From positions 2,732,484 through 2,796,483 of the forward strand of contig NZ_AP025523.1 of assembly GCF_027923555.1 (NCBI RefSeq): a DNA stretch of 64,000 nucleotides, read 5' to 3'. Under the pieces are notes generated by a model. It was given only the letters and a program-made list of their open reading frames with translations. It had not been told where the DNA came from and searched no databases. The stretch's first letter is position 1. Each line of letters starts with the position of its first letter. Source of the DNA: Vulcanimicrobium alpinum (GTDB taxonomy: Bacteria; Vulcanimicrobiota; Vulcanimicrobiia; Vulcanimicrobiales; Vulcanimicrobiaceae). Position numbers and translations under genes: made by a program. This document shows, one piece after another, positions 1 to 64,000 of the stretch.

Positions 1-900
1 CTTCGGGAACTTCTGCCGAAGCTGCTCGGAGACGATACGCCATTGCTCGTGCGCAGCTTCCGCTGTCTCTTGCGCGAATACCGTGTTGATCAACGCGAGG
101 ACCATCTGCCGTTGCCCTTTACCCGCATGTGCGAGCGCGTTTCGCATAAAATGCACGCGGCAGCGCTGCCACGTTGCTTTGAATACTTTCGCGATGGCCG
201 CTTTCAGGCCGACATGCGAGTCGGAAATGACGAGCTTGACACCGCGCAATCCGCGGCGGCTCAAGCTGCGAAGAAAGTCGATCCAGAACGGCTCTGCTTC
301 GCTCGGACCAACCGCGAGGCCCAACAATTCCCGTGTCCCATCGGTGTTTACGCCGACGGCCAGTATCACGGCGACCGAGACGATGCGTCCGCCGGAGCGC
401 GTCTTCACGTACGTCGCGTCGATCCAAAGATAGGGCCAGTCGCCTTCGATCGGCCGGGTAAGAAATGCGTTCACGCGTTCGTCGATCTCTTCGCACAGCC
501 GTGAGACCTGACTCTTGGAGATGCCTGTCATCCCCATCGCCTTGACGAGCTCGTCGACCGAGCGCGTGGAGATGCCCTGGATGTAGGCCTCTTGGATGAC
601 GGCGGTGAGCGCCTTCTCCGCCGTGCGGCGCGGCTCGAGGAACGCGGGGAAGTAGCTACCTTTGCGCAACTTGGGGATGCGCAGTCCGATCGTGCCGGAA
701 CGCGTCTCCCATTGGCGCTCGCGGAAGCCGTTGCGGGCGTTCTGTCGGCCGGGGCCGCGCTCGCCGTAGGGCAAGCCGCAGAGTTCCTCAACATCGATCT
801 CCATGATCCGCTGCCCGGCGTACTGGAGCATCTCGCGAACGAAGTCGACGTCGCCGCCCTTTTCGACGAGCTCGGAAAGTGCGATACTGGGTTTGGCCAT
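1..900 (-). CDS. IS256-family transposase (C-terminus cut by window edge)
   Basis: An open frame runs from the ATG at 898-900 to base 1 without a stop (300 codons). It reads [17 protein letters not shown], then the Mutator/IS256 block with [40 protein letters not shown] (first catalytic Asp) and [13 protein letters not shown] (second Asp). The catalytic Glu lies beyond the edge. It would carry out cut-and-paste transposition as a DDE enzyme. The start sits inside a long inverted repeat (895-963), described separately. It differs clearly in sequence from the two other IS256 transposases in the window, so it is a separate element. Confidence 0.9.
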
Positions 901-963
901 CGTGGATCCCTTTCGGTCGGTTATTTGTTGCAAAAACAACCTTCGCCGAAAGCCACGATGGCC
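895..963 (-). promoter_or_regulatory. Inverted repeat over the transposase start
   Basis: Bases 895-905 (GGCCATCGTGG) pair perfectly with 953-963, and 910-916 (CTTTCGG) with 946-952. In the RNA of the transposase strand, both the AAAGGG ribosome-binding sequence and the AUG fall in one arm. Such stems in insertion sequences can block translation of read-through transcripts entering from outside. The pairing is seen directly; the regulatory role is inferred. Confidence 0.55.
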
Positions 964-1004
964 GCTCTCTATGCTACAAGGGCGACCCTCTCATACACCA
1001 CGGG

Positions 1005-1257
1005 CCGGGACACGATCAGTACATCGGCCATCGAATCACTGGCGATCGACGTGGACAACACAGCACTCGCTTAACGCGCGGATGGGAATTTGCGCACGTT
1101 GCAATCGACGACGCATCGCGCAGTTCGTACAATCGAGGTTCTTCCGAACGAGCAAGGCCAGACGGCGACGGCGTTTGCGGAACGCGCGCTGGCGTGGTTT
1201 GCAAGCCTTGGCGTCCGCGTCGAGCGCATTATGAGCGACAACGGTTCCGCATATCGC
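1005..1257 (+). pseudogene. IS481-family transposase remnant (frameshifted)
   Basis: Frame 3 around 1026-1115 reads GHRITGDRRGQ and GWEFAHVAIDDASR, and frame 1 around 1135-1257 reads IEVLPNEQGQTATAF, LAWFASLGVRVERIM and SDNGSAYR. These are consecutive pieces of an IS481 DDE core: the first Asp motif (IDDASR), then the second (SDNG). The switch of frame at about 1125-1135 and the loss of both ends show a dead fragment. It directly follows the right end of the IS256 element at the window start. Confidence 0.7.
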
Positions 1258-1378
1258 TTGGTTCGCACCTGGGCCGAGCGCGGGGCGCTCCGCGCCGGGC
1301 TTTCCGAAAACGAAGCAGCGGACGTCATGTGGGCGGTGTCGAGCGACGCGCTCTACACGCAATTCGTGCGCGAGCTGC
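1258..1378 (+). pseudogene. TetR-type regulator C-terminal remnant
   Basis: Directly after the IS481 remnant, frame 1 reads WAERGALRAGLSENEAADVM and then WAVSSDALYTQFVREL. This resembles the C-terminal ligand domain tail of TetR-family regulators. No DNA-binding domain is present and there is no start codon of its own. The join to the IS481 fragment at about 1257 is abrupt. Identification rests on about 35 residues, so it is tentative. Confidence 0.4.
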
Positions 1379-1380
1379 AA

Positions 1381-1993
1381 CGGCGGGGGCGATTTCTTCT
1401 GCGTCGGCGGTAATTTTTCGCTCACCGGCGATGGTGCTGCTGGAGATGCTGCTGCCGATCATGCACATCCGCGACGAAGCGGAGAAGGCGGTGTTGCGCT
1501 GATGCATCGAGCGGACCAGCCAGGAGCTGCGCGCACCGCGACCCGGCGGCTTCTCGTCGCGCAGCAGCTCGCGACGTTGATGCTGGTGCAAGCCCTGCGC
1601 CGGCATCTTATAGAAGGCATCAGCTCCGGCGTCGGGTCGCTTGTCGCGCTGGCGGATCCGCACATGAAGGCCGCGATCACGGCGATGCACGACGACCCGT
1701 CGCACCGCTGGACGCTGCAGTCGCTGGCGGAGCGCGCCGGGACGTCGCGTACGAGCTTCGCGCTGAGTTTCAAGGAGACGGCGGGCACCTCACCGATGGA
1801 ATACCTCACACGCTGGCGGATAATGCTTGCCGGCGATCGACTCGCGACCTCCCGCGACTCCGTCTCCGAGATCACGCAGGCACTCGGTTACGAATCGGAG
1901 AGCACGTTCAACACCGCGTTCAAGCGGCTCCAAGGATGTTCGCCGCGTCAGTACAGCCGCGGCAGCAGCGTCCCGCCGCAGATCAGAGCCTGA
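1381..1993 (+). pseudogene. AraC-family regulator, broken by frameshifts and a stop
   Basis: The C-terminal half (frame 2, about 1555-1993) is a complete AraC DNA-binding domain: WTLQSLAERAGTSRTSFALS, then SPMEYLTRWRIMLAGDRL and LGYESESTFNTAFKRLQG. The upstream ligand (cupin) part is in pieces. GGDFFCVGGNFSLTG lies in frame 2 (about 1385-1430). VLLEMLLPIMHIRDEAEKA follows in frame 3 and ends at a TGA (1500-1502) where the family usually has Trp (RW-IER). CIERTSQELRAPRPGG follows that stop, and the sequence then returns to frame 2. An ORF of 163 residues from 1502 exists but would lack a normal N-terminus. Best read as a decayed regulator; its former targets are unknown. Confidence 0.7.
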
Positions 1994-1994
1994 T

Positions 1995-2954
1995 TCACGA
2001 CCCACTCGACAGCGGCGCGTCAGCGTCGCCGAGCGGCTGTACACCGGCGGGCAGCTCTTCGCGCAGGAACGCCGCGATGTCGCGCAGATCCTTCATCCGC
2101 GTCTCCGTCGCGCGCCATACCAGCGCGATCGTCCGCCCTGCGCGCGCATCCTCGAGCGCGCGATACGCGATCATGCCGTGCATCGTCGTGTGCTCCGCGG
2201 CAGCGAGCAGCGGGATGAGCGATATCCCTTCGCCCGCGGCGATCATGTGCCGCAGCATCTCGAGCGAGCTCGCGTAGCGGCTCTGATTCGGGAGCGGCGA
2301 GGGATGGCAGAGCGAGAGCGCCTGATCGCGCAAGCAGTGCCCGTCCTCCATCAAGAGGAGCGGACCGCGCTTGAGATCGCGCAACCGGACCTGCTCGCGA
2401 TGCGCGAGGTCGTCGCCGCTCGGGCACGCGCAGCGGAAGGGCTCGAAGAACAGCGCTTCGGCGACCAGGCCGTCGATCGGGACGGGCAGCGCGACGAGGA
2501 TCGCGTCGAGCTCGCCGCGACGGAGCGCGGCGAGCAAGTCGTCGGTCATCGCTTCGCGCAGGCGCAGCGCGAGCTGCGGGAAACGCCGGCGGCCGAGCGC
2601 GATCACCGACGGCAGATAATACGGTCCGAGCGTTGCAATCGCGCCCAGCCGCAACTCCCCGGAGAGCGGCTCGGCGCTACGGCGCGCCTCGTCGAGCAGG
2701 CGCCGCGCATCGCCGAGCAGCGCCTCGGCTTGGCGCAGGATGGGCTCGCCGCGGGCGGTCGGCGCCACCTTCCGCTTGGTCCGTTCGAACAGGGTCACCC
2801 CGAGAATCGATTCGAGCTTGCGCACCTGCTCGCTGAGCGTCGCTTGGCTGACCCCGCACGACTCGGCGGCACGCCCGAAATGGCGCTCCCGGGCGACGGC
2901 GACGACATACTCCAGATCACGCAGTGAAAGCGACGAAATCGACAGGGCTCGCAC
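1995..2954 (-). CDS. oxyR: Hydrogen-peroxide-sensing LysR regulator OxyR
   Basis: A 319-residue LysR-type regulator. The N-terminal winged helix starts at LRDLEYVVAVARERHFGRAA (residues 11-30) and contains the helix-turn-helix GVSQATLSEQVRKLE. The effector domain contains EDGHCLRDQALSLC, with Cys207 and Cys216 nine residues apart, as in the redox switch pair Cys199/Cys208 of E. coli OxyR. Peroxide would oxidise the pair to a disulfide and turn on defence genes. It is divergent from katG with a 132-base gap, the classical arrangement, so KatG is the obvious target. The gene is intact although its left neighbours are decayed. Confidence 0.93.
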   Translation of the reverse strand: MRALSISSLSLRDLEYVVAVARERHFGRAAESCGVSQATLSEQVRKLESILGVTLFERTKRKVAPTARGEPILRQAEALLGDARRLLDEARRSAEPLSGELRLGAIATLGPYYLPSVIALGRRRFPQLALRLREAMTDDLLAALRRGELDAILVALPVPIDGLVAEALFFEPFRCACPSGDDLAHREQVRLRDLKRGPLLLMEDGHCLRDQALSLCHPSPLPNQSRYASSLEMLRHMIAAGEGISLIPLLAAAEHTTMHGMIAYRALEDARAGRTIALVWRATETRMKDLRDIAAFLREELPAGVQPLGDADAPLSSGS

Positions 2955-5306
<2,352 letters not shown>

Positions 5307-5324
5307 TCGTCCGCGCAGCAGCCT

Positions 5325-5355
5325 CGAAGAGCCCGTCGCCTTGCCGGGCTCTTCG
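5325..5355 (+). terminator. Probable katG terminator hairpin
   Basis: A perfect 11-base stem, CGAAGAGCCCG pairing with CGGGCTCTTCG, with a 9-base loop, begins 18 bases after the katG stop. There is no strong T run after it, so factor-independent termination may be weak. Confidence 0.6.
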
Positions 5356-5396
5356 TGCATTTCGAGAAGCGGTCGCGTCTGACGTTGCCCCGGATG

Positions 5397-5568
5397 TCAG
5401 GCCGCCGATAACCGTGAGTTTGGGGTAGTGCGATGATGCTCGATGAACTCGGCCGGCGTCAAGCCGCCGAGCGCGGTGTGGGGTCGGCGATGGTTTGTAA
5501 TCGATGCGCCATGCTTCGATCGCGGAGCGAGCGTGGAAGAGCGTGGGAAAGGCGTGCTCGTTGAGTAA
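5397..5568 (-). pseudogene. IS3-family transposase OrfB, 3' fragment
   Basis: On the minus strand one frame reads LNEHAFPTLFHARSAIEAW then RIDYK, and a second frame continues NHRRPHTALGGLTPAEFIEH to the stop at 5397. Together they form the C-terminal end of an IS3-type integrase (motif NxxRPHxALGGLTP). The frame change between them and the absence of the catalytic core show that only a tail remains. The sequence loses similarity at about 5565, close to the left end of the IS481 element, which probably replaced the rest. The matching OrfA lies on the far side at 6717-7106. Confidence 0.7.
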
Positions 5569-5584
5569 CTTGTAGAAGTCAGGA

Positions 5585-6721
5585 TTTGATCTGACGGTTG
5601 TCGAATACCGGTGGTGAATCCTCCTGAGGAGCCATCCATGAACAGCGACCGAAAAGTCATCAAGGCGAAAGTGGGCCTACTCCAGCTCGGCAAGCAGCTC
5701 GGAAATGTGACTGAAGCCTGCCGCGTGATGGGTTACAGCCGTGATAGCTTCTACCGTTTCAAAGACCTCTACGAGACGGGCGGCGATCTGGCCTTGGCCG
5801 AGATCACCAAGCGAAAGCCGAACCTCAAGAACCGCATTGCTCCCGAAGTCGAGGATGCGATTGTCGATCTTGCGATCGAGTTCCCTGCGTACGGTCAAGT
5901 GCGCGCAGCGAACGAGCTCGCCAAGCGTGGGATGCGTATGTCGCCGGCGGGACTTCGCGGGGTGTGGCTGCGACACGATCTTGAGACGATGAAGAAACGG
6001 CTCAAAGCGCTGGAAGCAAAGAGCGCCCAAGATGGGCTCGTCCTGACTGAGGCGCAAGTCGTCGCGCTGGAGCGTGCCAAGCTCGAGAAAGAAGCGCACG
6101 GCGAGTTCGAGAGTGAGTGCCCCGGCTACTGCGGCGCGCAGGACACCTTCTTCGTTGGGACGATGAAGGGCGTCGGCCGCATCTACCAGCAGACCTTCAT
6201 CGACACCTATGCGAAGGTGGGCGTCGCGAAGCTCTATTTGGACAAGACACCAATCACTGCGGCCGACCTGCTCAACGATCGCGTGTTACCGCTATACGAA
6301 GAGTACGGGATTACGTTGCAACGGATCCTGACCGACCGCGGCACGGAGTTTTGCGGGCGTGAGGGACATCCGTACGAGCTCTACCTGGCGATCGAAGACA
6401 TCGACCACACCCGAACGAAGGCACGCCATCCGCAGACCAACGGCATCGTCGAGCGTTTTCACAAAACGATGCTTGATGAGTTTTATCGGATCGCGTTTCG
6501 CAAGACGATCTACACGTCGCTCGAGCAACTGCAGCGGGACCTCGATGCGTGGACCGAGGAGTACAACACGCAGCGTCCGCATCAAGGACGCTGGTGCTAC
6601 GGCAAGACGCCGATGCAGACATTCGTCGACAGTGTCTCCCTTGCGAAAGAGAAACAGATCGCTTAGACTGAAACCCAACCTATCTGACACTACCGCAAGA
6701 TCGTACGACTGTCAGATCACA
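5585..6721 (+). mobile_element. IS481-type insertion sequence, nested in IS3 remains
   Basis: The transposase gene 5638-6666 is bracketed by short inverted ends: TGATCTGAC at 5587-5595 and its complement GTCAGATCA at 6711-6719, with matches continuing inward (GGTTGT versus AGTCGT). The element sits between two parts of one minus-strand IS3 element. No target duplication was seen, so the exact ends are uncertain by a few bases. Confidence 0.6.
5638..6666 (+). CDS. IS481-family DDE transposase
   Basis: A 342-residue transposase. The start is the ATG at 5638, preceded by GAGGAG; an upstream start at 5611 is possible but less likely. Order of parts: N-terminal helix-turn-helix ([20 protein letters not shown]), linker, then the rve integrase core with [10 protein letters not shown] (first Asp), [11 protein letters not shown] (second Asp) and [19 protein letters not shown] (Glu). 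The tail [19 protein letters not shown] is typical of IS481/IS3-type enzymes. It looks intact and may be active. Confidence 0.92.
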
Positions 6722-7106
6722 TAGTAGCTAGTACACCCTTTGCGAGCAGCGAGTCGATCGTACGCTGCTCGCTTTCGTCCAAAGGGATGATCCGCAAGGC
6801 CTCCTTGGCGGTCTCGTTCTCTTTCTCCATCACGAGTTGGCCGATCTTGGCCTGCAACCGCCGTACTTCGGTGCGATGTTCGGAATCGACATCCTTGCGA
6901 TTGACCTTCAACGCTTCAATTCCGCCGCGCATGAACTCGTCGGTCCACTTGCGGTAGTCGCCTTGCGTGAAGCCGTACTTGCGTGCCGCCTCCGGCACGG
7001 AGATCTGACCTTTCAAAACCTCCAGGATGATCGCCGCCTTACGCTGCGCCGTCCATCGTTCGATCGGTTCGGGCTCAGCTGGCGCCGAGCTCTTTGCTTT
7101 CTGCAC
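6717..7106 (-). pseudogene. IS3-family transposase OrfA, 3' end replaced
   Basis: The 129-residue frame starts MQKAKSSAPAEPEPIERW. It has a helix-turn-helix of the transposase OrfA type (SVPEAARKYGFTQGDYRKW) and a coiled-coil segment ending LQAKIGQLVMEKE. After this point the expected OrfA ending is missing and about 33 unrelated residues run into the end of the IS481 element. With the OrfB tail at 5397-5568 it is the other half of one interrupted IS3 element; most of OrfB is gone. Confidence 0.65.
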
Positions 7107-7290
7107 GGGTCACCTTTCTTAGCGAGCTTTTCGCTAATTGGGTATCCAGATCCGGCGGGGGTCACTCCAGAAGACGATTCGCGGAGCCGCGCGCGCGGCG
7201 CAAGCCGAGATTGCGAATGCGCGTCACCCGCATTCCGCGCCGCTATGGAAAGCCGCTTAGTCGAAACGCCTGCGCAATTAGCCGATGCAG

Positions 7291-7318
7291 TGATCCGCCG
7301 CGTAGCATCGCGCGTGTA
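7291..7318 (+). promoter_or_regulatory. ECF-type promoter of the lipoprotein gene
   Basis: TGATCCG (7291-7297), a 15-base spacer, then CGTGTA (7313-7318). The same heptamer and the same spacer length occur in both directions upstream of the ECF sigma gene and the DUF305 operon (11165-11231). The predicted start of transcription is about 27 bases before the GTG at 7352. The match of sequence and spacing is seen directly; recognition by the neighbouring sigma factor is inferred. Confidence 0.65.
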
Positions 7319-7351
7319 TGACATACTTACTTTACCTCGCTAGGAGATTTT

Positions 7352-8452
7352 GTGAAGCCCTACCGTCTCATTGCGCTTGCGGGAACGATCGCCGCACTCG
7401 CCGCCTGTAGCAACTCGCCAACCGTTCTCACGCCGCAACCGAAATCGACCGCGACCCCAACCGCGCCACCGCCACCCATCGGCAGTCTCGGTTCGTATCA
7501 AACGCTCGCAACGATCGGCTCCACCGTGGATCCCGGGCCGGGCGCGGGCGCGGGAGACCAGAATCCCTACGGCCTCGCGATCGCGACGGCAACCGCGGGA
7601 TTAGAAGTCAAAGGCGATCTGCTCGTTTGTAATTTCAACGATGCGAAGAACGTCCAGGGCGCGGGAACGACGATCGTTCAGCTCAGCCCGACGCCGGGAT
7701 CGACGCCGACGCGCTTCGCGCAATCGTCGTCGTTTGCCGGATGCGACGCGATCGCGATGGCGCCCAACGGCAATCTCTGGCTCGCGGATTACACGGCAAA
7801 TAATGACCCAATCGTCGCGCCCGCTGGCACGATCAATACCACGCTCGCGCAAAATACGTGGTACGGACCGTGGGGCGAAGCGTTCAATACGGGGACCGCG
7901 TCGATGCCGACGTTCTTCGAAACCAACGCGAAAAACGGCACGGTCACGCGCATTCACATCGCACCCGGGCCGACGTTCTCGTTCGATACGCTTCTCTCAG
8001 GACTCTCGTATAACAACGGCATGCCCGGCAACATCCTCGCGCCCGCCGGCCTCACCTACGATAAGGCGACGGACTCGCTGTACGTCGTCGATTCGAATGC
8101 GAATCGCGTTCTCAAGATCGCGCAGGCGACGACCGCTCCCGCGAGTTCGTACGCGACGAGTGCGATGGGATTCACGAGCCCGAACGTTTCCGTCGTCTAC
8201 AGCGGCGCACCGCTGAGCGCACCGATCAGCTCGGCGCTACTCGCGAACGGCCATCTCGTCGTGGGCAACACGGGCGACAACAACCTCGTCGAGATCGATC
8301 CCGCGCTCGGCTCGATCGTATCGACGAAACTCGTGGACACGGGCGCTGCGGGCGCGATCTTCGGCATCGCGACGACGACCGCAACCGACGGAACGCAATA
8401 CGTATATTTCAACAACGACAACACGAACACGGTCGTGCGCCTCTCGCCGTAA
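7352..8452 (+). CDS. Beta-propeller lipoprotein (NHL/SMP-30-like)
   Basis: A 366-residue lipoprotein. The GTG start at 7352 is set by TAGGAG six bases upstream. The signal peptide ends in LAAC with the acylated Cys at residue 19, followed by a Pro/Thr-rich linker. The rest has repeated strands of the type APNGNLWLADY, YDKATDSLYVVDSNANRVL and LLANGHLVVGNTGDNNLVEI, as in NHL or SMP-30-like propellers. It would sit on the outer face of a membrane; binding partner or substrate is unknown. Its promoter matches those of the ECF sigma locus, and it is convergent with the former sigma/anti-sigma operon, so it was probably part of that regulon. Confidence 0.75.
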   Translation: MKPYRLIALAGTIAALAACSNSPTVLTPQPKSTATPTAPPPPIGSLGSYQTLATIGSTVDPGPGAGAGDQNPYGLAIATATAGLEVKGDLLVCNFNDAKNVQGAGTTIVQLSPTPGSTPTRFAQSSSFAGCDAIAMAPNGNLWLADYTANNDPIVAPAGTINTTLAQNTWYGPWGEAFNTGTASMPTFFETNAKNGTVTRIHIAPGPTFSFDTLLSGLSYNNGMPGNILAPAGLTYDKATDSLYVVDSNANRVLKIAQATTAPASSYATSAMGFTSPNVSVVYSGAPLSAPISSALLANGHLVVGNTGDNNLVEIDPALGSIVSTKLVDTGAAGAIFGIATTTATDGTQYVYFNNDNTNTVVRLSP

Positions 8453-8473
8453 TCGCCGGCGAATCGCATGCAG

Positions 8474-9003
8474 TCAGCCGATCGTCCCGTGCAGCATCCC
8501 CGTGCGCGGGAATCGATCGGCCGTCTCGAGCGAAGCACGTTCGAGCATGACGCGTATCGACGTGCCACGTTCGAGCGCGTCACCGTTGGTAACGAGGATT
8601 TCGAGTGCGTCGGGCGTCCGTTCGAGGACGCCCGGCGAACGCCGTACGGCGACACCACGCACCCAAATCCGATACACGAAGCCCGCAGGCGGATCGGGCA
8701 GCCCTCGTACGATAAATCCGCTCATGCGACGGCCGTCGCCGACGATCGCGCGACCGGATGCGCCGAAACGTCCCGCGAGTGCGACCTCGCGTGGTCCCGA
8801 TGCGAGCATCCGCACGATCTCCGCGTACGCCTGCGTGCGGGCACGATCGTGCTCGTATGCGGGCACCGCGATCGCCGCAGCGACTGCGGCGCATGCGACG
8901 CCGAGCGAGCCAAATGCAAACGAACGCCGCCGGTCGCGCGTGCGCGTAGGCAGCTCCGGTGCGGGCGGCGGCGCCGGCGTCGGCCGAGTCCGTATAATTG
9001 ATG
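8474..9003 (-). pseudogene. RskA-type anti-sigma factor, C-terminal fragment
   Basis: The minus strand continues in one frame from about 9003 to the stop at 8474. A Pro-rich stretch is followed by a transmembrane helix (FAFGSLGVACAAVAAAIAV) and a periplasmic domain with GRAIVGDGRRMSGFIVRGL, DPPAGFVYRIWV and VTNGDALERGTSI, typical of the anti-sigma-K (RskA) C-terminal domain. No start codon belongs to it. Its N-terminal zinc-binding part lies at 10331-10519 beyond the IS256 element, so the insertion split one gene. Confidence 0.75.
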
Positions 9004-10331
9004 TAAATTGAGCGGGCGGGTAGCCACCGCCCCGGTTCGAAGATTGACGTTGTTCAACACCTCAATCGAAAGGACCGAAACGGTGGCCGATTACGATCTT
9101 ACCCTATCCCGCGACGCGATTCCAGCTTTGCTTGATCAGCCGGCGGCGCTCGGCAAACTCGTCGAAGTGATTCTCAACCAAGTGCTCGAGGCACAGATGC
9201 GCGATCATCTGGGCGCCGAGCGGTACGAGCGCTGTGAAGAACGGGAGGGCTATCGAAATGGGTATCGCGATCGACAGCTCTCGACCCGCGTCGGCTCGCT
9301 GGTCCTGCGCGTGCCGCAGACGCGCGACGGCAGCTTCTCAACCGACATCTTCGAGCGTTATCGCCGCAGCGAACAAGCCTTCGTCGTGGGCCTGATGGAG
9401 ATGGTCGTCAACGGCGTCTCGACGCGGAAGGTCACGCGGATAACCGAAGGCCTCTGCGGGACGTCGTTTTCGAAATCGACGGTAAGTCGCCTTACGAAGG
9501 CACTCGACGAACCGGTCGCGGGATTCTTGAATCGCCGGCTCGACGCAGCGTACCCATTCATCATCGTTGACGCGCTCTTTACGAAGGTGCGCACCGACAA
9601 GAGCGTCGTCAGCAAAGCACTACTCATCGCGAGCGGCATTCGCGCTGACGGGTACCGCGAAATCCTTGGTCTTTCGATCGGCGATTCGGAGAGCTTTGCG
9701 ACGTGGAACGAGTTCTTTCGCGGCCTCAAAGCGCGCGGCTTGCACGGCGTCGACGTTGCCGTCTCCGACAATCACTCGGGCTTACGCGAGGCGATCGCCA
9801 AGCAATTCGTCGGCGCGACGTGGCAGCGTTGCCAGTTCCACGTGATGAAGAACTTGCTCGATCACGCGCCCAAGAAAGAACGGGAAAACGTAACCGCTGC
9901 AGCTCGGCTGATCTTCCTCGCAACTGATCGCAAAGAGGCCGAGCGTCGATATGCGGAATTCATGGCCCGCTTCGCAGAAACGGCGCCCAAGTCGTGCGTG
10001 TGCTTGGAAGGAGCGTTCGAAGACATGCTTGCGATCTTGCCGCTGCCGGAGAAATATCGCCGGCGACTGCGCACGAGCAACATGCAAGAGCGGCTCAATG
10101 AAGAGATTCGTCGCCGGGAGAAAGTCATTCGCATCTTCCCAAACGACGCCGCGGCGATTCGCATGGTCGGCGCGCTACTCTCCGAGCAAAACGACGAATG
10201 GTTAGGCCGAGCCTACTTCGACATGACCGAATACTTCGAATGGAAAGCAACGACGGTGGCCAAGCCGGCCGCCGTAAAACGAGACAGACGAGCAGCCTAA
10301 CTAACGCGATCGACGAACCGGAATTACAGCA
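9003..10331 (+). mobile_element. IS256-family insertion splitting the anti-sigma gene
   Basis: The transposase 9083-10300 is flanked by weak inverted ends: TGATGTAAATTG near 9000 and, read inward from the other side, TGCTGTAATTCC near 10340. The outer sequences are the two halves of an anti-sigma factor gene on the opposite strand. No 8-9 base target duplication could be seen, so ends are approximate and a small deletion may have accompanied insertion. Confidence 0.65.
9083..10300 (+). CDS. IS256-family transposase
   Basis: A 405-residue DDE transposase from the GTG at 9083, chosen because AAAGGA lies eight bases before it; an in-frame start at 9008 would reach the element end. Motifs: ERYERCEEREGYRNGYRDR, SKSTVSRLTKALDE, FIIVDALFTKVR (first Asp), VAVSDNHSGLREAI (second Asp), WQRCQFHVMKNLL, and SNMQERLNEEIRRREKVIRI carrying the catalytic Glu. 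Length and motifs are complete, so it may be active. Confidence 0.93.
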   Translation: MADYDLTLSRDAIPALLDQPAALGKLVEVILNQVLEAQMRDHLGAERYERCEEREGYRNGYRDRQLSTRVGSLVLRVPQTRDGSFSTDIFERYRRSEQAFVVGLMEMVVNGVSTRKVTRITEGLCGTSFSKSTVSRLTKALDEPVAGFLNRRLDAAYPFIIVDALFTKVRTDKSVVSKALLIASGIRADGYREILGLSIGDSESFATWNEFFRGLKARGLHGVDVAVSDNHSGLREAIAKQFVGATWQRCQFHVMKNLLDHAPKKERENVTAAARLIFLATDRKEAERRYAEFMARFAETAPKSCVCLEGAFEDMLAILPLPEKYRRRLRTSNMQERLNEEIRRREKVIRIFPNDAAAIRMVGALLSEQNDEWLGRAYFDMTEYFEWKATTVAKPAAVKRDRRAA

Positions 10332-10519
10332 GATTTGGGACTTGACTCCGGCGTCTCGATCGTTCGGAGATCGGCGAGCATTCCCGCGTACAACGCGACG
10401 CCTCCCATGCACGCAACGCACGCGCCAAGATGTGCTTCGAACGATGCGCGTACTGGTTGGTCGAGCGCGCCGATCACGTACGCCTCGAGGTCGTCGCGGA
10501 CGGTATCGTCGTAATTCAT
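10331..10519 (-). pseudogene. Anti-sigma factor, N-terminal fragment
   Basis: From the ATG at 10519 the frame reads MNYDDTVRDDLEAYVIGALD, then EAHLGACVACMGGV, a zinc-binding anti-sigma (HxxxCxxC) motif. The native sequence ends near 10331, where the IS256 element begins. The ATG overlaps the stop of the sigma gene (ATGA, 10516-10519), so the two were translationally coupled. The membrane and periplasmic part continues at 8474-9003. Confidence 0.75.
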
Positions 10520-11121
10520 CGAATTTCGCGTCTCGTTGCGGAGACGCTCGAGCGCAGATGCCCGAGCGCGAGTCGGAGTCGCGATTTGACGGTTCCGAGC
10601 GGCACGCCGAGCGCCGCCGCGATCTCCGTCTGGGTGAGTTCGCCGAAATAAGCGAGCTCGACGACCCGTCGTTGTTCAGTCGAAAGCATCGCGAGCAGAT
10701 CGTATGCTTCGCGTGCGCTCCCGCGCCCGACGACCGTCTCGGCCGGATCGGATTCGGTCGGTGCCTGCAAGAAGCCGCGCAGGAGCGCGACGAAGCCACG
10801 CCGCTTCCGCCGGCCATCGTCGATTGCAGCGTTCCGCGCGACCGAGAGGAGCCATGGCCGCAAGCGACCTTCGCGCGGTTCGATCGGATCCGCATGCTTC
10901 CATAATCACAAGAACGTGTGTTGCGTCGTATCCGCCGCCATTTCGCGATCGCCGAGAATTCGGTGCGCGACGGCCATGACGGCGGCCGCGTGGCGCCGGT
11001 AGATGAGATGGAATGCCGTCTCGTCGCGCGCGGCGACGCGGCGAAGCAACGCTTCGTCGGTCGGAATTTCGCTCGGGCGCCCGAGCATACGCCGGGTTTC
11101 GCGAACGGGGCGGAACTCCAT
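10516..11121 (-). pseudogene. ECF sigma factor with an in-frame TGA
   Basis: One continuous frame encodes an ECF sigma-70 factor. Region 2 has DEALLRRVAARDETAFHLIY and TTQHTFL; region 4 has LSTEQRRVVELAYFGELT and GVPLGTVKSRLRLALGHL. The two halves are joined in the same frame by FL-stop-LWKHA, with the TGA at 10906-10908. The family usually reads TFLRLW here, so a CGA-to-TGA change is the simplest cause. The start could be the ATG at 11121 (GGGAG upstream) or 11088. Other genes here end normally with TGA, which argues against recoding. A restart downstream would give only region 4. It overlaps the anti-sigma gene by ATGA and its own promoter has the shared ECF layout. Confidence 0.8.
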
Positions 11122-11164
11122 CTTCCTACGATGCTCCCGACGTGCGACGAGCTGCATGATGGTG

Positions 11165-11192
11165 TAGACGCGCGAGGCGATCGTTCGGATCA
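11165..11192 (-). promoter_or_regulatory. ECF-type promoter of the sigma operon
   Basis: On the minus strand: TGATCCG (11192-11186), a 15-base spacer, then CGTCTA (11170-11165). Its -35 element forms one arm of a perfect inverted repeat (GGATCACT, 7-base gap, AGTGATCC, 11187-11209) whose other arm is the -35 of the DUF305 promoter. This suggests the sigma factor drove its own operon. Confidence 0.65.
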
Positions 11193-11203
11193 CTCGCGGT
11201 AAG

Positions 11204-11231
11204 TGATCCGCTCGAGGGTTTCGAGCGTTTA
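11204..11231 (+). promoter_or_regulatory. ECF-type promoter of the DUF305 operon
   Basis: TGATCCG (11204-11210), a 15-base spacer, then CGTTTA (11226-11231), the same layout as the promoters at 7291 and 11165. The spacer includes a hairpin (CGCTCGA, 5-base loop, TCGAGCG, 11209-11227). The predicted transcript start is only about ten bases before the ATG at 11249, so the leader would be short. Confidence 0.6.
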
Positions 11232-11248
11232 GGCGGCGGAGGCCGATC

Positions 11249-11626
11249 ATGTTTTCACTCGATTCGAAGCTCCTCAGAACGTCCGTCATCACCGTCATCC
11301 TCGCCGTCGCTACGATCGCGAGTGGACCGAACATCGCCCGCGCGGCGACGACGTTTGATGCGGCGATGATGTCTGCGATGACCCAGATGGATGGCGCGAT
11401 GGTCGCCGCTCCGATGACGGGCGATCCCGATCGGGATTTCGTCGCGATGATGGTGCCGCACCACCGCGGCGCGGTCGCGATGGCCGAACTCGAGCTCGCA
11501 TCCGGCCACGATCCACGCTTGCGCCGACTCGCACAAGAGATCGTCGTCACGCAAGGTTCCGAAATCGACGTCATGCGCGCGATCGCGCGCGACCTTACCT
11601 CAAGTCCCATGAAAGTACGAAAATGA
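11249..11626 (+). CDS. Exported DUF305 protein
   Basis: A 125-residue protein with an N-terminal signal peptide (hydrophobic residues 11-25, likely cut after ARA) and a DUF305 domain: DRDFVAMMVPHHRGAVAMAE (His-His pair), then DPRLRRLAQEIVVTQGSEID. DUF305 proteins are small periplasmic or surface proteins, some linked to copper; the biochemical role is not settled. Its ATG follows GGCGGAGG. It overlaps the next gene by ATGA and has an ECF-type promoter, so it is the first gene of a small exported-protein operon. Confidence 0.8.
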   Translation: MFSLDSKLLRTSVITVILAVATIASGPNIARAATTFDAAMMSAMTQMDGAMVAAPMTGDPDRDFVAMMVPHHRGAVAMAELELASGHDPRLRRLAQEIVVTQGSEIDVMRAIARDLTSSPMKVRK

Positions 11627-13068
11627 AGTTTCTTCCCATCATCGTCGTGGCGAGCGCGCTCGCGCTCTCGGGTCCCGCAAGCGCGGGTCAGGCGCCGGAC
11701 GCGGCCTCCGCGCCGAATGTCGCCATCTCGTCGCACGATCGCGTGTATCTCTCCGATCAGTCGTCGAACACGGTCTCGGTCGTCGATCCGAAAACGGAAA
11801 CGTTGCTCGGCGTCATCCGCCTCGGCCTCACGACGCCGGCGAATCTGAGCCCGCTCTACACCGACCAATTGCTCGTGCACGGGATCGGCTTTTCACCCGA
11901 TCACAAAACGCTCGACGTCGTCTCGGTCGGGTCGAATTCGGTCGCGTTCATCGATACGGAGACGAACCGCGTGAAGCACGTTACGTACGTCGGCCGCTCG
12001 CCGCACGAAGCTTTCTTTACGCCCGACGGCCGGGAAGTTTGGGTGACCGTTCGCGGTGAGAATTACGTCAGCGTGCTCGACGCGACGACGTACCGCGAAA
12101 CGTCGCGGATCGTCGTTCCGAACGGACCGGGGATGACGATCTTTTCTCCCGACGGCAAATACGCGTACGTCTGCTCGAGCTTTTCGCCCGAAACCGTCGT
12201 GATCGACCGCGCGACGCACGCGATCGTCGGCCACGTGAAGCAAGATTCGCCCTTCAGCCCCGACATCGCGGCGACGCCCGATGGCACGCAGGTGTGGCTG
12301 ACGCTCAAAGATGTGGGCCACACCGAAGTGTTCAATGCGAAGCCGCCGTTCAACGTGATCGCGAGCATCGATACGGGCGCGATCACCAACCATGTCAATA
12401 TCGTGCGCAACGCGCGCGGGCAATTCGCCTACGTGACCGTCGGCGGCCTCAACGAAGTCAAGGTTTTTACGACGACGGCGACGCCGAAGCTCGTTGCGAC
12501 GATTCCGACGGGTGCGCTCCCACATGGCTTATGGCCCTCGGGTGACGGAACGCGCGTGTACGTCGGACTCGAAAACGCCGATGCCGTTGCCGCGATCGAC
12601 ACGATGACCAATACGGTCGTCGCGACAATCCCGACAGGCCAGGCGCCGCAAGGCATGGTGTACGTGCCCGGTGCCGTGACGACTGGCCCCGGTACCGAGA
12701 ACCTCGAGCCACTCGGCGCGGCCGGCCTCGCCGACCACCTCACCCTCGGCTCCCCCGGAACGACGCGCGCCGCGACGACGGTAACGATCAATAACCAGGG
12801 TCTCGTGGATATCCTCGAAGCCGCCGTCACCGGCCTCGAACCGAAGCACGCCTACACGCTCGCGCTTGCAAATGAAGCGAACGGCTCGGGAATGCTGCAA
12901 CCGCTAGCACCGTTCAAAACCAATCCCTCGGGTGCCGCAATCGTTTCGACGATCGCACAATTACGCGTCGCCCTCGCAACCCAAACCGCGCGGCCTTCGC
13001 GACGCTACCTCGTGATCGTGGATGCGACGCCCGGTGCGGGCGCCGCCGTAGTGCAGCTTCAGCGATAG
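11623..13068 (+). CDS. Exported YVTN beta-propeller protein
   Basis: 481 residues with a signal peptide (ALALSGPASAG, residues 13-23). Repeats such as VYLSDQSSNTVSVVDPKTET, VAFIDTETNRVKHV, YVSVLDATTYRE, VYVGLENADAVAAIDTMTN and VVATIPTGQAPQGM are typical of the YVTN/cytochrome-d1-like seven-bladed propeller. A C-terminal domain of about 110 residues (from residue 370) has no clear family. It probably acts outside the cytoplasm as a binding or scaffold protein; no catalytic or haem site is visible. Start ATG overlaps the DUF305 stop, showing coupling. Confidence 0.8.
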   Translation: MKFLPIIVVASALALSGPASAGQAPDAASAPNVAISSHDRVYLSDQSSNTVSVVDPKTETLLGVIRLGLTTPANLSPLYTDQLLVHGIGFSPDHKTLDVVSVGSNSVAFIDTETNRVKHVTYVGRSPHEAFFTPDGREVWVTVRGENYVSVLDATTYRETSRIVVPNGPGMTIFSPDGKYAYVCSSFSPETVVIDRATHAIVGHVKQDSPFSPDIAATPDGTQVWLTLKDVGHTEVFNAKPPFNVIASIDTGAITNHVNIVRNARGQFAYVTVGGLNEVKVFTTTATPKLVATIPTGALPHGLWPSGDGTRVYVGLENADAVAAIDTMTNTVVATIPTGQAPQGMVYVPGAVTTGPGTENLEPLGAAGLADHLTLGSPGTTRAATTVTINNQGLVDILEAAVTGLEPKHAYTLALANEANGSGMLQPLAPFKTNPSGAAIVSTIAQLRVALATQTARPSRRYLVIVDATPGAGAAVVQLQR

Positions 13069-13076
13069 GATTCACG

Positions 13077-13413
13077 ATGTCCGACGTACGCGCCACCGAC
13101 ACGCTTGCGCGAACGGACGTTCCTCGCCTACGCGCGGACCTCGCTTGCGTTCAACGGGTTCGGGTTCGTCATCGCGCGATTCTCGATCTTCACGCGCGGA
13201 TTCGAAACGATCTCACCCACCCACCACACCTCTGGGGCGATCTCGTCGGTCTTCGGTACGGTGATGTCGCTTGCGGGAATCGCCTGCGCGCTTTACGGCG
13301 CGTACCGATACGTTGCGACGGCGCGCGGCCTACGCGCCGGAGAACATCGCCCGATGTCAGACGGCGCCGCGATCGTCATCGCGACGATCGTCGGCATCAT
13401 CGGGACCGTCTGA
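13077..13413 (+). pseudogene. DUF202 (YidH-like) membrane protein, likely frameshifted
   Basis: The ATG at 13077 begins MSDVRATDTLA, the normal DUF202 N-terminus, but the rest (ERTFLAYARTSLAFNGFGFV, then a second and third membrane segment to IGTV) lies in another frame from about 13105. Family members read LANERTFLA across this point, so about two bases seem missing near 13110. A TTG at 13105 could restart a 102-residue protein (LRERTFLAY), so some product is possible. Position after DUF305 and YVTN genes suggests one operon. Confidence 0.6.
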
Positions 13414-13472
13414 CCTGGACCCTATACGCATTTCGCTGAGCCGCGATAAACTTTGTCTGGGAGGTCGCGCAA

Positions 13473-13825
13473 ATGCATGCGTATGCGCCGTCACGTCTCT
13501 GTATGTGGCAACATGTGGTCCTGTGCGCCATAGCGTCCCTTGGCGACGTGGTGATCACGAACGGCATCCTCTTCATAGCATACGTTGCGTTATGACTCGC
13601 TTCCAAGCGCGTCAATTTCTACGTACTATGTGCGTCGCGGCTACGATTTCCGTGTTCGTTGAAGCTGTTGCTTTTCACAAACGGTTCTGGTCGTATAGCC
13701 CCGGAATGCTGACGCTCTTCGGAATAGGACCTTTTCCGCTCTTGCAACTGATTCTAACCCCCGTCGCAGTATGGACCAGCACACTTCTATGGCGGACTTC
13801 GGACTGTGCCCGCGGACGAGTGTAA
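13473..13825 (+). pseudogene. Small membrane protein, split frame and IS-truncated
   Basis: A strong GGGAGG precedes the ATG at 13473. The first frame gives one membrane helix (WQHVVLCAIASLGDVVITNG) and stops at 13595. The next frame (ATG 13592, overlapping) continues with two helices, including HKRFWSYSPGMLTLFGIGPF and PLLQLILTPVAVWTSTLLW. The two parts look like one small integral membrane protein of about 115 residues with a frameshift, though two coupled ORFs cannot be excluded. The 3' end is cut by the IS256 element starting at 13817. Function unknown. Confidence 0.5.
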
Positions 13826-15104
13826 TTTCGTTCAGCCGTAGAACGGCGTGAGTAAGTCGGAGTTCATATACCGCCGCTCGGTCTGCCAGTCCTCGGTCTG
13901 CTCGGCGAGGATCAGGGTAATCAGGCGGATAGCCGAGGCGATCGTCGGGAAGATTCCGACGAGTCGCGTCCGTCGACGGATGTCGCGGTTGAGGTGCTCG
14001 ATCGGGTTTGTACTCGCAAGCTTATGCCAATGCGGTCTCGGAAACGAGAGATAGCTGAGTGCGTCGGAAATCCCGTCCTCAAGAACTTGCATGGCTCGAG
14101 CTGATGTGCGTCGATGGGTGACGACCACGTCGGCAGCACGTCGCTCGGCGAGTTCGCGAGTTGGCTGAGCGAAGATACTGGAGAGATCCGCTCCGACCAC
14201 GGCTTTGTTCTTCTGGGATACGTGGGCCAGCACGTTGCGCATGAGATGCACCTTGCAGCGCTGCCACGAGGCCCCAGTGAGGACACTAGCGATTGCTGCT
14301 TTCAGACCGGCGTGCGCGTCGCTCACGACAAGCTTCACGCCGTGCAAGCCACGATCGAGTAAAGCCCGCAAGAACGTCGTCCAGCTTTCGAGGGACTCAC
14401 TCTCAACGACGTCGACTCCGAGTACCTCGCGTAGCCCATCATCGCTTACGCCATAAGCAATAATGACCGCCTGACTGATGACGGCACCCTCAACGCGAAC
14501 TTTCTCGTAGAGCGCGTCGAGCATCACGTACGGGTAGCTCTTCAGGAGCGGGCGCGTTCGGAATGCGGTCGCCTTGGCATCAAGTTCTGCACACAGATCG
14601 CTGACCTGCGATTTCGAGATCGATTCGACGCCAAGCGTACGGAACGACTTCTCCATTTTGCGCGTCGACACGCCGGCGAGCATTGCTTCGTGGACGACCG
14701 CAACCAGGGCGCGTTCACTGCGCGATCGGCGCTCAAGGAACGCCGGCACGTAGCCGCCGAACCGGAGCTTCGGTACGGCCAGATCAAGGGTTCCCAGCCG
14801 CGTATCGAAGCGCCGCGGCCGAGTGCCATTGCGATACGTCCGGCGTTCGTCGCTGCGCTCGTAGCGGCCGGCGCCGGCCCGCTGTTCGATTTCGAGTTGC
14901 ATGGCTCGGTCCAGGACCAGCGCCAAGAGCTCCCGCAAGTCGGCGAGCTGGGGTTCGGAAACGACCGCGACCAGGTTGTCGACGAGCGCCCAGGGGGGTA
15001 CACTTTCTTTAGCCATCGAGCCTCCAGGAAGAGCGTCAAGCACTCACTCCGTTCGCTCGATGGCCCCTTAATTTCCGGGCCTCAGCTACTCGATTTTACA
15101 CTCG
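13817..15104 (-). mobile_element. Complete IS256-family element with 8-bp target duplication
   Basis: The element runs 13817-15104 (1288 bp). Its ends are inverted repeats: CGAGTGTAATTTCG on the left and the complement of CGAGTGTAAAATCG on the right. The direct repeat CCCGCGGA flanks it at 13809-13816 and 15105-15112, the 8-base duplication expected for IS256. It carries one transposase gene. Removing it would extend the reading frame of the small membrane protein to its left. Confidence 0.88.
13832..15016 (-). CDS. IS256-family transposase
   Basis: 394 residues from the ATG at 15016, set by a GGAGG seven bases upstream. Motifs: GRYERSDERRTYRNGTRPRR, SKSQVSDLCAELDAKATAF, YPYVMLDALYEKVRVEG (first Asp), LVVSDAHAGLKAAIA (second Asp), WQRCKVHLMRNVLAHV and STNPIEHLNRDIRRRTRLVG (Glu). 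The gene is complete, nearly fills the element, and may be active. Confidence 0.93.
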   Translation of the reverse strand: MAKESVPPWALVDNLVAVVSEPQLADLRELLALVLDRAMQLEIEQRAGAGRYERSDERRTYRNGTRPRRFDTRLGTLDLAVPKLRFGGYVPAFLERRSRSERALVAVVHEAMLAGVSTRKMEKSFRTLGVESISKSQVSDLCAELDAKATAFRTRPLLKSYPYVMLDALYEKVRVEGAVISQAVIIAYGVSDDGLREVLGVDVVESESLESWTTFLRALLDRGLHGVKLVVSDAHAGLKAAIASVLTGASWQRCKVHLMRNVLAHVSQKNKAVVGADLSSIFAQPTRELAERRAADVVVTHRRTSARAMQVLEDGISDALSYLSFPRPHWHKLASTNPIEHLNRDIRRRTRLVGIFPTIASAIRLITLILAEQTEDWQTERRYMNSDLLTPFYG

Positions 15105-15470
15105 CCCGCGGACTCCGCCCGCGGTTTCATGTAGAGCCCAACGAAATCGCGCACGTTGAACGCGAAGTTGGGATCAGGACGAAAACGTAAAAGATTCCAT
15201 TCGATGCGGCTGCAAGCGATGCTCTCGCCAAATGCGTCCCACGGTTGCGGGACTCAATGTCCGTTTGTTCTCGGATGCGGCAAACCGTACTTCGCACGCG
15301 CCCGAGCGCCGCTCCGCCATGTCGGCACCAACGCAGTCGGCGAGGACGCGATCAAGCTGACCTTCGCTCGCCCCTCACCGCGTCCCGGGACGCATGGAGG
15401 CACGCGGATCGAAGTAGGCGCCGCCGTCCGGCGTGTAGGAGGAGGTTTTGACGGCCAGGAAGCGCGCGGC
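15105..15470. other. Gap without a recognised gene
   Basis: This 366-base stretch starts with the target duplication CCCGCGGA and continues with sequence that, before the IS insertion, extended the frame of the small membrane protein (stop near 15190). No convincing gene, hairpin or RNA was recognised in the rest. The last bases hold the AGGAAG that serves the ERCC4 gene. Confidence 0.5.
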
Positions 15471-16358
15471 GTGGAGGAGTTCATCGTCGCGCGTAATCCC
15501 GATAAGACCAGCAGCCTGCCATTCTTGGTACATTTGCCGATCGACGGCGGTTTGTGGCTCAAGGCGAGGGATTCGTGGCCGCGCACGGCTCGCGTGTATT
15601 GTCACCCGGCGGACGACGTCGACATCGATCGGCTCGAGATCGTCGAACGCGTAGGCGTGCTTGCGTGCGTGCGCCGCGGCGTCGCGATCGATCTGGTGCT
15701 CGAGCGCGGGGTGAACCGGCGTTCGCAATTCGTGACGACGACGGCACGCGGCCGCCGGATGGTGCTGTGGCAAACGCAAAAGGTGGCGACGTCCGCTCGG
15801 CCGGGTGTTCGCATCCCGTCCGCTGCACCGTCTCCCCTCGCGGTCATTTTTATCGACACGCGCGAACGATATGGCTATACGTTCGCCGGTCACGCCGTCC
15901 GCGTCGAGCGCCGCGCATTGTCTGCGGGCGACTACGCAGTCGCCATGGGCGACTCGTACGCGGTGATCGAGCGCAAACGCCTTGACGATTTCGCCAGCTC
16001 GCTTTCGAACGCGCAGCTCGGCTACACGATGGCGGAACTCGCGCTCTTGCCAGCGGCGGCGGTCGTCGTCGAGGGTACGTACTCGAAACTGCTTCGACTT
16101 CCACACGCGCCGACGGGGTATTTGGCCGATCTCGCAGCGCGGCTGCAAGTTCGGTATCCGACGGTGCCGATCGTCTACGTCGAGTCGCGCAAGCTCGGGC
16201 AAGAATGGTCGTACCGCTTCTTCAAGGCTGCTCTCGCACGCGAAGAATCGCCGGAACTCGAACTTCGGCCGGAACCGCGCTCGACTGAGCCACCCAAACC
16301 ACGGCGTCGGCGAACGCCCAAACGTGGGACCGCGACGGATGCGACCCCGTCGGGCTAG
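15471..16358 (+). CDS. ERCC4-domain nuclease-like protein
   Basis: 295 residues from the GTG at 15471 (AGGAAG upstream), which begins MEEFIVARNPDKTSSLPFLV as in family members. The N-terminal half (to about residue 120) is a conserved companion domain (VARNP, LKARDSWPRTARVYCH, RPGVRIPSA). The C-terminal half is an ERCC4/XPF-type nuclease: DTRERYGYTF, SAGDYAV and VIERKRLDDF match the GD-Xn-ERKxxxD active-site signature. XPF-like nucleases cut branched or damaged DNA; here the substrate is unknown. The basic tail PKPRRRRTPKRGTA may bind DNA. It is convergent with ssb. Confidence 0.82.
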   Translation: MEEFIVARNPDKTSSLPFLVHLPIDGGLWLKARDSWPRTARVYCHPADDVDIDRLEIVERVGVLACVRRGVAIDLVLERGVNRRSQFVTTTARGRRMVLWQTQKVATSARPGVRIPSAAPSPLAVIFIDTRERYGYTFAGHAVRVERRALSAGDYAVAMGDSYAVIERKRLDDFASSLSNAQLGYTMAELALLPAAAVVVEGTYSKLLRLPHAPTGYLADLAARLQVRYPTVPIVYVESRKLGQEWSYRFFKAALAREESPELELRPEPRSTEPPKPRRRRTPKRGTATDATPSG

Positions 16359-16449
16359 CGTCGCGGTCACGCCGCCCGCGACGACGAAGGCGAGCCGCGA
16401 CGGGGCTGGCAAAAAAACTTGGCCTCTAAAACGCTAGAATGTCAAAACG

Positions 16450-16890
16450 TCAAAACGGAATCTCGTCCTCCGGGAACTCATCCATCCCCCCGCCTCCGCC
16501 CACCGGCGCCGCCTTCTCGCGCGGCCGCGAATAGCTTCCGCCGCCGTCGTCATCGCCGCCGCCTCCGCGGCCGGCGCGATCGAGCATCTGCATCGTGTTC
16601 ACCACCACCTCGGTGGCTTTGCGTTTTTCGCCTTCCTTCGTTTCGTAGGAACGGATCGAGAGACGCCCGTCGACGAGACACGACATGCCCTTTTTCAGGT
16701 ACGTATTGCAGGTCTCGGCGAGCTTGTCCCAAGCGACGCAATCGATGTAGTCGGTTTCTTCTTGCTGCTTCGCACGGCGGTTCACGGCGAGCGTGAACTT
16801 CGTGACGGCGGCGCCGCTGCCGACGTAGCGGATCTCGGGGTCGCGCGTCAGGTTTCCGACGAGCGTGATGCGGTTGAACGACCCTGCCAT
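16450..16890 (-). CDS. ssb: Single-stranded DNA-binding protein
   Basis: 146 residues. OB-fold at the N-terminus: FNRITLVGNLTRDPEIRYVG, FTLAVNRRAKQQEETDYIDC, VAWDKLAETCNTYLKKG. A Gly-rich linker follows from residue 109, and the acidic tip DEFPEDEIPF recruits repair and replication proteins. It covers single-stranded DNA at forks and repair sites. It lies 125 bases after rpsF on the same strand, the usual rpsF-ssb pairing, but no rpsR or rplI follows. Confidence 0.96.
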   Translation of the reverse strand: MAGSFNRITLVGNLTRDPEIRYVGSGAAVTKFTLAVNRRAKQQEETDYIDCVAWDKLAETCNTYLKKGMSCLVDGRLSIRSYETKEGEKRKATEVVVNTMQMLDRAGRGGGGDDDGGGSYSRPREKAAPVGGGGGMDEFPEDEIPF

Positions 16891-16983
16891 GGTATCTCTT
16901 CCTTCTGCTTGCTTTGTGTGGTATGCGGAGCCCTACGCGCGAACAGGGTGGTCGCTGCCGGGTCTTCATCATGCCGGGGGAGC

Positions 16984-17001
16984 GTGCCAGGTGCCTGGCA
17001 C
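16984..17001. repeat. Perfect palindrome between rpsF and ssb
   Basis: GTGCCAGG and CCTGGCAC, separated by two bases, form an 18-base palindrome in the 125-base gap between rpsF and ssb. It could act as an RNA hairpin that adjusts ssb expression or mark a processing site. No T run follows. Confidence 0.5.
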
Positions 17002-17015
17002 GGTGCGGGTCGCGG

Positions 17016-17321
17016 TTAGGTTTCCCGGCGGATGATAAGGTGGCGCAGGACGGCTTCGTTGAGCCGGAGCTGGCGCTCGAGTTCCTTCTGCTCCTCGGGG
17101 CCGCTCTTAAACTTCATCACGACGTAGTAGCCCTCGCGGACGTCGTCGATTTCGTACGCCAAGCGGCGCTTGCCGAGCTTTTCCAGCTCGCCGACGATCT
17201 CACCGCCGCGGCTCTTCACGCCGGCGGCGATCTGGTCGGCCCGTTCGTCGACCTCGGCTTCTTCGAGGTTGGGGCGCAGAATGTACGTGACTTCGTAGTC
17301 GATGGTAACGGTGGTGGCCAT
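17016..17321 (-). CDS. rpsF: 30S ribosomal protein S6
   Basis: 101 residues, normal for S6: YEVTYILRPNLEEAEVDERA, GGEIVGELEKLGKRRLAYEI and GYYVVMKFKSGPEEQKELER, ending LRHLIIRRET. S6 binds the central domain of 16S rRNA with S18. It is first in a unit with ssb. The upstream promoter (17416-17445) shares a 12-base start-site motif with secD. Confidence 0.96.
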   Translation of the reverse strand: MATTVTIDYEVTYILRPNLEEAEVDERADQIAAGVKSRGGEIVGELEKLGKRRLAYEIDDVREGYYVVMKFKSGPEEQKELERQLRLNEAVLRHLIIRRET

Positions 17322-17401
17322 GATGCCCTCTCTGGACGCCGGCGGGGCCGGCGGCCCGGCGCGGGGCCGGGCAGCGGGAAACTCACCGGGCGCGAGGCAC
17401 C

Positions 17402-17445
17402 GGGAGAACCCCCGAAGTCTATCACGCCCAGCAGACTCTCAGCAA
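17402..17445 (-). promoter_or_regulatory. rpsF promoter with shared start-site motif
   Basis: On the minus strand: TTGCTG (17445-17440), an 18-base spacer, TAGACT (17421-17416), two bases, then GGGGGTTCTCCC (17413-17402). The secD promoter has the same arrangement with the identical 12-mer two bases after its -10 box. The leader to the rpsF ATG is about 85 bases. Confidence 0.6.
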
Positions 17446-17491
17446 GGGCGGCTCCTGGCCCCAAGCCGACCTCTTCGGCACGTCTCAGCAT

Positions 17492-17501
17492 TTCGTACGA
17501 A
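17492..17501. promoter_or_regulatory. Palindrome in the rpsF/RND pump intergenic region
   Basis: TTCGTACGAA is a perfect 10-base palindrome about 50 bases before the RND pump start, a plausible operator for a repressor of the pump. No cognate regulator is identified; the TetR gene downstream of the pump is one candidate. Confidence 0.3.
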
Positions 17502-17552
17502 CCTATCCGGAGGTTCACCCTCCCACCGCCGCGCAAAGAGTAGCCGCCCCCT

Positions 17553-20500
17553 TTGTCGATCGCCGATTTCGCCGTTACCCGCCGCGTCACGGTCGCGATG
17601 CTCGCGACCGCGATCGTCGTGCTGGGAATCTTCGCGATCCCGCGGCTCCCGATCGCGCTGCTGCCGTCGTTTCAGCCGCCCGTCGTCTCGGTCACGGTCA
17701 ACTACGGCAACGTCTCGCCGGAGACGATGGAATCGACCGTCACGCGCCCGATCGAGAACGCGGTCAGCCGCGTCTCCGGGATCGACTACCTGCAGTCGAA
17801 TTCGTTCCAGGGCCAGACCGTCGTGCGCGCGACGTTCAAATACGGCACCAACATCAACGTCGCTGCGACCGACATCCAGCAACAAGTCGCGCGCGCCGCG
17901 ACGCAGCTCCCGAACGACACCAACCTGCAGCAGCCGCAGATTCAAAAAGCGGATCCTAACGCGCTCCCAGTCGTGCGCCTTTCGGTGACCGACAACAGCC
18001 GGCCGCTGCGCGACCTCTTCGATCTCTTCAACAACCAGCTCGCCGATGAGTTCGCGGGCGTCTCGGGCGTCGGTTCCGTCTCGGTGTTCGGCGGCGCGCA
18101 GCGCGCGATCATGGTCGAGCCCGACGTCAACGCGCTCGCCGGCTACGGCCTCGACACCAACGCCATCGTCACGAAGATCAAGAATGAGAACGTGGACGCG
18201 CCGGCCGGCTTGCTCGCGATCGGTCCCAAAGAGTTCACGATCCGCGCGAACGCGCTCTACAAGAACTCGGCCGAGGTCGCGAACACCGTCGTCACCGTGA
18301 AAAACGGCGCGCCGGTCTACGTGCGCGACGTCGCGCGCGTGATCGACGGCGTCGAAGAGATCCGCTCGTTCTCGCGGCTCGACGGGAATTCGTCGATCGC
18401 GCTCGGAATCACGGCGCAGCCGGACGCCAACGTCATCGCCGTCTCGCAGGGCGTCTACGCCAAGATCGCCGACTTCCAGAAGCGCTATCCGACGATGCAC
18501 TTCGGCGTCGTGTTCGACCAGCAGGGCTTCATCGATTCGGCCGTGGTCGCGCTGGAACACACCGCGGTCTACGGCGCGATTCTCGCGGTGCTGATCATCC
18601 TACTCTTCCTGCACTCGCTACGCTCGACGCTGATCGTCGCCGTCTCGCTCCCGACCTCGGTGCTGGGCACGTTCTTCGCAGCGTACACGCTGCACCAGTC
18701 GCTCAACATCATGACGCTGGGCGGACTCGCGCTCGCCGTGGGGCTGATCGTCGACGACGCCGTCGTCGTCATCGAGAATATCTACCGACACCTTGCGGAG
18801 GGCGAGCCGCCGCGCGAGGCCGCGCGCAATGCGACCGCGCAGATCTTCACGGCGGTGCTCGCTTCAACGGTCACCGTCATTACGGTATTCGTCCCGCTGC
18901 TGCTGATCCCGGGCTTGCAGGGGCTGATCTTCGGTCCGTTCGCGCTCGTGATCATCGTCGGCGTCGGGATCTCGCTGCTCGTCGCGACGACCACCGTGCC
19001 GATGCTCTCGAGTTTCATGCTCGACACGCATAGCGTCCACCTCACCGACGACGACGGCGATGGGGTCTCGCGCGGCGGCTTCGCCCGCGGCTTTGCGCGC
19101 CGCTACCAGCGTTTCGGCCGCGGGTTCGACCGCTTCTACCTCCGCCTCGAAACCGGGTACCGGCGCCTGCTCGGCGCGGCGGTCGACCGGCCCGCGATCG
19201 TGCTCGGCACGGGGCTGCTCCTCGTCGCGCTCTCGATCGTCGCGGTCAACTTCGGCGTCGTGAAAACCGAAGTGTTCCCCGCCTCCTCGTCGCGCTTCAT
19301 CCGCTTGAACTTGCGCACGCCGAACGGCACGTCGGTGGCAAGCACCAACGCCGTCGCGATCAAGGTCGAAGATGCGCTGCGCCGCGATCCGCGCGTCGTC
19401 AGCGTCGCCGACACCGTCGGCTCCGCGTTCGGCGGCGGCGGCTCGCGCGTGGTGACCAATCAGGCATCGATGGCGATCGCGCTGCGACCCGGCATCAGCG
19501 GCGCGAAGGCCGACGCGTTCGTCACCGAGTGGCAGCGCCGCCTGGGCGGAACGCCGCGTCGGGGCGGTGCGGCCAACGCCAACGTTCCGCAGACCATCAC
19601 GCCGGAGCAGCGCGCGCAGTTCCTCGATCTGCGCCGCGCGCTGGTCGGCACGCAGGTGTTCGCGAGCAGCATCGACATCGTGCAGCAAACGGTGAGCCAG
19701 GGCTCCGACGCGATCGAGATCCAGCTCTACGGGCCCGACATCAACCAGCTCTACAAGCTCGCGCAAGGCGCCATCCCGTCGATCGCGCAGATCCCCGGCA
19801 TCCAGCGCCCCGACACGAACATCACGCCGTCACAGCCGGAAGTCGACGTCAACGTCAATCGCCGCATGGCCGCGCAGCTCGGGCTCTCGACCGGCGACAT
19901 CGCCAACGTCATTTCGACGGCGACCAGCGGGACGATCGCGTCGTACTGGCAGACCAACGGCACGCAGTATCCAATTCTGGTCCAGCTTCCGCCTGACCAG
20001 CGGCGTTCGCTCGACGCGCTCAACTCACTGCAGATCCTGCCGAGCACGGCGACCCTCGCCGCATCGTCGGGCGGCGGCAGCGGCAGCGGTACGAGCACAA
20101 ATGCCGCGAGCGCGAACGGACCGTCGTCGCAATCGCTCGACGCGGTGCCGCTTAGCGGCGTCGCGCAGATCACGATCGGTCAGGGACCCTCGCAGATTCC
20201 GCGTCAGAACAAATCGCGGCGCGTCGACATCGACGCGCCGCTCGTCGGCGGCACGCTCGGCGACGTGCTCGCGCAGGTCACGAAGGTGATGGACGCCTAT
20301 CCGCTGCCGGCCGGGTATCGCTGGCAATACGGACCGTCGGTCACGCAGAACAACAACACGTTCGGCGCGCTGACGCTGGTCGTGATCCTCGCGATCGCGC
20401 TCATCTACATGCTGCTCGCGTCGCAGTTCGAATCGTTCCTTGACCCGCTCGTCATCATGGTCGCCGTGCCGTTCGCGCTGATCGGGATCGTCGGATCGCT

Positions 20501-20948
20501 GTGGATCACGCACCGTGCCTTCGGGCTGACGGCGTTCATCGGCTCGCTGATGCTGGTCGGGATCGCGGTGAAGAACGCGATTCTGGTGGTCGAGTTCACC
20601 AAGCAGCTCCGGCGCGACGAAGGGTATTCTGCGCGCGAAGCGCTGATGCACGCCGGCCCGATGCGTCTGCGGCCGATTCTGATGACGACGCTCGCAACGC
20701 TCGGCGGGATGCTGCCGATCGCGCTCGGGCTCGAGGCGGGGTCGGAGACGCAGGCCCCGCTCGGCACGGTCGTGATCGGCGGCTTGGTCACCTCGACGCT
20801 GCTGTCGCTGGTCGTCGTGCCGACCATCTATCTGCTGGTCGCCAAGCACATCGAGCCGCGTTTCGCGCCGAAGCCTCCGTCGTTCCGGCGCCCCACCCGC
20901 CCCGACGGAGCCCCCGCGAAACAGCCCCACCCCGCCGCCGCACCGTGA
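17553..20948 (+). CDS. HAE1-type RND efflux pump
   Basis: 1131 residues of an AcrB/MexB-type proton-driven exporter of hydrophobic compounds. The start is taken as the TTG at 17553, which begins MSIADFAVTRRVTVAMLAT, the usual first cytoplasmic stretch and helix 1. Periplasmic porter domains alternate with twelve membrane helices. The proton-relay Asp pair is in GLIVDDAVVVIENIYRHL (helix 4). It is longer than AcrB because of a Ser/Gly-rich insert near residues 830-855 in the second periplasmic loop. No adaptor or outer-membrane gene is adjacent, so it must borrow partners encoded elsewhere. A convergent TetR gene follows. Confidence 0.92.
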   Translation: MSIADFAVTRRVTVAMLATAIVVLGIFAIPRLPIALLPSFQPPVVSVTVNYGNVSPETMESTVTRPIENAVSRVSGIDYLQSNSFQGQTVVRATFKYGTNINVAATDIQQQVARAATQLPNDTNLQQPQIQKADPNALPVVRLSVTDNSRPLRDLFDLFNNQLADEFAGVSGVGSVSVFGGAQRAIMVEPDVNALAGYGLDTNAIVTKIKNENVDAPAGLLAIGPKEFTIRANALYKNSAEVANTVVTVKNGAPVYVRDVARVIDGVEEIRSFSRLDGNSSIALGITAQPDANVIAVSQGVYAKIADFQKRYPTMHFGVVFDQQGFIDSAVVALEHTAVYGAILAVLIILLFLHSLRSTLIVAVSLPTSVLGTFFAAYTLHQSLNIMTLGGLALAVGLIVDDAVVVIENIYRHLAEGEPPREAARNATAQIFTAVLASTVTVITVFVPLLLIPGLQGLIFGPFALVIIVGVGISLLVATTTVPMLSSFMLDTHSVHLTDDDGDGVSRGGFARGFARRYQRFGRGFDRFYLRLETGYRRLLGAAVDRPAIVLGTGLLLVALSIVAVNFGVVKTEVFPASSSRFIRLNLRTPNGTSVASTNAVAIKVEDALRRDPRVVSVADTVGSAFGGGGSRVVTNQASMAIALRPGISGAKADAFVTEWQRRLGGTPRRGGAANANVPQTITPEQRAQFLDLRRALVGTQVFASSIDIVQQTVSQGSDAIEIQLYGPDINQLYKLAQGAIPSIAQIPGIQRPDTNITPSQPEVDVNVNRRMAAQLGLSTGDIANVISTATSGTIASYWQTNGTQYPILVQLPPDQRRSLDALNSLQILPSTATLAASSGGGSGSGTSTNAASANGPSSQSLDAVPLSGVAQITIGQGPSQIPRQNKSRRVDIDAPLVGGTLGDVLAQVTKVMDAYPLPAGYRWQYGPSVTQNNNTFGALTLVVILAIALIYMLLASQFESFLDPLVIMVAVPFALIGIVGSLWITHRAFGLTAFIGSLMLVGIAVKNAILVVEFTKQLRRDEGYSAREALMHAGPMRLRPILMTTLATLGGMLPIALGLEAGSETQAPLGTVVIGGLVTSTLLSLVVVPTIYLLVAKHIEPRFAPKPPSFRRPTRPDGAPAKQPHPAAAP

Positions 20949-20954
20949 TTCGCC

Positions 20955-21563
20955 TCAGGCGTGTGATGCTCGAAGCGTTAGGGCAACGAGATCGGCGGCC
21001 TCGTCGGCTGTTGCAAGGAGGATCCGACGAGACTCGCCGGCTCGCGCTCGAACGGTGAGGCCGTGACGTAAGCTGTTGACGAGCCGGGCAACACGCGATG
21101 GCCGCACGTGTAACGGGACCTCCCCCTCGGCCATCGCGCGGGAGAGGCGGGCGCACAGCAGGCGATCCGTGATGGCGAGACACGCTTGCAACTTCTCACG
21201 CAACTCGGGCTCCTCGCCGGCGGCAGTCGCAAGAACCGAAGCGACGAGACAGCCCGGGGTCGTCGCCGATGTCGTGTTGAAAACGACCGCACGGAAAAAC
21301 CCGCGGATCGCGTCGGCGATACGGGGCTTTTGCAGCGCGGCAAACGGCGCCGCCCCGTTCGTCTCGAGATAATGATCGACGCACGAGAGAAACAGCTGAC
21401 GCTTGTCACCGAATGACGCATAGACGCTCGCTCTGTTCATGAGCATCGCTTTCGTCAATTCGTCCATCGAGGCGCCTAGATAACCGCGTTGCCAAAAGAG
21501 CAGCATCGCCGCATGCAGCGCCGCTTGGCGATCGTAGAGTTTGGGACGACCGCGGTTTGCCAT
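20955..21563 (-). CDS. TetR-family repressor
   Basis: 202 residues from the ATG at 21563 (MANRGRPKLYDRQAALHAAM). The N-terminal helix-turn-helix is GASMDELTKAMLMNRASVYA followed by SFGDKRQLF. The C-terminal ligand domain is typical of the AcrR-like group (TTPGCLVASVLATAAGEEPE). It is divergent from the SDR gene, with two palindromes between them, so it most likely represses that gene and itself. Confidence 0.88.
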   Translation of the reverse strand: MANRGRPKLYDRQAALHAAMLLFWQRGYLGASMDELTKAMLMNRASVYASFGDKRQLFLSCVDHYLETNGAAPFAALQKPRIADAIRGFFRAVVFNTTSATTPGCLVASVLATAAGEEPELREKLQACLAITDRLLCARLSRAMAEGEVPLHVRPSRVARLVNSLRHGLTVRARAGESRRILLATADEAADLVALTLRASHA

Positions 21564-21633
21564 TGATACGCATGCAATAGCATCACAAATTTTCACGCTC
21601 GTCAAGTTTTTATACCGCTTATTCCAAAATATT

Positions 21634-21673
21634 TGACCACTCGGTCATGATGCGATAAGAGAATGATCATTCT
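21634..21673. promoter_or_regulatory. Two operator-like palindromes, TetR/SDR intergenic
   Basis: TGACCACTCGGTCA (21634-21647) is an inverted repeat with a four-base centre, and AGAATGATCATTCT (21660-21673) is a perfect 14-base palindrome. Both lie in the AT-rich 155-base gap between the divergent TetR and SDR genes. The TGACC/GGTCA site has the size typical of TetR-family operators. Confidence 0.55.
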
Positions 21674-21718
21674 TAAAAGCACAGGCCGCCGGTCGCGGCC
21701 TTGACGAGAAGGAATACC

Positions 21719-22474
21719 ATGGGCAGATTTTCAGGGACCGCCGTGCTGGTTACCGGTGGCTCGACGGGCATCGGCTTTGCAGCGGCGGACAAGTTCGGCA
21801 AGGAAGGCGCTCGCGTCGCCATCACCGGTCGAGATCCGGATCGCCTCCGTGCCGCCGCAAGCCGCCTTGCCAGCGGCACGGTTGCGATTCAGTCCGATTC
21901 CGCTGATGTGAACGCAACGCGCCTCCTTGGCGATACCGTTGGCCGGCAGTTTGGAAAGCTCGATGCCGTTTTCATCAACGCCGGCATCGTGCGGCTCGCG
22001 ACGATCGAGGCGGTCAGCGAAGAGCTGATCGACGAAGTGTTTTCCGTCAACGTGAAAGGCGCAATTTTCACAATCCAGGCATTGCTGCCGTTCCTGCAGC
22101 CAGGCAGTAGCGTCATCGTCAACACGTCGGTCAACAACCGCATCGGCATGGCCGGCACCCTCGTATACGCTGCCAGCAAAGCCGCCTTGCGGTCTGTCGT
22201 GCGCGTCGCGGCAGGGGAGCTCGCGGAGCGCGGCATTCGCGTGAACGCCGTGAGTCCGGGACCCGTCGATACGCCGATCTACGATACGCTTGGACTTTCT
22301 GCGGAGGCCCTGCAAGCGTTCGCAGCGAGCATCGTCCCCAAGATACCGCTCGGGCGATTCGCGAAGGCCGAAGAGATTGCGCAGGTTGTCTTGTTTCTCG
22401 CATCAGCCGACTCGTCGTTCATCACGGGCGCCGAGATTGTCGCCGACGGCGGCTGGACCGGAGTGACTCGATGA
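21719..22474 (+). CDS. Short-chain dehydrogenase/reductase
   Basis: 251 residues from the ATG at 21719 (AAGGA upstream). Classical SDR: cofactor motif VTGGSTGIGFA (TGxxxGIG), structural FINAGIV, and the catalytic set Ser in VIVNTSVNNRIG, then Tyr and Lys in YAASKAAL. The motif AITGRDPDRL after strand 2 favours NADP(H). The C-terminus SFITGAEIVADGGWTGVTR is typical. The substrate is unknown. Its stop overlaps the next ATG (ATGA), so it is coupled to the rhodanese gene. Confidence 0.9.
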   Translation: MGRFSGTAVLVTGGSTGIGFAAADKFGKEGARVAITGRDPDRLRAAASRLASGTVAIQSDSADVNATRLLGDTVGRQFGKLDAVFINAGIVRLATIEAVSEELIDEVFSVNVKGAIFTIQALLPFLQPGSSVIVNTSVNNRIGMAGTLVYAASKAALRSVVRVAAGELAERGIRVNAVSPGPVDTPIYDTLGLSAEALQAFAASIVPKIPLGRFAKAEEIAQVVLFLASADSSFITGAEIVADGGWTGVTR

Positions 22475-22793
22475 CTACGATCGACGTCGAGATGCTGCGC
22501 GACGGCCTCCGCGAGGGCGCTCGATCGTGATCGACGTTCGCAATCCGCAAGAGTTCGCAGCCGCTGCGATCCGCGATACGCGCAATATACCGATCGCGGA
22601 TCTCTCAGGCCGGCTCGCCGATATCCCTCGTCGGGGCGGCGTTGCCGTCACGTGCTCGAAGGGCTCTAGGAGCGCGCGCGCAGCGCAGCACCTCCTCGGC
22701 CATGGCTTCCACAACGTCGTCGATGTCCAACGCGGGATCGAGGCCTGGAACGCCCGCTACGGCACACCGGTCGAAGGCCGCCCAGAGCAATGA
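22471..22793 (+). pseudogene. Rhodanese-domain protein, probable frameshift
   Basis: The ATG at 22471, overlapping the SDR stop, begins MTTIDVEMLRDGLREGARS and then hits a TGA. From the GTG at 22527 another frame continues MIDVRNPQEFAAAAIRDTRN to the stop at 22793. Together these form one normal single-domain rhodanese with the active-site loop TCSKGSRSARAA (Cys acceptor). One base seems to be missing near 22520. Translation from the GTG could still give an 88-residue product lacking the first strand. Rhodaneses transfer sulfane sulfur; the partner here is unknown. Confidence 0.65.
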
Positions 22794-23055
22794 CAACGGC
22801 TTCTTCGGCGCTCTCCTCCCCGCGCGTTTCGCCAACGCGCTCTTTGCGATCTTGCTTTCAGGGATCAATACGTTCGTCATCACCGGAATCTCGATCGGAT
22901 GGGCGTTTGGGTTGCGGGCCGCGACGACGCCTTCCGTCGCAATGAGTGCTTGGTTCCACGCGTATCTAAACGCATGGCCCGTTGCGTTCTGCCTTGTCCT
23001 TCTCTTTGCTCCGCTTGTACGGCGGCTCGTCGCTAAGCTCACGTCGACGACCTAG
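22790..23055 (+). pseudogene. DUF2798 membrane protein, start frame unclear
   Basis: The body (LLPARFANALFAILLSGINT, then SIGWAFGLRA, FHAYLNAWPVAFCLVLLFAP and LVRRLVAKL) is a DUF2798-type protein with two membrane helices. The only nearby ATG (22790, overlapping the rhodanese stop) is in a different frame, which suggests a frameshift between about 22810 and 22835. The in-frame alternative start at 22642 would overlap the rhodanese gene by 150 bases and is unlikely. Function unknown. Confidence 0.55.
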
Positions 23056-23147
23056 CGTTGATGCCCAACCAAGCGGGGACCTCAACAACCCCTTGCGTCG
23101 CAGCTAGCCGGGCGCAAAGGTTCCCGCTCTGGCGAGATCGAGGCGGC

Positions 23148-23169
23148 CGTTCGACGGACTCAGGGTGAC
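23148..23169. repeat. Single REP-like half element
   Basis: CGTTCGACGGACTCAGGGTGAC resembles the right arm of the palindromic elements at 26462 and 27222. It lies upstream of the ATP-grasp operon as an isolated half. Confidence 0.45.
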
Positions 23170-23233
23170 GGCTCGGTTCCGCAATAGGCCATCTGGCGAA
23201 CGGAGCGGGCGGGGCGGGGCGGAATCGGCGGGG

Positions 23234-24676
23234 ATGCGCTCGATCCTCGACCGCTATGCTCCCGCACCCGCCTACGACGAATTCGCCGACGCCGAAGGCT
23301 GCCCGCGCGAGCACTACGCCGCGCTCGCCGCAACGCTCGCCGGGATCTCCGCGGTCGATTTCCGCCATCGCGTCACCAGCGTCAACACCGTCCTGCTCCA
23401 ACGCGGCGTCACGTTTACCGTCTATTCCGACACGCGCGGCACCGAGCGCATCCTGCCCTTCGATCTGATTCCGCGCATCATCCCGGCGAGCGAGTGGTCG
23501 CACATCGCCCGCGGGATCGCGCAGCGCGTGCGCGCGCTCAACGCGTTCTTGCTCGACGTCTACACCGAGGGCCGCGTGCTGCGCGACGGGATCGTCCCGC
23601 GCGCGCTCATCTACTCCTCCGCGCACTACGAGCGCGAAGCGATCGGGATCCGCCCGCCGCGCGACACGTTCGTGCATGTCTCCGGGATCGACATCGTCCG
23701 CGACGCCGACGGCACGTTCTTCGTCCTGGAAGACAACCTGCGCACGCCGTCGGGGATCTCGTACGTTCTCGAGAACCGCGACGTCCTCAAGCGCGCGTTC
23801 CCGCGGCTGTTCGACAACTACGACCCGCTGCCGGTCGACGACTACCCGGCCCGGCTGCGCAACGCGCTGATAGCGGCGGCCCCGGCGAACGTCGGCGAGC
23901 CGACGATCGCGATCCTCACGCCCGGCATCTACAACAGCGCGTACTTCGAGCACACGCTACTCGCGCGCCGCATGGGCGTCGAACTCGTCGAGGGCAGCGA
24001 CCTCATCGTGCGCGACAACTTCGTCTACATGAAGACGACGCGCGGCCCGCGGCGCGTCGACGTGATCTATCGACGCGTCGACGACGACTTCATCGATCCG
24101 CTCTACTTCCGCTCCGATTCGACGCTCGGCGTCGCCGGGCTGTTCGACGCCTACCGCGCCGGCAACGTCACGCTGGCCAACGCCGTCGGCACCGGCGTCG
24201 CCGACGACAAGGCGGTCTATCCGTACGTCCCCGCGCTCATCCGCTACTATCTCGGCGAGGAGCCGGTGCTGCGCAACGTCCCGACGTTCGACTGTTCCGA
24301 CGATGCGCAGCGACAGCACGTCCTCACGCGCCTCGATCAGCTCGTCGTCAAGCGCACCGCGGCGTCCGGCGGTTACGGGATGCTCATGGGGCCGCAGAGC
24401 ACCGCAGCCCAGCGTGAGGACTTCGCGGCGCAGATTCAGGCGCATCCGCGCGACTTCATCGCCCAGCCGGTGATCGCGCTCTCGGCGCACCCCACCGTCG
24501 TCGAAGCGGGGATCGCCCCGCGACACGTCGACTTGCGGCCGTTCGCGCTGCTCGCCGGCGACACGGTCGAAGTTCCGCCCGCGGCCTTCACGCGCGTAGC
24601 GCTCACCGAAGGCTCGCTGGTCGTGAATTCCTCGCAGGGCGGCGGGTCGAAGGACACCTGGGTGCTTGGCGACTGA
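23234..24676 (+). CDS. Circularly permuted ATP-grasp protein
   Basis: 480 residues from the ATG at 23234 (MRSILDRYAPAPAYDEF); an earlier in-frame ATG at 23165 would add a Gly/Arg-rich stretch unlike the family. Conserved pieces: VYSDTRGTERILPFDLIPRI, HVSGIDIVRDADGTFFVLED, NLRTPSGISYVLENR, ILTPGIYNSAYFEH, VKRTAASGGYGMLMGP and GSLVVNSSQGGGSKDTWVL. ATP-grasp enzymes join a carboxylate to an amine or thiol with ATP; this permuted group (DUF404/407) is linked to peptide synthesis or modification. The stop overlaps the alpha-E gene (TGATG), giving a tight three-gene operon. Confidence 0.9.
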   Translation: MRSILDRYAPAPAYDEFADAEGCPREHYAALAATLAGISAVDFRHRVTSVNTVLLQRGVTFTVYSDTRGTERILPFDLIPRIIPASEWSHIARGIAQRVRALNAFLLDVYTEGRVLRDGIVPRALIYSSAHYEREAIGIRPPRDTFVHVSGIDIVRDADGTFFVLEDNLRTPSGISYVLENRDVLKRAFPRLFDNYDPLPVDDYPARLRNALIAAAPANVGEPTIAILTPGIYNSAYFEHTLLARRMGVELVEGSDLIVRDNFVYMKTTRGPRRVDVIYRRVDDDFIDPLYFRSDSTLGVAGLFDAYRAGNVTLANAVGTGVADDKAVYPYVPALIRYYLGEEPVLRNVPTFDCSDDAQRQHVLTRLDQLVVKRTAASGGYGMLMGPQSTAAQREDFAAQIQAHPRDFIAQPVIALSAHPTVVEAGIAPRHVDLRPFALLAGDTVEVPPAAFTRVALTEGSLVVNSSQGGGSKDTWVLGD

Positions 24677-25593
24677 TGCTGAGCCGGGTTGCGGAATCGC
24701 TCTACTGGATGGCGCGCAACGTCGAGCGCGCCGAAGACCTCGCGCGCCTGATCGACACGACCGCGATGCGGTCCGTCGATCACGCCGGCGACGCGGCGGA
24801 GCGCTGGAGCTCGGTCTATCGCATCGCGGGCGTCCCGCCTCCGGAAGCGACCGAGCTGCTGACGCGAGCGACCGCGATCGAGGACATCGTCTTTGGGATC
24901 GAGTCGCGGCTCTCGATCGCGGCGTGCGTGCGGATTGCGCGGCAGAACGCGGTCGGCGTGCGCGCCGAACTGACGACCGAGGTGTGGGAGTGCGTCAACG
25001 GCCTCTACCTCTTCGTCGAAGCGCACTCGCCGCGCGCCGTCGGCCCCGACGGCGCATCGACGTTTCTGCGCAGCATCCGCGACACGGCGCAGGCGTTCGG
25101 CGGGTTGTGCGACGCGACCCTCGCGCACGACGACGCGTGGGAGTTTCTGCGACTCGGCCGCGCGCTCGAGCGCGCCCGCATGACCGCTCGGGTGCTCGCC
25201 GAGATCGAACCCGACGACGGTCCGCACGTGTGGCAGCTCGTCCTCGAAGCGTGCTGCGCGAGTGCGCCGTTCGCGCGCGCACAGCGGCAATCGTCGGACC
25301 CCGCCGAGGCGTTGGCGTTCCTGGCGCTCTCGGCGAACTTTCCGCGCTCGCTGCGTTTTTGCGTACGCGAGGTCGACACCGCGCTGCACTCCCTCTCCGG
25401 CGCGCCGACGGGCACGTTCGCAGACGCCGCGGAGCGCATCTCTGGCCGCATCTGCGCGTCGCTCGACTTCGCCGGCACCGGCGACTTGATGCGCGAGGGG
25501 GCGCGCGCGTTTGCGACGGGCCTCGGCACCCAGCTCGACGAGCTCGGCTCGACGATCGGCGCGACGTACTTCCCGCGGATCCCGGTGGCCTGA
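24676..25593 (+). CDS. Alpha-E domain protein (DUF403)
   Basis: 305 residues, almost all alpha-helical, starting MLSRVAESLYWMARNVERAE, the hallmark of the alpha-E family, with ERARMTARVLAEI and SLRFCVREVDTALHSLSG further on. Its biochemical role is unknown; it always travels with the permuted ATP-grasp protein and a transglutaminase-like protein. It overlaps both neighbours by one or a few bases. Confidence 0.9.
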   Translation: MLSRVAESLYWMARNVERAEDLARLIDTTAMRSVDHAGDAAERWSSVYRIAGVPPPEATELLTRATAIEDIVFGIESRLSIAACVRIARQNAVGVRAELTTEVWECVNGLYLFVEAHSPRAVGPDGASTFLRSIRDTAQAFGGLCDATLAHDDAWEFLRLGRALERARMTARVLAEIEPDDGPHVWQLVLEACCASAPFARAQRQSSDPAEALAFLALSANFPRSLRFCVREVDTALHSLSGAPTGTFADAAERISGRICASLDFAGTGDLMREGARAFATGLGTQLDELGSTIGATYFPRIPVA

Positions 25594-26462
25594 TGCGCTA
25601 CACGATCGCGCACCGCACGCGCTATCACTATCCGATGCCGGTCCACGAGAGCCACACGATCTGCCATCTCCAGCCGCGCTCCGACATCTCGCAGTACTGC
25701 ACGCGCTACGAGCTGAGCGTCTCGCCGCGGACGCGTGTCTTCTCCTACGCCGACCGCTTCGGGAACGACGTCCAGCATTTTGCGATCCTGCCGGAGCACG
25801 GCGCGCTGGAGATCGTGGCGCGCTCGCAGGTCGTCACCGCGCGCGGCGACGGTGCCGCGCCGCCTCCCCTGCCGCGCGAGCTGATCGACGACGACCCGAA
25901 CCGCGACGACATGTGGGACTACCTGCACGAGAGCCGCTACGTGCGCTTCAGCGCGGAGCTCGACGCGCTCGCGACGCACGTCGGGGTCCCCAAGCACGGC
26001 GACGACGCGGTGGCGTGGTTTCAGCATGCGTCGTCGACGCTGCACGACGAGTTCGAGTACGACACGACGACGACCACGGTTCACGCGACCGTCGAGGAGT
26101 CGGTGCGAATGCGCTCCGGCGTGTGCCAGGACTTCGCGCACGTGCTGATCGCGCTGTGCCGCAGAGCCGGAATCCCCGCGCGCTACATCAGCGGGTATAT
26201 CCACTCCGGCAGCGGCGAGATGCTCGGCGCCGAGGCGTCGCACGCGTGGGCCGAGGCGTATCTCGGTCCGCGCGGCTGGGTGGGGATCGATCCGACGAAC
26301 GACACCTGGATCGGCGATCAATTCGTGCGCGTCGCGACCGGCCGCGATTATCGCGACGTGAGTCCCGTCCGCGGCGTCTATTCCGGCGCGTCGTCGAGCG
26401 TGATGTCGGTCGACGTCGCCGTCGAAGCGCTCTCCTACGAGCAACAACAGCAACAGCAATAG
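25593..26462 (+). CDS. Transglutaminase-like cysteine protease/ligase
   Basis: 289 residues from the ATG at 25593. N-terminal beta domain (TIAHRTRYHYPMPVHESHTI), then a transglutaminase core with the triad Cys in RMRSGVCQDFAHVLIALCR, His in GAEASHAWAEAYLGPRGWVG and Asp in IDPTND. It could cleave or form peptide or isopeptide bonds on the product of the ATP-grasp partner. It ends in six Gln residues from a CAA/CAG tract (26442-26459), which is unusual in a bacterium. A REP-like element begins at its stop. Confidence 0.9.
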   Translation: MRYTIAHRTRYHYPMPVHESHTICHLQPRSDISQYCTRYELSVSPRTRVFSYADRFGNDVQHFAILPEHGALEIVARSQVVTARGDGAAPPPLPRELIDDDPNRDDMWDYLHESRYVRFSAELDALATHVGVPKHGDDAVAWFQHASSTLHDEFEYDTTTTTVHATVEESVRMRSGVCQDFAHVLIALCRRAGIPARYISGYIHSGSGEMLGAEASHAWAEAYLGPRGWVGIDPTNDTWIGDQFVRVATGRDYRDVSPVRGVYSGASSSVMSVDVAVEALSYEQQQQQQ

Positions 26463-26563
26463 TCACCCTGAGCTCGTCGAAGGGCAGCCGGATCGCGCAC
26501 GCAGGATTCCGCACGCACCTTCGTTCGCGATTCTGGGCGGCGCTTCGACAAGCTCAGCGTGAC
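26462..26563. repeat. Palindrome-ended element 1 (REPIN-like)
   Basis: A 102-base element with inverted arms: GTCACCCTGAGCTCGTCGAA at its left (26462) and CTTCGACAAGCTCAGCGTGAC at its right. The core resembles that of element 2 at 27222, which is one base shorter. It sits at the stop of the transglutaminase gene. Confidence 0.75.
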
Positions 26564-26570
26564 GGGGACG

Positions 26571-26624
26571 CTCAGCGTGAGGCCCGCTCAGCGTGACGGC
26601 GCTCAGTGACCGCGCTCAGCGTGA
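26571..26624. repeat. Array of REP half-sites
   Basis: The 10-mer CTCAGCGTGA recurs at 26571, 26587 and 26615, with a degenerate copy at 26602, directly after element 1. All face the same way. The array fills the gap before the Uma2 stop and may act in termination or mRNA protection. Confidence 0.6.
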
Positions 26625-26630
26625 GGGGCG

Positions 26631-27167
26631 CTACGCGCCCAGATACAGGCCAGCGAACATTGCGTCGACCGCGTAGGTGAAGCCGGGAAGCGTCGCATGC
26701 GTGACCGTCTCGCCCGCGCCGAAGCGCGTTACGCTGCCGGCGGCGTGCGCGATCACGGTGCGGTTCGGCGGATCGACGACGAACACGACGCGCGTGCCGC
26801 CTGCGAGATAGGCTGCGATCTTCCAATCGAGTTCGCGCTCGGAATCGCCGCTCGAGAGAATTTCGACGGCGAATTCCGGCGCGCGCGGCGGCGCTACGGC
26901 GTCGGCATCACCGAGTTGGTCGAGCACGGCGCGCGAGTCGTACGCCACGTCCGGGACGAGCGACGCGAACGTGAACCCCGGCGCGGTGAAGGTGTGGCGC
27001 CACTCGTGGTACGCTTCGCCGCGCGCGCCCGCCCACGCGTTGAGCGCCTGCATCCAGCGCGCTTCCAGCGCTTGGTGCCGGCGTTTCGGGCTCATCTTGC
27101 GGACGAGACGTCCGTCGATGAGTTCAGTCGCGGGTTCGGTTTCGGGAACGGGGATCGGCGCGAGCAT
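26631..27167 (-). CDS. Uma2-family endonuclease-like protein
   Basis: 178 residues from the ATG at 27167 (GAGGAG upstream). Uma2 (DUF820) PD-(D/E)xK fold: ELIDGRLVRKMSPKRRHQAL, SLVPDVAYDSRAV (Asp), APEFAVEILSSGDSERELDW (E-x-L-S) then KIAAYLAGGTRVVFVVDP. Such proteins are often in multicopy families; substrate is unknown. It lies between two REPIN-like elements. Confidence 0.85.
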   Translation of the reverse strand: MLAPIPVPETEPATELIDGRLVRKMSPKRRHQALEARWMQALNAWAGARGEAYHEWRHTFTAPGFTFASLVPDVAYDSRAVLDQLGDADAVAPPRAPEFAVEILSSGDSERELDWKIAAYLAGGTRVVFVVDPPNRTVIAHAAGSVTRFGAGETVTHATLPGFTYAVDAMFAGLYLGA

Positions 27168-27221
27168 CAAAGACTCCTCACGCCATGCTATCACGCCGCG
27201 TTTCTGCAGCGTCAAGCGCCC

Positions 27222-27322
27222 GTCACCCTGAGCTCGTCGAAGGGCCGCCAGCATCGTGCACGATAGAGACGCGAGCTCATTCGTGCGTGATCTCGGCGGC
27301 GCTTCGACAAGCTCAGCATGAC
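27222..27322. repeat. Palindrome-ended element 2 (REPIN-like)
   Basis: A 101-base element with the same left arm as element 1 (GTCACCCTGAGCTCGTCGAA) and the right arm CTTCGACAAGCTCAGCATGAC (one change). It lies between the Uma2 start and the adaptor stop. Confidence 0.75.
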
Positions 27323-27338
27323 GGGGCGCTCAGCGTGA

Positions 27339-28730
27339 CTAGCCGCCGCTGGGGGCGAGCAGGTCGACGGCGCCGTGTGCAGCGAGGCGGTCGCCGATTT
27401 TTAGGCCGGACGTGACGAGCGTCGTGCCGCCGTCGGCGTCGCCGATCGTGATCTCGCGCGAGACGAACCCTTCGCCGTCTTTGGTGCGTGCGCGCACGAA
27501 GACGACGACGTTGCCGGTTTGCGGATCCTGAACGATCGCGTCGGTGGGGATCAGCACGCCGCGGTGTTCGCCGGCGTCGATCACGACTTCGACGGCGTCG
27601 CCGTTTGCCGCGCCGGGCGGAACGCCGGAGAGCACCACCGTACTGGTCTGCGTCGTCGGATCGACGCTCGGGACGACGGACCGGACCACCGCCTGCGCCT
27701 TCGCGCCGCCGCGCGCGGCGAGCGTCACCGCGGCGGCGGCGCCGGGATGGATCGCGCGCACAGCGTCGCCGCTGACCGTCACGGTGACGGCCTCCGACTG
27801 CGGCGGACCGACGACGATCGCGGGCTGGGTCGGGTCGACCGACTCGCCGGGATGCTTGAGAATCTGCGAAACCACGCCGTCGTTCGGCGCGCGCAGCGTC
27901 GCGTTCGTGAGGTTGCGCCGCGCCGCGGCCGCGCGCGCTTGGGCGGAACCCGCGGCGCCCGCGGTCACGCCGACCTGCGCCTGCGCGTTGCGCACGTCGG
28001 CTTCGGCCTGTGCGACGTCGGCGCGCGCCTGCGCGACCGCGCCGCCGACCGCATTCTGCGACGACGCGGCCTTCGATTGCGCGGAGACGACATCGGCTCG
28101 ATCGAGTTGCAGCTGCTGACGCGCCGCCTCGACGTCTTTCTGCGCCGCGACGCCGCCGGCGTACAGCGTCTGCTCGCGCTGCACGGTCCGCTCGTCGGCG
28201 GCGACCTTCGCCTGCGCCTGCATCAGCGCGGAACGCGCGCCGGTCGCATCGCTCTGCGCCGATGCCGTTCCCGATTGCAGCGCGGCGAGATGGTTGCGCG
28301 CGAGCACGAGGCGCCGCTGCGCGCTCGCCAGCGCGCGCTGCGGCACCGTCCCGCCGCCGTACGCGGCCGAGGCGGCCGCGGCATCGTTCGCCGCTGCCGA
28401 CGCGTCGAGCGCGAGTCCCGACGTGTCGAGTTCGGCGAGCGGCTGGCCCGCGGTCACTGCCTCGCCGACGTGCACGTCGATCCGCGCGACGATCCCCGAT
28501 CCGGCGAAGGCGAGCTTCGCGTCGCCGCCGGCGGGAAACCCCACCCGTCCCTGCGCGCGCACGTGCGACGTCAGCGTGCCGAACCGCGCGGTCGCGAGCG
28601 GGAGCGACGGTACCGACGACGCCTGCGCATCCGTCGCCGTGGTCGTCTTGCGCACGTTCAGCAGCGCGATCGCGATGACGACGGCGACGACCGCCAGCGC
28701 GGCCGCGACCGCGGAAGTGCGGCGGTTCAA
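27339..28730 (-). CDS. RND periplasmic adaptor (membrane fusion protein)
   Basis: 463 residues. One N-terminal membrane anchor (AAALAVVAVVIAIALLN), a lipoyl half-motif (GSGIVARIDVHVGEAVTAGQ, then PLAELDTSG), a long Ala-rich coiled-coil hairpin (residues about 110-285), the second lipoyl half (LRAPNDGVVSQILKHPGESV) and beta-barrel/membrane-proximal domains ending DRLAAHGAVDLLAPSGG. It would couple the RND pump to the TolC domain. Its ATG overlaps the stop of the pump-TolC gene (ATGA), so it is the last gene of the unit. Confidence 0.9.
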   Translation of the reverse strand: MNRRTSAVAAALAVVAVVIAIALLNVRKTTTATDAQASSVPSLPLATARFGTLTSHVRAQGRVGFPAGGDAKLAFAGSGIVARIDVHVGEAVTAGQPLAELDTSGLALDASAAANDAAAASAAYGGGTVPQRALASAQRRLVLARNHLAALQSGTASAQSDATGARSALMQAQAKVAADERTVQREQTLYAGGVAAQKDVEAARQQLQLDRADVVSAQSKAASSQNAVGGAVAQARADVAQAEADVRNAQAQVGVTAGAAGSAQARAAAARRNLTNATLRAPNDGVVSQILKHPGESVDPTQPAIVVGPPQSEAVTVTVSGDAVRAIHPGAAAAVTLAARGGAKAQAVVRSVVPSVDPTTQTSTVVLSGVPPGAANGDAVEVVIDAGEHRGVLIPTDAIVQDPQTGNVVVFVRARTKDGEGFVSREITIGDADGGTTLVTSGLKIGDRLAAHGAVDLLAPSGG

Positions 28731-31700
28731 TCCGAGACCTCCAAGTCGAGCGTCGCCTGAGACTGCAGGCGATCGTACAAGGCGGCGAGCGCGTCGACGG
28801 CGGCCTGCGCGTACGCGGCGCGCGCCGACGAGAAATCGAGGCTCGTCGAGGCACCGCTGCGATACCCGAGGGTCGCGGCGTCGAGTTCGGCGCGCGCCGA
28901 CTGCAACGCAGCCTCGCTCGCGTTCTGTGCTTCGACGGCGGCGGCGGCGTTGCGTGCGGCGGCGCCGACGTCGACAGCGATCTGCCGCGCGACCGAGTCG
29001 CGCTTCGCCTCGGCGGTAGTGAGAATCGCCTGTTGGGCGCGCACCTTGGCGCCGAGCGCACCGCCGAGCGGGAGGGTCATCTGGGCGTTGAGGGTGGGGC
29101 CGGCGATGGTGAAACCGGAATCGACGCCGCGCGCGTAGCCGCCGCTCACCGTGACCGGCGGGATCACCGCACGCTGCGCGGCCGAGACACCTGCGCGAGC
29201 GGCACGTACGTTCTCGTCGGCCGAGCGGATGTCGCCGCGCGTCGCGAGCGCGCGCGAAACCGCTTTGGCGGGATCGAGAAGGTCGGTTCGCGCTACGGTC
29301 CCGATCGCCGGTGCGCCGAGCGTTCCGGGCGCGAGGGAGAGTTCGCGTTCGAGCGCGTCGGCGGCGTTCGCGTCGTCGGCTTTCGCGCGCGCCAGATCCG
29401 CCTGCGCGCGGGCGAGCGCGACGTCCGCGCGGACGGTGTCGATGCGCGGTGCGTCGCCCGCCTTGAAACGGAGCTGTGCCGCCCGCGAGAACGCTTGCGC
29501 GCTCGCCACCGCGTCGGCGCGCGCCTGCGCGACCGAACGCGCCTTGAGCGCCGCGTAGTACAGCCCGATCGTTTTGATTCGTTCGGTGCGCTCGGCGCCG
29601 CGCGCGTCGATCTGCGCCGCGCGCAGCGACGCGTTCGCCTGCGCGACCGCCGGCGCGTACGCGAGGACGTCGCCGAGGGTCACCTGCGCGCCGACGGTCG
29701 TGATGCGTTGCGCGAGGGTCCCTTCGGCCGCGCCCTGCGGGGCTTCGGCGTACGTCGCGGTTGCGGCGATCCCGTACGTCCCGCGCGCCTGATCGTACGC
29801 CGCCTTCGCGGCCGCCACGTTCGCGCGCGCCGTGCGCACGTCGGGCGAGTTCGCGAGCGCGCGCGTCTGCGCGTCGGCGAGCGGCACGGTCGCGAACGCC
29901 GTCGCACGCGGGTTAACGGTCGGCGGACTCGGAATCGGCACCGTGCTCGCGACCGGCGCCGCGGACGCCGGCTGGGCCGTCGCGTCGCGCGCGCCGAGCG
30001 CGACGAACGCGATCGCGAGCACGCTCGTCGCGATCGCCTGCGCGGGGACGCGCACGCGACGCGATCCGGTGAATGCGGCGTAGAGCACCGGGATCAGGAT
30101 CAGCGTGAACGCCGTTGCGGTCGAGAGGCCGCCGATGACGGCGATCGCGAGCGGCTTCTCCATCTCGGAGCCGGAGCCCAGACCGAACGCGAGCGGGAGC
30201 AGGCCGCCGATCGCGGCGAGGGTCGTCATCAGAATCGGCCGCAGGCGCGTCGAACCGGCGATCACGAGCGCCTGCACCACGTCGGCCCCCGTCTGCACCT
30301 GTTTGTTCGCAACGTCGATCAGCAGGATACCGTTCTTGACGACGATCCCGACGAGCAGCAACAGTCCCATGAACGACGAGACGTTGACCGGCGTGCGGGT
30401 GAGCACCAGCGCGATCGCGACGCCGATCAGCGCGAGCGGGATCGCCGCGAGAATGACCAGCGGCAAGCGCAGCGAGCCGAACGTCGCGAGCATCACCGAG
30501 AACACCAGCGCGATCGCGATTGCGATGACGCTCGCGAACTCGCGAAACGATGCCTGCTGCGTCTCGTACGAGCCGCCGATCGTCGCCGTGTAGCCCGGCG
30601 GGAGGCCGAGCTTCGCGATCACCGGCCGCACGCCGGCGATCACCGATGAGAGGCTCGCGCCCTCGATGTTCGCGCTCACGCGCACCACCCGGCGGCCGTT
30701 CTCTTCGTTGATGTCGGTGGTGTAGCCGCCGTTCTTTACGCTCGCGAACGTACTCACCGGCGTCGCGCCGCTCTTCGTCATCAGCACGCCGCTCGCCGGC
30801 CCGGCCGCGCCGCCCCCGGCGCCTGCGACCAGCACGCGGACGGGAATCTCGGCGTACGTTCCGGCGATCTGCGCTGCGACCGAACCCTGCGCGTTTGCGT
30901 CGAGCGCGCTCGAGAGATCGCTGCGCGCGATCCCGAGCGCCGCCAGCCGCGACGCCTGCGGCACGATGCGCAGGGTCGGGTCGTCATAGACGATCCCGTT
31001 GTAGGGATCGACAACGCCCTTTACCTTCCCGATCGCGTCGGCGAGCCGCGTCGCGTAGGCGTTGAGCGTCGCTTGATCGGGTCCGCTCAGCACTACCTCG
31101 ATCGGTTGGGGCGCACCGGAGAGATCGTTGATCTGATCTTCGAGCAGCTGATGGAAGTCGAGTGTCGCCGAGGGCACCGCGGCGGCGATCTGGTCGCGCA
31201 GCCGCGCGCTGATTTCCTCGTAGCCAGCGTCGCGTTTGTCGCGCAGCGAGACGCGAATCGTGCCGATGTTCGTCTGCGTCGGCGAGTAGCCGTTGGTGTC
31301 GACGCCGGTAAGCCGCCCGACGTGCGCGACGGCCGGATCGCCGACGACGACTCGTTCCATCCGCTGCACCGCCGCATCGGTCGAATCGAGCGACGTTCCC
31401 GTCGGCATCGTGTACTTGATCTCGAACTGCCCCTCATCGAGTTTGGGCAGGAAGTCGCTCTGCGACGTCCCGAGCAGCAGGACCGTCACGATCAGCACCG
31501 CGGCCGAACCCGCGTAGATGATCGGCCGGTGCGAGAGCGCCCAACGCAGCATCGACACGTAGCGCCGCTCCAGCCGGTCGTCGGCCTTCGCGACGTGACG
31601 CGACGTGCCGAGAAACCACCGCGCCAAAATCGGCGTCACCAGCAAGGCCAGTGTGAGCGAGATGATCAGCGACGCCGCGAGCGTGAACGCGAGCGCACGA

Positions 31701-33090
31701 AAGAAGAATCCCGTGACGCCGGTAAGCAGTCCCAGCGGCAAGAAGACGACCACCGTCGTCGCGGTGGATGCGATCATCGCCTTCGCGATCCCGCTGCTCG
31801 CGCGCGAGACCGACTCGTCGAGCGTTTCGTCCTTCGCATCGCCGATGCGGCGCGCGATCGCTTCGATCACGACGATGGCGTCGTCGATGATGAGCCCGAC
31901 GGCGACGGCCAAGCCGCCGACGCTCATCAGGTTGAGCGTCTGTCCAGAGCGCTCCAGCGCAAAGATCGCGATCGCCATCGCGAGCGGGATCACCGCCGCC
32001 GCGACGAGCGTCATCCGCAGGCTGCGCAGGAACGCGTAGATCACCAGCACCGCGAGCAGCGCGCCGAGCAGGATCGCGTCGCGCAGCGACGTCTGCGACG
32101 CAACGATCAGCCGCGTCTGGTCCCAGTACTTCACCAGGTGCACGTCGGCGGGAATACGCGGCGCGATCGCGTCGAAGCGGCCGTCGACCTCACGTGCGAG
32201 CGTGACGGCGTCAGCCCCGGCCAGCGCGAACGCGTTGACGTTCACCGCGTGCCGTCCGTCGACGGCTGCCTGATCGGTCGAAGGGCCGGTGGTGAGCCGC
32301 ACGCTGCCGAGCGCACCGACCGGCAGCGTCCCGCCGTTCTTCAGCGGAACGCCGATCGCGGGAGCGACACCGCATCGTGCGGCGCCGCGTCGACGAGCAG
32401 CACGTACCGCTGGTGGAACCGTTCCGTAGTGCCGACCGACTCGACGTTCGCCGCATCGCCGATCGCCGTCGCGACCTCGCCCGCGCTCACGCCGGTCGCG
32501 GCAAGTTTCCCGGCGTCGAGTTCGACGTGGTACTCCACCGGCGAGCCGCCGACCGCGATGATCCGTCCGAGCCCCGGCGTTCCGGCGAACGACGGGATGA
32601 TGCGCGTGTCTACGAACTGTTTGAGCGCCGTCTGCGAGAGCACGGTCGAGGTGAGCCCGTACGAGACCACCGGCTCCGCGTTGGGGTTCACGATCACGCC
32701 GTCAATCGTCTTCGCCGCCGCGATCGTGCCGCGCACCGACGCCATCGCCTGGTTCACGGCTTCGAGATCGACCCGCGGATCGGTGTGCGGATCGAAATCG
32801 ATCAGCAGTTCCGCCGAGCCTTGCGTCGACGTTGCGCGCACACGCTGGACCGAGGGCAGCGTCTGGAACGCCGTCTCGAGCGGGCGCGTCACCGCGATGC
32901 GCACGCGATCCGGCGGCAGATCGCCGGCGTCGGCGACGACGTCGACGCGCGAGAACGACATCTGCGGGAAGATGCTCTCGGGCGCGATCAGGTACGAGTA
33001 GACCCCGAGCGCGGCCAGGACGAGGGCGACGAAGACGGTGACCTTCGCGTTGCGCAGCGCGAAGGAAGGGAGCGATCGCGTCGAGGGCAC
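28727..33090 (-). pseudogene. RND pump fused to a TolC-like domain, one frameshift
   Basis: The N-terminal part (GTG 33090 to about 32360) reads FALRNAKVTVFVALVLAALG and porter sequence to VDAAPHDAVSLP, then runs out of frame. The next frame continues AIGVPLKNGGTLPVGALGS without loss, so one base is missing near 32361. The rest is an RND pump with GGLAVAVGLIIDDAIVVIEA (proton-relay Asp pair) up to the last helix (TLILIPVLYAAF, about 30070). A signal-like helix (AIATSVLAIAFVALGARDAT) and then a TolC-type domain follow: LADAQTRALANSPDVRTARA and LRFKAGDAPRIDTVRADVAL. Repaired length is about 1454 residues. It may be a real mutation or a sequence error. Kinase and regulator genes lie directly upstream. 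Confidence 0.8.
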
Positions 33091-33115
33091 TGTCCCCGAG
33101 CGTACCCAGCGAAGA

Positions 33116-34510
33116 TTACGGCCGCATGAACGAGGGCAGTTCAACCACGACGAGCGCGCCGCCGGTCGCCCGGTTCGCGAGGCGGAGGGTACCGTGCATC
33201 GTCGCGACGATCACCGCCGCGATCGCCAGCCCGAGGCCGCTCCCGCCTCCGTCGTCACCGCGCGGACGTGCGGCGTCGTCGCGCCAGAAGCGCTCGGTTG
33301 CGTGCGCGAGCGCGGCCTCGCTAAATCCCGGCCCGTCGTCGGCGACCTCGACGCGCACGATGGTGTCGCCGCGGTGGACCGCAATCTCGACCCGGCCGTC
33401 GGCCCGAGCGTATTTCAAGGCGTTGTGCAGCACGCACGTGACCGCGCGCCGCACCGCGGGCTCGTGCCCGCACGCCATCGCACCCGGCTCGATCGATTGC
33501 GCGATCGCGACGTTGCGCGCGCGCGCGAGCGCGCGCATCCGCTCCGCGGCCTTCGCGGCGGCTCCGCCGACGTCGACCGGCTCCGACACCGCCGACTCCA
33601 CCGCCTCACCGCGCGCCGCGGCGAGCAGATCGCGGGTGAGCTCTTCGAGATCGTCGGCCTGCTGGGCGATCGAGCGCAGCGCGCGTTCGTACTCGTCGGG
33701 CGTGCGCATGCGGCGCAGCATCAGATCGGCCTCGGCGCGGATCACCGAAAGCGGGGCGCGCAGTTCGTGCGACGCGTCGCTGGTAAAACGGCGCTCGCGA
33801 TCGAACGCGTTCTCGAGACGATCCAGCATGCGGTCGAACGTGAGGCACAACCGTCCGAGTTCGTCATCGCGAACCGGGACCGCGATGCGCCGCGAGAGAT
33901 CGTGCGCTTCGATCTCCGAGGCGATCTCCGCCAGATGCACGAGCGGCCGCAGCCCGCGCGCGGCGACGAAGCCGCCGCCGATCGCGGCGAACGCGGCGAC
34001 GACCGGGATCGCCAGCGCAAACGCGAACGCGAGCCGGCGATCGAGGTCTTCGATGCCCTCGAAGTCGCCCCACACGAGCACGGTCCCCAGCGGCGTCTTG
34101 CCGACGGGGAGGGCCGCCGCCGAGACGCGCAGCGCGCCTTCCGGCGTGCGCACGGTCTGCGTTCCGCTGATCCCGGTCGCCGCGAGCGAGCGCACCATGT
34201 CGGGAAGGTCGACGACCGTGCTCGCGATCGCGCCGCGCTTGCGGCCGAAGACGGCGGCGTTGATCCCGCGCCCGACGATGCGGGCGAACTGCGTGCGGTC
34301 GTGCGGATCGAGCGCGATCGTGCCGTCGTGCTGATCGACGATCGCCGAGACCGCGCGAGTCGCAAGCTGCAGGCGGTCGTCGAGCGTGCTGCGCTGGATG
34401 CGGTCGACGAGCGCGAGCGTGCCCGCGGCCAAGACGATGAGCGCAACCAGCAGCGCGACGGCATAGGCGAGCGCGAGCTGACCGCGCAGGGTGCGCGGAT
34501 CGATCGTCAC
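33116..34510 (-). CDS. Sensor histidine kinase
   Basis: 464 residues from the GTG at 34510, which overlaps the regulator stop (GTGA). Two membrane helices (about 9-31 and 165-190) enclose a short periplasmic sensor. HAMP follows (RGLRPLVHLAEIASEIEAHD), then the phospho-acceptor His in RFTSDASHELRAPLSVIRAE and the ATPase motifs VLHNALKYARADG (N box), VADDGPGFSEAAL (G1) and GGGSGLGLAIAAVI (G2). It would phosphorylate the adjacent response regulator. The pump gene begins 25 bases after its stop. Confidence 0.93.
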   Translation of the reverse strand: MTIDPRTLRGQLALAYAVALLVALIVLAAGTLALVDRIQRSTLDDRLQLATRAVSAIVDQHDGTIALDPHDRTQFARIVGRGINAAVFGRKRGAIASTVVDLPDMVRSLAATGISGTQTVRTPEGALRVSAAALPVGKTPLGTVLVWGDFEGIEDLDRRLAFAFALAIPVVAAFAAIGGGFVAARGLRPLVHLAEIASEIEAHDLSRRIAVPVRDDELGRLCLTFDRMLDRLENAFDRERRFTSDASHELRAPLSVIRAEADLMLRRMRTPDEYERALRSIAQQADDLEELTRDLLAAARGEAVESAVSEPVDVGGAAAKAAERMRALARARNVAIAQSIEPGAMACGHEPAVRRAVTCVLHNALKYARADGRVEIAVHRGDTIVRVEVADDGPGFSEAALAHATERFWRDDAARPRGDDGGGSGLGLAIAAVIVATMHGTLRLANRATGGALVVVELPSFMRP

Positions 34511-35181
34511 GGCGCGGTGCCGAACCGGTAGCCGGCGCCGCGGACGGTGTGGATCAGCTGCGGTTCGTCTTCCGGGCTCAACTTGCGCCGTAAGCGGCGG
34601 ATGTAGACTTCGATGACGTTCGACTCCGTCTCGCGGTCGCGTTCCCACAGCGCGTCCTCGAGCATCGGCCGCGTCACGACGCGGCCGGCGTTGCGCATCA
34701 AATACTCGAGAAAGGCGGTCTCGCGCGCCGAGAGCGCGATGCGTCGTCCGCCGCGCGCGACGATCCGCGTGCGCAGATCCATCACGACGTCGTCGACCTG
34801 CAGGGCGTCGCGCGCCGGGACCGGATCGCGGCGCGTGATCGAGCGCAGCCGTGCTTCGAGCTCGTCGAAGACGAACGGCTTGCGCAGGTAGTCGTCGGCG
34901 CCTGCGTCGAGCCCGGTGACGATTTCGTCGACGGTGTCACGCGCGGTGAGCATCAGGATCGGCGTGTGGATGCCGCCGTCGCGCAGAGCGCGCGCCACCG
35001 CGAGCCCGTCCTTGCCGGGAAGCATCACGTCGAGCAGGATCGCGTCGTAGGTGCCGTCGAGGGCGACGCGCTCGCCGGCGCTGCCGTCGCGCTCAACGTC
35101 GACGACGTGGCCGGACTCGGCCAGCCCGCGGCGCAGGACGTCGGCCAGCGACGGATCATCTTCGATGACGAGCAGCTTCAC
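34507..35181 (-). CDS. OmpR/PhoB-family response regulator
   Basis: 224 residues. The receiver has the acidic pair Glu7/Asp8 and phosphorylation site Asp51 (YDAILLDVMLPGKDG), then Thr and Lys positions (LMLTARDTVDEI, DYLRKPFVFDELEAR). The C-terminal winged helix has ALSARETAFLEYLMRNAGRV and SNVIEVYIRRLRRKLSP. It would control transcription of the RND pump operon downstream. It starts 31 bases after relA on the same strand. Confidence 0.94.
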   Translation of the reverse strand: MKLLVIEDDPSLADVLRRGLAESGHVVDVERDGSAGERVALDGTYDAILLDVMLPGKDGLAVARALRDGGIHTPILMLTARDTVDEIVTGLDAGADDYLRKPFVFDELEARLRSITRRDPVPARDALQVDDVVMDLRTRIVARGGRRIALSARETAFLEYLMRNAGRVVTRPMLEDALWERDRETESNVIEVYIRRLRRKLSPEDEPQLIHTVRGAGYRFGTAP

Positions 35182-35212
35182 GCTGACCGCTCGCGCCTGC
35201 GCGGCAGCCCGC

Positions 35213-37381
35213 TCAGGTGGTCGCGCTGACGCGCGCTTCGCGCTTGGTGACGCGCCACACGTTGCGCACGTCTTTCACGTGACCGAGCTTGCGCAGCAGC
35301 GTGTGCAGGTGATCGAGGTCGCTGATCTGCGCGGTCATCGAGATGAGCGCGCTCTTGTCGCGCTTCGCGCGCGCGTTCACCGAACTGATCTGCGTCTTGA
35401 GCTCGGCGGCGATCCCCAGAACGTCCTGGAGCAGGCCCGCGCGGTCGGTCGCTTCGATCTCGATGTCGACGGAGTGGGTGAGCGCCGACTGGTCGAGCCA
35501 CTGCGCTTCGAGGATCCGTTCCGGGGCGGCGTTCATGTACGCCGTGTTCGGACAGTCGGCGCGATGGACCGAGACGCCGCGGCCGATCGTGACGAACCCC
35601 ATGATCGGATCGCCGGGGACCGGGCTGCAGCATTTCGAGAGCCGCACCAGCACGTCGTCGACGCCGGCGATCCGGATGCCGCTCGAGTTGCGCGCGACGC
35701 GGCGCGTGGTCGCCGGGCGCGGCAGGGTCGCGATTTCGACGACGTTGTCGGCCTTCGACTCCTCGCGCAGGCGCGCCACGACGCTCGACGCGGTCGCATC
35801 GCCGAACCCGATCGCGGCGAACAGGTCGGCGACGCTCTGGTAGTTGAGCTTCTTCGCGACCTTTTCGATCCCGTCGCCGCGCGCGAGGTCGACGCGCACG
35901 CCGGCGCGCGCCAGCTCCGCCTCGACGGCCTCCTGGCCGCGCAGGGTGTTCTCTTCCTTGCGCTCTTTGCGGAACCACTGCTTGATCTTGTGCTTCGCAC
36001 CGCTGGTGCGCACGATCGAGAGCCAGTCGAGCGACGGACGCGCGGCTTTGTTGGTCAGGATCTCGGCGATATCGCCGTTCTTGAGCTGATATTCCAGCGG
36101 GACGATCTTGCCGTTGACTTTCGCGCCGACGCAATGGTGGCCGATGTCGGTGTGGACCTGATACGCGAAGTCGAGCGGCGTCGCCGCGGCGGGCATCGAG
36201 AACACGTCGCCCTTCGGCGAGAAGATGTACACCTGCGTATCGAACAGGTCGATCTTCAGATTCTCCATGAACACGCGCGAGTCGCGCATGTCGTTCTGCC
36301 ACTCGAGCAGCGAACGCAGCCAGGTCAGCTTCTGCTCGAAGTCGTCCTTCTTGCCGCCCTCTTTGTAGCGCCAGTGCGCCGCGATCCCGTACTCGCTGGT
36401 GCGGTGCATCTCCCACGTGCGGATCTGCACCTCGAGCGGATCACCGCCAGGCCCGACGACCGTCGTGTGCAGCGACTGGTACATGTTGGGCTTGGGCATC
36501 GCGATGTAGTCTTTGAAGCGCCCGGGGAGCGGCTTCCACATCGCATGCACCACGCCGAGCGCGCCGTAACAGTCCTTGACCGATTCGGTGATGACGCGAA
36601 CGGCCGTCAAGTCGTAGATCGTCGAGAAATCACGCCCTTTGAGCATCTTCTTGTGGATCGAGTAGAAGTGCTTGGGGCGGCCCGTGGTGTCGGCGTGCAG
36701 GCCGACTTTTTCGAACTCGTCCTTGAGCTCGGTGATCACGCGCTCGACCGTGGCTTCGCGCTCGTTGCGCTTCTTCGCGACGCGTTCGGCGATGTCGCGG
36801 TAGGCGTCGGGATCGAGGTAGCGCAGCGCGAGATCTTCGAGGTCCCACTTCACGCGCCAGATCCCGAGGCGGTGCGCGATCGGCGCGTAGATCTCGAGCG
36901 TCTCGCGCGCGATCGCCTGCTGCTTGAATGCCGGCAGGCTCGAGAGCGTCCGCATGTTGTGCAGGCGGTCGGCGAGCTTGATGATGATGACGCGGATGTC
37001 CTTGGCCATCGCCAGGAACATTTTGCGCAGGTTCTCGACCTGCGCGTCTTCCTTCGATTGGTAGGGGATGCGCGTCAGCTTGGTGACGCCGTCGACCAGC
37101 GACGCGATCTCGGCGCCGAATTGTTCGGCCACCTCGTCGTTGGTGATGACGGTGTCTTCGACCACGTCGTGCATGATCGCGGCGGCGATCGTCGCGCGAT
37201 CCATCTCGAGGTCGGCGAGGATGTCGGCGACCGCCAGGGGGTGCGCGATGTACGACTCGCCCGAGGCGCGGTGTTGGCCTTCGTGGGCCTTGTCGGCCAC
37301 GTCGTACACACGTTCGAGCCAGCCCTCTTCCAGCGAGGGGTCGTAGTGGCGAACTTTGGCGACGAGGTCCGAGATGGTCAT
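35213..37381 (-). CDS. relA: (p)ppGpp synthetase/hydrolase RelA/SpoT
   Basis: 722 residues. HD hydrolase domain at the N-terminus with HPLAVADILADLEMD and IMHDVVEDTVITNDEV (HD and ED intact, so hydrolysis is likely). The synthetase domain has HFYSIHKKMLKGRDFSTIYD and LTAVRVITESVKDCYGALGV. TGS domain follows (VYIFSPKGDVFSMPAAATPL), then the helical/zinc-finger region and a C-terminal ACT domain (VDIEIEATDRAGLLQDVLGI). A long bifunctional Rel enzyme that sets the stringent response. It is preceded by apt and followed by the two-component genes. Confidence 0.95.
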   Translation of the reverse strand: MTISDLVAKVRHYDPSLEEGWLERVYDVADKAHEGQHRASGESYIAHPLAVADILADLEMDRATIAAAIMHDVVEDTVITNDEVAEQFGAEIASLVDGVTKLTRIPYQSKEDAQVENLRKMFLAMAKDIRVIIIKLADRLHNMRTLSSLPAFKQQAIARETLEIYAPIAHRLGIWRVKWDLEDLALRYLDPDAYRDIAERVAKKRNEREATVERVITELKDEFEKVGLHADTTGRPKHFYSIHKKMLKGRDFSTIYDLTAVRVITESVKDCYGALGVVHAMWKPLPGRFKDYIAMPKPNMYQSLHTTVVGPGGDPLEVQIRTWEMHRTSEYGIAAHWRYKEGGKKDDFEQKLTWLRSLLEWQNDMRDSRVFMENLKIDLFDTQVYIFSPKGDVFSMPAAATPLDFAYQVHTDIGHHCVGAKVNGKIVPLEYQLKNGDIAEILTNKAARPSLDWLSIVRTSGAKHKIKQWFRKERKEENTLRGQEAVEAELARAGVRVDLARGDGIEKVAKKLNYQSVADLFAAIGFGDATASSVVARLREESKADNVVEIATLPRPATTRRVARNSSGIRIAGVDDVLVRLSKCCSPVPGDPIMGFVTIGRGVSVHRADCPNTAYMNAAPERILEAQWLDQSALTHSVDIEIEATDRAGLLQDVLGIAAELKTQISSVNARAKRDKSALISMTAQISDLDHLHTLLRKLGHVKDVRNVWRVTKREARVSATT

Positions 37382-37396
37382 GGCTATATGGCCCTT

Positions 37397-37426
37397 AGCC
37401 TACTAGAAACACAATCGGACATGCAA
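37397..37426 (-). promoter_or_regulatory. Candidate relA promoter
   Basis: On the minus strand: TTGCAT (37426-37421), an 18-base spacer, TAGGCT (37402-37397), ending 15 bases before the relA ATG. The predicted leader is about nine bases. The spacing is good but the boxes are not strongly diagnostic. Confidence 0.4.
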
Positions 37427-37458
37427 AGGATTTCGCCGTCACCCTGAGGCGGCGGGGG

Positions 37459-37977
37459 CTAGTAGTGGATGAAGGACGTGAGTTCGGTGCCGTTCACGGC
37501 GGCTCGGCCGCCGAGCGCGACGAGTTCGATCAGGACCGCGACGCCGACGACGTCGGCGCCGAGCTTCTCCAGCAGGCGCAGGGTGGCGTTGATCGTGCCG
37601 CCGGTGGCGAGCAGGTCGTCGACGACCAGCACCCGGTGGCCTCGGCCGACCGCATCGGCATGCACTTCCAGGGTGTTCGTCCCGTACTCCAGCGCATATT
37701 CCTCGCTGAACTTCTCGCCCGGGAGCTTACCCGGCTTGCGGACGGGAACGAAGCCGGCGCCCAGTTGGTGAGCGACCGGGGCGCCGAGCATATAACCGCG
37801 CGCTTCGATCCCTACGACGGCGTCGATCTGTGCGCTGCGGTACTTCTCGACGAAAAGATCGATCGTCGAGCGGAATCCGGCGGGGTCGGCGAGCAGCGGC
37901 GTGATATCGCGGAACAGGATCCCCGGGATCGGAAAGTCGGGAATCGCACGGATCAGGGACTCGATCTGGACGGGCAC
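37459..37977 (-). CDS. apt: Adenine phosphoribosyltransferase
   Basis: 172 residues from the GTG at 37977 (MPVQIESLIRAIPDFPIPGI), the family length; an ORF start at 38034 adds unlike sequence. Motifs: FRDITPLLADPAGF, GIEARGYMLGAPVAHQLGAG, VRKPGKLPGEKFSEEYALEY and the PRPP-binding loop VLVVDDLLATGGTINATL. It salvages adenine to AMP. Pairing with relA is common. Confidence 0.94.
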   Translation of the reverse strand: MPVQIESLIRAIPDFPIPGILFRDITPLLADPAGFRSTIDLFVEKYRSAQIDAVVGIEARGYMLGAPVAHQLGAGFVPVRKPGKLPGEKFSEEYALEYGTNTLEVHADAVGRGHRVLVVDDLLATGGTINATLRLLEKLGADVVGVAVLIELVALGGRAAVNGTELTSFIHY

Positions 37978-38097
37978 GCCGCCCGGTTCGCGTTCGCGGT
38001 CCGGGTGCCTGCGATCCGAGCCAGGGGGAACCACCCGGACGACCAGGACGTTCCTTTCGTGTAATCATTCTCCATTCGGGGAAGATCAGGAGACGCT

Positions 38098-38400
38098 ATG
38101 AACGCAAAATTTCTGACGGCGAGCGCGCTCGCCGTCACGATGTCGATCGGGGCCGTCGCTCCGGCGCTGGCCGACGGAGCAGCCAGCACCCGCAACATCA
38201 TCCTCGGCGGCGCGGCGGCGGCGGTGCTCGTCACCAACTACAACCACAAGAAGCGGATCAAACAGGAAGAGAATCGCGAACAGGCCCGCCGTCAGGCGTC
38301 GTACCGTTCGTACTTCTATCACCGCTACGGCTACTACCCGAGCGAACAGCAGTACCGCGACTGGTACTATCGCAACTACGGCACGTATCCGTCGAACTGA
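38098..38400 (+). CDS. Small secreted Tyr-rich protein, unknown function
   Basis: 100 residues with AGGAG before the ATG. A signal peptide (ALAVTMSIGAVAPALADG) is followed by a short hydrophobic stretch (IILGGAAAAVLVTN), a charged helix (HKKRIKQEENREQARRQ) and a Tyr-rich end with repeated YGYYPSEQQYRDWYYRNYGT. No family recognised. It may be membrane-anchored with its tail outside the inner membrane. A strong terminator follows. Confidence 0.65.
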   Translation: MNAKFLTASALAVTMSIGAVAPALADGAASTRNIILGGAAAAVLVTNYNHKKRIKQEENREQARRQASYRSYFYHRYGYYPSEQQYRDWYYRNYGTYPSN

Positions 38401-38426
38401 CGGCGGCTGACGGTCCGACCCGGTTG

Positions 38427-38453
38427 AAGCCACCCCACCCGGGGTGGCTTTTT
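38427..38453 (+). terminator. Rho-independent terminator
   Basis: AAGCCACCCC pairs perfectly with GGGGTGGCTT around a four-base loop, followed by TTT. It ends the small secreted-protein transcript. Confidence 0.85.
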
Positions 38454-38473
38454 CAACGCGGCGAAGCCCTACG

Positions 38474-39298
38474 ATGGTGATCGACTTTCAGCGCTACCGC
38501 ACGCGGATGATCGTGGCGGTCGCGCTCGCGCTCGCGCTGCACGAGATCGCGCTCTCGCTCGTGCACGGGCCGACGCGCCCGCGCGACGACGAAAGCAACG
38601 CGCCGGCGACGCGCATCGCGATCGAGACGCCGAAACCGACACCGCGTCCGACGCCGACGCCGAAGCCGCCGCCCAAGCCGACGATCCCGCCGACGCCGCC
38701 GCCGCACATCACGCCGCCGCCGCGCGCCACCGTCGCGCCGATTCAGGTCGCCGGCCGCGCAAAGGGGACGCCGGCGCGTCATCGCGGCGGCGGCGCGCAT
38801 CACGCGATCGCGAAGGCCGCGCACGGAAAACACGCCGATCCGAACGCATCGGGAAGCGGCACGGGCTCGTCGCACGGGACCGGCAGCGGCAACGCGCCGG
38901 GCGTCGGCGGCGGCCTCGGCGGCAACGGCGCGGGGACCGGCGGCAACGGCAACGGCGCGGTCAACGCGAACGCACCGTGCGGCTTCGTCGACTTCGAACC
39001 GTTCGCGGCGCCGACGTACCGCGACGGGACGGCGTACGAGCCGATCCGCGCGATGGTGACGTTCCCCGACGGCCACACGGAGACCGAACGGTTCCCGTAC
39101 AAATGGGTCTATCCGAACGGCGAGCAGAACGATCCGTGGTCGGATACGAATCTGCGCCGGCCGCCGAAAGAGATCCCAATGCAGTTGCCGCCGCCGGGGA
39201 CCGACACGTCGTCGTTCCCGCCGGTGCTGCAGTACATTTTGCAGCACACGACCTCCGATGGGTACACCAACCTGCAGCCCTGCCCCGGCTCGCGCTAG
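38474..39298 (+). CDS. TonB-like envelope protein
   Basis: 274 residues from the ATG at 38474; an upstream GTG would start inside the terminator. One N-terminal membrane helix (MIVAVALALALHEIALSLV) is followed by a Pro-rich spacer (PTPRPTPTPKPPPKPTIPPT) and a Gly-rich low-complexity stretch. The C-terminal domain of about 110 residues (CGFVDFEPFAAPTYRDGTAY, ILQHTTSDGYTNLQPCPGS) is not a standard TonB fold but has a Cys near each end. It probably spans the periplasm; ExbB/ExbD are not nearby. The first glycosyltransferase begins right after it. Confidence 0.55.
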   Translation: MVIDFQRYRTRMIVAVALALALHEIALSLVHGPTRPRDDESNAPATRIAIETPKPTPRPTPTPKPPPKPTIPPTPPPHITPPPRATVAPIQVAGRAKGTPARHRGGGAHHAIAKAAHGKHADPNASGSGTGSSHGTGSGNAPGVGGGLGGNGAGTGGNGNGAVNANAPCGFVDFEPFAAPTYRDGTAYEPIRAMVTFPDGHTETERFPYKWVYPNGEQNDPWSDTNLRRPPKEIPMQLPPPGTDTSSFPPVLQYILQHTTSDGYTNLQPCPGSR

Positions 39299-39299
39299 G

Positions 39300-40319
39300 G
39301 TGCGCACGGTCCATGTCGCCGTCGACGCGCACAACCTCGCGCGCGATGAGCGCGGCATCGGCCGCTACGCGCGCGCCGTGCTCGTTCGCGCGCTGCCCGA
39401 TCCGCAGTTTCGCTGGACGCTCGTCGTGCGCGATCTGTTTCCGAAGCGAGGCGCGATCGCGCGCGCGCTCGACGGCGCGCAAGCCGCCGTCGCGCGAAGC
39501 GTCCCGTCCGACGCCGACGTCGTGTGGTTTCCGTGGAACGGGACGTTTTTGCGCACCGACGTTCCGTCGGTCGCGACCGTGCACGACGCGGCACCGTTCG
39601 CGTACCCGCATCCCGAGCCGCGCATCCGCACACGCGAGCAGACGCCGTTTCTAGTCACCGCTTCCACCGCGCGTCGGATCCTGGTACAGTCGGCGTTCAC
39701 GGCGGGCGAAGTCGAACGGCGTCTCGGCGTTCCGGCGGAACGCATCGTCGTCACGCCGCTGGGCGTCGACGCCGCGTTCGCACCGGGGCCGAGCGCGCCG
39801 CCGGCACCGCTCGCCGGGAAGCGCTACGTTTTGCACGTCGGCGCGCACGACGAACGCAAGAACACCGCGACGCTGATCGAGGCGCACCGCCGCGCGTTCT
39901 ACGCCGGCGACGTCGCGCTCGCGTTCACGCGGCGTCCGCCGCAGGTCCCGCCGGGCGGTGTCGTCGTCGAAGCGCGCGACGATGCCGCGCTCACCGCGCT
40001 GTACCGCGGCGCGACGCTGGTCGCCATGCCGTCGCCCTACGAAGGCTTCGGTCTGCCGATGCTCGAGGCGATGGCGAGCGGGACGCCGGTGCTCGCCGCG
40101 CGCGCGGGCGCACTCCCCGAAGTCGGCGGAGACGCGGCGGCGTACGTCGACGACGCCTTCGACGCCGACGCGTGGGCGGTCGCGCTGCGCGCGCTCGTCG
40201 CCGGCGAAGCGACGCGCACGGCCTTGCGCGCGCGCGGCCTCGCGCGTGCGGCAACCTTCACCTGGGAGCGCTGCACGGCGCAGACGCTCTCCGTCCTGCG
40301 CGACGTCGCCGGGGCGTGA
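39300..40319 (+). CDS. GT4-family glycosyltransferase A
   Basis: 339 residues from the GTG at 39300. GT-B fold: an N-terminal acceptor domain starting TVHVAVDAHNLARDERGIGR, the linker AERIVVTPLGVDAAFAPG, YVLHVGAHDERKNTATLIEA and the nucleotide-sugar motif SPYEGFGLPMLEAMASGTPV (E-x7-E). It uses a nucleotide-activated sugar, probably for a cell-surface polysaccharide. It overlaps the next gene by GTGA. Acceptor and sugar are unknown. Confidence 0.88.
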   Translation: MRTVHVAVDAHNLARDERGIGRYARAVLVRALPDPQFRWTLVVRDLFPKRGAIARALDGAQAAVARSVPSDADVVWFPWNGTFLRTDVPSVATVHDAAPFAYPHPEPRIRTREQTPFLVTASTARRILVQSAFTAGEVERRLGVPAERIVVTPLGVDAAFAPGPSAPPAPLAGKRYVLHVGAHDERKNTATLIEAHRRAFYAGDVALAFTRRPPQVPPGGVVVEARDDAALTALYRGATLVAMPSPYEGFGLPMLEAMASGTPVLAARAGALPEVGGDAAAYVDDAFDADAWAVALRALVAGEATRTALRARGLARAATFTWERCTAQTLSVLRDVAGA

Positions 40320-41404
40320 AGGCGCTGCTGGTCCTGCGTCCCGACGCGGGGGCACGCCCCGACGGCGACCTCGTGCACGCCGAGCGCGCCGGGGCCGCGG
40401 TGCGGCAGTTCGGCGTGCAGGTCGACGTCGTCGCCTCCGACGCGCCCGACGCGCGCGGCTACGATCTCGCGCACGTCTTCGGCGTCTTCGAGCCCGACGT
40501 CGCGCGCCGCCAGCTCGAGGCGCTGCGCGTGCAGTCGGTCCCGATCGTCCTCTCGCCGATCTGGCTCGATCTGCGCGCGTACGCCGCGATCGCACCGCGC
40601 GTCGAGCACGCGCTCGCCGCGCGTTCGCCGGCGGCGGTCGAGACGCGGCTCGCGCGCTTGCGGCGCGAGGCCGAGATGCTGCCGTGGACCGGCCGGGCGG
40701 TGCGCGCGGCGAACCGGCGCCTCGCCGTGCAGCGCGCCGCGATCGCTCTCGCCGACATCCTCCTGCCCGCGAGCGAGGTGGAAGCGTATCTCTACGGCGA
40801 GCGTCTCGGACTGACCGCGATGCCGTTCGTCGTCGCACCGCTCGGCGTCGACGACGACGCGTTCGACATCCAGCGGCCGGCGCAGCGCAACGGCGTGCTG
40901 TGCGCCGGCCGCGTCGAGTCGAAGAAAAACCAGGCCGCGCTGCTGTACGCGCTGCGAGACGTCGACGTCGACGTGACGATCGTCGGGACGGCGTACGATC
41001 CGGTGTACCTCGCGCTGTGCAAGCGGTACGCGACGCCGCGCACGCGGTTCGTCGACCACGCGCCGCGCGAGCGCGTGCTGGCGATGATGGCGCGCGCCGC
41101 GGTGCACGCGCACCCCTCGTGGCTGGAGAGCCCCGGGCTCTCGTCGCTCGAGGCGGCGGCGACGGGCACGCGCATCGTGGCCGGCGACCGCGGCTGCGAG
41201 CGCGAGTACTTCGGCTCGGACGTCGACTACGCCGATCCCGCCGAGCCGGCGACGATCCGCCGCGCCGTCTTGCGCGCGTTCGAGCGCGGCGAGCGCGAGC
41301 GCGGCGACGCGCTCGAGCGCCGGCTCGGCTCGCGCACCTGGCAGCGGCACGGCGAAGCGACCGTCGACGCGTACTACCGGGCCGTGGTGCATCGGCGCCG
41401 ATGA
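40316..41404 (+). CDS. GT4-family glycosyltransferase B
   Basis: 362 residues from the GTG at 40316, overlapping the previous stop. It starts VKALLVLRPDAGARPDGDLV and has VLCAGRVESKKNQAALLYAL and the donor site WLESPGLSSLEAAATGTRIV. It is a clear duplicate of the next gene (LRPDA/VRPDA, AHVFG, SPIW, YATPRTRFVD/WATPRTRFVD). The two probably add related sugars to the same glycan. Confidence 0.87.
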   Translation: MKALLVLRPDAGARPDGDLVHAERAGAAVRQFGVQVDVVASDAPDARGYDLAHVFGVFEPDVARRQLEALRVQSVPIVLSPIWLDLRAYAAIAPRVEHALAARSPAAVETRLARLRREAEMLPWTGRAVRAANRRLAVQRAAIALADILLPASEVEAYLYGERLGLTAMPFVVAPLGVDDDAFDIQRPAQRNGVLCAGRVESKKNQAALLYALRDVDVDVTIVGTAYDPVYLALCKRYATPRTRFVDHAPRERVLAMMARAAVHAHPSWLESPGLSSLEAAATGTRIVAGDRGCEREYFGSDVDYADPAEPATIRRAVLRAFERGERERGDALERRLGSRTWQRHGEATVDAYYRAVVHRRR

Positions 41405-42477
41405 AGGTCCTGTTGGTCGTCCGTCCCGATGCCGCGGAGAAACTCGGCGGCGACGTCGTCGTCGCCGGCTATGCGCACGACGCGCTGCGCGCGCTCGGCG
41501 TCGACGCCGACCTGATCGCGTCGACGCAGCCCGATCTTCGCGGATACGACGTCGCACACGTCTTCGGCATCTTCGAGCCGGCGTTCGCGCGCCCGCAGAT
41601 CGACGCGGTTCGCCGCTTCGGAACTCCGCTGGTCGTCTCGCCGATCTGGTGGGATCGCACGGCGCTCTTCGTCGCGTCGCCGCGCGTCGAACGCGCACTC
41701 GCGCGCGACGCACGCGCGGCGACTCGGGCGATCGCGCGGGTGCGCGAACGCGAACGCGCACTCGTCGCCGCACCCGGATCGGGCGCGCTGCGGCGGCTGC
41801 GCGAACAGTCGGCGCTGCTCGCCGCCGCCGACGCGGTGGTCGCGGCGAGCGAGGTCGAAGCCTTCGCGTGCTCGACCGGCCTCGGCGTCACCGAACCGTC
41901 GTACTTCATCGCCCACTACGCCGTCGAATTCGCAGACGACGACGGCGCAGCGCGCGCTGCGCGCGCGGGCGTCGCATGCATCGGTCGGCTGGAGTCGCTG
42001 AAGAATCAAGCTGTCGTTCTGTTCGCTCTGCGCGACCTCGACGTCGACGTGACGCTCGTCGGACGCGCCTACGACGAGCGCTACGCCGCGCTCTGCCGCC
42101 GCTGGGCAACGCCGCGCACGCGCTTCGTCGACCGGCTCGCCGCGGAGGAGCTGCGCGCGCTGTTCGCGCGCAGCGCGGTGCACGTCCTCGCGTCGTGGGG
42201 CGATCTCCCGGGGCTCGTCTCGCTGGAGGCCGCGTCGCTGGGCGCGCGCGTCATCGCCGGCGCGCGAGGCTCGGAGCGCGAGTACCTCGGTTCCGAGGCG
42301 TCGTACGTCGACCCGCTCGACGTCGACGGCATCCGCCGTGCCGTCGTGCGCGCGCTCGAGGCGCCGCCGCGCCCGTCCGGCGACGCGCTCGACCGCCGGC
42401 TGCGCGCACGCACGTGGCGGCGTCACGCGGAGACGCTGCTCGACGCGTACGCGCACGCGAGCGGTGAGCGGCGGTGA
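41401..42477 (+). CDS. GT4-family glycosyltransferase C
   Basis: 358 residues, ATG overlapping the previous stop (ATGA). MKVLLVVRPDAAEKLGGDVV, VACIGRLESLKNQAVVLFAL and WGDLPGLVSLEAASLGARVI. Here the first Glu of the donor E-x7-E motif appears replaced (GDLPGL) compared with gene B (LESPGL), which may change donor binding. A tandem duplicate of gene B. Confidence 0.86.
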   Translation: MKVLLVVRPDAAEKLGGDVVVAGYAHDALRALGVDADLIASTQPDLRGYDVAHVFGIFEPAFARPQIDAVRRFGTPLVVSPIWWDRTALFVASPRVERALARDARAATRAIARVRERERALVAAPGSGALRRLREQSALLAAADAVVAASEVEAFACSTGLGVTEPSYFIAHYAVEFADDDGAARAARAGVACIGRLESLKNQAVVLFALRDLDVDVTLVGRAYDERYAALCRRWATPRTRFVDRLAAEELRALFARSAVHVLASWGDLPGLVSLEAASLGARVIAGARGSEREYLGSEASYVDPLDVDGIRRAVVRALEAPPRPSGDALDRRLRARTWRRHAETLLDAYAHASGERR

Positions 42478-43640
42478 GGCTGCTGGTCGCCGCCGAACGG
42501 CTCGGACCGCTCGGCGGGATGGAACGCGCGCTCGGCGTGCTGCTCCCCGCTCTCGCCGCGCGCGGCGCGCAGGTGCGCGTCCTCGCGCGCACCATCGCCG
42601 CGCCGCCGAGCGGCCTCGACGCAAGCGTGATCTCCTGGGCGGAGGAGCACGCACCGCCGGATCCCGCGGCGGCGAATGCCGTGCACGACGCGATCCGCGC
42701 GTTCGCCCCCGACGCGGCGCTCGCCGCGAACGTGATGGACGCCGGCGTCGTCGCCGCGCTGCGGTCGGTGCCGCGCGTCGTCTATCAGGTGCACGATCAC
42801 CGGCCGTTCTGTCCGAACGGCGACCGGCGCTTTCCGCGCACGGGCGCGAACTGCACGCACGCGCTCGGCGGCGCGTGCGTGCTGCACGCGCTCACCGACG
42901 GCTGCGCTTACGGTCCGCGCCCGCGCACCCTGCAGCTGCTGCGCCGGCGGGAGGCGCTGCGCGACGCGATCGCGGGCGCCGACGCGGTGGCGGCGGCGTC
43001 GCGTTACGTTGCCGCCCTCGCGCGGCGCAGCGGGATCGACGCGGCGCGCGTGAACGAGATCCCGATGCCGCTCCCCGACGACGCGTTCGCGTCGCCGGTC
43101 GTGGAGACGCCGGCAGGGATCGTCGCGTTCGCCGGCCGCGTCGTCGCGCAGAAAGGCTTGCTGTCGCTCGTGCGCGCGATCGGGCGCATCGACGCGGCGC
43201 GGCGGCCGCGGCTCGACGTGTACGGCGACGGTCCCGAACTCGCCGAGGCGACCGCGTGTGCGGGCCGGCTCGATGTCGCACTGACCGCGTTCGGCAGCGT
43301 CGATCCGGCGGCGGTGCGGGACGGCTTCGACCGCGCGACGGTGGCGGCGGTGCCGTCGCTATGGGCCGAGCCGTTCGGCCTCGCCGGGATCGAGGCGCAT
43401 GCGCGCGGGCGCGCGGTCGTCGCGTACGATGCGGGCGGGATCGATGCGTGGCTGCGCGACGGGCGCAACGGGCTCGCGGTGACGCTCGGCGACGAAGCCG
43501 CGTTGGCGCGCGCGCTCGCACGTCTCCTCGACGACGACGCACTGCGAACGCGCCTCGCGACGCAAGGGCGTGCCGATGCCGAGCGCTTTCGTCTCGGGCC
43601 GGCGGTCGACGCGCTATGGGATCTGCTCAGCGGCGGGTAA
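42474..43640 (+). CDS. GT4-family glycosyltransferase D
   Basis: 388 residues from the GTG at 42474, overlapping the previous stop. MRLLVAAERLGPLGGMERAL starts the acceptor domain. A Cys-containing insert (HDHRPFCPNGDRRFPRTGAN, CTHALGGACVLHALTDGC) resembles that of some GT4 enzymes of surface glycans. Donor motif WAEPFGLAGIEAHARGRAVV. It is the last of the four coupled genes. Confidence 0.87.
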   Translation: MRLLVAAERLGPLGGMERALGVLLPALAARGAQVRVLARTIAAPPSGLDASVISWAEEHAPPDPAAANAVHDAIRAFAPDAALAANVMDAGVVAALRSVPRVVYQVHDHRPFCPNGDRRFPRTGANCTHALGGACVLHALTDGCAYGPRPRTLQLLRRREALRDAIAGADAVAAASRYVAALARRSGIDAARVNEIPMPLPDDAFASPVVETPAGIVAFAGRVVAQKGLLSLVRAIGRIDAARRPRLDVYGDGPELAEATACAGRLDVALTAFGSVDPAAVRDGFDRATVAAVPSLWAEPFGLAGIEAHARGRAVVAYDAGGIDAWLRDGRNGLAVTLGDEAALARALARLLDDDALRTRLATQGRADAERFRLGPAVDALWDLLSGG

Positions 43641-44037
43641 GCACGTCGATCGTCCAGGCGTCGCCGTTCCAGGCGAAATGCAGGCGTTCGTGCACGACGC
43701 GCGCCGGGCGCCCGCCGCGCGCCGGCGCGGTCAGCGTGACCGCGACCGTCCGGCCCGACGTCTCGCGCGCGTTGACGTCGGCGTCGCTGAAGTCGCGGTA
43801 GCGCTCCGCGAGCTGCGCGTCGGAGATGCCGGAGCGCGCTCCTCCGGAGAGCATCGCGCCGGCGGGCACCCAATGCGCGGCCTCGACTTGCCCGTAGAAT
43901 CGCTCGACGAGCGCGGTGAAATCGGGCTCGCCGGGCGGCGTCGCCGGATGCGTCGTGCTCGCGGTGCTCGCCGCGTGCGGCGCGCAGCCCGCGGCGAGCA
44001 GGACGGTCAGCACGACGGCGCGGCTGCGGGACGTCAT
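43627..44037 (-). CDS. Lipoprotein of unknown function
   Basis: 136 residues from the ATG at 44037. Signal peptide with lipobox LLAAGC (Cys18), a Thr/Pro linker, then a small domain of about 100 residues (FTALVERFYGQVEAAHWVPA, VHERLHFAWNGDAWTIDVL) that looks like an NTF2/SnoaL-type cone. Its 3' end overlaps the end of glycosyltransferase D by 14 bases in convergent orientation. Function unknown. Confidence 0.65.
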   Translation of the reverse strand: MTSRSRAVVLTVLLAAGCAPHAASTASTTHPATPPGEPDFTALVERFYGQVEAAHWVPAGAMLSGGARSGISDAQLAERYRDFSDADVNARETSGRTVAVTLTAPARGGRPARVVHERLHFAWNGDAWTIDVLTRR

Positions 44038-44089
44038 CCGGCTAGAAGCAACGCCGGGAGCCGGGAGCCCTGCCGCCGTAGCGAACCGG

Positions 44090-44584
44090 ATGCGCTGGAT
44101 CTCCGCCGGTACCGTCGTCCTCATGCTGTTCGCGGCATCGTGCGCCGCCGCACCCGCGTCGCACGACGTGCCGAAACCGGCGGCCTGCGATGCAACCGTA
44201 AACAAACCGCTCGGCGACCTCGTCGCGCAAGAGACGATGCAGCCCGTCGACAACGTCATGGTGTGCGGTACGACGATCGGTCCGTCGCGGCCGCAGCGCG
44301 CCGGTGCGCACGGCGGCCACCAGCTGATCCCGCTGCGCGCGCCGGTCGACGGCGGAAGCGTGCTCGTCGAAGTGGTGACCAACGACGAACTCGACGGCCG
44401 CGTCACGGCGCCGCGCGGCGCGACCGTGTTCGCGTACGGCCAGTATTTTCACACCTCGCGCCGCCAGCGTCCGTTCAAGGCCGGAATTCACGACGTCCAC
44501 TGCGCGACGCACCGCGGCGCCGACAACGGCTGGGTCGTCGTCAACGGCGTCTCGTACCCGCGCGGTTCATGCCCGCTGTACTGA
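44090..44584 (+). CDS. DUF3465-type lipoprotein
   Basis: 164 residues from the ATG at 44090. Lipobox FAASC (Cys18). The C-terminal half has RVTAPRGATVFAYGQYFH and GIHDVHCATHRGADNGWVVV, which match the DUF3465 family of small envelope proteins with a conserved HxxC near the end. Function unknown. It is divergent from the 136-residue lipoprotein gene with about 50 bases between the starts. Confidence 0.7.
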   Translation: MRWISAGTVVLMLFAASCAAAPASHDVPKPAACDATVNKPLGDLVAQETMQPVDNVMVCGTTIGPSRPQRAGAHGGHQLIPLRAPVDGGSVLVEVVTNDELDGRVTAPRGATVFAYGQYFHTSRRQRPFKAGIHDVHCATHRGADNGWVVVNGVSYPRGSCPLY

Positions 44585-44594
44585 CGCGAGCCGC

Positions 44595-46595
44595 TCAGCG
44601 CAGCAGCGGGACGCCGCTCGGGTAGATCGGGCGGTCGACGAGCGCTTCGAGCACTTCGGGGCGCGCGGTGAGGACGACGTCGGAGAAGCGCGCGAACGCC
44701 TCGCGTTCGGCTTCGCCTTCGGCGTACCGTTCGGTCTGGGTGAGGTCGACTTTGCCGTTGACGGTGAGGAAGCGCAGATAACGCCCGTCGTCGTCTTCGC
44801 CGGTTTCGACGAGCCCGCCGTCTTCGAAGATCCGCGCCGCGGCGGAGACCGTCGAGCCCTCAACGCGGTCGAAGTCGAGCGTCGCGGCGATGTCGGCGTA
44901 GGTGGAGCGCAGGACGCCGCCCGACGCCATCTTCTTCATCGCGGCGTAGAGCGCGCGCAGGGTCTCCAGCCGCGGGGCGGCGCGATCGATGATGTAGTCG
45001 TTGATGCCGCGGTCGCGCTCGCCGAAGAGCAGGTGAATCGACGCGTCCGCGCCGTCGCGCCCGGCGCGCCCCGACTGCTGGTTGAATTCGGTGAAATCGA
45101 AATTGAGGTGGTAGAGAAAGACGTGGCCCACGTCGGGCAGGTCGATCCCTTCGCCGAACGCCGAGGTCGCGACGACGACGCGCAGGAGACCGTCGCGGAA
45201 GTAGCGCTCGACGTCGGCGCGCTCGGCGCTCGCGACGCCGGCATGATAGAACGCGACGACGTCGCCGAGCGATCGGCGCAGCTTCTCCGCGGTCTTCGTC
45301 GCCTCGCTGCGTGAATTGCAGTAGACGATCGCCTTTGCGCCGTCGGCGGCGATCCGTTCGATGTAGGCGAGTTTGTTGGTCGTGCCCCGCGCGTCGACGA
45401 CGTGCAGGTTGTCGCGCACCGTCGGATCGATCACCCAGGCGTCGACGTTCAGCGTGCGGCGGATCGTTGCGAACGCTTCGTCGCCGGCGGTCGCGGTGAG
45501 CGCGAGGACCTGCGGGCTGCCGAGCGCTTCGATCGCACCGGCGATGCGCTGGTAGGCGGCGCGGTGCGTCGACTCGTGCAGATGGTGCGCTTCGTCGACG
45601 ACGATCAACGACGGGTGCGACGCGATCGTGCGGAAGCGGTCGAGGTGAAACTGCACGAACTCGGGCGTCGCGCAGATGATGTCCCACGTCCCCGCGTCGA
45701 GCGCGTCGTTAAGCGCCGCGCGCTCGCCGGCGTCGATCGCGCCGTTGGCGCGGTGGATGCGCAGGCCGAGCGGCTCCAGGCGGCGGACGAGAGCTTCGTA
45801 CTGGTCGTTCGCGAGCGCGCGCAGCGGGTAGAGCACGACGGTCTTCTCACCGCGTTCGAGCGCGCGCACCGCGGCGGGATATTGGAAGCAGAGGGATTTG
45901 CCGCGGCCGGTCCCCAGCACGGCGAGCGTGTTGCGGCCGGCGTCGAGGCGATCGAGGACGGCGCGCTGGGCGTCGCGCAGCTCGCGGTCGCCGATCAGCG
46001 CGCGCAGGACGTCGGCGCTCGCGACGCTGCTGCGCGCGCGCGACTCGCGCGCCGTGCGGCGGCGCTCGCGCGTGACGTAGATGTTGATCCCGAAAGAGCG
46101 CGTTCCGGTGCCGCCGGTGAGCGCGGTGACTTCGGCGGTGTACTGTTCGCCGCCGTCAATGTTGGGGGCGATGCGCGCGGCGATCTCGCGCTTGACGTAG
46201 CCGATGTGGAGCGTGCCGTATCGTACGGCGACGGCGCTCGGGTCGTGGGCGTTCTCCGGATCGCGCTGCAGTGCGAGCGCGTCGCCGGGACGCAGGCCGG
46301 CGATCGTGTCCTGACGGCCTTCGAAGGTGACGCCGACGACTTTGGTGTTGAAGCCCGTGGCGTCGCCGATGGTGGCGTAGGGATCGCGTGAGAGGTAGGC
46401 GTCGGCCTTCGCGTAGAGCGCGTCGAGGAACGCCGTAGCAGGCCGCGATTCGGGCTGCGCTTCGGCGGGCTCGGCGTGACGGGGTTGCGCCTCGGCGGGC
46501 TCGGCGTGACGGGGTTCGGGGTCGTCGAAGTGCGCGAGAAGCCGCTCGAAGGCGGCTTCTGACGGGGTCGGGGGCGGGAGGCGCCGCTCGGGCAC
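44595..46595 (-). CDS. RecQ-like DEAH helicase with HIRAN domain
   Basis: 666 residues from the GTG at 46595. The N-terminus has a low-complexity repeat (RHAEPAEAQP twice), followed by a HIRAN domain at about residues 85-165 (VVGVTFEGRQDTIAGLRPGD, IGYVKREIAARI) that binds DNA ends or stalled forks. The helicase core has Walker A LGTGRGKSLCFQYP, motif II LIVVDEAHHLHE, motif III LALTATAG, and motifs V-VI in VVVATSAFGEGIDLPDVGH and FNQQSGRAGRDGADASI. A winged-helix-like end follows. Probable fork repair enzyme. It lies 11 bases after secF. Confidence 0.88.
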   Translation of the reverse strand: MPERRLPPPTPSEAAFERLLAHFDDPEPRHAEPAEAQPRHAEPAEAQPESRPATAFLDALYAKADAYLSRDPYATIGDATGFNTKVVGVTFEGRQDTIAGLRPGDALALQRDPENAHDPSAVAVRYGTLHIGYVKREIAARIAPNIDGGEQYTAEVTALTGGTGTRSFGINIYVTRERRRTARESRARSSVASADVLRALIGDRELRDAQRAVLDRLDAGRNTLAVLGTGRGKSLCFQYPAAVRALERGEKTVVLYPLRALANDQYEALVRRLEPLGLRIHRANGAIDAGERAALNDALDAGTWDIICATPEFVQFHLDRFRTIASHPSLIVVDEAHHLHESTHRAAYQRIAGAIEALGSPQVLALTATAGDEAFATIRRTLNVDAWVIDPTVRDNLHVVDARGTTNKLAYIERIAADGAKAIVYCNSRSEATKTAEKLRRSLGDVVAFYHAGVASAERADVERYFRDGLLRVVVATSAFGEGIDLPDVGHVFLYHLNFDFTEFNQQSGRAGRDGADASIHLLFGERDRGINDYIIDRAAPRLETLRALYAAMKKMASGGVLRSTYADIAATLDFDRVEGSTVSAAARIFEDGGLVETGEDDDGRYLRFLTVNGKVDLTQTERYAEGEAEREAFARFSDVVLTARPEVLEALVDRPIYPSGVPLLR
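46456..46515. repeat. 30-bp tandem repeat inside the helicase gene
   Basis: Two 30-base units (46456-46485 and 46486-46515) differ at one base (TGCGCTTCGG versus TGCGCCTCGG) and encode the decapeptide HAEPAEAQPR. The unit end CTCGGCGTGACGGGG resembles the arm of the intergenic REP-like elements (CTCAGCGTGACGGGG). Confidence 0.75.
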
Positions 46596-46606
46596 GGTGC
46601 GCGGGT

Positions 46607-48067
46607 TTAGGGCTTTGGTTCGTGCGCGACCGGCTCGGGCGGGGCGGGCGTGCCGTCGTGCTTGTCGTCGCCGAGGTTCAAGCGGATCTCTTCGTGACCC
46701 AGTTCGGCCGCTTCGTCGTGCAGGCCCATCGCCTGCGCGTCGAGCGGGTCGATCTCGCGGTTGTGCGCCTCGCCGCGCACGTCGCGATGAGCGTCGCCGC
46801 GCACGTCTCCATGAACGTCGTGGTGCGCGTCGCCGTAGTGATCGTCGTGCGCGTCGGTGTAGTGGTCGTCGTGCGCGTCGTGGTCGTCGTCGAGTGCGCC
46901 GTGCGGACTGGTCCGTTCGGGAACGCCGAAGTTGCGTTTCTCGTACTTCTCAAAGTCGACGTCATCGGCGCGGTTGCGTTTGTAGCGCACCGGTCGCGAT
47001 GCTCCGCGCGAGGCGTTCTCGCGCTCGCGTTCGCGGCGCGCGCGGCGCAGCGCGGCGATCTCTTCACGATCTTTCTGTGCCGCGGCGGCGGTTTGTGCCC
47101 GCGCCTGCGCGACCGTCTTCGGCTGCTCGAGCGACGAGCTGCGGAAGATGCGGCGATCTTTCGAACGCTTCTGCAGCACCGCGACGAGCGGCGCGGAGTA
47201 GAAGATCGAGTGGTAGCCGCCCGAGCAGATCCCGACCAGCAGGGCGAAGGCGAAGTTCTGCAGCGAGGCGCCGCCGAACGCGAGCAGCGCGACCAGCGTG
47301 ATCACGACGGTCGCCAGCGTGTTCACCGAGCGCGTCATCGTCTGCAGGATCGACGTGTTGACGATCTCGTCGAACCCCTTGCCGTCCATCACCTTGACGT
47401 TCTCGCGGATCCGGTCGAGGATGACGATCGTATCCATCACCGAGTATCCGATGACGGTCAGCACCGCGGCCAGGAACGCGTCGTCCACCCGCTTCCCGGC
47501 GATCGCGTAAATCCCGATCATCATCAGCGAGTCGCGCACGAGCGCGACGACGCAGACCCAGCCGAAGATCAGGTTCCAGCCGAAGCGGAACGCGATGTAG
47601 AGGAACTGGATCGAGATCGCGATGACGAGCGCCTTGAGCGCGTTGAAGAGGTACTCGTGCGAGAGCGACGGTCCGACCGTCGAGATCGACGAAGCGCTAC
47701 GGTCGACCGTGCCGACCGTCGCCAGCGCGCTCCACAGCGGCGCCGAGTTGTTCCCGAAGTCGTGCTGGGTCTCGATCGTCCAACGCTCGCCGACCGGCTC
47801 GCCGGGCTTCGAGAGCGTGTTGACGCGCGCGTCGGTGACCTGCACGGAGGTGAGCGCGGCGAGCAGCTTGTTCTTGTCGGCGGGCTTCGCGAACTTCACC
47901 GCGACGTCGGTGCCGCCGGTGAACGAAAGTCCCAGGCGCAGCGGCGCGCCGGTCTTCACGACGTTGAAGATCATCATCGCGACACCCAGGCCGATGATGA
48001 TGTACGAGATCGCCGAGACGGTGCGGAACCAGCCGACGACGTTCCAGTTGAGGCGCCGGAAAAACAT
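46607..48067 (-). CDS. secF: Protein translocase subunit SecF with His/Asp tail
   Basis: 486 residues; a typical SecF is about 300. Core: helix 1 (ISYIIIGLGVAMMIFNVV), the periplasmic loop, then helices with VIGYSVMDTIVILDRIRENV (family signature) and SVNTLATVVITLVALLAFGG. After about residue 320 comes a charged cytoplasmic extension (RRARREREREN), and residues 397-435 form five octapeptides of the type DAHDDHYT. SecDF uses the proton gradient to help pull exported proteins. It starts directly after the secD stop. The tail could bind metal; this is a guess. Confidence 0.94.
   Translation of the reverse strand: MFFRRLNWNVVGWFRTVSAISYIIIGLGVAMMIFNVVKTGAPLRLGLSFTGGTDVAVKFAKPADKNKLLAALTSVQVTDARVNTLSKPGEPVGERWTIETQHDFGNNSAPLWSALATVGTVDRSASSISTVGPSLSHEYLFNALKALVIAISIQFLYIAFRFGWNLIFGWVCVVALVRDSLMMIGIYAIAGKRVDDAFLAAVLTVIGYSVMDTIVILDRIRENVKVMDGKGFDEIVNTSILQTMTRSVNTLATVVITLVALLAFGGASLQNFAFALLVGICSGGYHSIFYSAPLVAVLQKRSKDRRIFRSSSLEQPKTVAQARAQTAAAAQKDREEIAALRRARRERERENASRGASRPVRYKRNRADDVDFEKYEKRNFGVPERTSPHGALDDDHDAHDDHYTDAHDDHYGDAHHDVHGDVRGDAHRDVRGEAHNREIDPLDAQAMGLHDEAAELGHEEIRLNLGDDKHDGTPAPPEPVAHEPKP
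46763..46879. repeat. 24-bp tandem repeats encoding the SecF tail
   Basis: About five 24-base units, most regular at the 46879 side (GTCGTCGTGCGCGTC recurring). They encode octapeptides that drift from DAHDDHYT through DAHHDVHG to DVRGEAH. Copy number could vary between strains. Confidence 0.75.
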
Positions 48068-49396
48068 CTAGCGGACCTCCGCCAGCGGGCCGGGCGCGGC
48101 GAGCTTGCCGCCGGCTCCGTACGCGCCCTTCGAGGTCACCAGATCGTTGTCGACGACGACGTCCATGAAGAAGCGCGTGATCACGACGGCGGTGAGCAGC
48201 GAGAACACGGTTCCCCAGAACAGCGTGTAGGCGAAGCCCTTCACCGTTCCGGTGCCGAGAACGTAGAGCACGCCCGCGCCGACGATCGTCGTGAAGTGCG
48301 AGTCGAAGACCGAACTGAACGCGCGCTGGAAGCCGATCTTCACCGCGGCGCGCAGGCTCTTGCCGGCCCACAACTCCTCTTTGAGACGCTCGAAGATCAG
48401 GACGTTCGCGTCGACCGCCATACCGATGGAGAGCACGAAGCCCGCGATCCCCGGCAGGGTCAGCACCGCGTGGGCGACCGAGAGCAGCGCGAGCAGCATC
48501 AGAACGTAGACGAAGAGCGCGAGGTCGGCGAGCACGCCCGGCAGGCGGTACACGAACGCCATGAAGAGCAGGACGAGCGCGAGGCCGACGATCGACGCGT
48601 AGAGCGACTTGACCAGGTCTTCTTTGCCGAGCTGCGGGCCGACATCGTCCTTCGAGATGATCGTCGTCGGGACGGGGAGCGCGCCGGCGTTGAGTTCGTT
48701 GGCGAGCGTCGCGACCTGATCTTCCGTGAACGTCCCGTGGATCATCCCGTCGGTCGAGATAATCCCTTCGATGCGCGCCGAGCTGACGTAGCGCTTGTCG
48801 AGAAAGATGGTGAGCTGCTGCAGCATGTGGTCGCGCGTGAGCGTCGCGAACTTGGTCGGGTTCTTCGTCGTGAAGTCGACCTGCGGCTCACCGCCCTGAC
48901 CGAAGCCCGGGTGCGCGCTCTTGAGTTCCGCGCCGGTGTAGACGACCGGTCCGCAATCCTTGTAGGCGCCGCCGCCGTCCTTCGCACCCTGCTCCGCGTA
49001 CTTCTTGTCACCGTCGGCACGGGTGACGACTTGCGGCGGGCAGATCTTGAAGTCGAGGACGGCCGACTCTTTGAGCAGGCGCTCGAGCTCGTCGGAGTTC
49101 TTCAGCGCCGGGACCTCGACGAGGAGCCGATCGGTACCGACCTTCGTGATCACCGGCTCCGAGACGCCGAGCGCGTTGACGCGCTTCTCGACGACCAGTT
49201 CGACCTGGTTCTGCACGTCCGACGTGATGGTTTTCACGTCGGGCGTGGTCTGGAGCTGGAGCAGCACGCGCGCGCCGCCCTGAAGGTCGAGGCCCAAGTG
49301 GATCTTCTGCTGGATCGGAACGATCGCCCAAATGCAGAGCCCGACGAGTGCCACAAGGAGGACCGCTTGGAACGGCCTCTTGAGCTTATTCCACAT
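48068..49396 (-). CDS. secD: Protein translocase subunit SecD
   Basis: 442 residues. First helix AVLLVALVGLCIWAIVPI, then IHLGLDLQGGARVLLQLQTT (family signature D-LQGG), the periplasmic P1 domain (LLVEVPALKNSDELERLLKE), the C-terminal helices and the signature AVDANVLIFERLKEELWAGK. With SecF it aids Sec-dependent export after SecA. It has its own well-formed promoter (49486-49514). Confidence 0.96.
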   Translation of the reverse strand: MWNKLKRPFQAVLLVALVGLCIWAIVPIQQKIHLGLDLQGGARVLLQLQTTPDVKTITSDVQNQVELVVEKRVNALGVSEPVITKVGTDRLLVEVPALKNSDELERLLKESAVLDFKICPPQVVTRADGDKKYAEQGAKDGGGAYKDCGPVVYTGAELKSAHPGFGQGGEPQVDFTTKNPTKFATLTRDHMLQQLTIFLDKRYVSSARIEGIISTDGMIHGTFTEDQVATLANELNAGALPVPTTIISKDDVGPQLGKEDLVKSLYASIVGLALVLLFMAFVYRLPGVLADLALFVYVLMLLALLSVAHAVLTLPGIAGFVLSIGMAVDANVLIFERLKEELWAGKSLRAAVKIGFQRAFSSVFDSHFTTIVGAGVLYVLGTGTVKGFAYTLFWGTVFSLLTAVVITRFFMDVVVDNDLVTSKGAYGAGGKLAAPGPLAEVR

Positions 49397-49471
49397 TACC
49401 GTTTTTCGACCGGGGAGCCGTCGACGTCACCGGGGCGCAGGGCACCCGCAAGCCGTCCTCCGGCGGGGAAG

Positions 49472-49514
49472 GGGAGAACCCCCGGATCGTAGCATGGGGG
49501 CCGAACAGCGTCAA
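49472..49514 (-). promoter_or_regulatory. secD promoter with shared start-site motif
   Basis: On the minus strand: TTGACG (49514-49509), 17-base spacer, TACGAT (49491-49486), two bases, then GGGGGTTCTCCC (49483-49472). The same 12-mer occupies the same place in the rpsF promoter. The leader is about 85 bases. Confidence 0.7.
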
Positions 49515-49577
49515 ACGACGTTGCGGTCGTCCGGACCAATGTAGGGAGAGGGGGCCCGGACTCTCGGAGGGCGCCGA

Positions 49578-50018
49578 ATGACGGACTCCAAGGGAGTTGA
49601 TGCAGGACTCCTGCAGACGCGCTATCGGCTCACGAAGCAACGCGCAGCGATCCTGCGCGCCCTCGAAGACGGTGCGCACCTGACGGCCGAAGCGATCCAC
49701 GAACGCGTGCGCGCGGAACTGCCGGCCGTGAGTCTGGGGACGATCTACCGCACCCTCGACATCCTGCGCGCGATCGGCCTGGTGCAGGTCTTCGCGCACG
49801 GCGGCGCCGCCCGCTACGAAGCCGCGCTCGATAAACACCATCATCTCGTCTGCGTCGCGTGCAACGAGATCGTGAACGTCCCCGCGCCGCAAGTCGCCGC
49901 GCTCGCTCTCGCCATCGCGCAAGACAACCGCTACTCCGGAGTCGACGCGACGCTGACGGTCAACGGAAGATGCGCGCGCTGCGCGGGGCTCGCCCGCAAC
50001 GGTACCGGCGGCGACTGA
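49578..50018 (+). CDS. Fur-family metal/peroxide regulator
   Basis: 146 residues; CGGAGG lies seven bases before the ATG. Winged helix: YRLTKQRAAILRALEDGAHL and SLGTIYRTLDILRAIGLVQV. The regulatory domain has KHHHLVCVACNEIVNV (His cluster and first CxxC) and GRCARCAGLA (second CxxC, structural zinc). It could be Fur, Zur or PerR; the sequence alone does not decide, and no target is adjacent except divergent secD. The gene ends one base before the convergent TM0106 nuclease stop. Confidence 0.9.
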   Translation: MTDSKGVDAGLLQTRYRLTKQRAAILRALEDGAHLTAEAIHERVRAELPAVSLGTIYRTLDILRAIGLVQVFAHGGAARYEAALDKHHHLVCVACNEIVNVPAPQVAALALAIAQDNRYSGVDATLTVNGRCARCAGLARNGTGGD

Positions 50019-53000
50019 CTACGCCGGGATCAAGCCCGGGAGCAGCGGCGGGACGTCGATCGGCTCGGCGCGTTCGGCGAACGCGCAGAACGACGACGCG
50101 GCGCGGAGCTGCGCGACCGTCGTGCACGACGTCGCGAGGATGCGCGGCGAGCACACCAGCACCGCAAGCGCGCGTCCGCGCGAGACGGCGACGTTGAAGC
50201 GGTTCTCCTCGAGCAGGAAGTCGGCACCGCGCGGCGCGTCCTCGGCGCTCGACGCCGCGAGGCTGTAGATGACGACGGCCGCCTCCTGGCCCTGGAACTT
50301 GTCGACGGTGCCGACCCGCACGCCGGCGCCGAAACGCATCTGCAGCGCGCGGCGCAGCGCGGCGACCTGCACGTTGTAGGGCGAGACGACCAGAATATCG
50401 TCGACGCCGATCGTGCGACGGTGCCCCTCGGCGTCAACGAACGTCCCGCCGAGCAGACCGCAGACGATCTCGCCCACGGCTTCGACCTCTTCCGGTGACG
50501 ACTGCGCGTTGCCGGCATGCTCGACCGGCACGTAGCGCAGACCCGCGCCATCGAACCACGGCGACTCGATGCGCTGGCGCGCGCACGACGCCGCCGCGCC
50601 GAGACGCCCGTCGTAAACGAGTTCGGAGATGAAGCCGCAGAGCGCGGGATGCATGCGGAACGTACGATCGAGAAAGACGCCGCGATCCCCGGCGATCGTG
50701 CCGGTGTCGCCGAGCAGGTGCGTCAGAATCGAGGCCGCGGCACCCTCCGGGTGCGTGCCGAGCGAGACGTGCGCCAACTGTAGCGGGTCGCCGAGCAGCA
50801 GCACATTCTCGGCGTTCACCGCCATCGCGATCGCGTCGGCGAGCGAGACCTGCCCCGCTTCGTCGATGACGAGGACGTCGACCGGCGCGAGATCTTTGTG
50901 CGCGAACAGCCACGACGTCCCGGCGACCAGGTTGTAGGCGGAGAAATCGGAGGTCGTCCCGACGTTGTCGAACGCCGCCTCGTCGAACAGCGGCGTGTAG
51001 CGCGACTCTACGTTCTTTCCGCTGCATTTCTTGACGCCGCGCACGACGACGTCGCGCGACGCCGCGGCGCGTTCGACCGAACGCAAGAGGTTGTGGATCG
51101 CGTGATGACTGTTCGACGTGACGCCGACGCGTTTGCCGGCCGCGAGCAGGTCGGCGATCACGTGCCCGCCGGCGTAGCTCTTCCCGGTCCCCGGCGGCCC
51201 CTGCACGACCAGTGCCGACCGATCGAGATCGAGCACGAGCGACGCGACGTCGCGCGGATCGATCGCTTCGGCGCCGGGCCGGATCGCCGGCTGCAGCGGC
51301 AGCCCCGGCAGGCGGCCGCGCAGGCGCGGGATCTCGCGGTGCAGCAGCGAGAGCGCGGCCGGGAAGCGCGCCGCGGCGCTCCCGTCGAGGACCGCGTCGG
51401 CGAAGCGCGCGAGCGCGTCCTTCTGTTCCTCGCGCTTCATCGGACCGCCGGGCCCGAGCGCCACCGGATGCGGCGACGACTCCGCGCGCTTGATCGCGAC
51501 GGTGCGCGCGTCGTCGTCGATGCGCACGATATCGACACCGAGCCCGGACGCCAGATCGACCGGCGCGATCCCCAATTTGAATTGCTGCGGCGGATAGGAA
51601 TAGGTGTAGGCGAAATTGCGATCCCGTTCGCCGACCTTGTACGGCGCGACATCCGCGCGCAGCGTCAGGCCGCCGAGCGTCTCATCGTCGTCCTCGACCG
51701 GATCGAAGCCGCCGTAGCGCTCGAGGCGGTCGAAGTACGCCCACCACACCGGCTTGTCTTCGCGCCGGTGATAGGCAAGGAGGTTCGCGAGCAGACGACG
51801 CGGCTCGCCTTCGGGTGCCTCGAGCAGCTTGCGCTGTCGCGCGTCGAGCTCGGCGTCGCGCGCGCGCTCCGCTTCCGTCGGTTCCTTCGGATCGATCGGC
51901 GCGCGCCACTCCGGCACCTCGCCGAACTGCTCGCGCGCTTCGTCGCGCAGGGTCACGAGCCAGCGATGGAGCGCGTGCGTCGAGACGCAGTCTTCTTCGT
52001 TGTACTGCACGATCGCGGCGCGCAGCGCCGAGTCGCGGCCCGGATCCATGAGATACTGCTCGAAGGCGACGATCGACTGATCGCCCTTGCGCACCTCGGC
52101 GTCGCGGCCGAATCCGTAGAACGTCTCGAGCTTCTTGATCGAGTAGCCGTCGTGCGACTGCGCCAGCGCGCCTTTCACGACGGCGTACAGATCGACGAGC
52201 ACGCCGCCGCGCAAGAGCGCGTCGACCTCGGCCTCAAGCGTACCGTGCTGCATCGCCAGCCGGCGCAGCGCCGACTTCTCGTACGACGCGTAGTGGTAGA
52301 CGTGCGCGCCGGGATGGCGGCGGCGATATGCGACGAGCCAGTCGATGAAGCGTTCGAACGCGAGCCGCTCTTCATCGCGCGTTTCGCCCCACTCGGCGCG
52401 GTAGCCGCGTTCGGGGCCGTCGACGTAGGCGCCGAAGAGGTACTCGAGCCCGCGCCCCGGCTCGTAGAGCGGGTCGCCTTCCATGTCGAAGTACACATCG
52501 GCCGGGTCCGGCGCCGGCAGCAGTGCGAAACCGCAGCCGCCGCGCGGGGCGAGAAGTTCGTAGCGCGCGATCCCCGACTCACGGTGCGCCCGCTGCAGCC
52601 GCGCCTGTCGGCGCAGAGTCGCGAACGTCGCGTCGCCGATCCCGGCGGGCTTCGCGTTGGTCGGGGCGACGGCGAGCGCAGCGAGCGTCGTGATCCCGAC
52701 GTCGTCGAGGCGCGCGATCTGTCCGCGCCGGATCCCCGCCACCTGCGAGAGGTGGTCGACCCGCTTGCGCTGCGCGTCGCAGCGCTCGAGCCACGCGCAC
52801 TGCTCGCACGCGCCGACGCGGTCGGGGACGGCGTGCGGGTCGAGCACCGGCGCCGCCGCTTCGAGCCGCGCACGCGCGGCGCGGACGTACGCGACGTAGT
52901 GCGCGGGATCGTACGTCTCTTCCCGGCCGTCGCCGTAGAGCGCGCGCAGCCGCGCCGGAAGGACGCCCTGCACCGCGGCGACGAGGTCGGCGTAGACGCA

Positions 53001-53453
53001 CAGCTGCACGACGAACGCGGCGCGTTCGCGGATCGCCAGCTTCGCGTCGGCGACGTCGTACGACCACGCGCCGAGGCGGCTCGGGACGTCGACGCGCACG
53101 AGAAAGTCGGCGCGGCCGCTCCAGCGGCTGTCGGCGAGCGTCGCCTGGTAGATCACGTCGGCGCCGGCGCGCATCAGCGCGACGGTGCGTTCGGCCGCCG
53201 CGCGGGTCGCGCGCAGGGAGCCGTCGCCCTCGTCGACCCGCACGACGTGGCGGTCCTCGGCCTCGAGCCGCGCGAGCGCGGCGCGTTCGTGCAGCGCGCC
53301 CTTGCGCGCGATGATCGCCAGGGTCGGATCGCTCGGCGGCGCCGCGATCCGCGTCTCGAGCCCGAGCGCGTTCAGCGCCAGCTTGTGCGGGCAGGCCAGA
53401 AAGTCGTTCAGATCGGAGGCCGCGTACACGACCTCCCCGTCAAGCCGCAGCAC
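50019..53453 (-). CDS. TM0106-type RecB nuclease fused to SF1 helicase
   Basis: 1144 residues from the GTG at 53453. The N-terminal RecB-like nuclease has ASDLNDFLACPHKLALNALG and residues of a PD-(D/E)xK core, with a Cys cluster (VGACEQCAWLERCDAQ) that may hold an iron-sulfur site. Next a helix-hairpin segment (GIRRGQIARLDDVGITTLAA) and an RNase H-like domain (PADVYFDMEGDPLY, VYHYASYEKSALRRLA, NEEDCVSTHALHRWL). The C-terminal helicase has QGPPGTGKSYAGGHV (Walker A), VLVIDEAGQVSLADA (Walker B) and GTVDKFQGQEAAVVIYSLAA. Probable DNA or RNA end-processing machine. Confidence 0.88.
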   Translation of the reverse strand: MLRLDGEVVYAASDLNDFLACPHKLALNALGLETRIAAPPSDPTLAIIARKGALHERAALARLEAEDRHVVRVDEGDGSLRATRAAAERTVALMRAGADVIYQATLADSRWSGRADFLVRVDVPSRLGAWSYDVADAKLAIRERAAFVVQLCVYADLVAAVQGVLPARLRALYGDGREETYDPAHYVAYVRAARARLEAAAPVLDPHAVPDRVGACEQCAWLERCDAQRKRVDHLSQVAGIRRGQIARLDDVGITTLAALAVAPTNAKPAGIGDATFATLRRQARLQRAHRESGIARYELLAPRGGCGFALLPAPDPADVYFDMEGDPLYEPGRGLEYLFGAYVDGPERGYRAEWGETRDEERLAFERFIDWLVAYRRRHPGAHVYHYASYEKSALRRLAMQHGTLEAEVDALLRGGVLVDLYAVVKGALAQSHDGYSIKKLETFYGFGRDAEVRKGDQSIVAFEQYLMDPGRDSALRAAIVQYNEEDCVSTHALHRWLVTLRDEAREQFGEVPEWRAPIDPKEPTEAERARDAELDARQRKLLEAPEGEPRRLLANLLAYHRREDKPVWWAYFDRLERYGGFDPVEDDDETLGGLTLRADVAPYKVGERDRNFAYTYSYPPQQFKLGIAPVDLASGLGVDIVRIDDDARTVAIKRAESSPHPVALGPGGPMKREEQKDALARFADAVLDGSAAARFPAALSLLHREIPRLRGRLPGLPLQPAIRPGAEAIDPRDVASLVLDLDRSALVVQGPPGTGKSYAGGHVIADLLAAGKRVGVTSNSHHAIHNLLRSVERAAASRDVVVRGVKKCSGKNVESRYTPLFDEAAFDNVGTTSDFSAYNLVAGTSWLFAHKDLAPVDVLVIDEAGQVSLADAIAMAVNAENVLLLGDPLQLAHVSLGTHPEGAAASILTHLLGDTGTIAGDRGVFLDRTFRMHPALCGFISELVYDGRLGAAASCARQRIESPWFDGAGLRYVPVEHAGNAQSSPEEVEAVGEIVCGLLGGTFVDAEGHRRTIGVDDILVVSPYNVQVAALRRALQMRFGAGVRVGTVDKFQGQEAAVVIYSLAASSAEDAPRGADFLLEENRFNVAVSRGRALAVLVCSPRILATSCTTVAQLRAASSFCAFAERAEPIDVPPLLPGLIPA

Positions 53454-53516
53454 CGGCGCTCACCCCCAGGGACACGGAGCGAGTCTCGCACCGGCGAGTG
53501 CCAGCAGGGTGGCAGC

Positions 53517-54695
53517 CTATGACGAGCCGTCGCCTCCTGGGAGCGCGAGCTCGCGGCGGGTCTCCAGATACGCCTTGGCCTTGCCGACCTCGTCGCTGAG
53601 CGCATCGACGGTGCGCTCCATCGACGAGAGCGCCTTGATGCGGTAGTCAGCCATCGAATCGATCGTCGCGCGCACGTTCGCGAACGCTTCCTTGAGCTTC
53701 TCGACGTCGATCGTCGCGCTCGCCGCGCCCTCCTGAATGCGGACGGCGTTGCTGCGCAGCATCTGCGAGGTTGCGACGATCAGGTTGGAGGTCGTCCCCT
53801 GCAGCGCGGTGATCTGGTCGAGGACGAGCTTCTGGTTCGCGACCGCCTGCGCCGTGATTACCGCGGTGCGCAGCGCCGCGACCGTCGTCGTCGTCGCGCG
53901 GTCGACGCCTTTGATCAGTTCGGCGTTGTTGCGCTTGATGAGATCGAGCGCCATGTAGCCCTGCACGTTCACGGCGAGCTGGGTCGCGATGTCCTGCTGC
54001 TTCTGGCGCGCGGCGAAGAGGATCTCCTCGCGCAGCGCGTGTGCCTTTTCCGGATCGGTCGCGTCGAGCGTATCGGCTTCTTTTTCGACCGCGTCGGCGA
54101 GCGCACGCGCGAGATAGCCGTGCTTCTCGAGTTCGCCCATCAGCGTCCACATGTTCGACTTTTCCTGCTCGATCGACGCGTTGTCGCGCAGCAGTTCGTC
54201 CTTGCCGTGGCGCAGCGCCTCGATGATCGCGTTGAGGTGACCTTGCGAGGATTCGTAGCCGCGGAAATAGTCGCGCAGTTTGTTGCCGAACGGCAGGACG
54301 CCGAGGAGCTTGCGCGGCGAGAAGAGATCGCCCTGACGTGAGGGATCGAGCTTCTCGACTGTGCTGCGCAGATCGAGCAGCGTCTTCGCGACCGGCGAGC
54401 CTTCGTCGAGCGCGGCCATCGCGCGCGTCGGCCGATCGAGCAGGCGGTTCGAGATGTTGGCGGAGCGCTGGATATCGGCGTTGCCGAGCGCCTCGAGCGT
54501 TTGCACGTACTTCTTGTAGAGATCGCTCTCGGGCGCGAGCCGGGTGAATTCGTGCGCAAGCGCCTCGGCCTGCGTTTGCAGTGCGACGCGCGCATCGGGC
54601 GGGACCGGCACTTTCCCGATCGCCTCCGCCGGCGCGACGGCCGTCACGGGCTCGGGCGGCGTCAGCATCGGCGGCTGGAGTTGATCGTCGGACAT
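53517..54695 (-). CDS. TelA-family toxic-anion-resistance protein
   Basis: 392 residues from the ATG at 54695 (GAGGAG upstream). TelA/KlaA family: SANISNRLLDRPTRAMAALD, LLGVLPFGNKLRDYFRGYES, HLNAIIEALRHGKDELLRDN, MWTLMGELEKHGYLARALAD and AVNVQGYMALDLIKRNNAEL. Mostly helical, cytoplasmic. The family is linked to tellurite and antibiotic or envelope stress, but its mechanism is unknown. It is the last gene of a four-gene operon. Confidence 0.9.
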   Translation of the reverse strand: MSDDQLQPPMLTPPEPVTAVAPAEAIGKVPVPPDARVALQTQAEALAHEFTRLAPESDLYKKYVQTLEALGNADIQRSANISNRLLDRPTRAMAALDEGSPVAKTLLDLRSTVEKLDPSRQGDLFSPRKLLGVLPFGNKLRDYFRGYESSQGHLNAIIEALRHGKDELLRDNASIEQEKSNMWTLMGELEKHGYLARALADAVEKEADTLDATDPEKAHALREEILFAARQKQQDIATQLAVNVQGYMALDLIKRNNAELIKGVDRATTTTVAALRTAVITAQAVANQKLVLDQITALQGTTSNLIVATSQMLRSNAVRIQEGAASATIDVEKLKEAFANVRATIDSMADYRIKALSSMERTVDALSDEVGKAKAYLETRRELALPGGDGSS

Positions 54696-54707
54696 GATGC
54701 TCCTCGG

Positions 54708-54896
54708 CTAGCGATCGTTGATGTCGAGTTCGCGCCTGGCGCCCGCGAGTACGCGCTCGTAGACGGCGCCGGGATCGCCGGCGCGCGGCCCGTCGCCGCC
54801 GCCGAACATGCCGGTGTCTTCCGCGACCTCGGCGGCCTCGCCGAAGGTCTTCAGCAGTTCGCCGAAACCACCGAGCAGATCGCCGAATCCGCCCAT
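54708..54896 (-). CDS. Small Gly-rich acidic protein, unknown
   Basis: 62 residues from the ATG at 54896: MGGFGDLLGGFGELLKTFGE, then EVAEDTGMFGGG and YERVLAGARRELDIN. It lies two bases after the YbjQ-repeat gene and 12 bases before telA. The amphipathic repeat LLGGFGELLKTFG suggests a membrane- or protein-binding helix. No family recognised. Confidence 0.5.
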   Translation of the reverse strand: MGGFGDLLGGFGELLKTFGEAAEVAEDTGMFGGGDGPRAGDPGAVYERVLAGARRELDINDR

Positions 54897-54898
54897 CG

Positions 54899-55756
54899 TC
54901 AGTCGTTCAATCCGACCTGGAAGGTCAACGGTACGGGCTTCGGTTCGCCGCGCTTCTCGACCGACGTCCCGATCGCCATGAACTCGATCACGTGCGGGCT
55001 CCAGATGTGGGTCTTCTCGACGATCTGCATCCCGATGATCCCGTCGGCGCCGTGCGCTTCGGCTTCCGCCTGCATGCGGCTCATCGCGAGTTCGCGCGCG
55101 TCGTAGATCGCCTCGGTGTAGTTGTTGAGTTCGACGTTGTTGCCGAGCGTGCGCATCGCCTGCATGAAGCCCTGGTGCGCAATGTGGTACACGCAATTGC
55201 CCAGTACGAGTTCGCGCGGAACGTAGCCGGTCGAGGTGACGAGCTTGTAGAAATCCTGGACGCTGAAATCCGAGGTGAACGGTTTGTTGTCGCGCGTGCG
55301 CCACGTCCCGGAGTTCTCCGGCCCCTTCACCGCCGTCCCAACCGCGATGAACTCCAGCGCGTTCTCGGCCCACGCGTAGCCGCCGACTTCAAGCCGCACG
55401 CCGACGATGCCGTCGGCGCCCAGCACGTCGGCTTCTTCTTCCATCCGCGACATCGCGAACTCGCGCGCCTCGTACATCGCGGCGCTCAGATACTGCAGTT
55501 CCTGATTCTGATAGAAGTTGCCGTACTGGATCCCGACGTGGTAGATCGAACTGCCGAGGACGAGTCCCAACGGCCGCCATCCCAGCTGTTCGAGCAGGAC
55601 GAACTCCGAGACCGAAAGATCGCTGGTGAAGAGCGGCGGTCCGCCTTCGCCGCGCATCCGGCGCAGCCGCGAGACCGCATCGAGCGGGACGCCGCCTTGC
55701 GTCGTGTTCACGTTCGATTGCTGCTGCTGGTTGCGTCCGCCGCCGAAGAAACTCAT
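54899..55756 (-). CDS. Protein with two YbjQ-like domains
   Basis: 285 residues from the ATG at 55756 (GGGAG upstream). After a Gln-rich start, two similar domains follow: first FTSDLSVSEFVLLEQLGWRP to ENALEFIAVGTAV, second FTSDFSVQDFYKLVTSTGYV to PHVIEFMAIGTSV. Each has the YbjQ hallmark AREFAMSRMEEEADVLGADG / ARELAMSRMQAEAEAHGADG. YbjQ proteins form pentameric rings and are annotated as heavy-metal-binding without firm proof. It overlaps the upstream gene by ATGA. Confidence 0.8.
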   Translation of the reverse strand: MSFFGGGRNQQQQSNVNTTQGGVPLDAVSRLRRMRGEGGPPLFTSDLSVSEFVLLEQLGWRPLGLVLGSSIYHVGIQYGNFYQNQELQYLSAAMYEAREFAMSRMEEEADVLGADGIVGVRLEVGGYAWAENALEFIAVGTAVKGPENSGTWRTRDNKPFTSDFSVQDFYKLVTSTGYVPRELVLGNCVYHIAHQGFMQAMRTLGNNVELNNYTEAIYDARELAMSRMQAEAEAHGADGIIGMQIVEKTHIWSPHVIEFMAIGTSVEKRGEPKPVPLTFQVGLND

Positions 55757-56556
55757 CGTGTCTCCCTGAAAAGCCGGGTGAGGGTGTCGCGTGCGCCGCG
55801 TTCGCGTTCGACATAGGCGGCGAGATCGTCGGCGAGGCCCTGCGACCACTCGTCGACGCCGACGACGAGCGTCTTGTTCTTGATCCCGCGCAGAAAGCGC
55901 GTCACGGTCGCCTCGACGTCGCCGCGTGGCGTGCGCGCGAGCGCGTACCGCAGGACGTCGTCGCGCCGCGGGACGTCGAGCGCGACCGCTTCGACGGGGC
56001 CGTTTCCGAACAAGCCGCCGCGCTTCACCGTGACGATCGCCGGGAACGCCGCGCCGAGCTGCGCCGCGGTGCGTTCGATCAGCGGGCGCGCGTCGCCGGG
56101 CGTTTCGATGCGCTGGAGAATGTGCCGCACCAGCGACGCGGGCGTCGCCGCGGGCGCGTCGATCTGCGCCGGCGCGTCGGGGAGCGTCTCGGCCGGTCCG
56201 AAGCGCTCGGTGAGAAACGCGCCGTTCGCCGAGAACTGCGTCTGCGCGTTCTCGCCGAGCATCGTCAGACGCTGCGCCGTCGCGCGCTCGAGCAGCCGGA
56301 GCTGCTCGACGAGCATCGATTCGGCGCCGGCGTCGCGCAGGGCCGGCGGGATCGCAGCGAAGGTATTCAGCGTGTCTGGGAGATAGCGCCGCTCCGTCTC
56401 TCGCAGGGCGTAGGCGGCCTCGTCGCTCGCGCCCGAGGCGAGCAGCGGTTCGGCCTGCGCCAGCATGGCGTCGATGCGCGCGACGAGGGTCTGGGCCTCG
56501 CCCGGAAGAGCGGTCACCCCGTCTCGTACCTGCCGGCCGTCTCCGGGTTGCATCAC
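55753..56556 (-). CDS. Helical protein of unknown function, first of the TelA operon
   Basis: 267 residues. N-terminal 110 residues are helical (AQTLVARIDAMLAQAEPLLA, LLERATAQRLTMLGENAQTQ) and resemble a 5-helix bundle. The C-terminal half (TAQLGAAFPAIVTVKRGGLF, DDVLRYALARTPRGDVEATV, LAAYVERERGARDTLTRLF) is an alpha/beta domain. No known motif. The ATG is at 56556 or 56553. It overlaps the YbjQ-repeat gene, so the two are co-translated. Confidence 0.65.
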   Translation of the reverse strand: MMQPGDGRQVRDGVTALPGEAQTLVARIDAMLAQAEPLLASGASDEAAYALRETERRYLPDTLNTFAAIPPALRDAGAESMLVEQLRLLERATAQRLTMLGENAQTQFSANGAFLTERFGPAETLPDAPAQIDAPAATPASLVRHILQRIETPGDARPLIERTAAQLGAAFPAIVTVKRGGLFGNGPVEAVALDVPRRDDVLRYALARTPRGDVEATVTRFLRGIKNKTLVVGVDEWSQGLADDLAAYVERERGARDTLTRLFRETR

Positions 56557-56601
56557 CCGCAGACTACGACGCGGTGGACGGGGCGCCCCACCGCGAGCGC
56601 C

Positions 56602-57969
56602 TTACGAGTCGTTGTCGGGGGCCGTCGTATCGGGTGCGCGGTTCCGGAAAAAGTCCGTCGAGCGGCGGGATTCGATCGGCTGAAAGGCGTGCGCCGGACC
56701 GTTGAAATCGAAGCAGTCGGCGAGATCGTCGGACCGCATGTCGGTGAAGCCGAGGCTGCCGAGATCGAACGTCTCCTCGGTGAACTTGAGGATGCTCCCG
56801 AACTCGTGCTGCACGTGCGAGACGTAGCCGCGCTTCGCGTGCGGTGAGATCACGATCAGCGGAACGCGGAAACCGAGTTCGTACGAACCGAGGATCGGCG
56901 GCGCGACGTGATCGTACCAACCGCCCCAATCGTCCCACGTCACGAAGATCACCGTGTCGTTCCAGTACTTGCTCTGACCGATCGCGTTGACGACGGAGGC
57001 GACCCACGACGGGCCGGTCCCGTTGTTGCTCTTCGCGTGATCGGATTCGAGGCCGCTGGGGATCACCCAGGAGACCTGCGCGAGCGTGCCGCCGGCGATG
57101 TCGCTCAGGATCGTCGTCTCGGGGGCGACGACGTTCGCCCAATCGGGGCCGAGACGCAAGTGCCGGATCGAGTTCGGTGCCACCCAGATTCCCGGCGACC
57201 CTTCGCGCACGTTCGACGGCGCGTAATAACGCCAGCTCACGCCTTTCGCGTCGAGCAGATCGGGGAGGCTCGCGTGCTCGAAACAGGACGGGATCTTGAT
57301 GCTCTCGTTTCCCGACGGCTCGATCGCGTTCACGAGCGTACCGCCCGTCGGCCCGCAGCCGGGCGAAGCCGTGTTCTCCGAGACGAGCAGATTGCTGCCG
57401 TCGTTCGGCTCGGACGTTCCCGCCAAAATGTACTGATGCGCGGGATAGCTCGGACCTTCGTTCGTTTGGAACATGCGGTCGCCGAAGGTGTACCGGCGCG
57501 CCATCTGCATGTACGGCGCGTTGTCGACTGCAGGAACGAAGCCGAACTGGGGCTTCTCATACGGACACGCGTTGCCGCAGGACGTCGAAACCGTATCGGC
57601 GCCGTCCATTCTCCCGCCGTCGTACATCCGCAAGAAGCCCGTATGCGAGTGGTCGATGTCATAGGTGTTCGCGAGCGGGATCGGTCGCAGCGGGATCGTC
57701 TCGCCGCGGCTGTCGAGCCCCGACGATGCGATGTCGGCGCCCGCCAAACCCTGGAAGAGGTTGTCGGGCGTGCGGTTCTCTTGAAAGATGATGACGACGT
57801 GTCGGATCGGTGTGCGCCGCCGGCCGCGCGCATCGGCCGAAAGCGCTGCGTTTGCGCGCTCGGCCGCCGAGGGAGCGAGCGGCGTCGACGGTTGGGCCAG
57901 CGTGCCGCCCCCGCCGCACGCGGCGAGCAGCGCACTCAGAGCAATGCATGCGGCGATGGAGACACGCAC
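56602..57969 (-). CDS. Secreted phosphoesterase (phospholipase C / acid phosphatase family)
   Basis: 455 residues from the GTG at 57969, chosen because GGGGAGG lies six bases upstream; an ATG at 58026 is less likely. Lipobox LLAAC (Cys18) predicts a lipoprotein. Motifs: [20 protein letters not shown] (metal and nucleophile region), [32 protein letters not shown] and [19 protein letters not shown], typical of the PF04185 phosphoesterases that cut phospholipids or phosphate monoesters. Probably scavenges phosphate; no pho box was searched for. Confidence 0.85.
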
Positions 57970-58058
57970 GAAGCACCTCCCCGACGGCTGCGCGGCCGCA
58001 CCCCGCCGCGCCGATCCATCGTGCATCGCGCTCGCCTCGCTCTGCCAGGGGAGAGTGA

Positions 58059-60092
58059 TTAGAACGCCGCGCTGAGGACACTGCTGGGCTCGAGCGCGAG
58101 CTCCGGCGGCAGTTCCGCGTACGAGTAGACCGCCAGCCTCGCCGACATGCGGTCGAGAAACTCGGCGAGCAGCGGGCGCAGACCGCCCGTCACCACCAGC
58201 GCATGCGGCGCGAGCGTCGCGTCCGCAACGTACCGCGCAACCGCGTCGCGGACGTGCAGCGCCGTGCGCGGATCGGGTGCGAGCCCGCCGTCCGGCCCCC
58301 ACATCCGCGCCAGCTCGGCTTCGAACGCGGGCTCGACGATCAGCGGCTTCAGCCCCGTGACGCCGTCGCGCCGCAGCTGCTGCGGAACGATCGCGCGCCG
58401 CGCCGCTTCGGCGAGTTCGCGCGGCTCGCGCGAGCCGGCCGCCGCGTCGCAGAACGCTTCGAGCACGGCGACCGGATCGCGCGGCCAGACGCCTTCGCGC
58501 AACAGCAGCGTCATCGCGCGGTGCGCGGCCGTCGCCGGCAGCACGTCGGTGCCGACGTCTTTGACCACCGCAGGGACCGTCGTGCGCAGGTGCTCGATCA
58601 GCGTGTGAAATTCCTGACGTCCAAACAAGTCCGCAGCCTGCGCGCGCACGACTTCCGCGAGATGCGAGCCGACGATCGAGATCGCGTCGAACGCCAGCGC
58701 ACCGGCGGCTTGCGCGCGCGCGCGCTCGTCAATCGCGATCCAGCGGCCCGCCAGGCCGTAGACGGGCTCGCGCGTCTCCTCGCCGCCGATGCGTTGCAGC
58801 GCCGCCGCATCCCCGACCGCGACCAAGCGGTCGAGGCGGACGGCGCCGCTCGCGACCTCGCGATCGCGCACGCGGATGCCATATGTCCCCGGATCGCGCA
58901 GGGGATCGTCGCGCAAACGCACGCCGGGGATGACGAGCCCGATCTCGGCCGCGAGGGCGCGACGGACGTCGCCGATCCGGTCGAGCAGCGCGTCGCAGTT
59001 GGGCGGCGCAAGCAGTGCGTAGAGCTCGGCGCCGACGTCGATCGCGAGCGCCTCGACGCCGACCAGCGCGAACGCGTTCTCCGGCCGCCGCACCGCGTCG
59101 CGTTTGCGGCGCACGTCACGCGCGTGGGCTTCCGACGCCGTGCGCTGCTGCGCGCGGTGGGCGAGCGCCGCGCCCAGGAATGCCGTGATCCCGAGCGTGC
59201 CGAACAGCGGGCCGGGGAACGAGGGGATGAACGCGAGCGTGAAGACGAGCGCTCCGGCGACGCGCAGCACGTCGGGCCGCGCGAGTAGTTGGGCGGCGAG
59301 GTCGACGCCGAGCGCACCGTCGCCGGCGACGCGCGTGACCATCAGCCCCATCGCGGTCGAGATGAGAAACGCCGGCAGGGTGGTGAGGAGCGCGTTGCCG
59401 ATCGAGAGGATCGCGAACGTCTGGATCGCGTCGAGCGGCGACATCCCGTGGTACGCGACGCCGACCACGATCCCGCCCAGCAGATTGAGGACGACGATGA
59501 CCAGCGCCGCGATCGCGTCGCCCTTCACGAACTTTCCCGCCCCGTCCATAGCCGCGTAGAAGTCGGCCTCGCGCTCGACCCGCTTGCGCTTGCGGCGCGC
59601 GGCCTCGGCGTCGAGCATCCCCGCATGCAGGTCGGCGTCGATCGCCATCTGCTTGCCCGGCATTGCGTCGAGCGTAAAGCGTGCGCACACTTCGGCAACG
59701 CGCTGCGCTCCGCTTGCGATGACGACGAACTGGATGACGATCAGGATCGCGAACACGATCAGGCCGACGACGATGTTGCCGCGCACGACGAACTGACCGA
59801 ACGCCGGAATGAGCGCGCCGACGCCGCCCGGATCGTGCCCTTGGGTGAGGATCAGCCGCGTCGCGCTCACGTCGAGCGAGAGCCGGAAGAGCGTCGCCAA
59901 CAGCAGCGACGGGGCGAAGGCGGAGAACTCCAGCGGTTCTTCGACCCGCAGGCTGATGAGCAGCACGAGCGCGGAGCCGAAGACGTTGAGCGCGAGCAGC
60001 GCGTCGAGCACCGGCGGGGGAAGCGGGACGATCAGGATCGCGACGACGCCGAGGACCGCGAAGGCGAACGCCGTCGTGAGCCGGCCGTTCAC
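58059..60092 (-). CDS. flhA: Flagellar export-gate protein FlhA
   Basis: 677 residues. The N-terminal membrane part has [20 protein letters not shown] and [15 protein letters not shown] (the FHIPEP signature region) and [20 protein letters not shown], plus [20 protein letters not shown]. The C-terminal cytoplasmic domain binds export substrates and chaperones ([40 protein letters not shown]). Slightly shorter than a typical FlhA. It could be a non-flagellar type III gate (SctV); the company of fliQ, fliR and flhB does not separate the two. Overlaps flhB by ATGA. Confidence 0.9.
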
Positions 60093-61099
60093 GTCAGCAG
60101 CCCCGCGTGCGTGAGCTCCGCGACGATCTGCGCGACCGCTACGTAAGTTTCCGGCGGGATCGCGCGGCCTCTCGTCCCCGTCGCGAACAGCAGTCGCGCG
60201 AGCGGGACGTTCTCGACGATCGGAAGACCGCGTTCGACCGCGATCGCGCGGACGCGTTGTGCTGCATCGTCGCTTGCGCGCACCAGAATCTCCGGCACCG
60301 GATGCGCCGGCGGCGCGTAGCGCAGCGCGACGGCGACGTGGGTCGGGTTCACGACGACGAACGATGCCTCACGCGTGCGGGAGACCGCGTTGCGTACGAG
60401 GTCGCGGTGGAACGCTTTGCGCCGCGCGCGGACGTGCGGATCGCCGTCGCTCTCCTTCGCGTCGCGTTTCATCTCGTCGAACGACATCCGCAGGCCGCGC
60501 AGCCAGCGGCGGCGGCTGAGCCCGTAATCGGCGACCGCGAACACGGCGCCGATCGCGCAGCAGGCGCCGCACGCGCGGAGTGCCGCGTCGCGCGCGAGCT
60601 GCGCGATGGTTGCCGGATCGCCGCTGTTCGCGCCCGCGGCGACGAGCGCGACGAGCGCGGGCCAAAGCGCGGCGCAGCCAAGGGCGAACGCGCACGCCGC
60701 CCGCGCCGTCGCGATCGCGGCCTCGGCGCCGAGCATGCGTTTGAGGCCCGCGATCGGATCGAGCCGTTTTACGTCTACGCGCGGCGCGGCCAGAGGCAGG
60801 CCGCCGCCTTGCACGAGCACGGCGGCGCCGCCCGCGACTGCCGCCGCACACGCCGGGACGAGCGCAGCAGCGAACGCCAGCGGCAGTGCAAACGGAATCG
60901 CCCCCTGCGGCTGCCTCGCGAGCGCCGCGAACGACGCAAGGATCGCGCCGCCGACGAACGGCAGCACGCACGCCGTCGCGACCGTCGCCGCGGCAAACGC
61001 CGCGATGCCGCCGACCTCGGCGGAGCGCGCGACGTTCCCTTCGCGGCGCGCCCGCTCTCGCCGCGCCGGCGTCGGATCGAACCGCTTGTCATCGCTCAC
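60089..61099 (-). CDS. flhB: Flagellar export switch protein FlhB
   Basis: 336 residues from the GTG at 61099, which overlaps the fliR stop. Starts VSDDKRFDPTPARRERARRE, then Ala-rich membrane helices and a cytoplasmic end with the self-cleavage site VVVNPTHVAVALRYAPP (cut between Asn and Pro), which switches substrate specificity. Conserved MKRDAKESDGDPHVRARRKA precedes it. Confidence 0.92.
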   Translation of the reverse strand: MSDDKRFDPTPARRERARREGNVARSAEVGGIAAFAAATVATACVLPFVGGAILASFAALARQPQGAIPFALPLAFAAALVPACAAAVAGGAAVLVQGGGLPLAAPRVDVKRLDPIAGLKRMLGAEAAIATARAACAFALGCAALWPALVALVAAGANSGDPATIAQLARDAALRACGACCAIGAVFAVADYGLSRRRWLRGLRMSFDEMKRDAKESDGDPHVRARRKAFHRDLVRNAVSRTREASFVVVNPTHVAVALRYAPPAHPVPEILVRASDDAAQRVRAIAVERGLPIVENVPLARLLFATGTRGRAIPPETYVAVAQIVAELTHAGLLT

Positions 61100-61815
61100 C
61101 GCGCAGTCGCCCAGGGCAAGACAAGCCACGGCTGCGCGCCAAGGCGCGCCGCGATCGGCAGCGTCGCTGCCGCGACCGCGAGCGCGCTCCCGAACACCAC
61201 CGGGAACGCGAGGCTGAAGCTTGCGAACCGCGGGACGACGCGCGAGATCGCGGCGAGTCCCAACTGCACCGTCGCGGCGACCGCGATCGCCGGCGCGGCG
61301 ACTAGCATTGCCGCGCGCAGAATCGTCGCCGGCAACGCGAGGGCAAAGCGCGTCCAATCCGCCGCCCCGATCGCTGCGCCCGCCGCGACGTGTGCGAACG
61401 ATCCCGCGAACGCATCGATCAGCGGCACCCAGCCGTCGAGCAGCACGAACGCCGCCAGGAACGCGTACGACCAGAGCCGCCCGTACGCTTGCGAACTCGT
61501 CACGTTCGCGCCCGGGACGCTCCCTCGCACGCCGAGATAGTCGTCGATCGTGCGTCCCGCATAGTACGCGCCGTCGTAGAGCAGCGACGCGCCGAATCCG
61601 ATCGCCGCGCCGATCGCCGCATCGCCCGCGATCGCGAACGCGAGCGCCGCGGTGTCGAGCCGGCGCGCCGGCGCAACGAACGGCGACTCGGCGAACGCCA
61701 GCGCGAGCGCGAACGCCGCCCGCACGACCGCAGGAATGCTCGGATGCGAGAATCCCGGCGCGCGCGCCATCAGCCCGGCGGCGCGCGCGAAAACGAGCAG
61801 CGTCGTCTGCGTCAT
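61096..61815 (-). CDS. fliR: Flagellar export-gate protein FliR
   Basis: 239 residues with several membrane helices (ARAAGLMARAPGFSHPSIPA, VPLIDAFAGSFAHVAAGAAI). The family pattern of an N-terminal R-x-x-G-x-x-x-x-x-P stretch is present. Part of the FliPQR export gate. Overlaps fliQ (ATGA) and flhB (GTGA). Confidence 0.88.
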   Translation of the reverse strand: MTQTTLLVFARAAGLMARAPGFSHPSIPAVVRAAFALALAFAESPFVAPARRLDTAALAFAIAGDAAIGAAIGFGASLLYDGAYYAGRTIDDYLGVRGSVPGANVTSSQAYGRLWSYAFLAAFVLLDGWVPLIDAFAGSFAHVAAGAAIGAADWTRFALALPATILRAAMLVAAPAIAVAATVQLGLAAISRVVPRFASFSLAFPVVFGSALAVAAATLPIAARLGAQPWLVLPWATAR

Positions 61816-62078
61816 CCGCGCACCAGCTCAGGGATGCGCGCGATCGCCTCGACGACCAGCCGCGCGCACAGGTCGATCCCGAAGCGCCCGAACACGGCGA
61901 GCATCGCGCCGATCGCGACGAGCTTCGGCAGCAGCGTGAGCGTCTGTTCCTGGACTTGCGTCGCTGCCTGCAGGATCGCGACGGCCGCGCCGATCGCCGT
62001 CGCCACGACGAGGATCGGGAGCGCGAGCACGGCGGTCGTCAGCAGCGCATCGCGAACGAGTCCGTCAAAGGCATCCAT
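61812..62078 (-). CDS. fliQ: Flagellar export-gate protein FliQ
   Basis: 88 residues from the ATG at 62078 (MDAFDGLVRDALLTTAVLAL), the normal FliQ length. Two membrane helices with the conserved AAVAILQAATQVQEQTLTLL between them. First gene of the fliQ-fliR-flhB-flhA unit; fliP, which normally precedes it, is not in the window. Confidence 0.9.
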   Translation of the reverse strand: MDAFDGLVRDALLTTAVLALPILVVATAIGAAVAILQAATQVQEQTLTLLPKLVAIGAMLAVFGRFGIDLCARLVVEAIARIPELVRG

Positions 62079-62128
62079 GCCGCGATGCTGCGACACGGAT
62101 GTTGCCGCGATGCTGCGGCGTTATGGCG

Positions 62129-63838
62129 TCAGTGCATCTCGCGCGCGACCGCCGAGCCGCTCCCGCCGACCAAAAAGTCGAAGTCGGCGCCGCGCTCGGC
62201 GCCCAGGACGTGCTGCGTGTAGAGGTTCGCGTAGCCGCGCGCGAACTCGGGCGGTGCTGGCGTCCACGCGGCGCGGCGGCGCGCGAGCTCGGCGTCGTCG
62301 ATCGCGAGCGTGAGCCGGCGGTTCGGTACGTCGAGTTCGATCGGATCGCCGTTGCGCACCAGCGCGAGCGTCCCGCCGACGGCCGCTTCCGGCGACGTGT
62401 GCAGGACGACGGTGCCGTAAGCCGTCCCGCTCATCCGCGCGTCCGAGATGCGCACCATGTCGGTCACGCCGGTCGCCAGCACCTTGGGCGGCAGCGGCAT
62501 GTTCCCGGTCTCCGGCATCCCGGGATACCCGCGCGGACCAGCGCCCTTGAGCACCAGCACGCACGACGCGTCGACATCGAGATCCGGATCGTCGATGCGC
62601 GCTTTGAAGTCTTCGATCGTCTCGAAGACGACCGCGCGGCCGCGATGCGTGAGCAGGGACGGCGTCGCCGCCGACGGTTTGATCACCGCGCCGCTCGGCG
62701 CAAGGTTGCCGCGCAGCACCGCGATCCCGGCCCGCTCCCGCACCGGCGCATCAAAGGTGCGGATCACCTCGCGATTCCAGCACGGCGCTTCCGCCGTCGC
62801 TTCGCCGATCGTCGTGCCGTTCACGGTGAGCGCATCGCGGTGCAGCCGTTCGCCAAGCTCGCGCACCACGGCCGGCACGCCGCCCGCGTAATAGAAGTCT
62901 TCCATCAGAAACCGGCCCGACGGCTGCAGGTCGACGAGCAGCGGCAGGTCGCGTCCGAGCCGGTCGAAGTCGTCGAGCTCGAGCGGGACGCCGATGCGTC
63001 CGGCGATCGCGAGCAGATGGATCACGGCGTTGGTCGAGCCGCCGATCGCGGCGTTCACGCGGATCGCGTTCTCGAACGCTTGTCGCGTCAGGATCTTCGA
63101 CATGCGCAGATCCTCGTGCACCATCGCGACGATTCGCCGGCCCGCGAGCTGCGCCAGGGCGTAGCGCCGCGAATCGACGGCGGGGATCGCCGCGTTCCCG
63201 GTCGGCGCGATCCCGAGCGCTTCGGCCATGCTCGCCATCGTCGACGCCGTTCCCATCGTCATGCAGTGGCCGTTGCTCCGCGATTGCCCCGCTTCCGCGT
63301 CGAAGAACTCCGCCCACGTCATCCGGCCCGCGCGCACGTCTTCCGAGAACTGCCACACCATCGTCCCCGAGCCGATGTCGCCGCCCTGGAACTTGCCGTT
63401 GAGCATCGGGCCGCCGGTCACCATGATCGCTGGCAGATCGACGCTCGCCGCGCCCATGAGCTGCGCCGGCGTCGTCTTGTCGCAGCCGCTCAGCAGCACG
63501 ACGCCGTCGACGGGATTGGCCCGGATCGACTCCTCGACGTCCATGCTCATCAGGTTGCGGAACATCATCGTCGTCGGGCGCATGTACGTCTCGCCGAGCG
63601 AGATCGTCGGAAACTCGAGCGGGAAGCCGCCCGCCTCCCACACGCCGCGCTTCACCGCTTCCGCGACGCGCCGCAAGTGCACGTTGCACGACGTGAGTTC
63701 CGACCACGAGTTGCAGATCCCGATCACCGGGCGACCATCGAAGACGTCGGGCGCAAACCCCTCGGCGCGCATCCAGCTGCGATGGATGAACCCGTCCCGG
63801 TCGCGTTTGCCGAACCACTGAGCGCTGCGCAGTTCCAT
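62129..63838 (-). CDS. IlvD/Edd-family dehydratase, sugar-acid type
   Basis: 569 residues. The three iron-sulfur Cys are at 51 (WSELTSCNVH), 119 (LLSGCDKTTPAQLMGAAS) and 192 (RSNGHCMTMGTASTMASMAE), and the catalytic Ser region is RMSGTAYGTVVLHTSPEAA. Details such as ELRSAQWFGKRDRDGFIHRS and the Cys spacing match L-arabinonate-type dehydratases (for example from Rhizobium) better than branched-chain dihydroxy-acid dehydratase. It would turn a sugar acid into its 2-keto-3-deoxy form. The divergent SDR at the edge fits the next step. Annotation as ilvD would be the main alternative. Confidence 0.85.
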   Translation of the reverse strand: MELRSAQWFGKRDRDGFIHRSWMRAEGFAPDVFDGRPVIGICNSWSELTSCNVHLRRVAEAVKRGVWEAGGFPLEFPTISLGETYMRPTTMMFRNLMSMDVEESIRANPVDGVVLLSGCDKTTPAQLMGAASVDLPAIMVTGGPMLNGKFQGGDIGSGTMVWQFSEDVRAGRMTWAEFFDAEAGQSRSNGHCMTMGTASTMASMAEALGIAPTGNAAIPAVDSRRYALAQLAGRRIVAMVHEDLRMSKILTRQAFENAIRVNAAIGGSTNAVIHLLAIAGRIGVPLELDDFDRLGRDLPLLVDLQPSGRFLMEDFYYAGGVPAVVRELGERLHRDALTVNGTTIGEATAEAPCWNREVIRTFDAPVRERAGIAVLRGNLAPSGAVIKPSAATPSLLTHRGRAVVFETIEDFKARIDDPDLDVDASCVLVLKGAGPRGYPGMPETGNMPLPPKVLATGVTDMVRISDARMSGTAYGTVVLHTSPEAAVGGTLALVRNGDPIELDVPNRRLTLAIDDAELARRRAAWTPAPPEFARGYANLYTQHVLGAERGADFDFLVGGSGSAVAREMH

Positions 63839-63877
63839 GAGGATGCCTTTTCAGTCGCCGCGCGAAATCCCGCGCCA

Positions 63878-64000
63878 TGAATCAGCTCGACCTGCGCAAT
63901 CGCGTGGCCGTGGTCACCGGCGGCGCATCGGGGATCGGCAACGCGATCGCGCACCGCATCGCGGCGTCAGGCGGCAAGGTGAGCCTGTGGGACGCGAACG
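63878..64000 (+). CDS. Short-chain dehydrogenase, N-terminal part (cut by window edge)
   Basis: 41 codons from the ATG at 63878: MNQLDLRNRVAVVTGGASGI, then GNAIAHRIAAS and VSLWDAN, a Rossmann start with TGGxSGIG. The end lies outside the window. Divergent from the sugar-acid dehydratase with a 39-base gap, so it probably oxidises or reduces a sugar or keto-deoxy acid in the same pathway. Confidence 0.8.

Follow-up and report, generated by a model that had tools for sequence, protein, structure and literature searches.

In Vulcanimicrobium alpinum, an RND permease and a complete TolC-type channel are fused in a minus-strand gene (33144-28727 of the window, by which we mean the whole analysed stretch of 64,000 nucleotides), and from sequences and structural models we consider it quite probable that the product of such a gene is a polyprotein that would be cut by signal peptidase I into permease and channel. 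The fusion type as such is known; what we describe here is an HAE-type RND-TolC version, made probably as a precursor that is cut at an internal signal peptide. The main idea of the preliminary description of this locus was right and is more general than had been thought.

The host genome is complete and consists of a single contig of 3.5 Mb. On the minus strand the gene order is response regulator, histidine kinase, fused permease-channel and adaptor, and each gene overlaps the next. The features are as follows:

34507..35181, minus strand: OmpR-type response regulator (Response_reg and Trans_reg_C), first gene of the apparent operon
33116..34648, minus strand: sensor histidine kinase (HAMP, HisKA, HATPase_c), located upstream and extending over the fused gene's start
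32344..33144, minus strand: N-terminal part of the RND permease (TM1 and first periplasmic half) in frame A; open reading frame, PF00873 profile positions 3-225, E 2e-29
32345..32359, minus strand: one-base deletion relative to G006, G002 and G129, from DNA and protein comparison
30065..32302, minus strand: remainder of the RND permease up to the end of TM12 (PVLYAAFTG) in frame B; PF00873 E 5e-153, AcrB-type fold with Z about 53, motifs
29975..30064, minus strand: internal signal-peptide-like segment SRRVRVPAQ-AIATSVLAIAFVALGA-RDATA, from the sequence, a low-confidence helix (754-770) and the conserved A/Q type (the slash marks the predicted cut)
29888..29974, minus strand: variable unstructured linker of about 29 residues, from low pLDDT and the 1ek9 alignment
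28727..29887, minus strand: complete TolC/OprM-type channel domain (H1-H8); PF02321, 1ek9 Z 25.1, rmsd 8.1, 345 aligned
27339..28730, minus strand: periplasmic adaptor (membrane fusion protein) of the pump; TIGR01730 122.9 bits, cut-off 94.9

The TTG start of the adaptor gene overlaps the TGA stop of the fused gene (TTGA) and is preceded by GGAGGT, so that both genes are translationally coupled. The adjoining two-component system suggests that expression of the pump genes is induced. A further RND permease gene in the window, encoding 1131 aa (17553-20948, plus strand), is not fused; it is followed on the opposite strand by a TetR-like open reading frame (20955-21605). Elsewhere in the same genome, a second TolC-like extension at 1873125-1875824 was rejected as a fusion because the RND frame there stops after 1102 codons without reaching a channel; the figure of 1430 codons at this position belongs to another frame.

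The preliminary description had placed permease and channel in one polypeptide. This holds for the junction, which is continuous, and for the relatives, whose frames are unbroken, but not for the permease part of the window copy, which is interrupted near 32350. Residues 1-267 (33144-32341) end in a stop codon (32343-32341), and the remainder of the RND half continues in a different frame, the shift falling between the codons for DAVSL and IGVPLKNGG. G006, G002 and G129 align across this site with one base more, which identifies the window copy as carrying a one-base deletion, and four relatives, among them G110, are open through the site as single frames of 1444-1540 aa. Judged from this alignment, the deletion would be either a sequencing error or a real mutation. 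The statement on a polyprotein therefore concerns the family, and the copy in the window would work only if the frameshift is an assembly error.

From its first listed start, the open frame 28727-32302 encodes 1191 aa and runs from the C-terminal part of the RND protein into the outer-membrane efflux domain, PF00873 covering residues 11-744 (E 5e-153). In the window, the PF00873 match is split by the frameshift into two pieces of 102 and 512 bits (cut-off 28), and the relatives show one piece of 624-677 bits, which places the protein among the RND permeases. The predicted permease fold is AcrB-like (best chain 3noc_A, Z 53.9). HAE-type proteins are recognized by two adjacent Asp residues in TM4 and a Lys in TM10 (D407/D408/K940 in AcrB), and we found IDDA in TM4 of all five fused Eremiobacterota genes that include this helix and VVKN in TM10 of six out of six. 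By these proton-relay motifs, the fused permease of Eremiobacterota is assigned to the HAE type. It does not belong to the HME type (CusA/CzcA), as TIGR00914 (curated cut-off 701.45 bits) gives 409 bits for L055 and 438 bits for L056, both full-length relatives.

That a complete TolC-type domain follows the RND part is borne out by both profile and model, by which the channel half is classed as a TolC-type outer-membrane factor. PF02321 matches it with E 1e-32 and 113.7 bits (cut-off 22), and the half modelled alone adopts a TolC-like fold over its full length. TolC, OprM and CusC chains match this model at Z 22-26, and the next unrelated chain follows at Z 7.9; two beta-hairpin regions were modelled at low confidence. 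Counted from the predicted cut, residue 30 of the model is the counterpart of residue 1 of mature TolC (1ek9), so that the mature N-terminus predicted here precedes that point by 29 residues. The channel half ends with the stop codon at 28729-28727. Among the 60 matches listed, no solved structure covers both halves, and the best stretches end in the RND part.

Between the two domains lies AIATSVLAIAFVALGARDATAQ (30037-29972, minus strand), without a stop codon and in a continuous frame common to six genomes. After TM12 (PVLYAAFTG), all six fused junctions show an Arg-rich stretch, then a core of roughly twelve hydrophobic residues, and A-x-A/Q or an equivalent (ATAQ, ARAQ, VQAQ, TRAQ, ASAQ and ARAQ), the cut by signal peptidase I being predicted after ATA and before Q in the window. 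Judged by pattern, i.e. a positive segment and a short hydrophobic core followed by small amino acids at -3 and -1, the six Eremiobacterota junctions are all of the Sec signal peptide type processed by signal peptidase I. The signal-like helix with its A-T-A/Q site, pointed out before in this gene, is thus conserved in type in every fused Eremiobacterota gene, and hardly in letters: the identity between the window copy and G006 is 41% in the tail-helix segment, 77% in the RND part and 68% in the channel, and both halves are under codon constraint, with second positions most conserved and third positions least. Low identity of the tail and helix beside constrained halves is the behaviour of a signal peptide with a linker and unlike that of a structural helix. 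Structure prediction, proposed earlier as a check of the junction, gives a short helix of low confidence (residues 754-770 of the 1191-aa model, 17 residues) followed by a disordered linker. The motif small-x-A/Q occurs at 33 of 36 junctions versus 5 of 373 other helices of the same proteins (Fisher's test: 2e-34 for Bacteroidota, 7e-7 for Eremiobacterota, values that are overstated since related sequences were counted as independent). The loose -3/-1 rule was discarded as evidence, being satisfied by 35 of 36 junctions and by 321 of 373 ordinary helix ends and hence uninformative.

A processing site special to this group, as had been supposed, is contradicted by the CusA/CzcA-TolC fusions of Bacteroidota, which have the same internal signal peptide. 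A search of 198 Bacteroidota genomes with the fusion L060 as query yielded 83 matches spanning both parts in 67 genomes, with frames of about 1440-1500 aa, and A/Q directly follows the helix in 29 of the 30 junctions read. The one exception, L102, has SAEAC in place of A/Q, possibly a lipoprotein-type or an altered site. Three finished plasmids (Runella slithyformis, Spirosoma linguale and Flavobacterium sp.) each carry a single CDS of 1447-1481 codons with the same A/Q junction and an adaptor gene next to it. The Bacteroidota fusions are annotated as 'CusA/CzcA family heavy metal efflux RND transporter' (e.g. WP_013931245.1 and ADB42711.1); the records of L119, L120 and L121, located on Bacteroidota plasmids, name the permease only and leave the channel half unnamed. 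Both groups share the RND part, the in-frame TolC-type domain, the signal-peptide-like helix with A/Q and the neighbouring adaptor. In contrast to the HAE-type DD/K motifs in Eremiobacterota, the Bacteroidota proteins have just one Asp in TM4 and belong to the HME class, L060 and L119 scoring 1208 and 1223 bits with TIGR00914, above the cut-off. Their linkers, measured from the cut site to the first channel helix, comprise 5-9 residues versus 12-31 in Eremiobacterota, where they were counted by hand because the automatic motif misplaced some. The Eremiobacterota genes do not belong to the Bacteroidota fusion family, since the class differs and they fall among unfused Eremiobacterota genes at two or more positions of the tree; by sequence, the two groups were fused independently. 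No fusion spanning both parts was found among the matches listed in 99 Acidobacteriota genomes.

The survey of homologues that had been called for confirmed the fusion of an RND permease with a TolC-like channel as a continuous frame shared by six of 149 genomes of the host's phylum, Eremiobacterota, i.e. G000 (the window), G006, G002, G003 (at a contig edge), G129 and G110, in addition to the Bacteroidota. In a tree built from the permease end and the channel, five fused genes form one clade (100/100) and G110 stands beside an unfused gene (96/86). A single clade for all six was rejected by the AU test (p 1.4e-5), which rules out a single origin and implies two fusion events in Eremiobacterota, the second of which would rest on one assembly, the single draft genome G110 with 8% contamination. 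About 27 other Eremiobacterota genomes, one of them (G010) of the same genus, carry permease and channel genes side by side, and in 26 of 27 such pairs there is a 4-base overlap between channel start and permease stop, with the channel in the -1 frame, so that one indel is enough to fuse the pair. As these pairs are already coupled, the fixed ratio of both components that had been suggested as the benefit of the fusion carries little weight. A Shine-Dalgarno core precedes the channel start in 17 of the 27 pairs, which fits ordinary reinitiation; programmed frameshifting at the overlap was dismissed, no conserved slippery site being seen by eye among the 27 pairs. In about 20 of the 27 pairs (L007-L038, e.g. 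L020 and L030), the channel starts only 10-18 residues before its first helix, with a hydrophobic stretch and little positive charge, for which mis-assigned starts are a possible reason. Many separate channels of Eremiobacterota have short or poor signal peptides, a point against the cleavage reading in that the quality of the signal may be less important than supposed.

The coupling of the separate relatives by a 4-base overlap and a GTG just before the helix in the window would fit a channel made separately by reinitiation at an internal start, with the read-through product as a by-product, and a fused frame might likewise be an assembly error. However, channel start and Shine-Dalgarno core, present in the separate genes, are mostly lost in the fused ones: no internal start keeps the charged segment in G006, G002, G129 and G110, which in the case of G110 also makes a simple reading error less likely, and none of the internal starts of the fused genes has a Shine-Dalgarno core in front of it. 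The clade of five fused genes and the single CDS on finished Bacteroidota plasmids also argue against this reading. A missed stop or misassembly at the junction was rejected on these grounds together with the six genomes, and the concern that homologues might be separate genes with a stop overlooked here does not apply; we regard separate synthesis or misassembly as very unlikely. Equally to be weighed is a channel half that became a non-functional relic after stop loss, the pump being served by another TolC. The own genome has a weak outer-membrane factor match at 1046601-1047830 and may encode other channels, and the window copy is frameshifted, but codon positions 1, 2 and 3 of the channel half are identical at 76, 83 and 53%, respectively, a sign of constraint, and the complete TolC fold, the repeated origin and the wide spread also oppose decay, which we hold to be highly improbable.

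It is further conceivable that the fusion stays whole, with the junction helix as a thirteenth transmembrane anchor tethering the channel to the permease at 1:1. The continuous frame in both phyla is compatible with this, and a 3:3 complex is numerically possible with RND and outer-membrane factor both being trimers. However, the junction helix is short and not conserved in sequence, the conservation of A/Q would be left without a reason, and the linkers of either group are too short to bring the channel N-terminus up from the inner membrane. In E. coli-type pumps, the N-terminal region of the channel lies at the equatorial level. The channel N-terminus would have to stand about 120 A or more away from the inner membrane (40 + 30 + half of 100 A), given 40 A for the porter and 30 A for the funnel of AcrB and 100 A for the periplasmic part of TolC (PMC8277102). 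With 3.6 A per residue, linkers of 5-31 residues span no more than about 110 A, which is less than the needed height, so that a fusion left uncut could not build a standard pump, an argument taken from E. coli that a much narrower periplasm or another architecture would weaken. All in all, we find an uncut product unlikely.

In the favoured reading, a polyprotein cleaved at its internal signal peptide, the RND half would insert with 12 transmembrane helices and end in the cytoplasm. The Arg-rich tail and the short hydrophobic segment after TM12 would then serve as an internal Sec signal peptide crossing outwards, and signal peptidase I would cut after A-x-A and before Q. The freed channel would pass through the periplasm to the outer membrane, where the BAM machinery would assemble it, and would join the permease and the adaptor encoded next in a tripartite pump of the ordinary kind. 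Cleavage, channel release and pump assembly are steps that we infer. Among the genes of the host are an Omp85 and two signal peptidase I genes (PF10502), the latter adjacent to each other (C1:596110-597251). AcrAB-TolC, MexAB-OprM and AdeB (HAE-1) have the same permease fold, channel fold and adaptor as the system described here, but their permease and channel are separate proteins from separate genes. A precedent for the proposed processing is FbcH of Bradyrhizobium japonicum, a cytochrome b/c1 precursor in which an internal signal peptide is cut to give two products. As in our proposal, a multi-helix membrane protein is fused to an exported protein; FbcH belongs to a respiratory complex and not to an efflux pump, and a relation in sequence is not claimed. 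A search limited to open-licence papers found no description of the processing of RND-TolC fusions.

With halves destined for the inner and outer membranes, a single chain poses a question of sorting, namely how an outer-membrane protein exits from a multi-helix precursor, and the answer proposed here is an internal signal peptide that would be cleaved. We consider it likely that RND-TolC fusions constitute a general class of polyproteins with at least three origins (two among HAE-type genes of Eremiobacterota and at least one among HME-type genes of Bacteroidota), in which the channel's own signal peptide has turned internal and signal peptidase I would free the channel. Such genes are common in Bacteroidota, as the sampled genomes demonstrate, and, if this holds true, annotation overlooks an outer-membrane channel in each of them.
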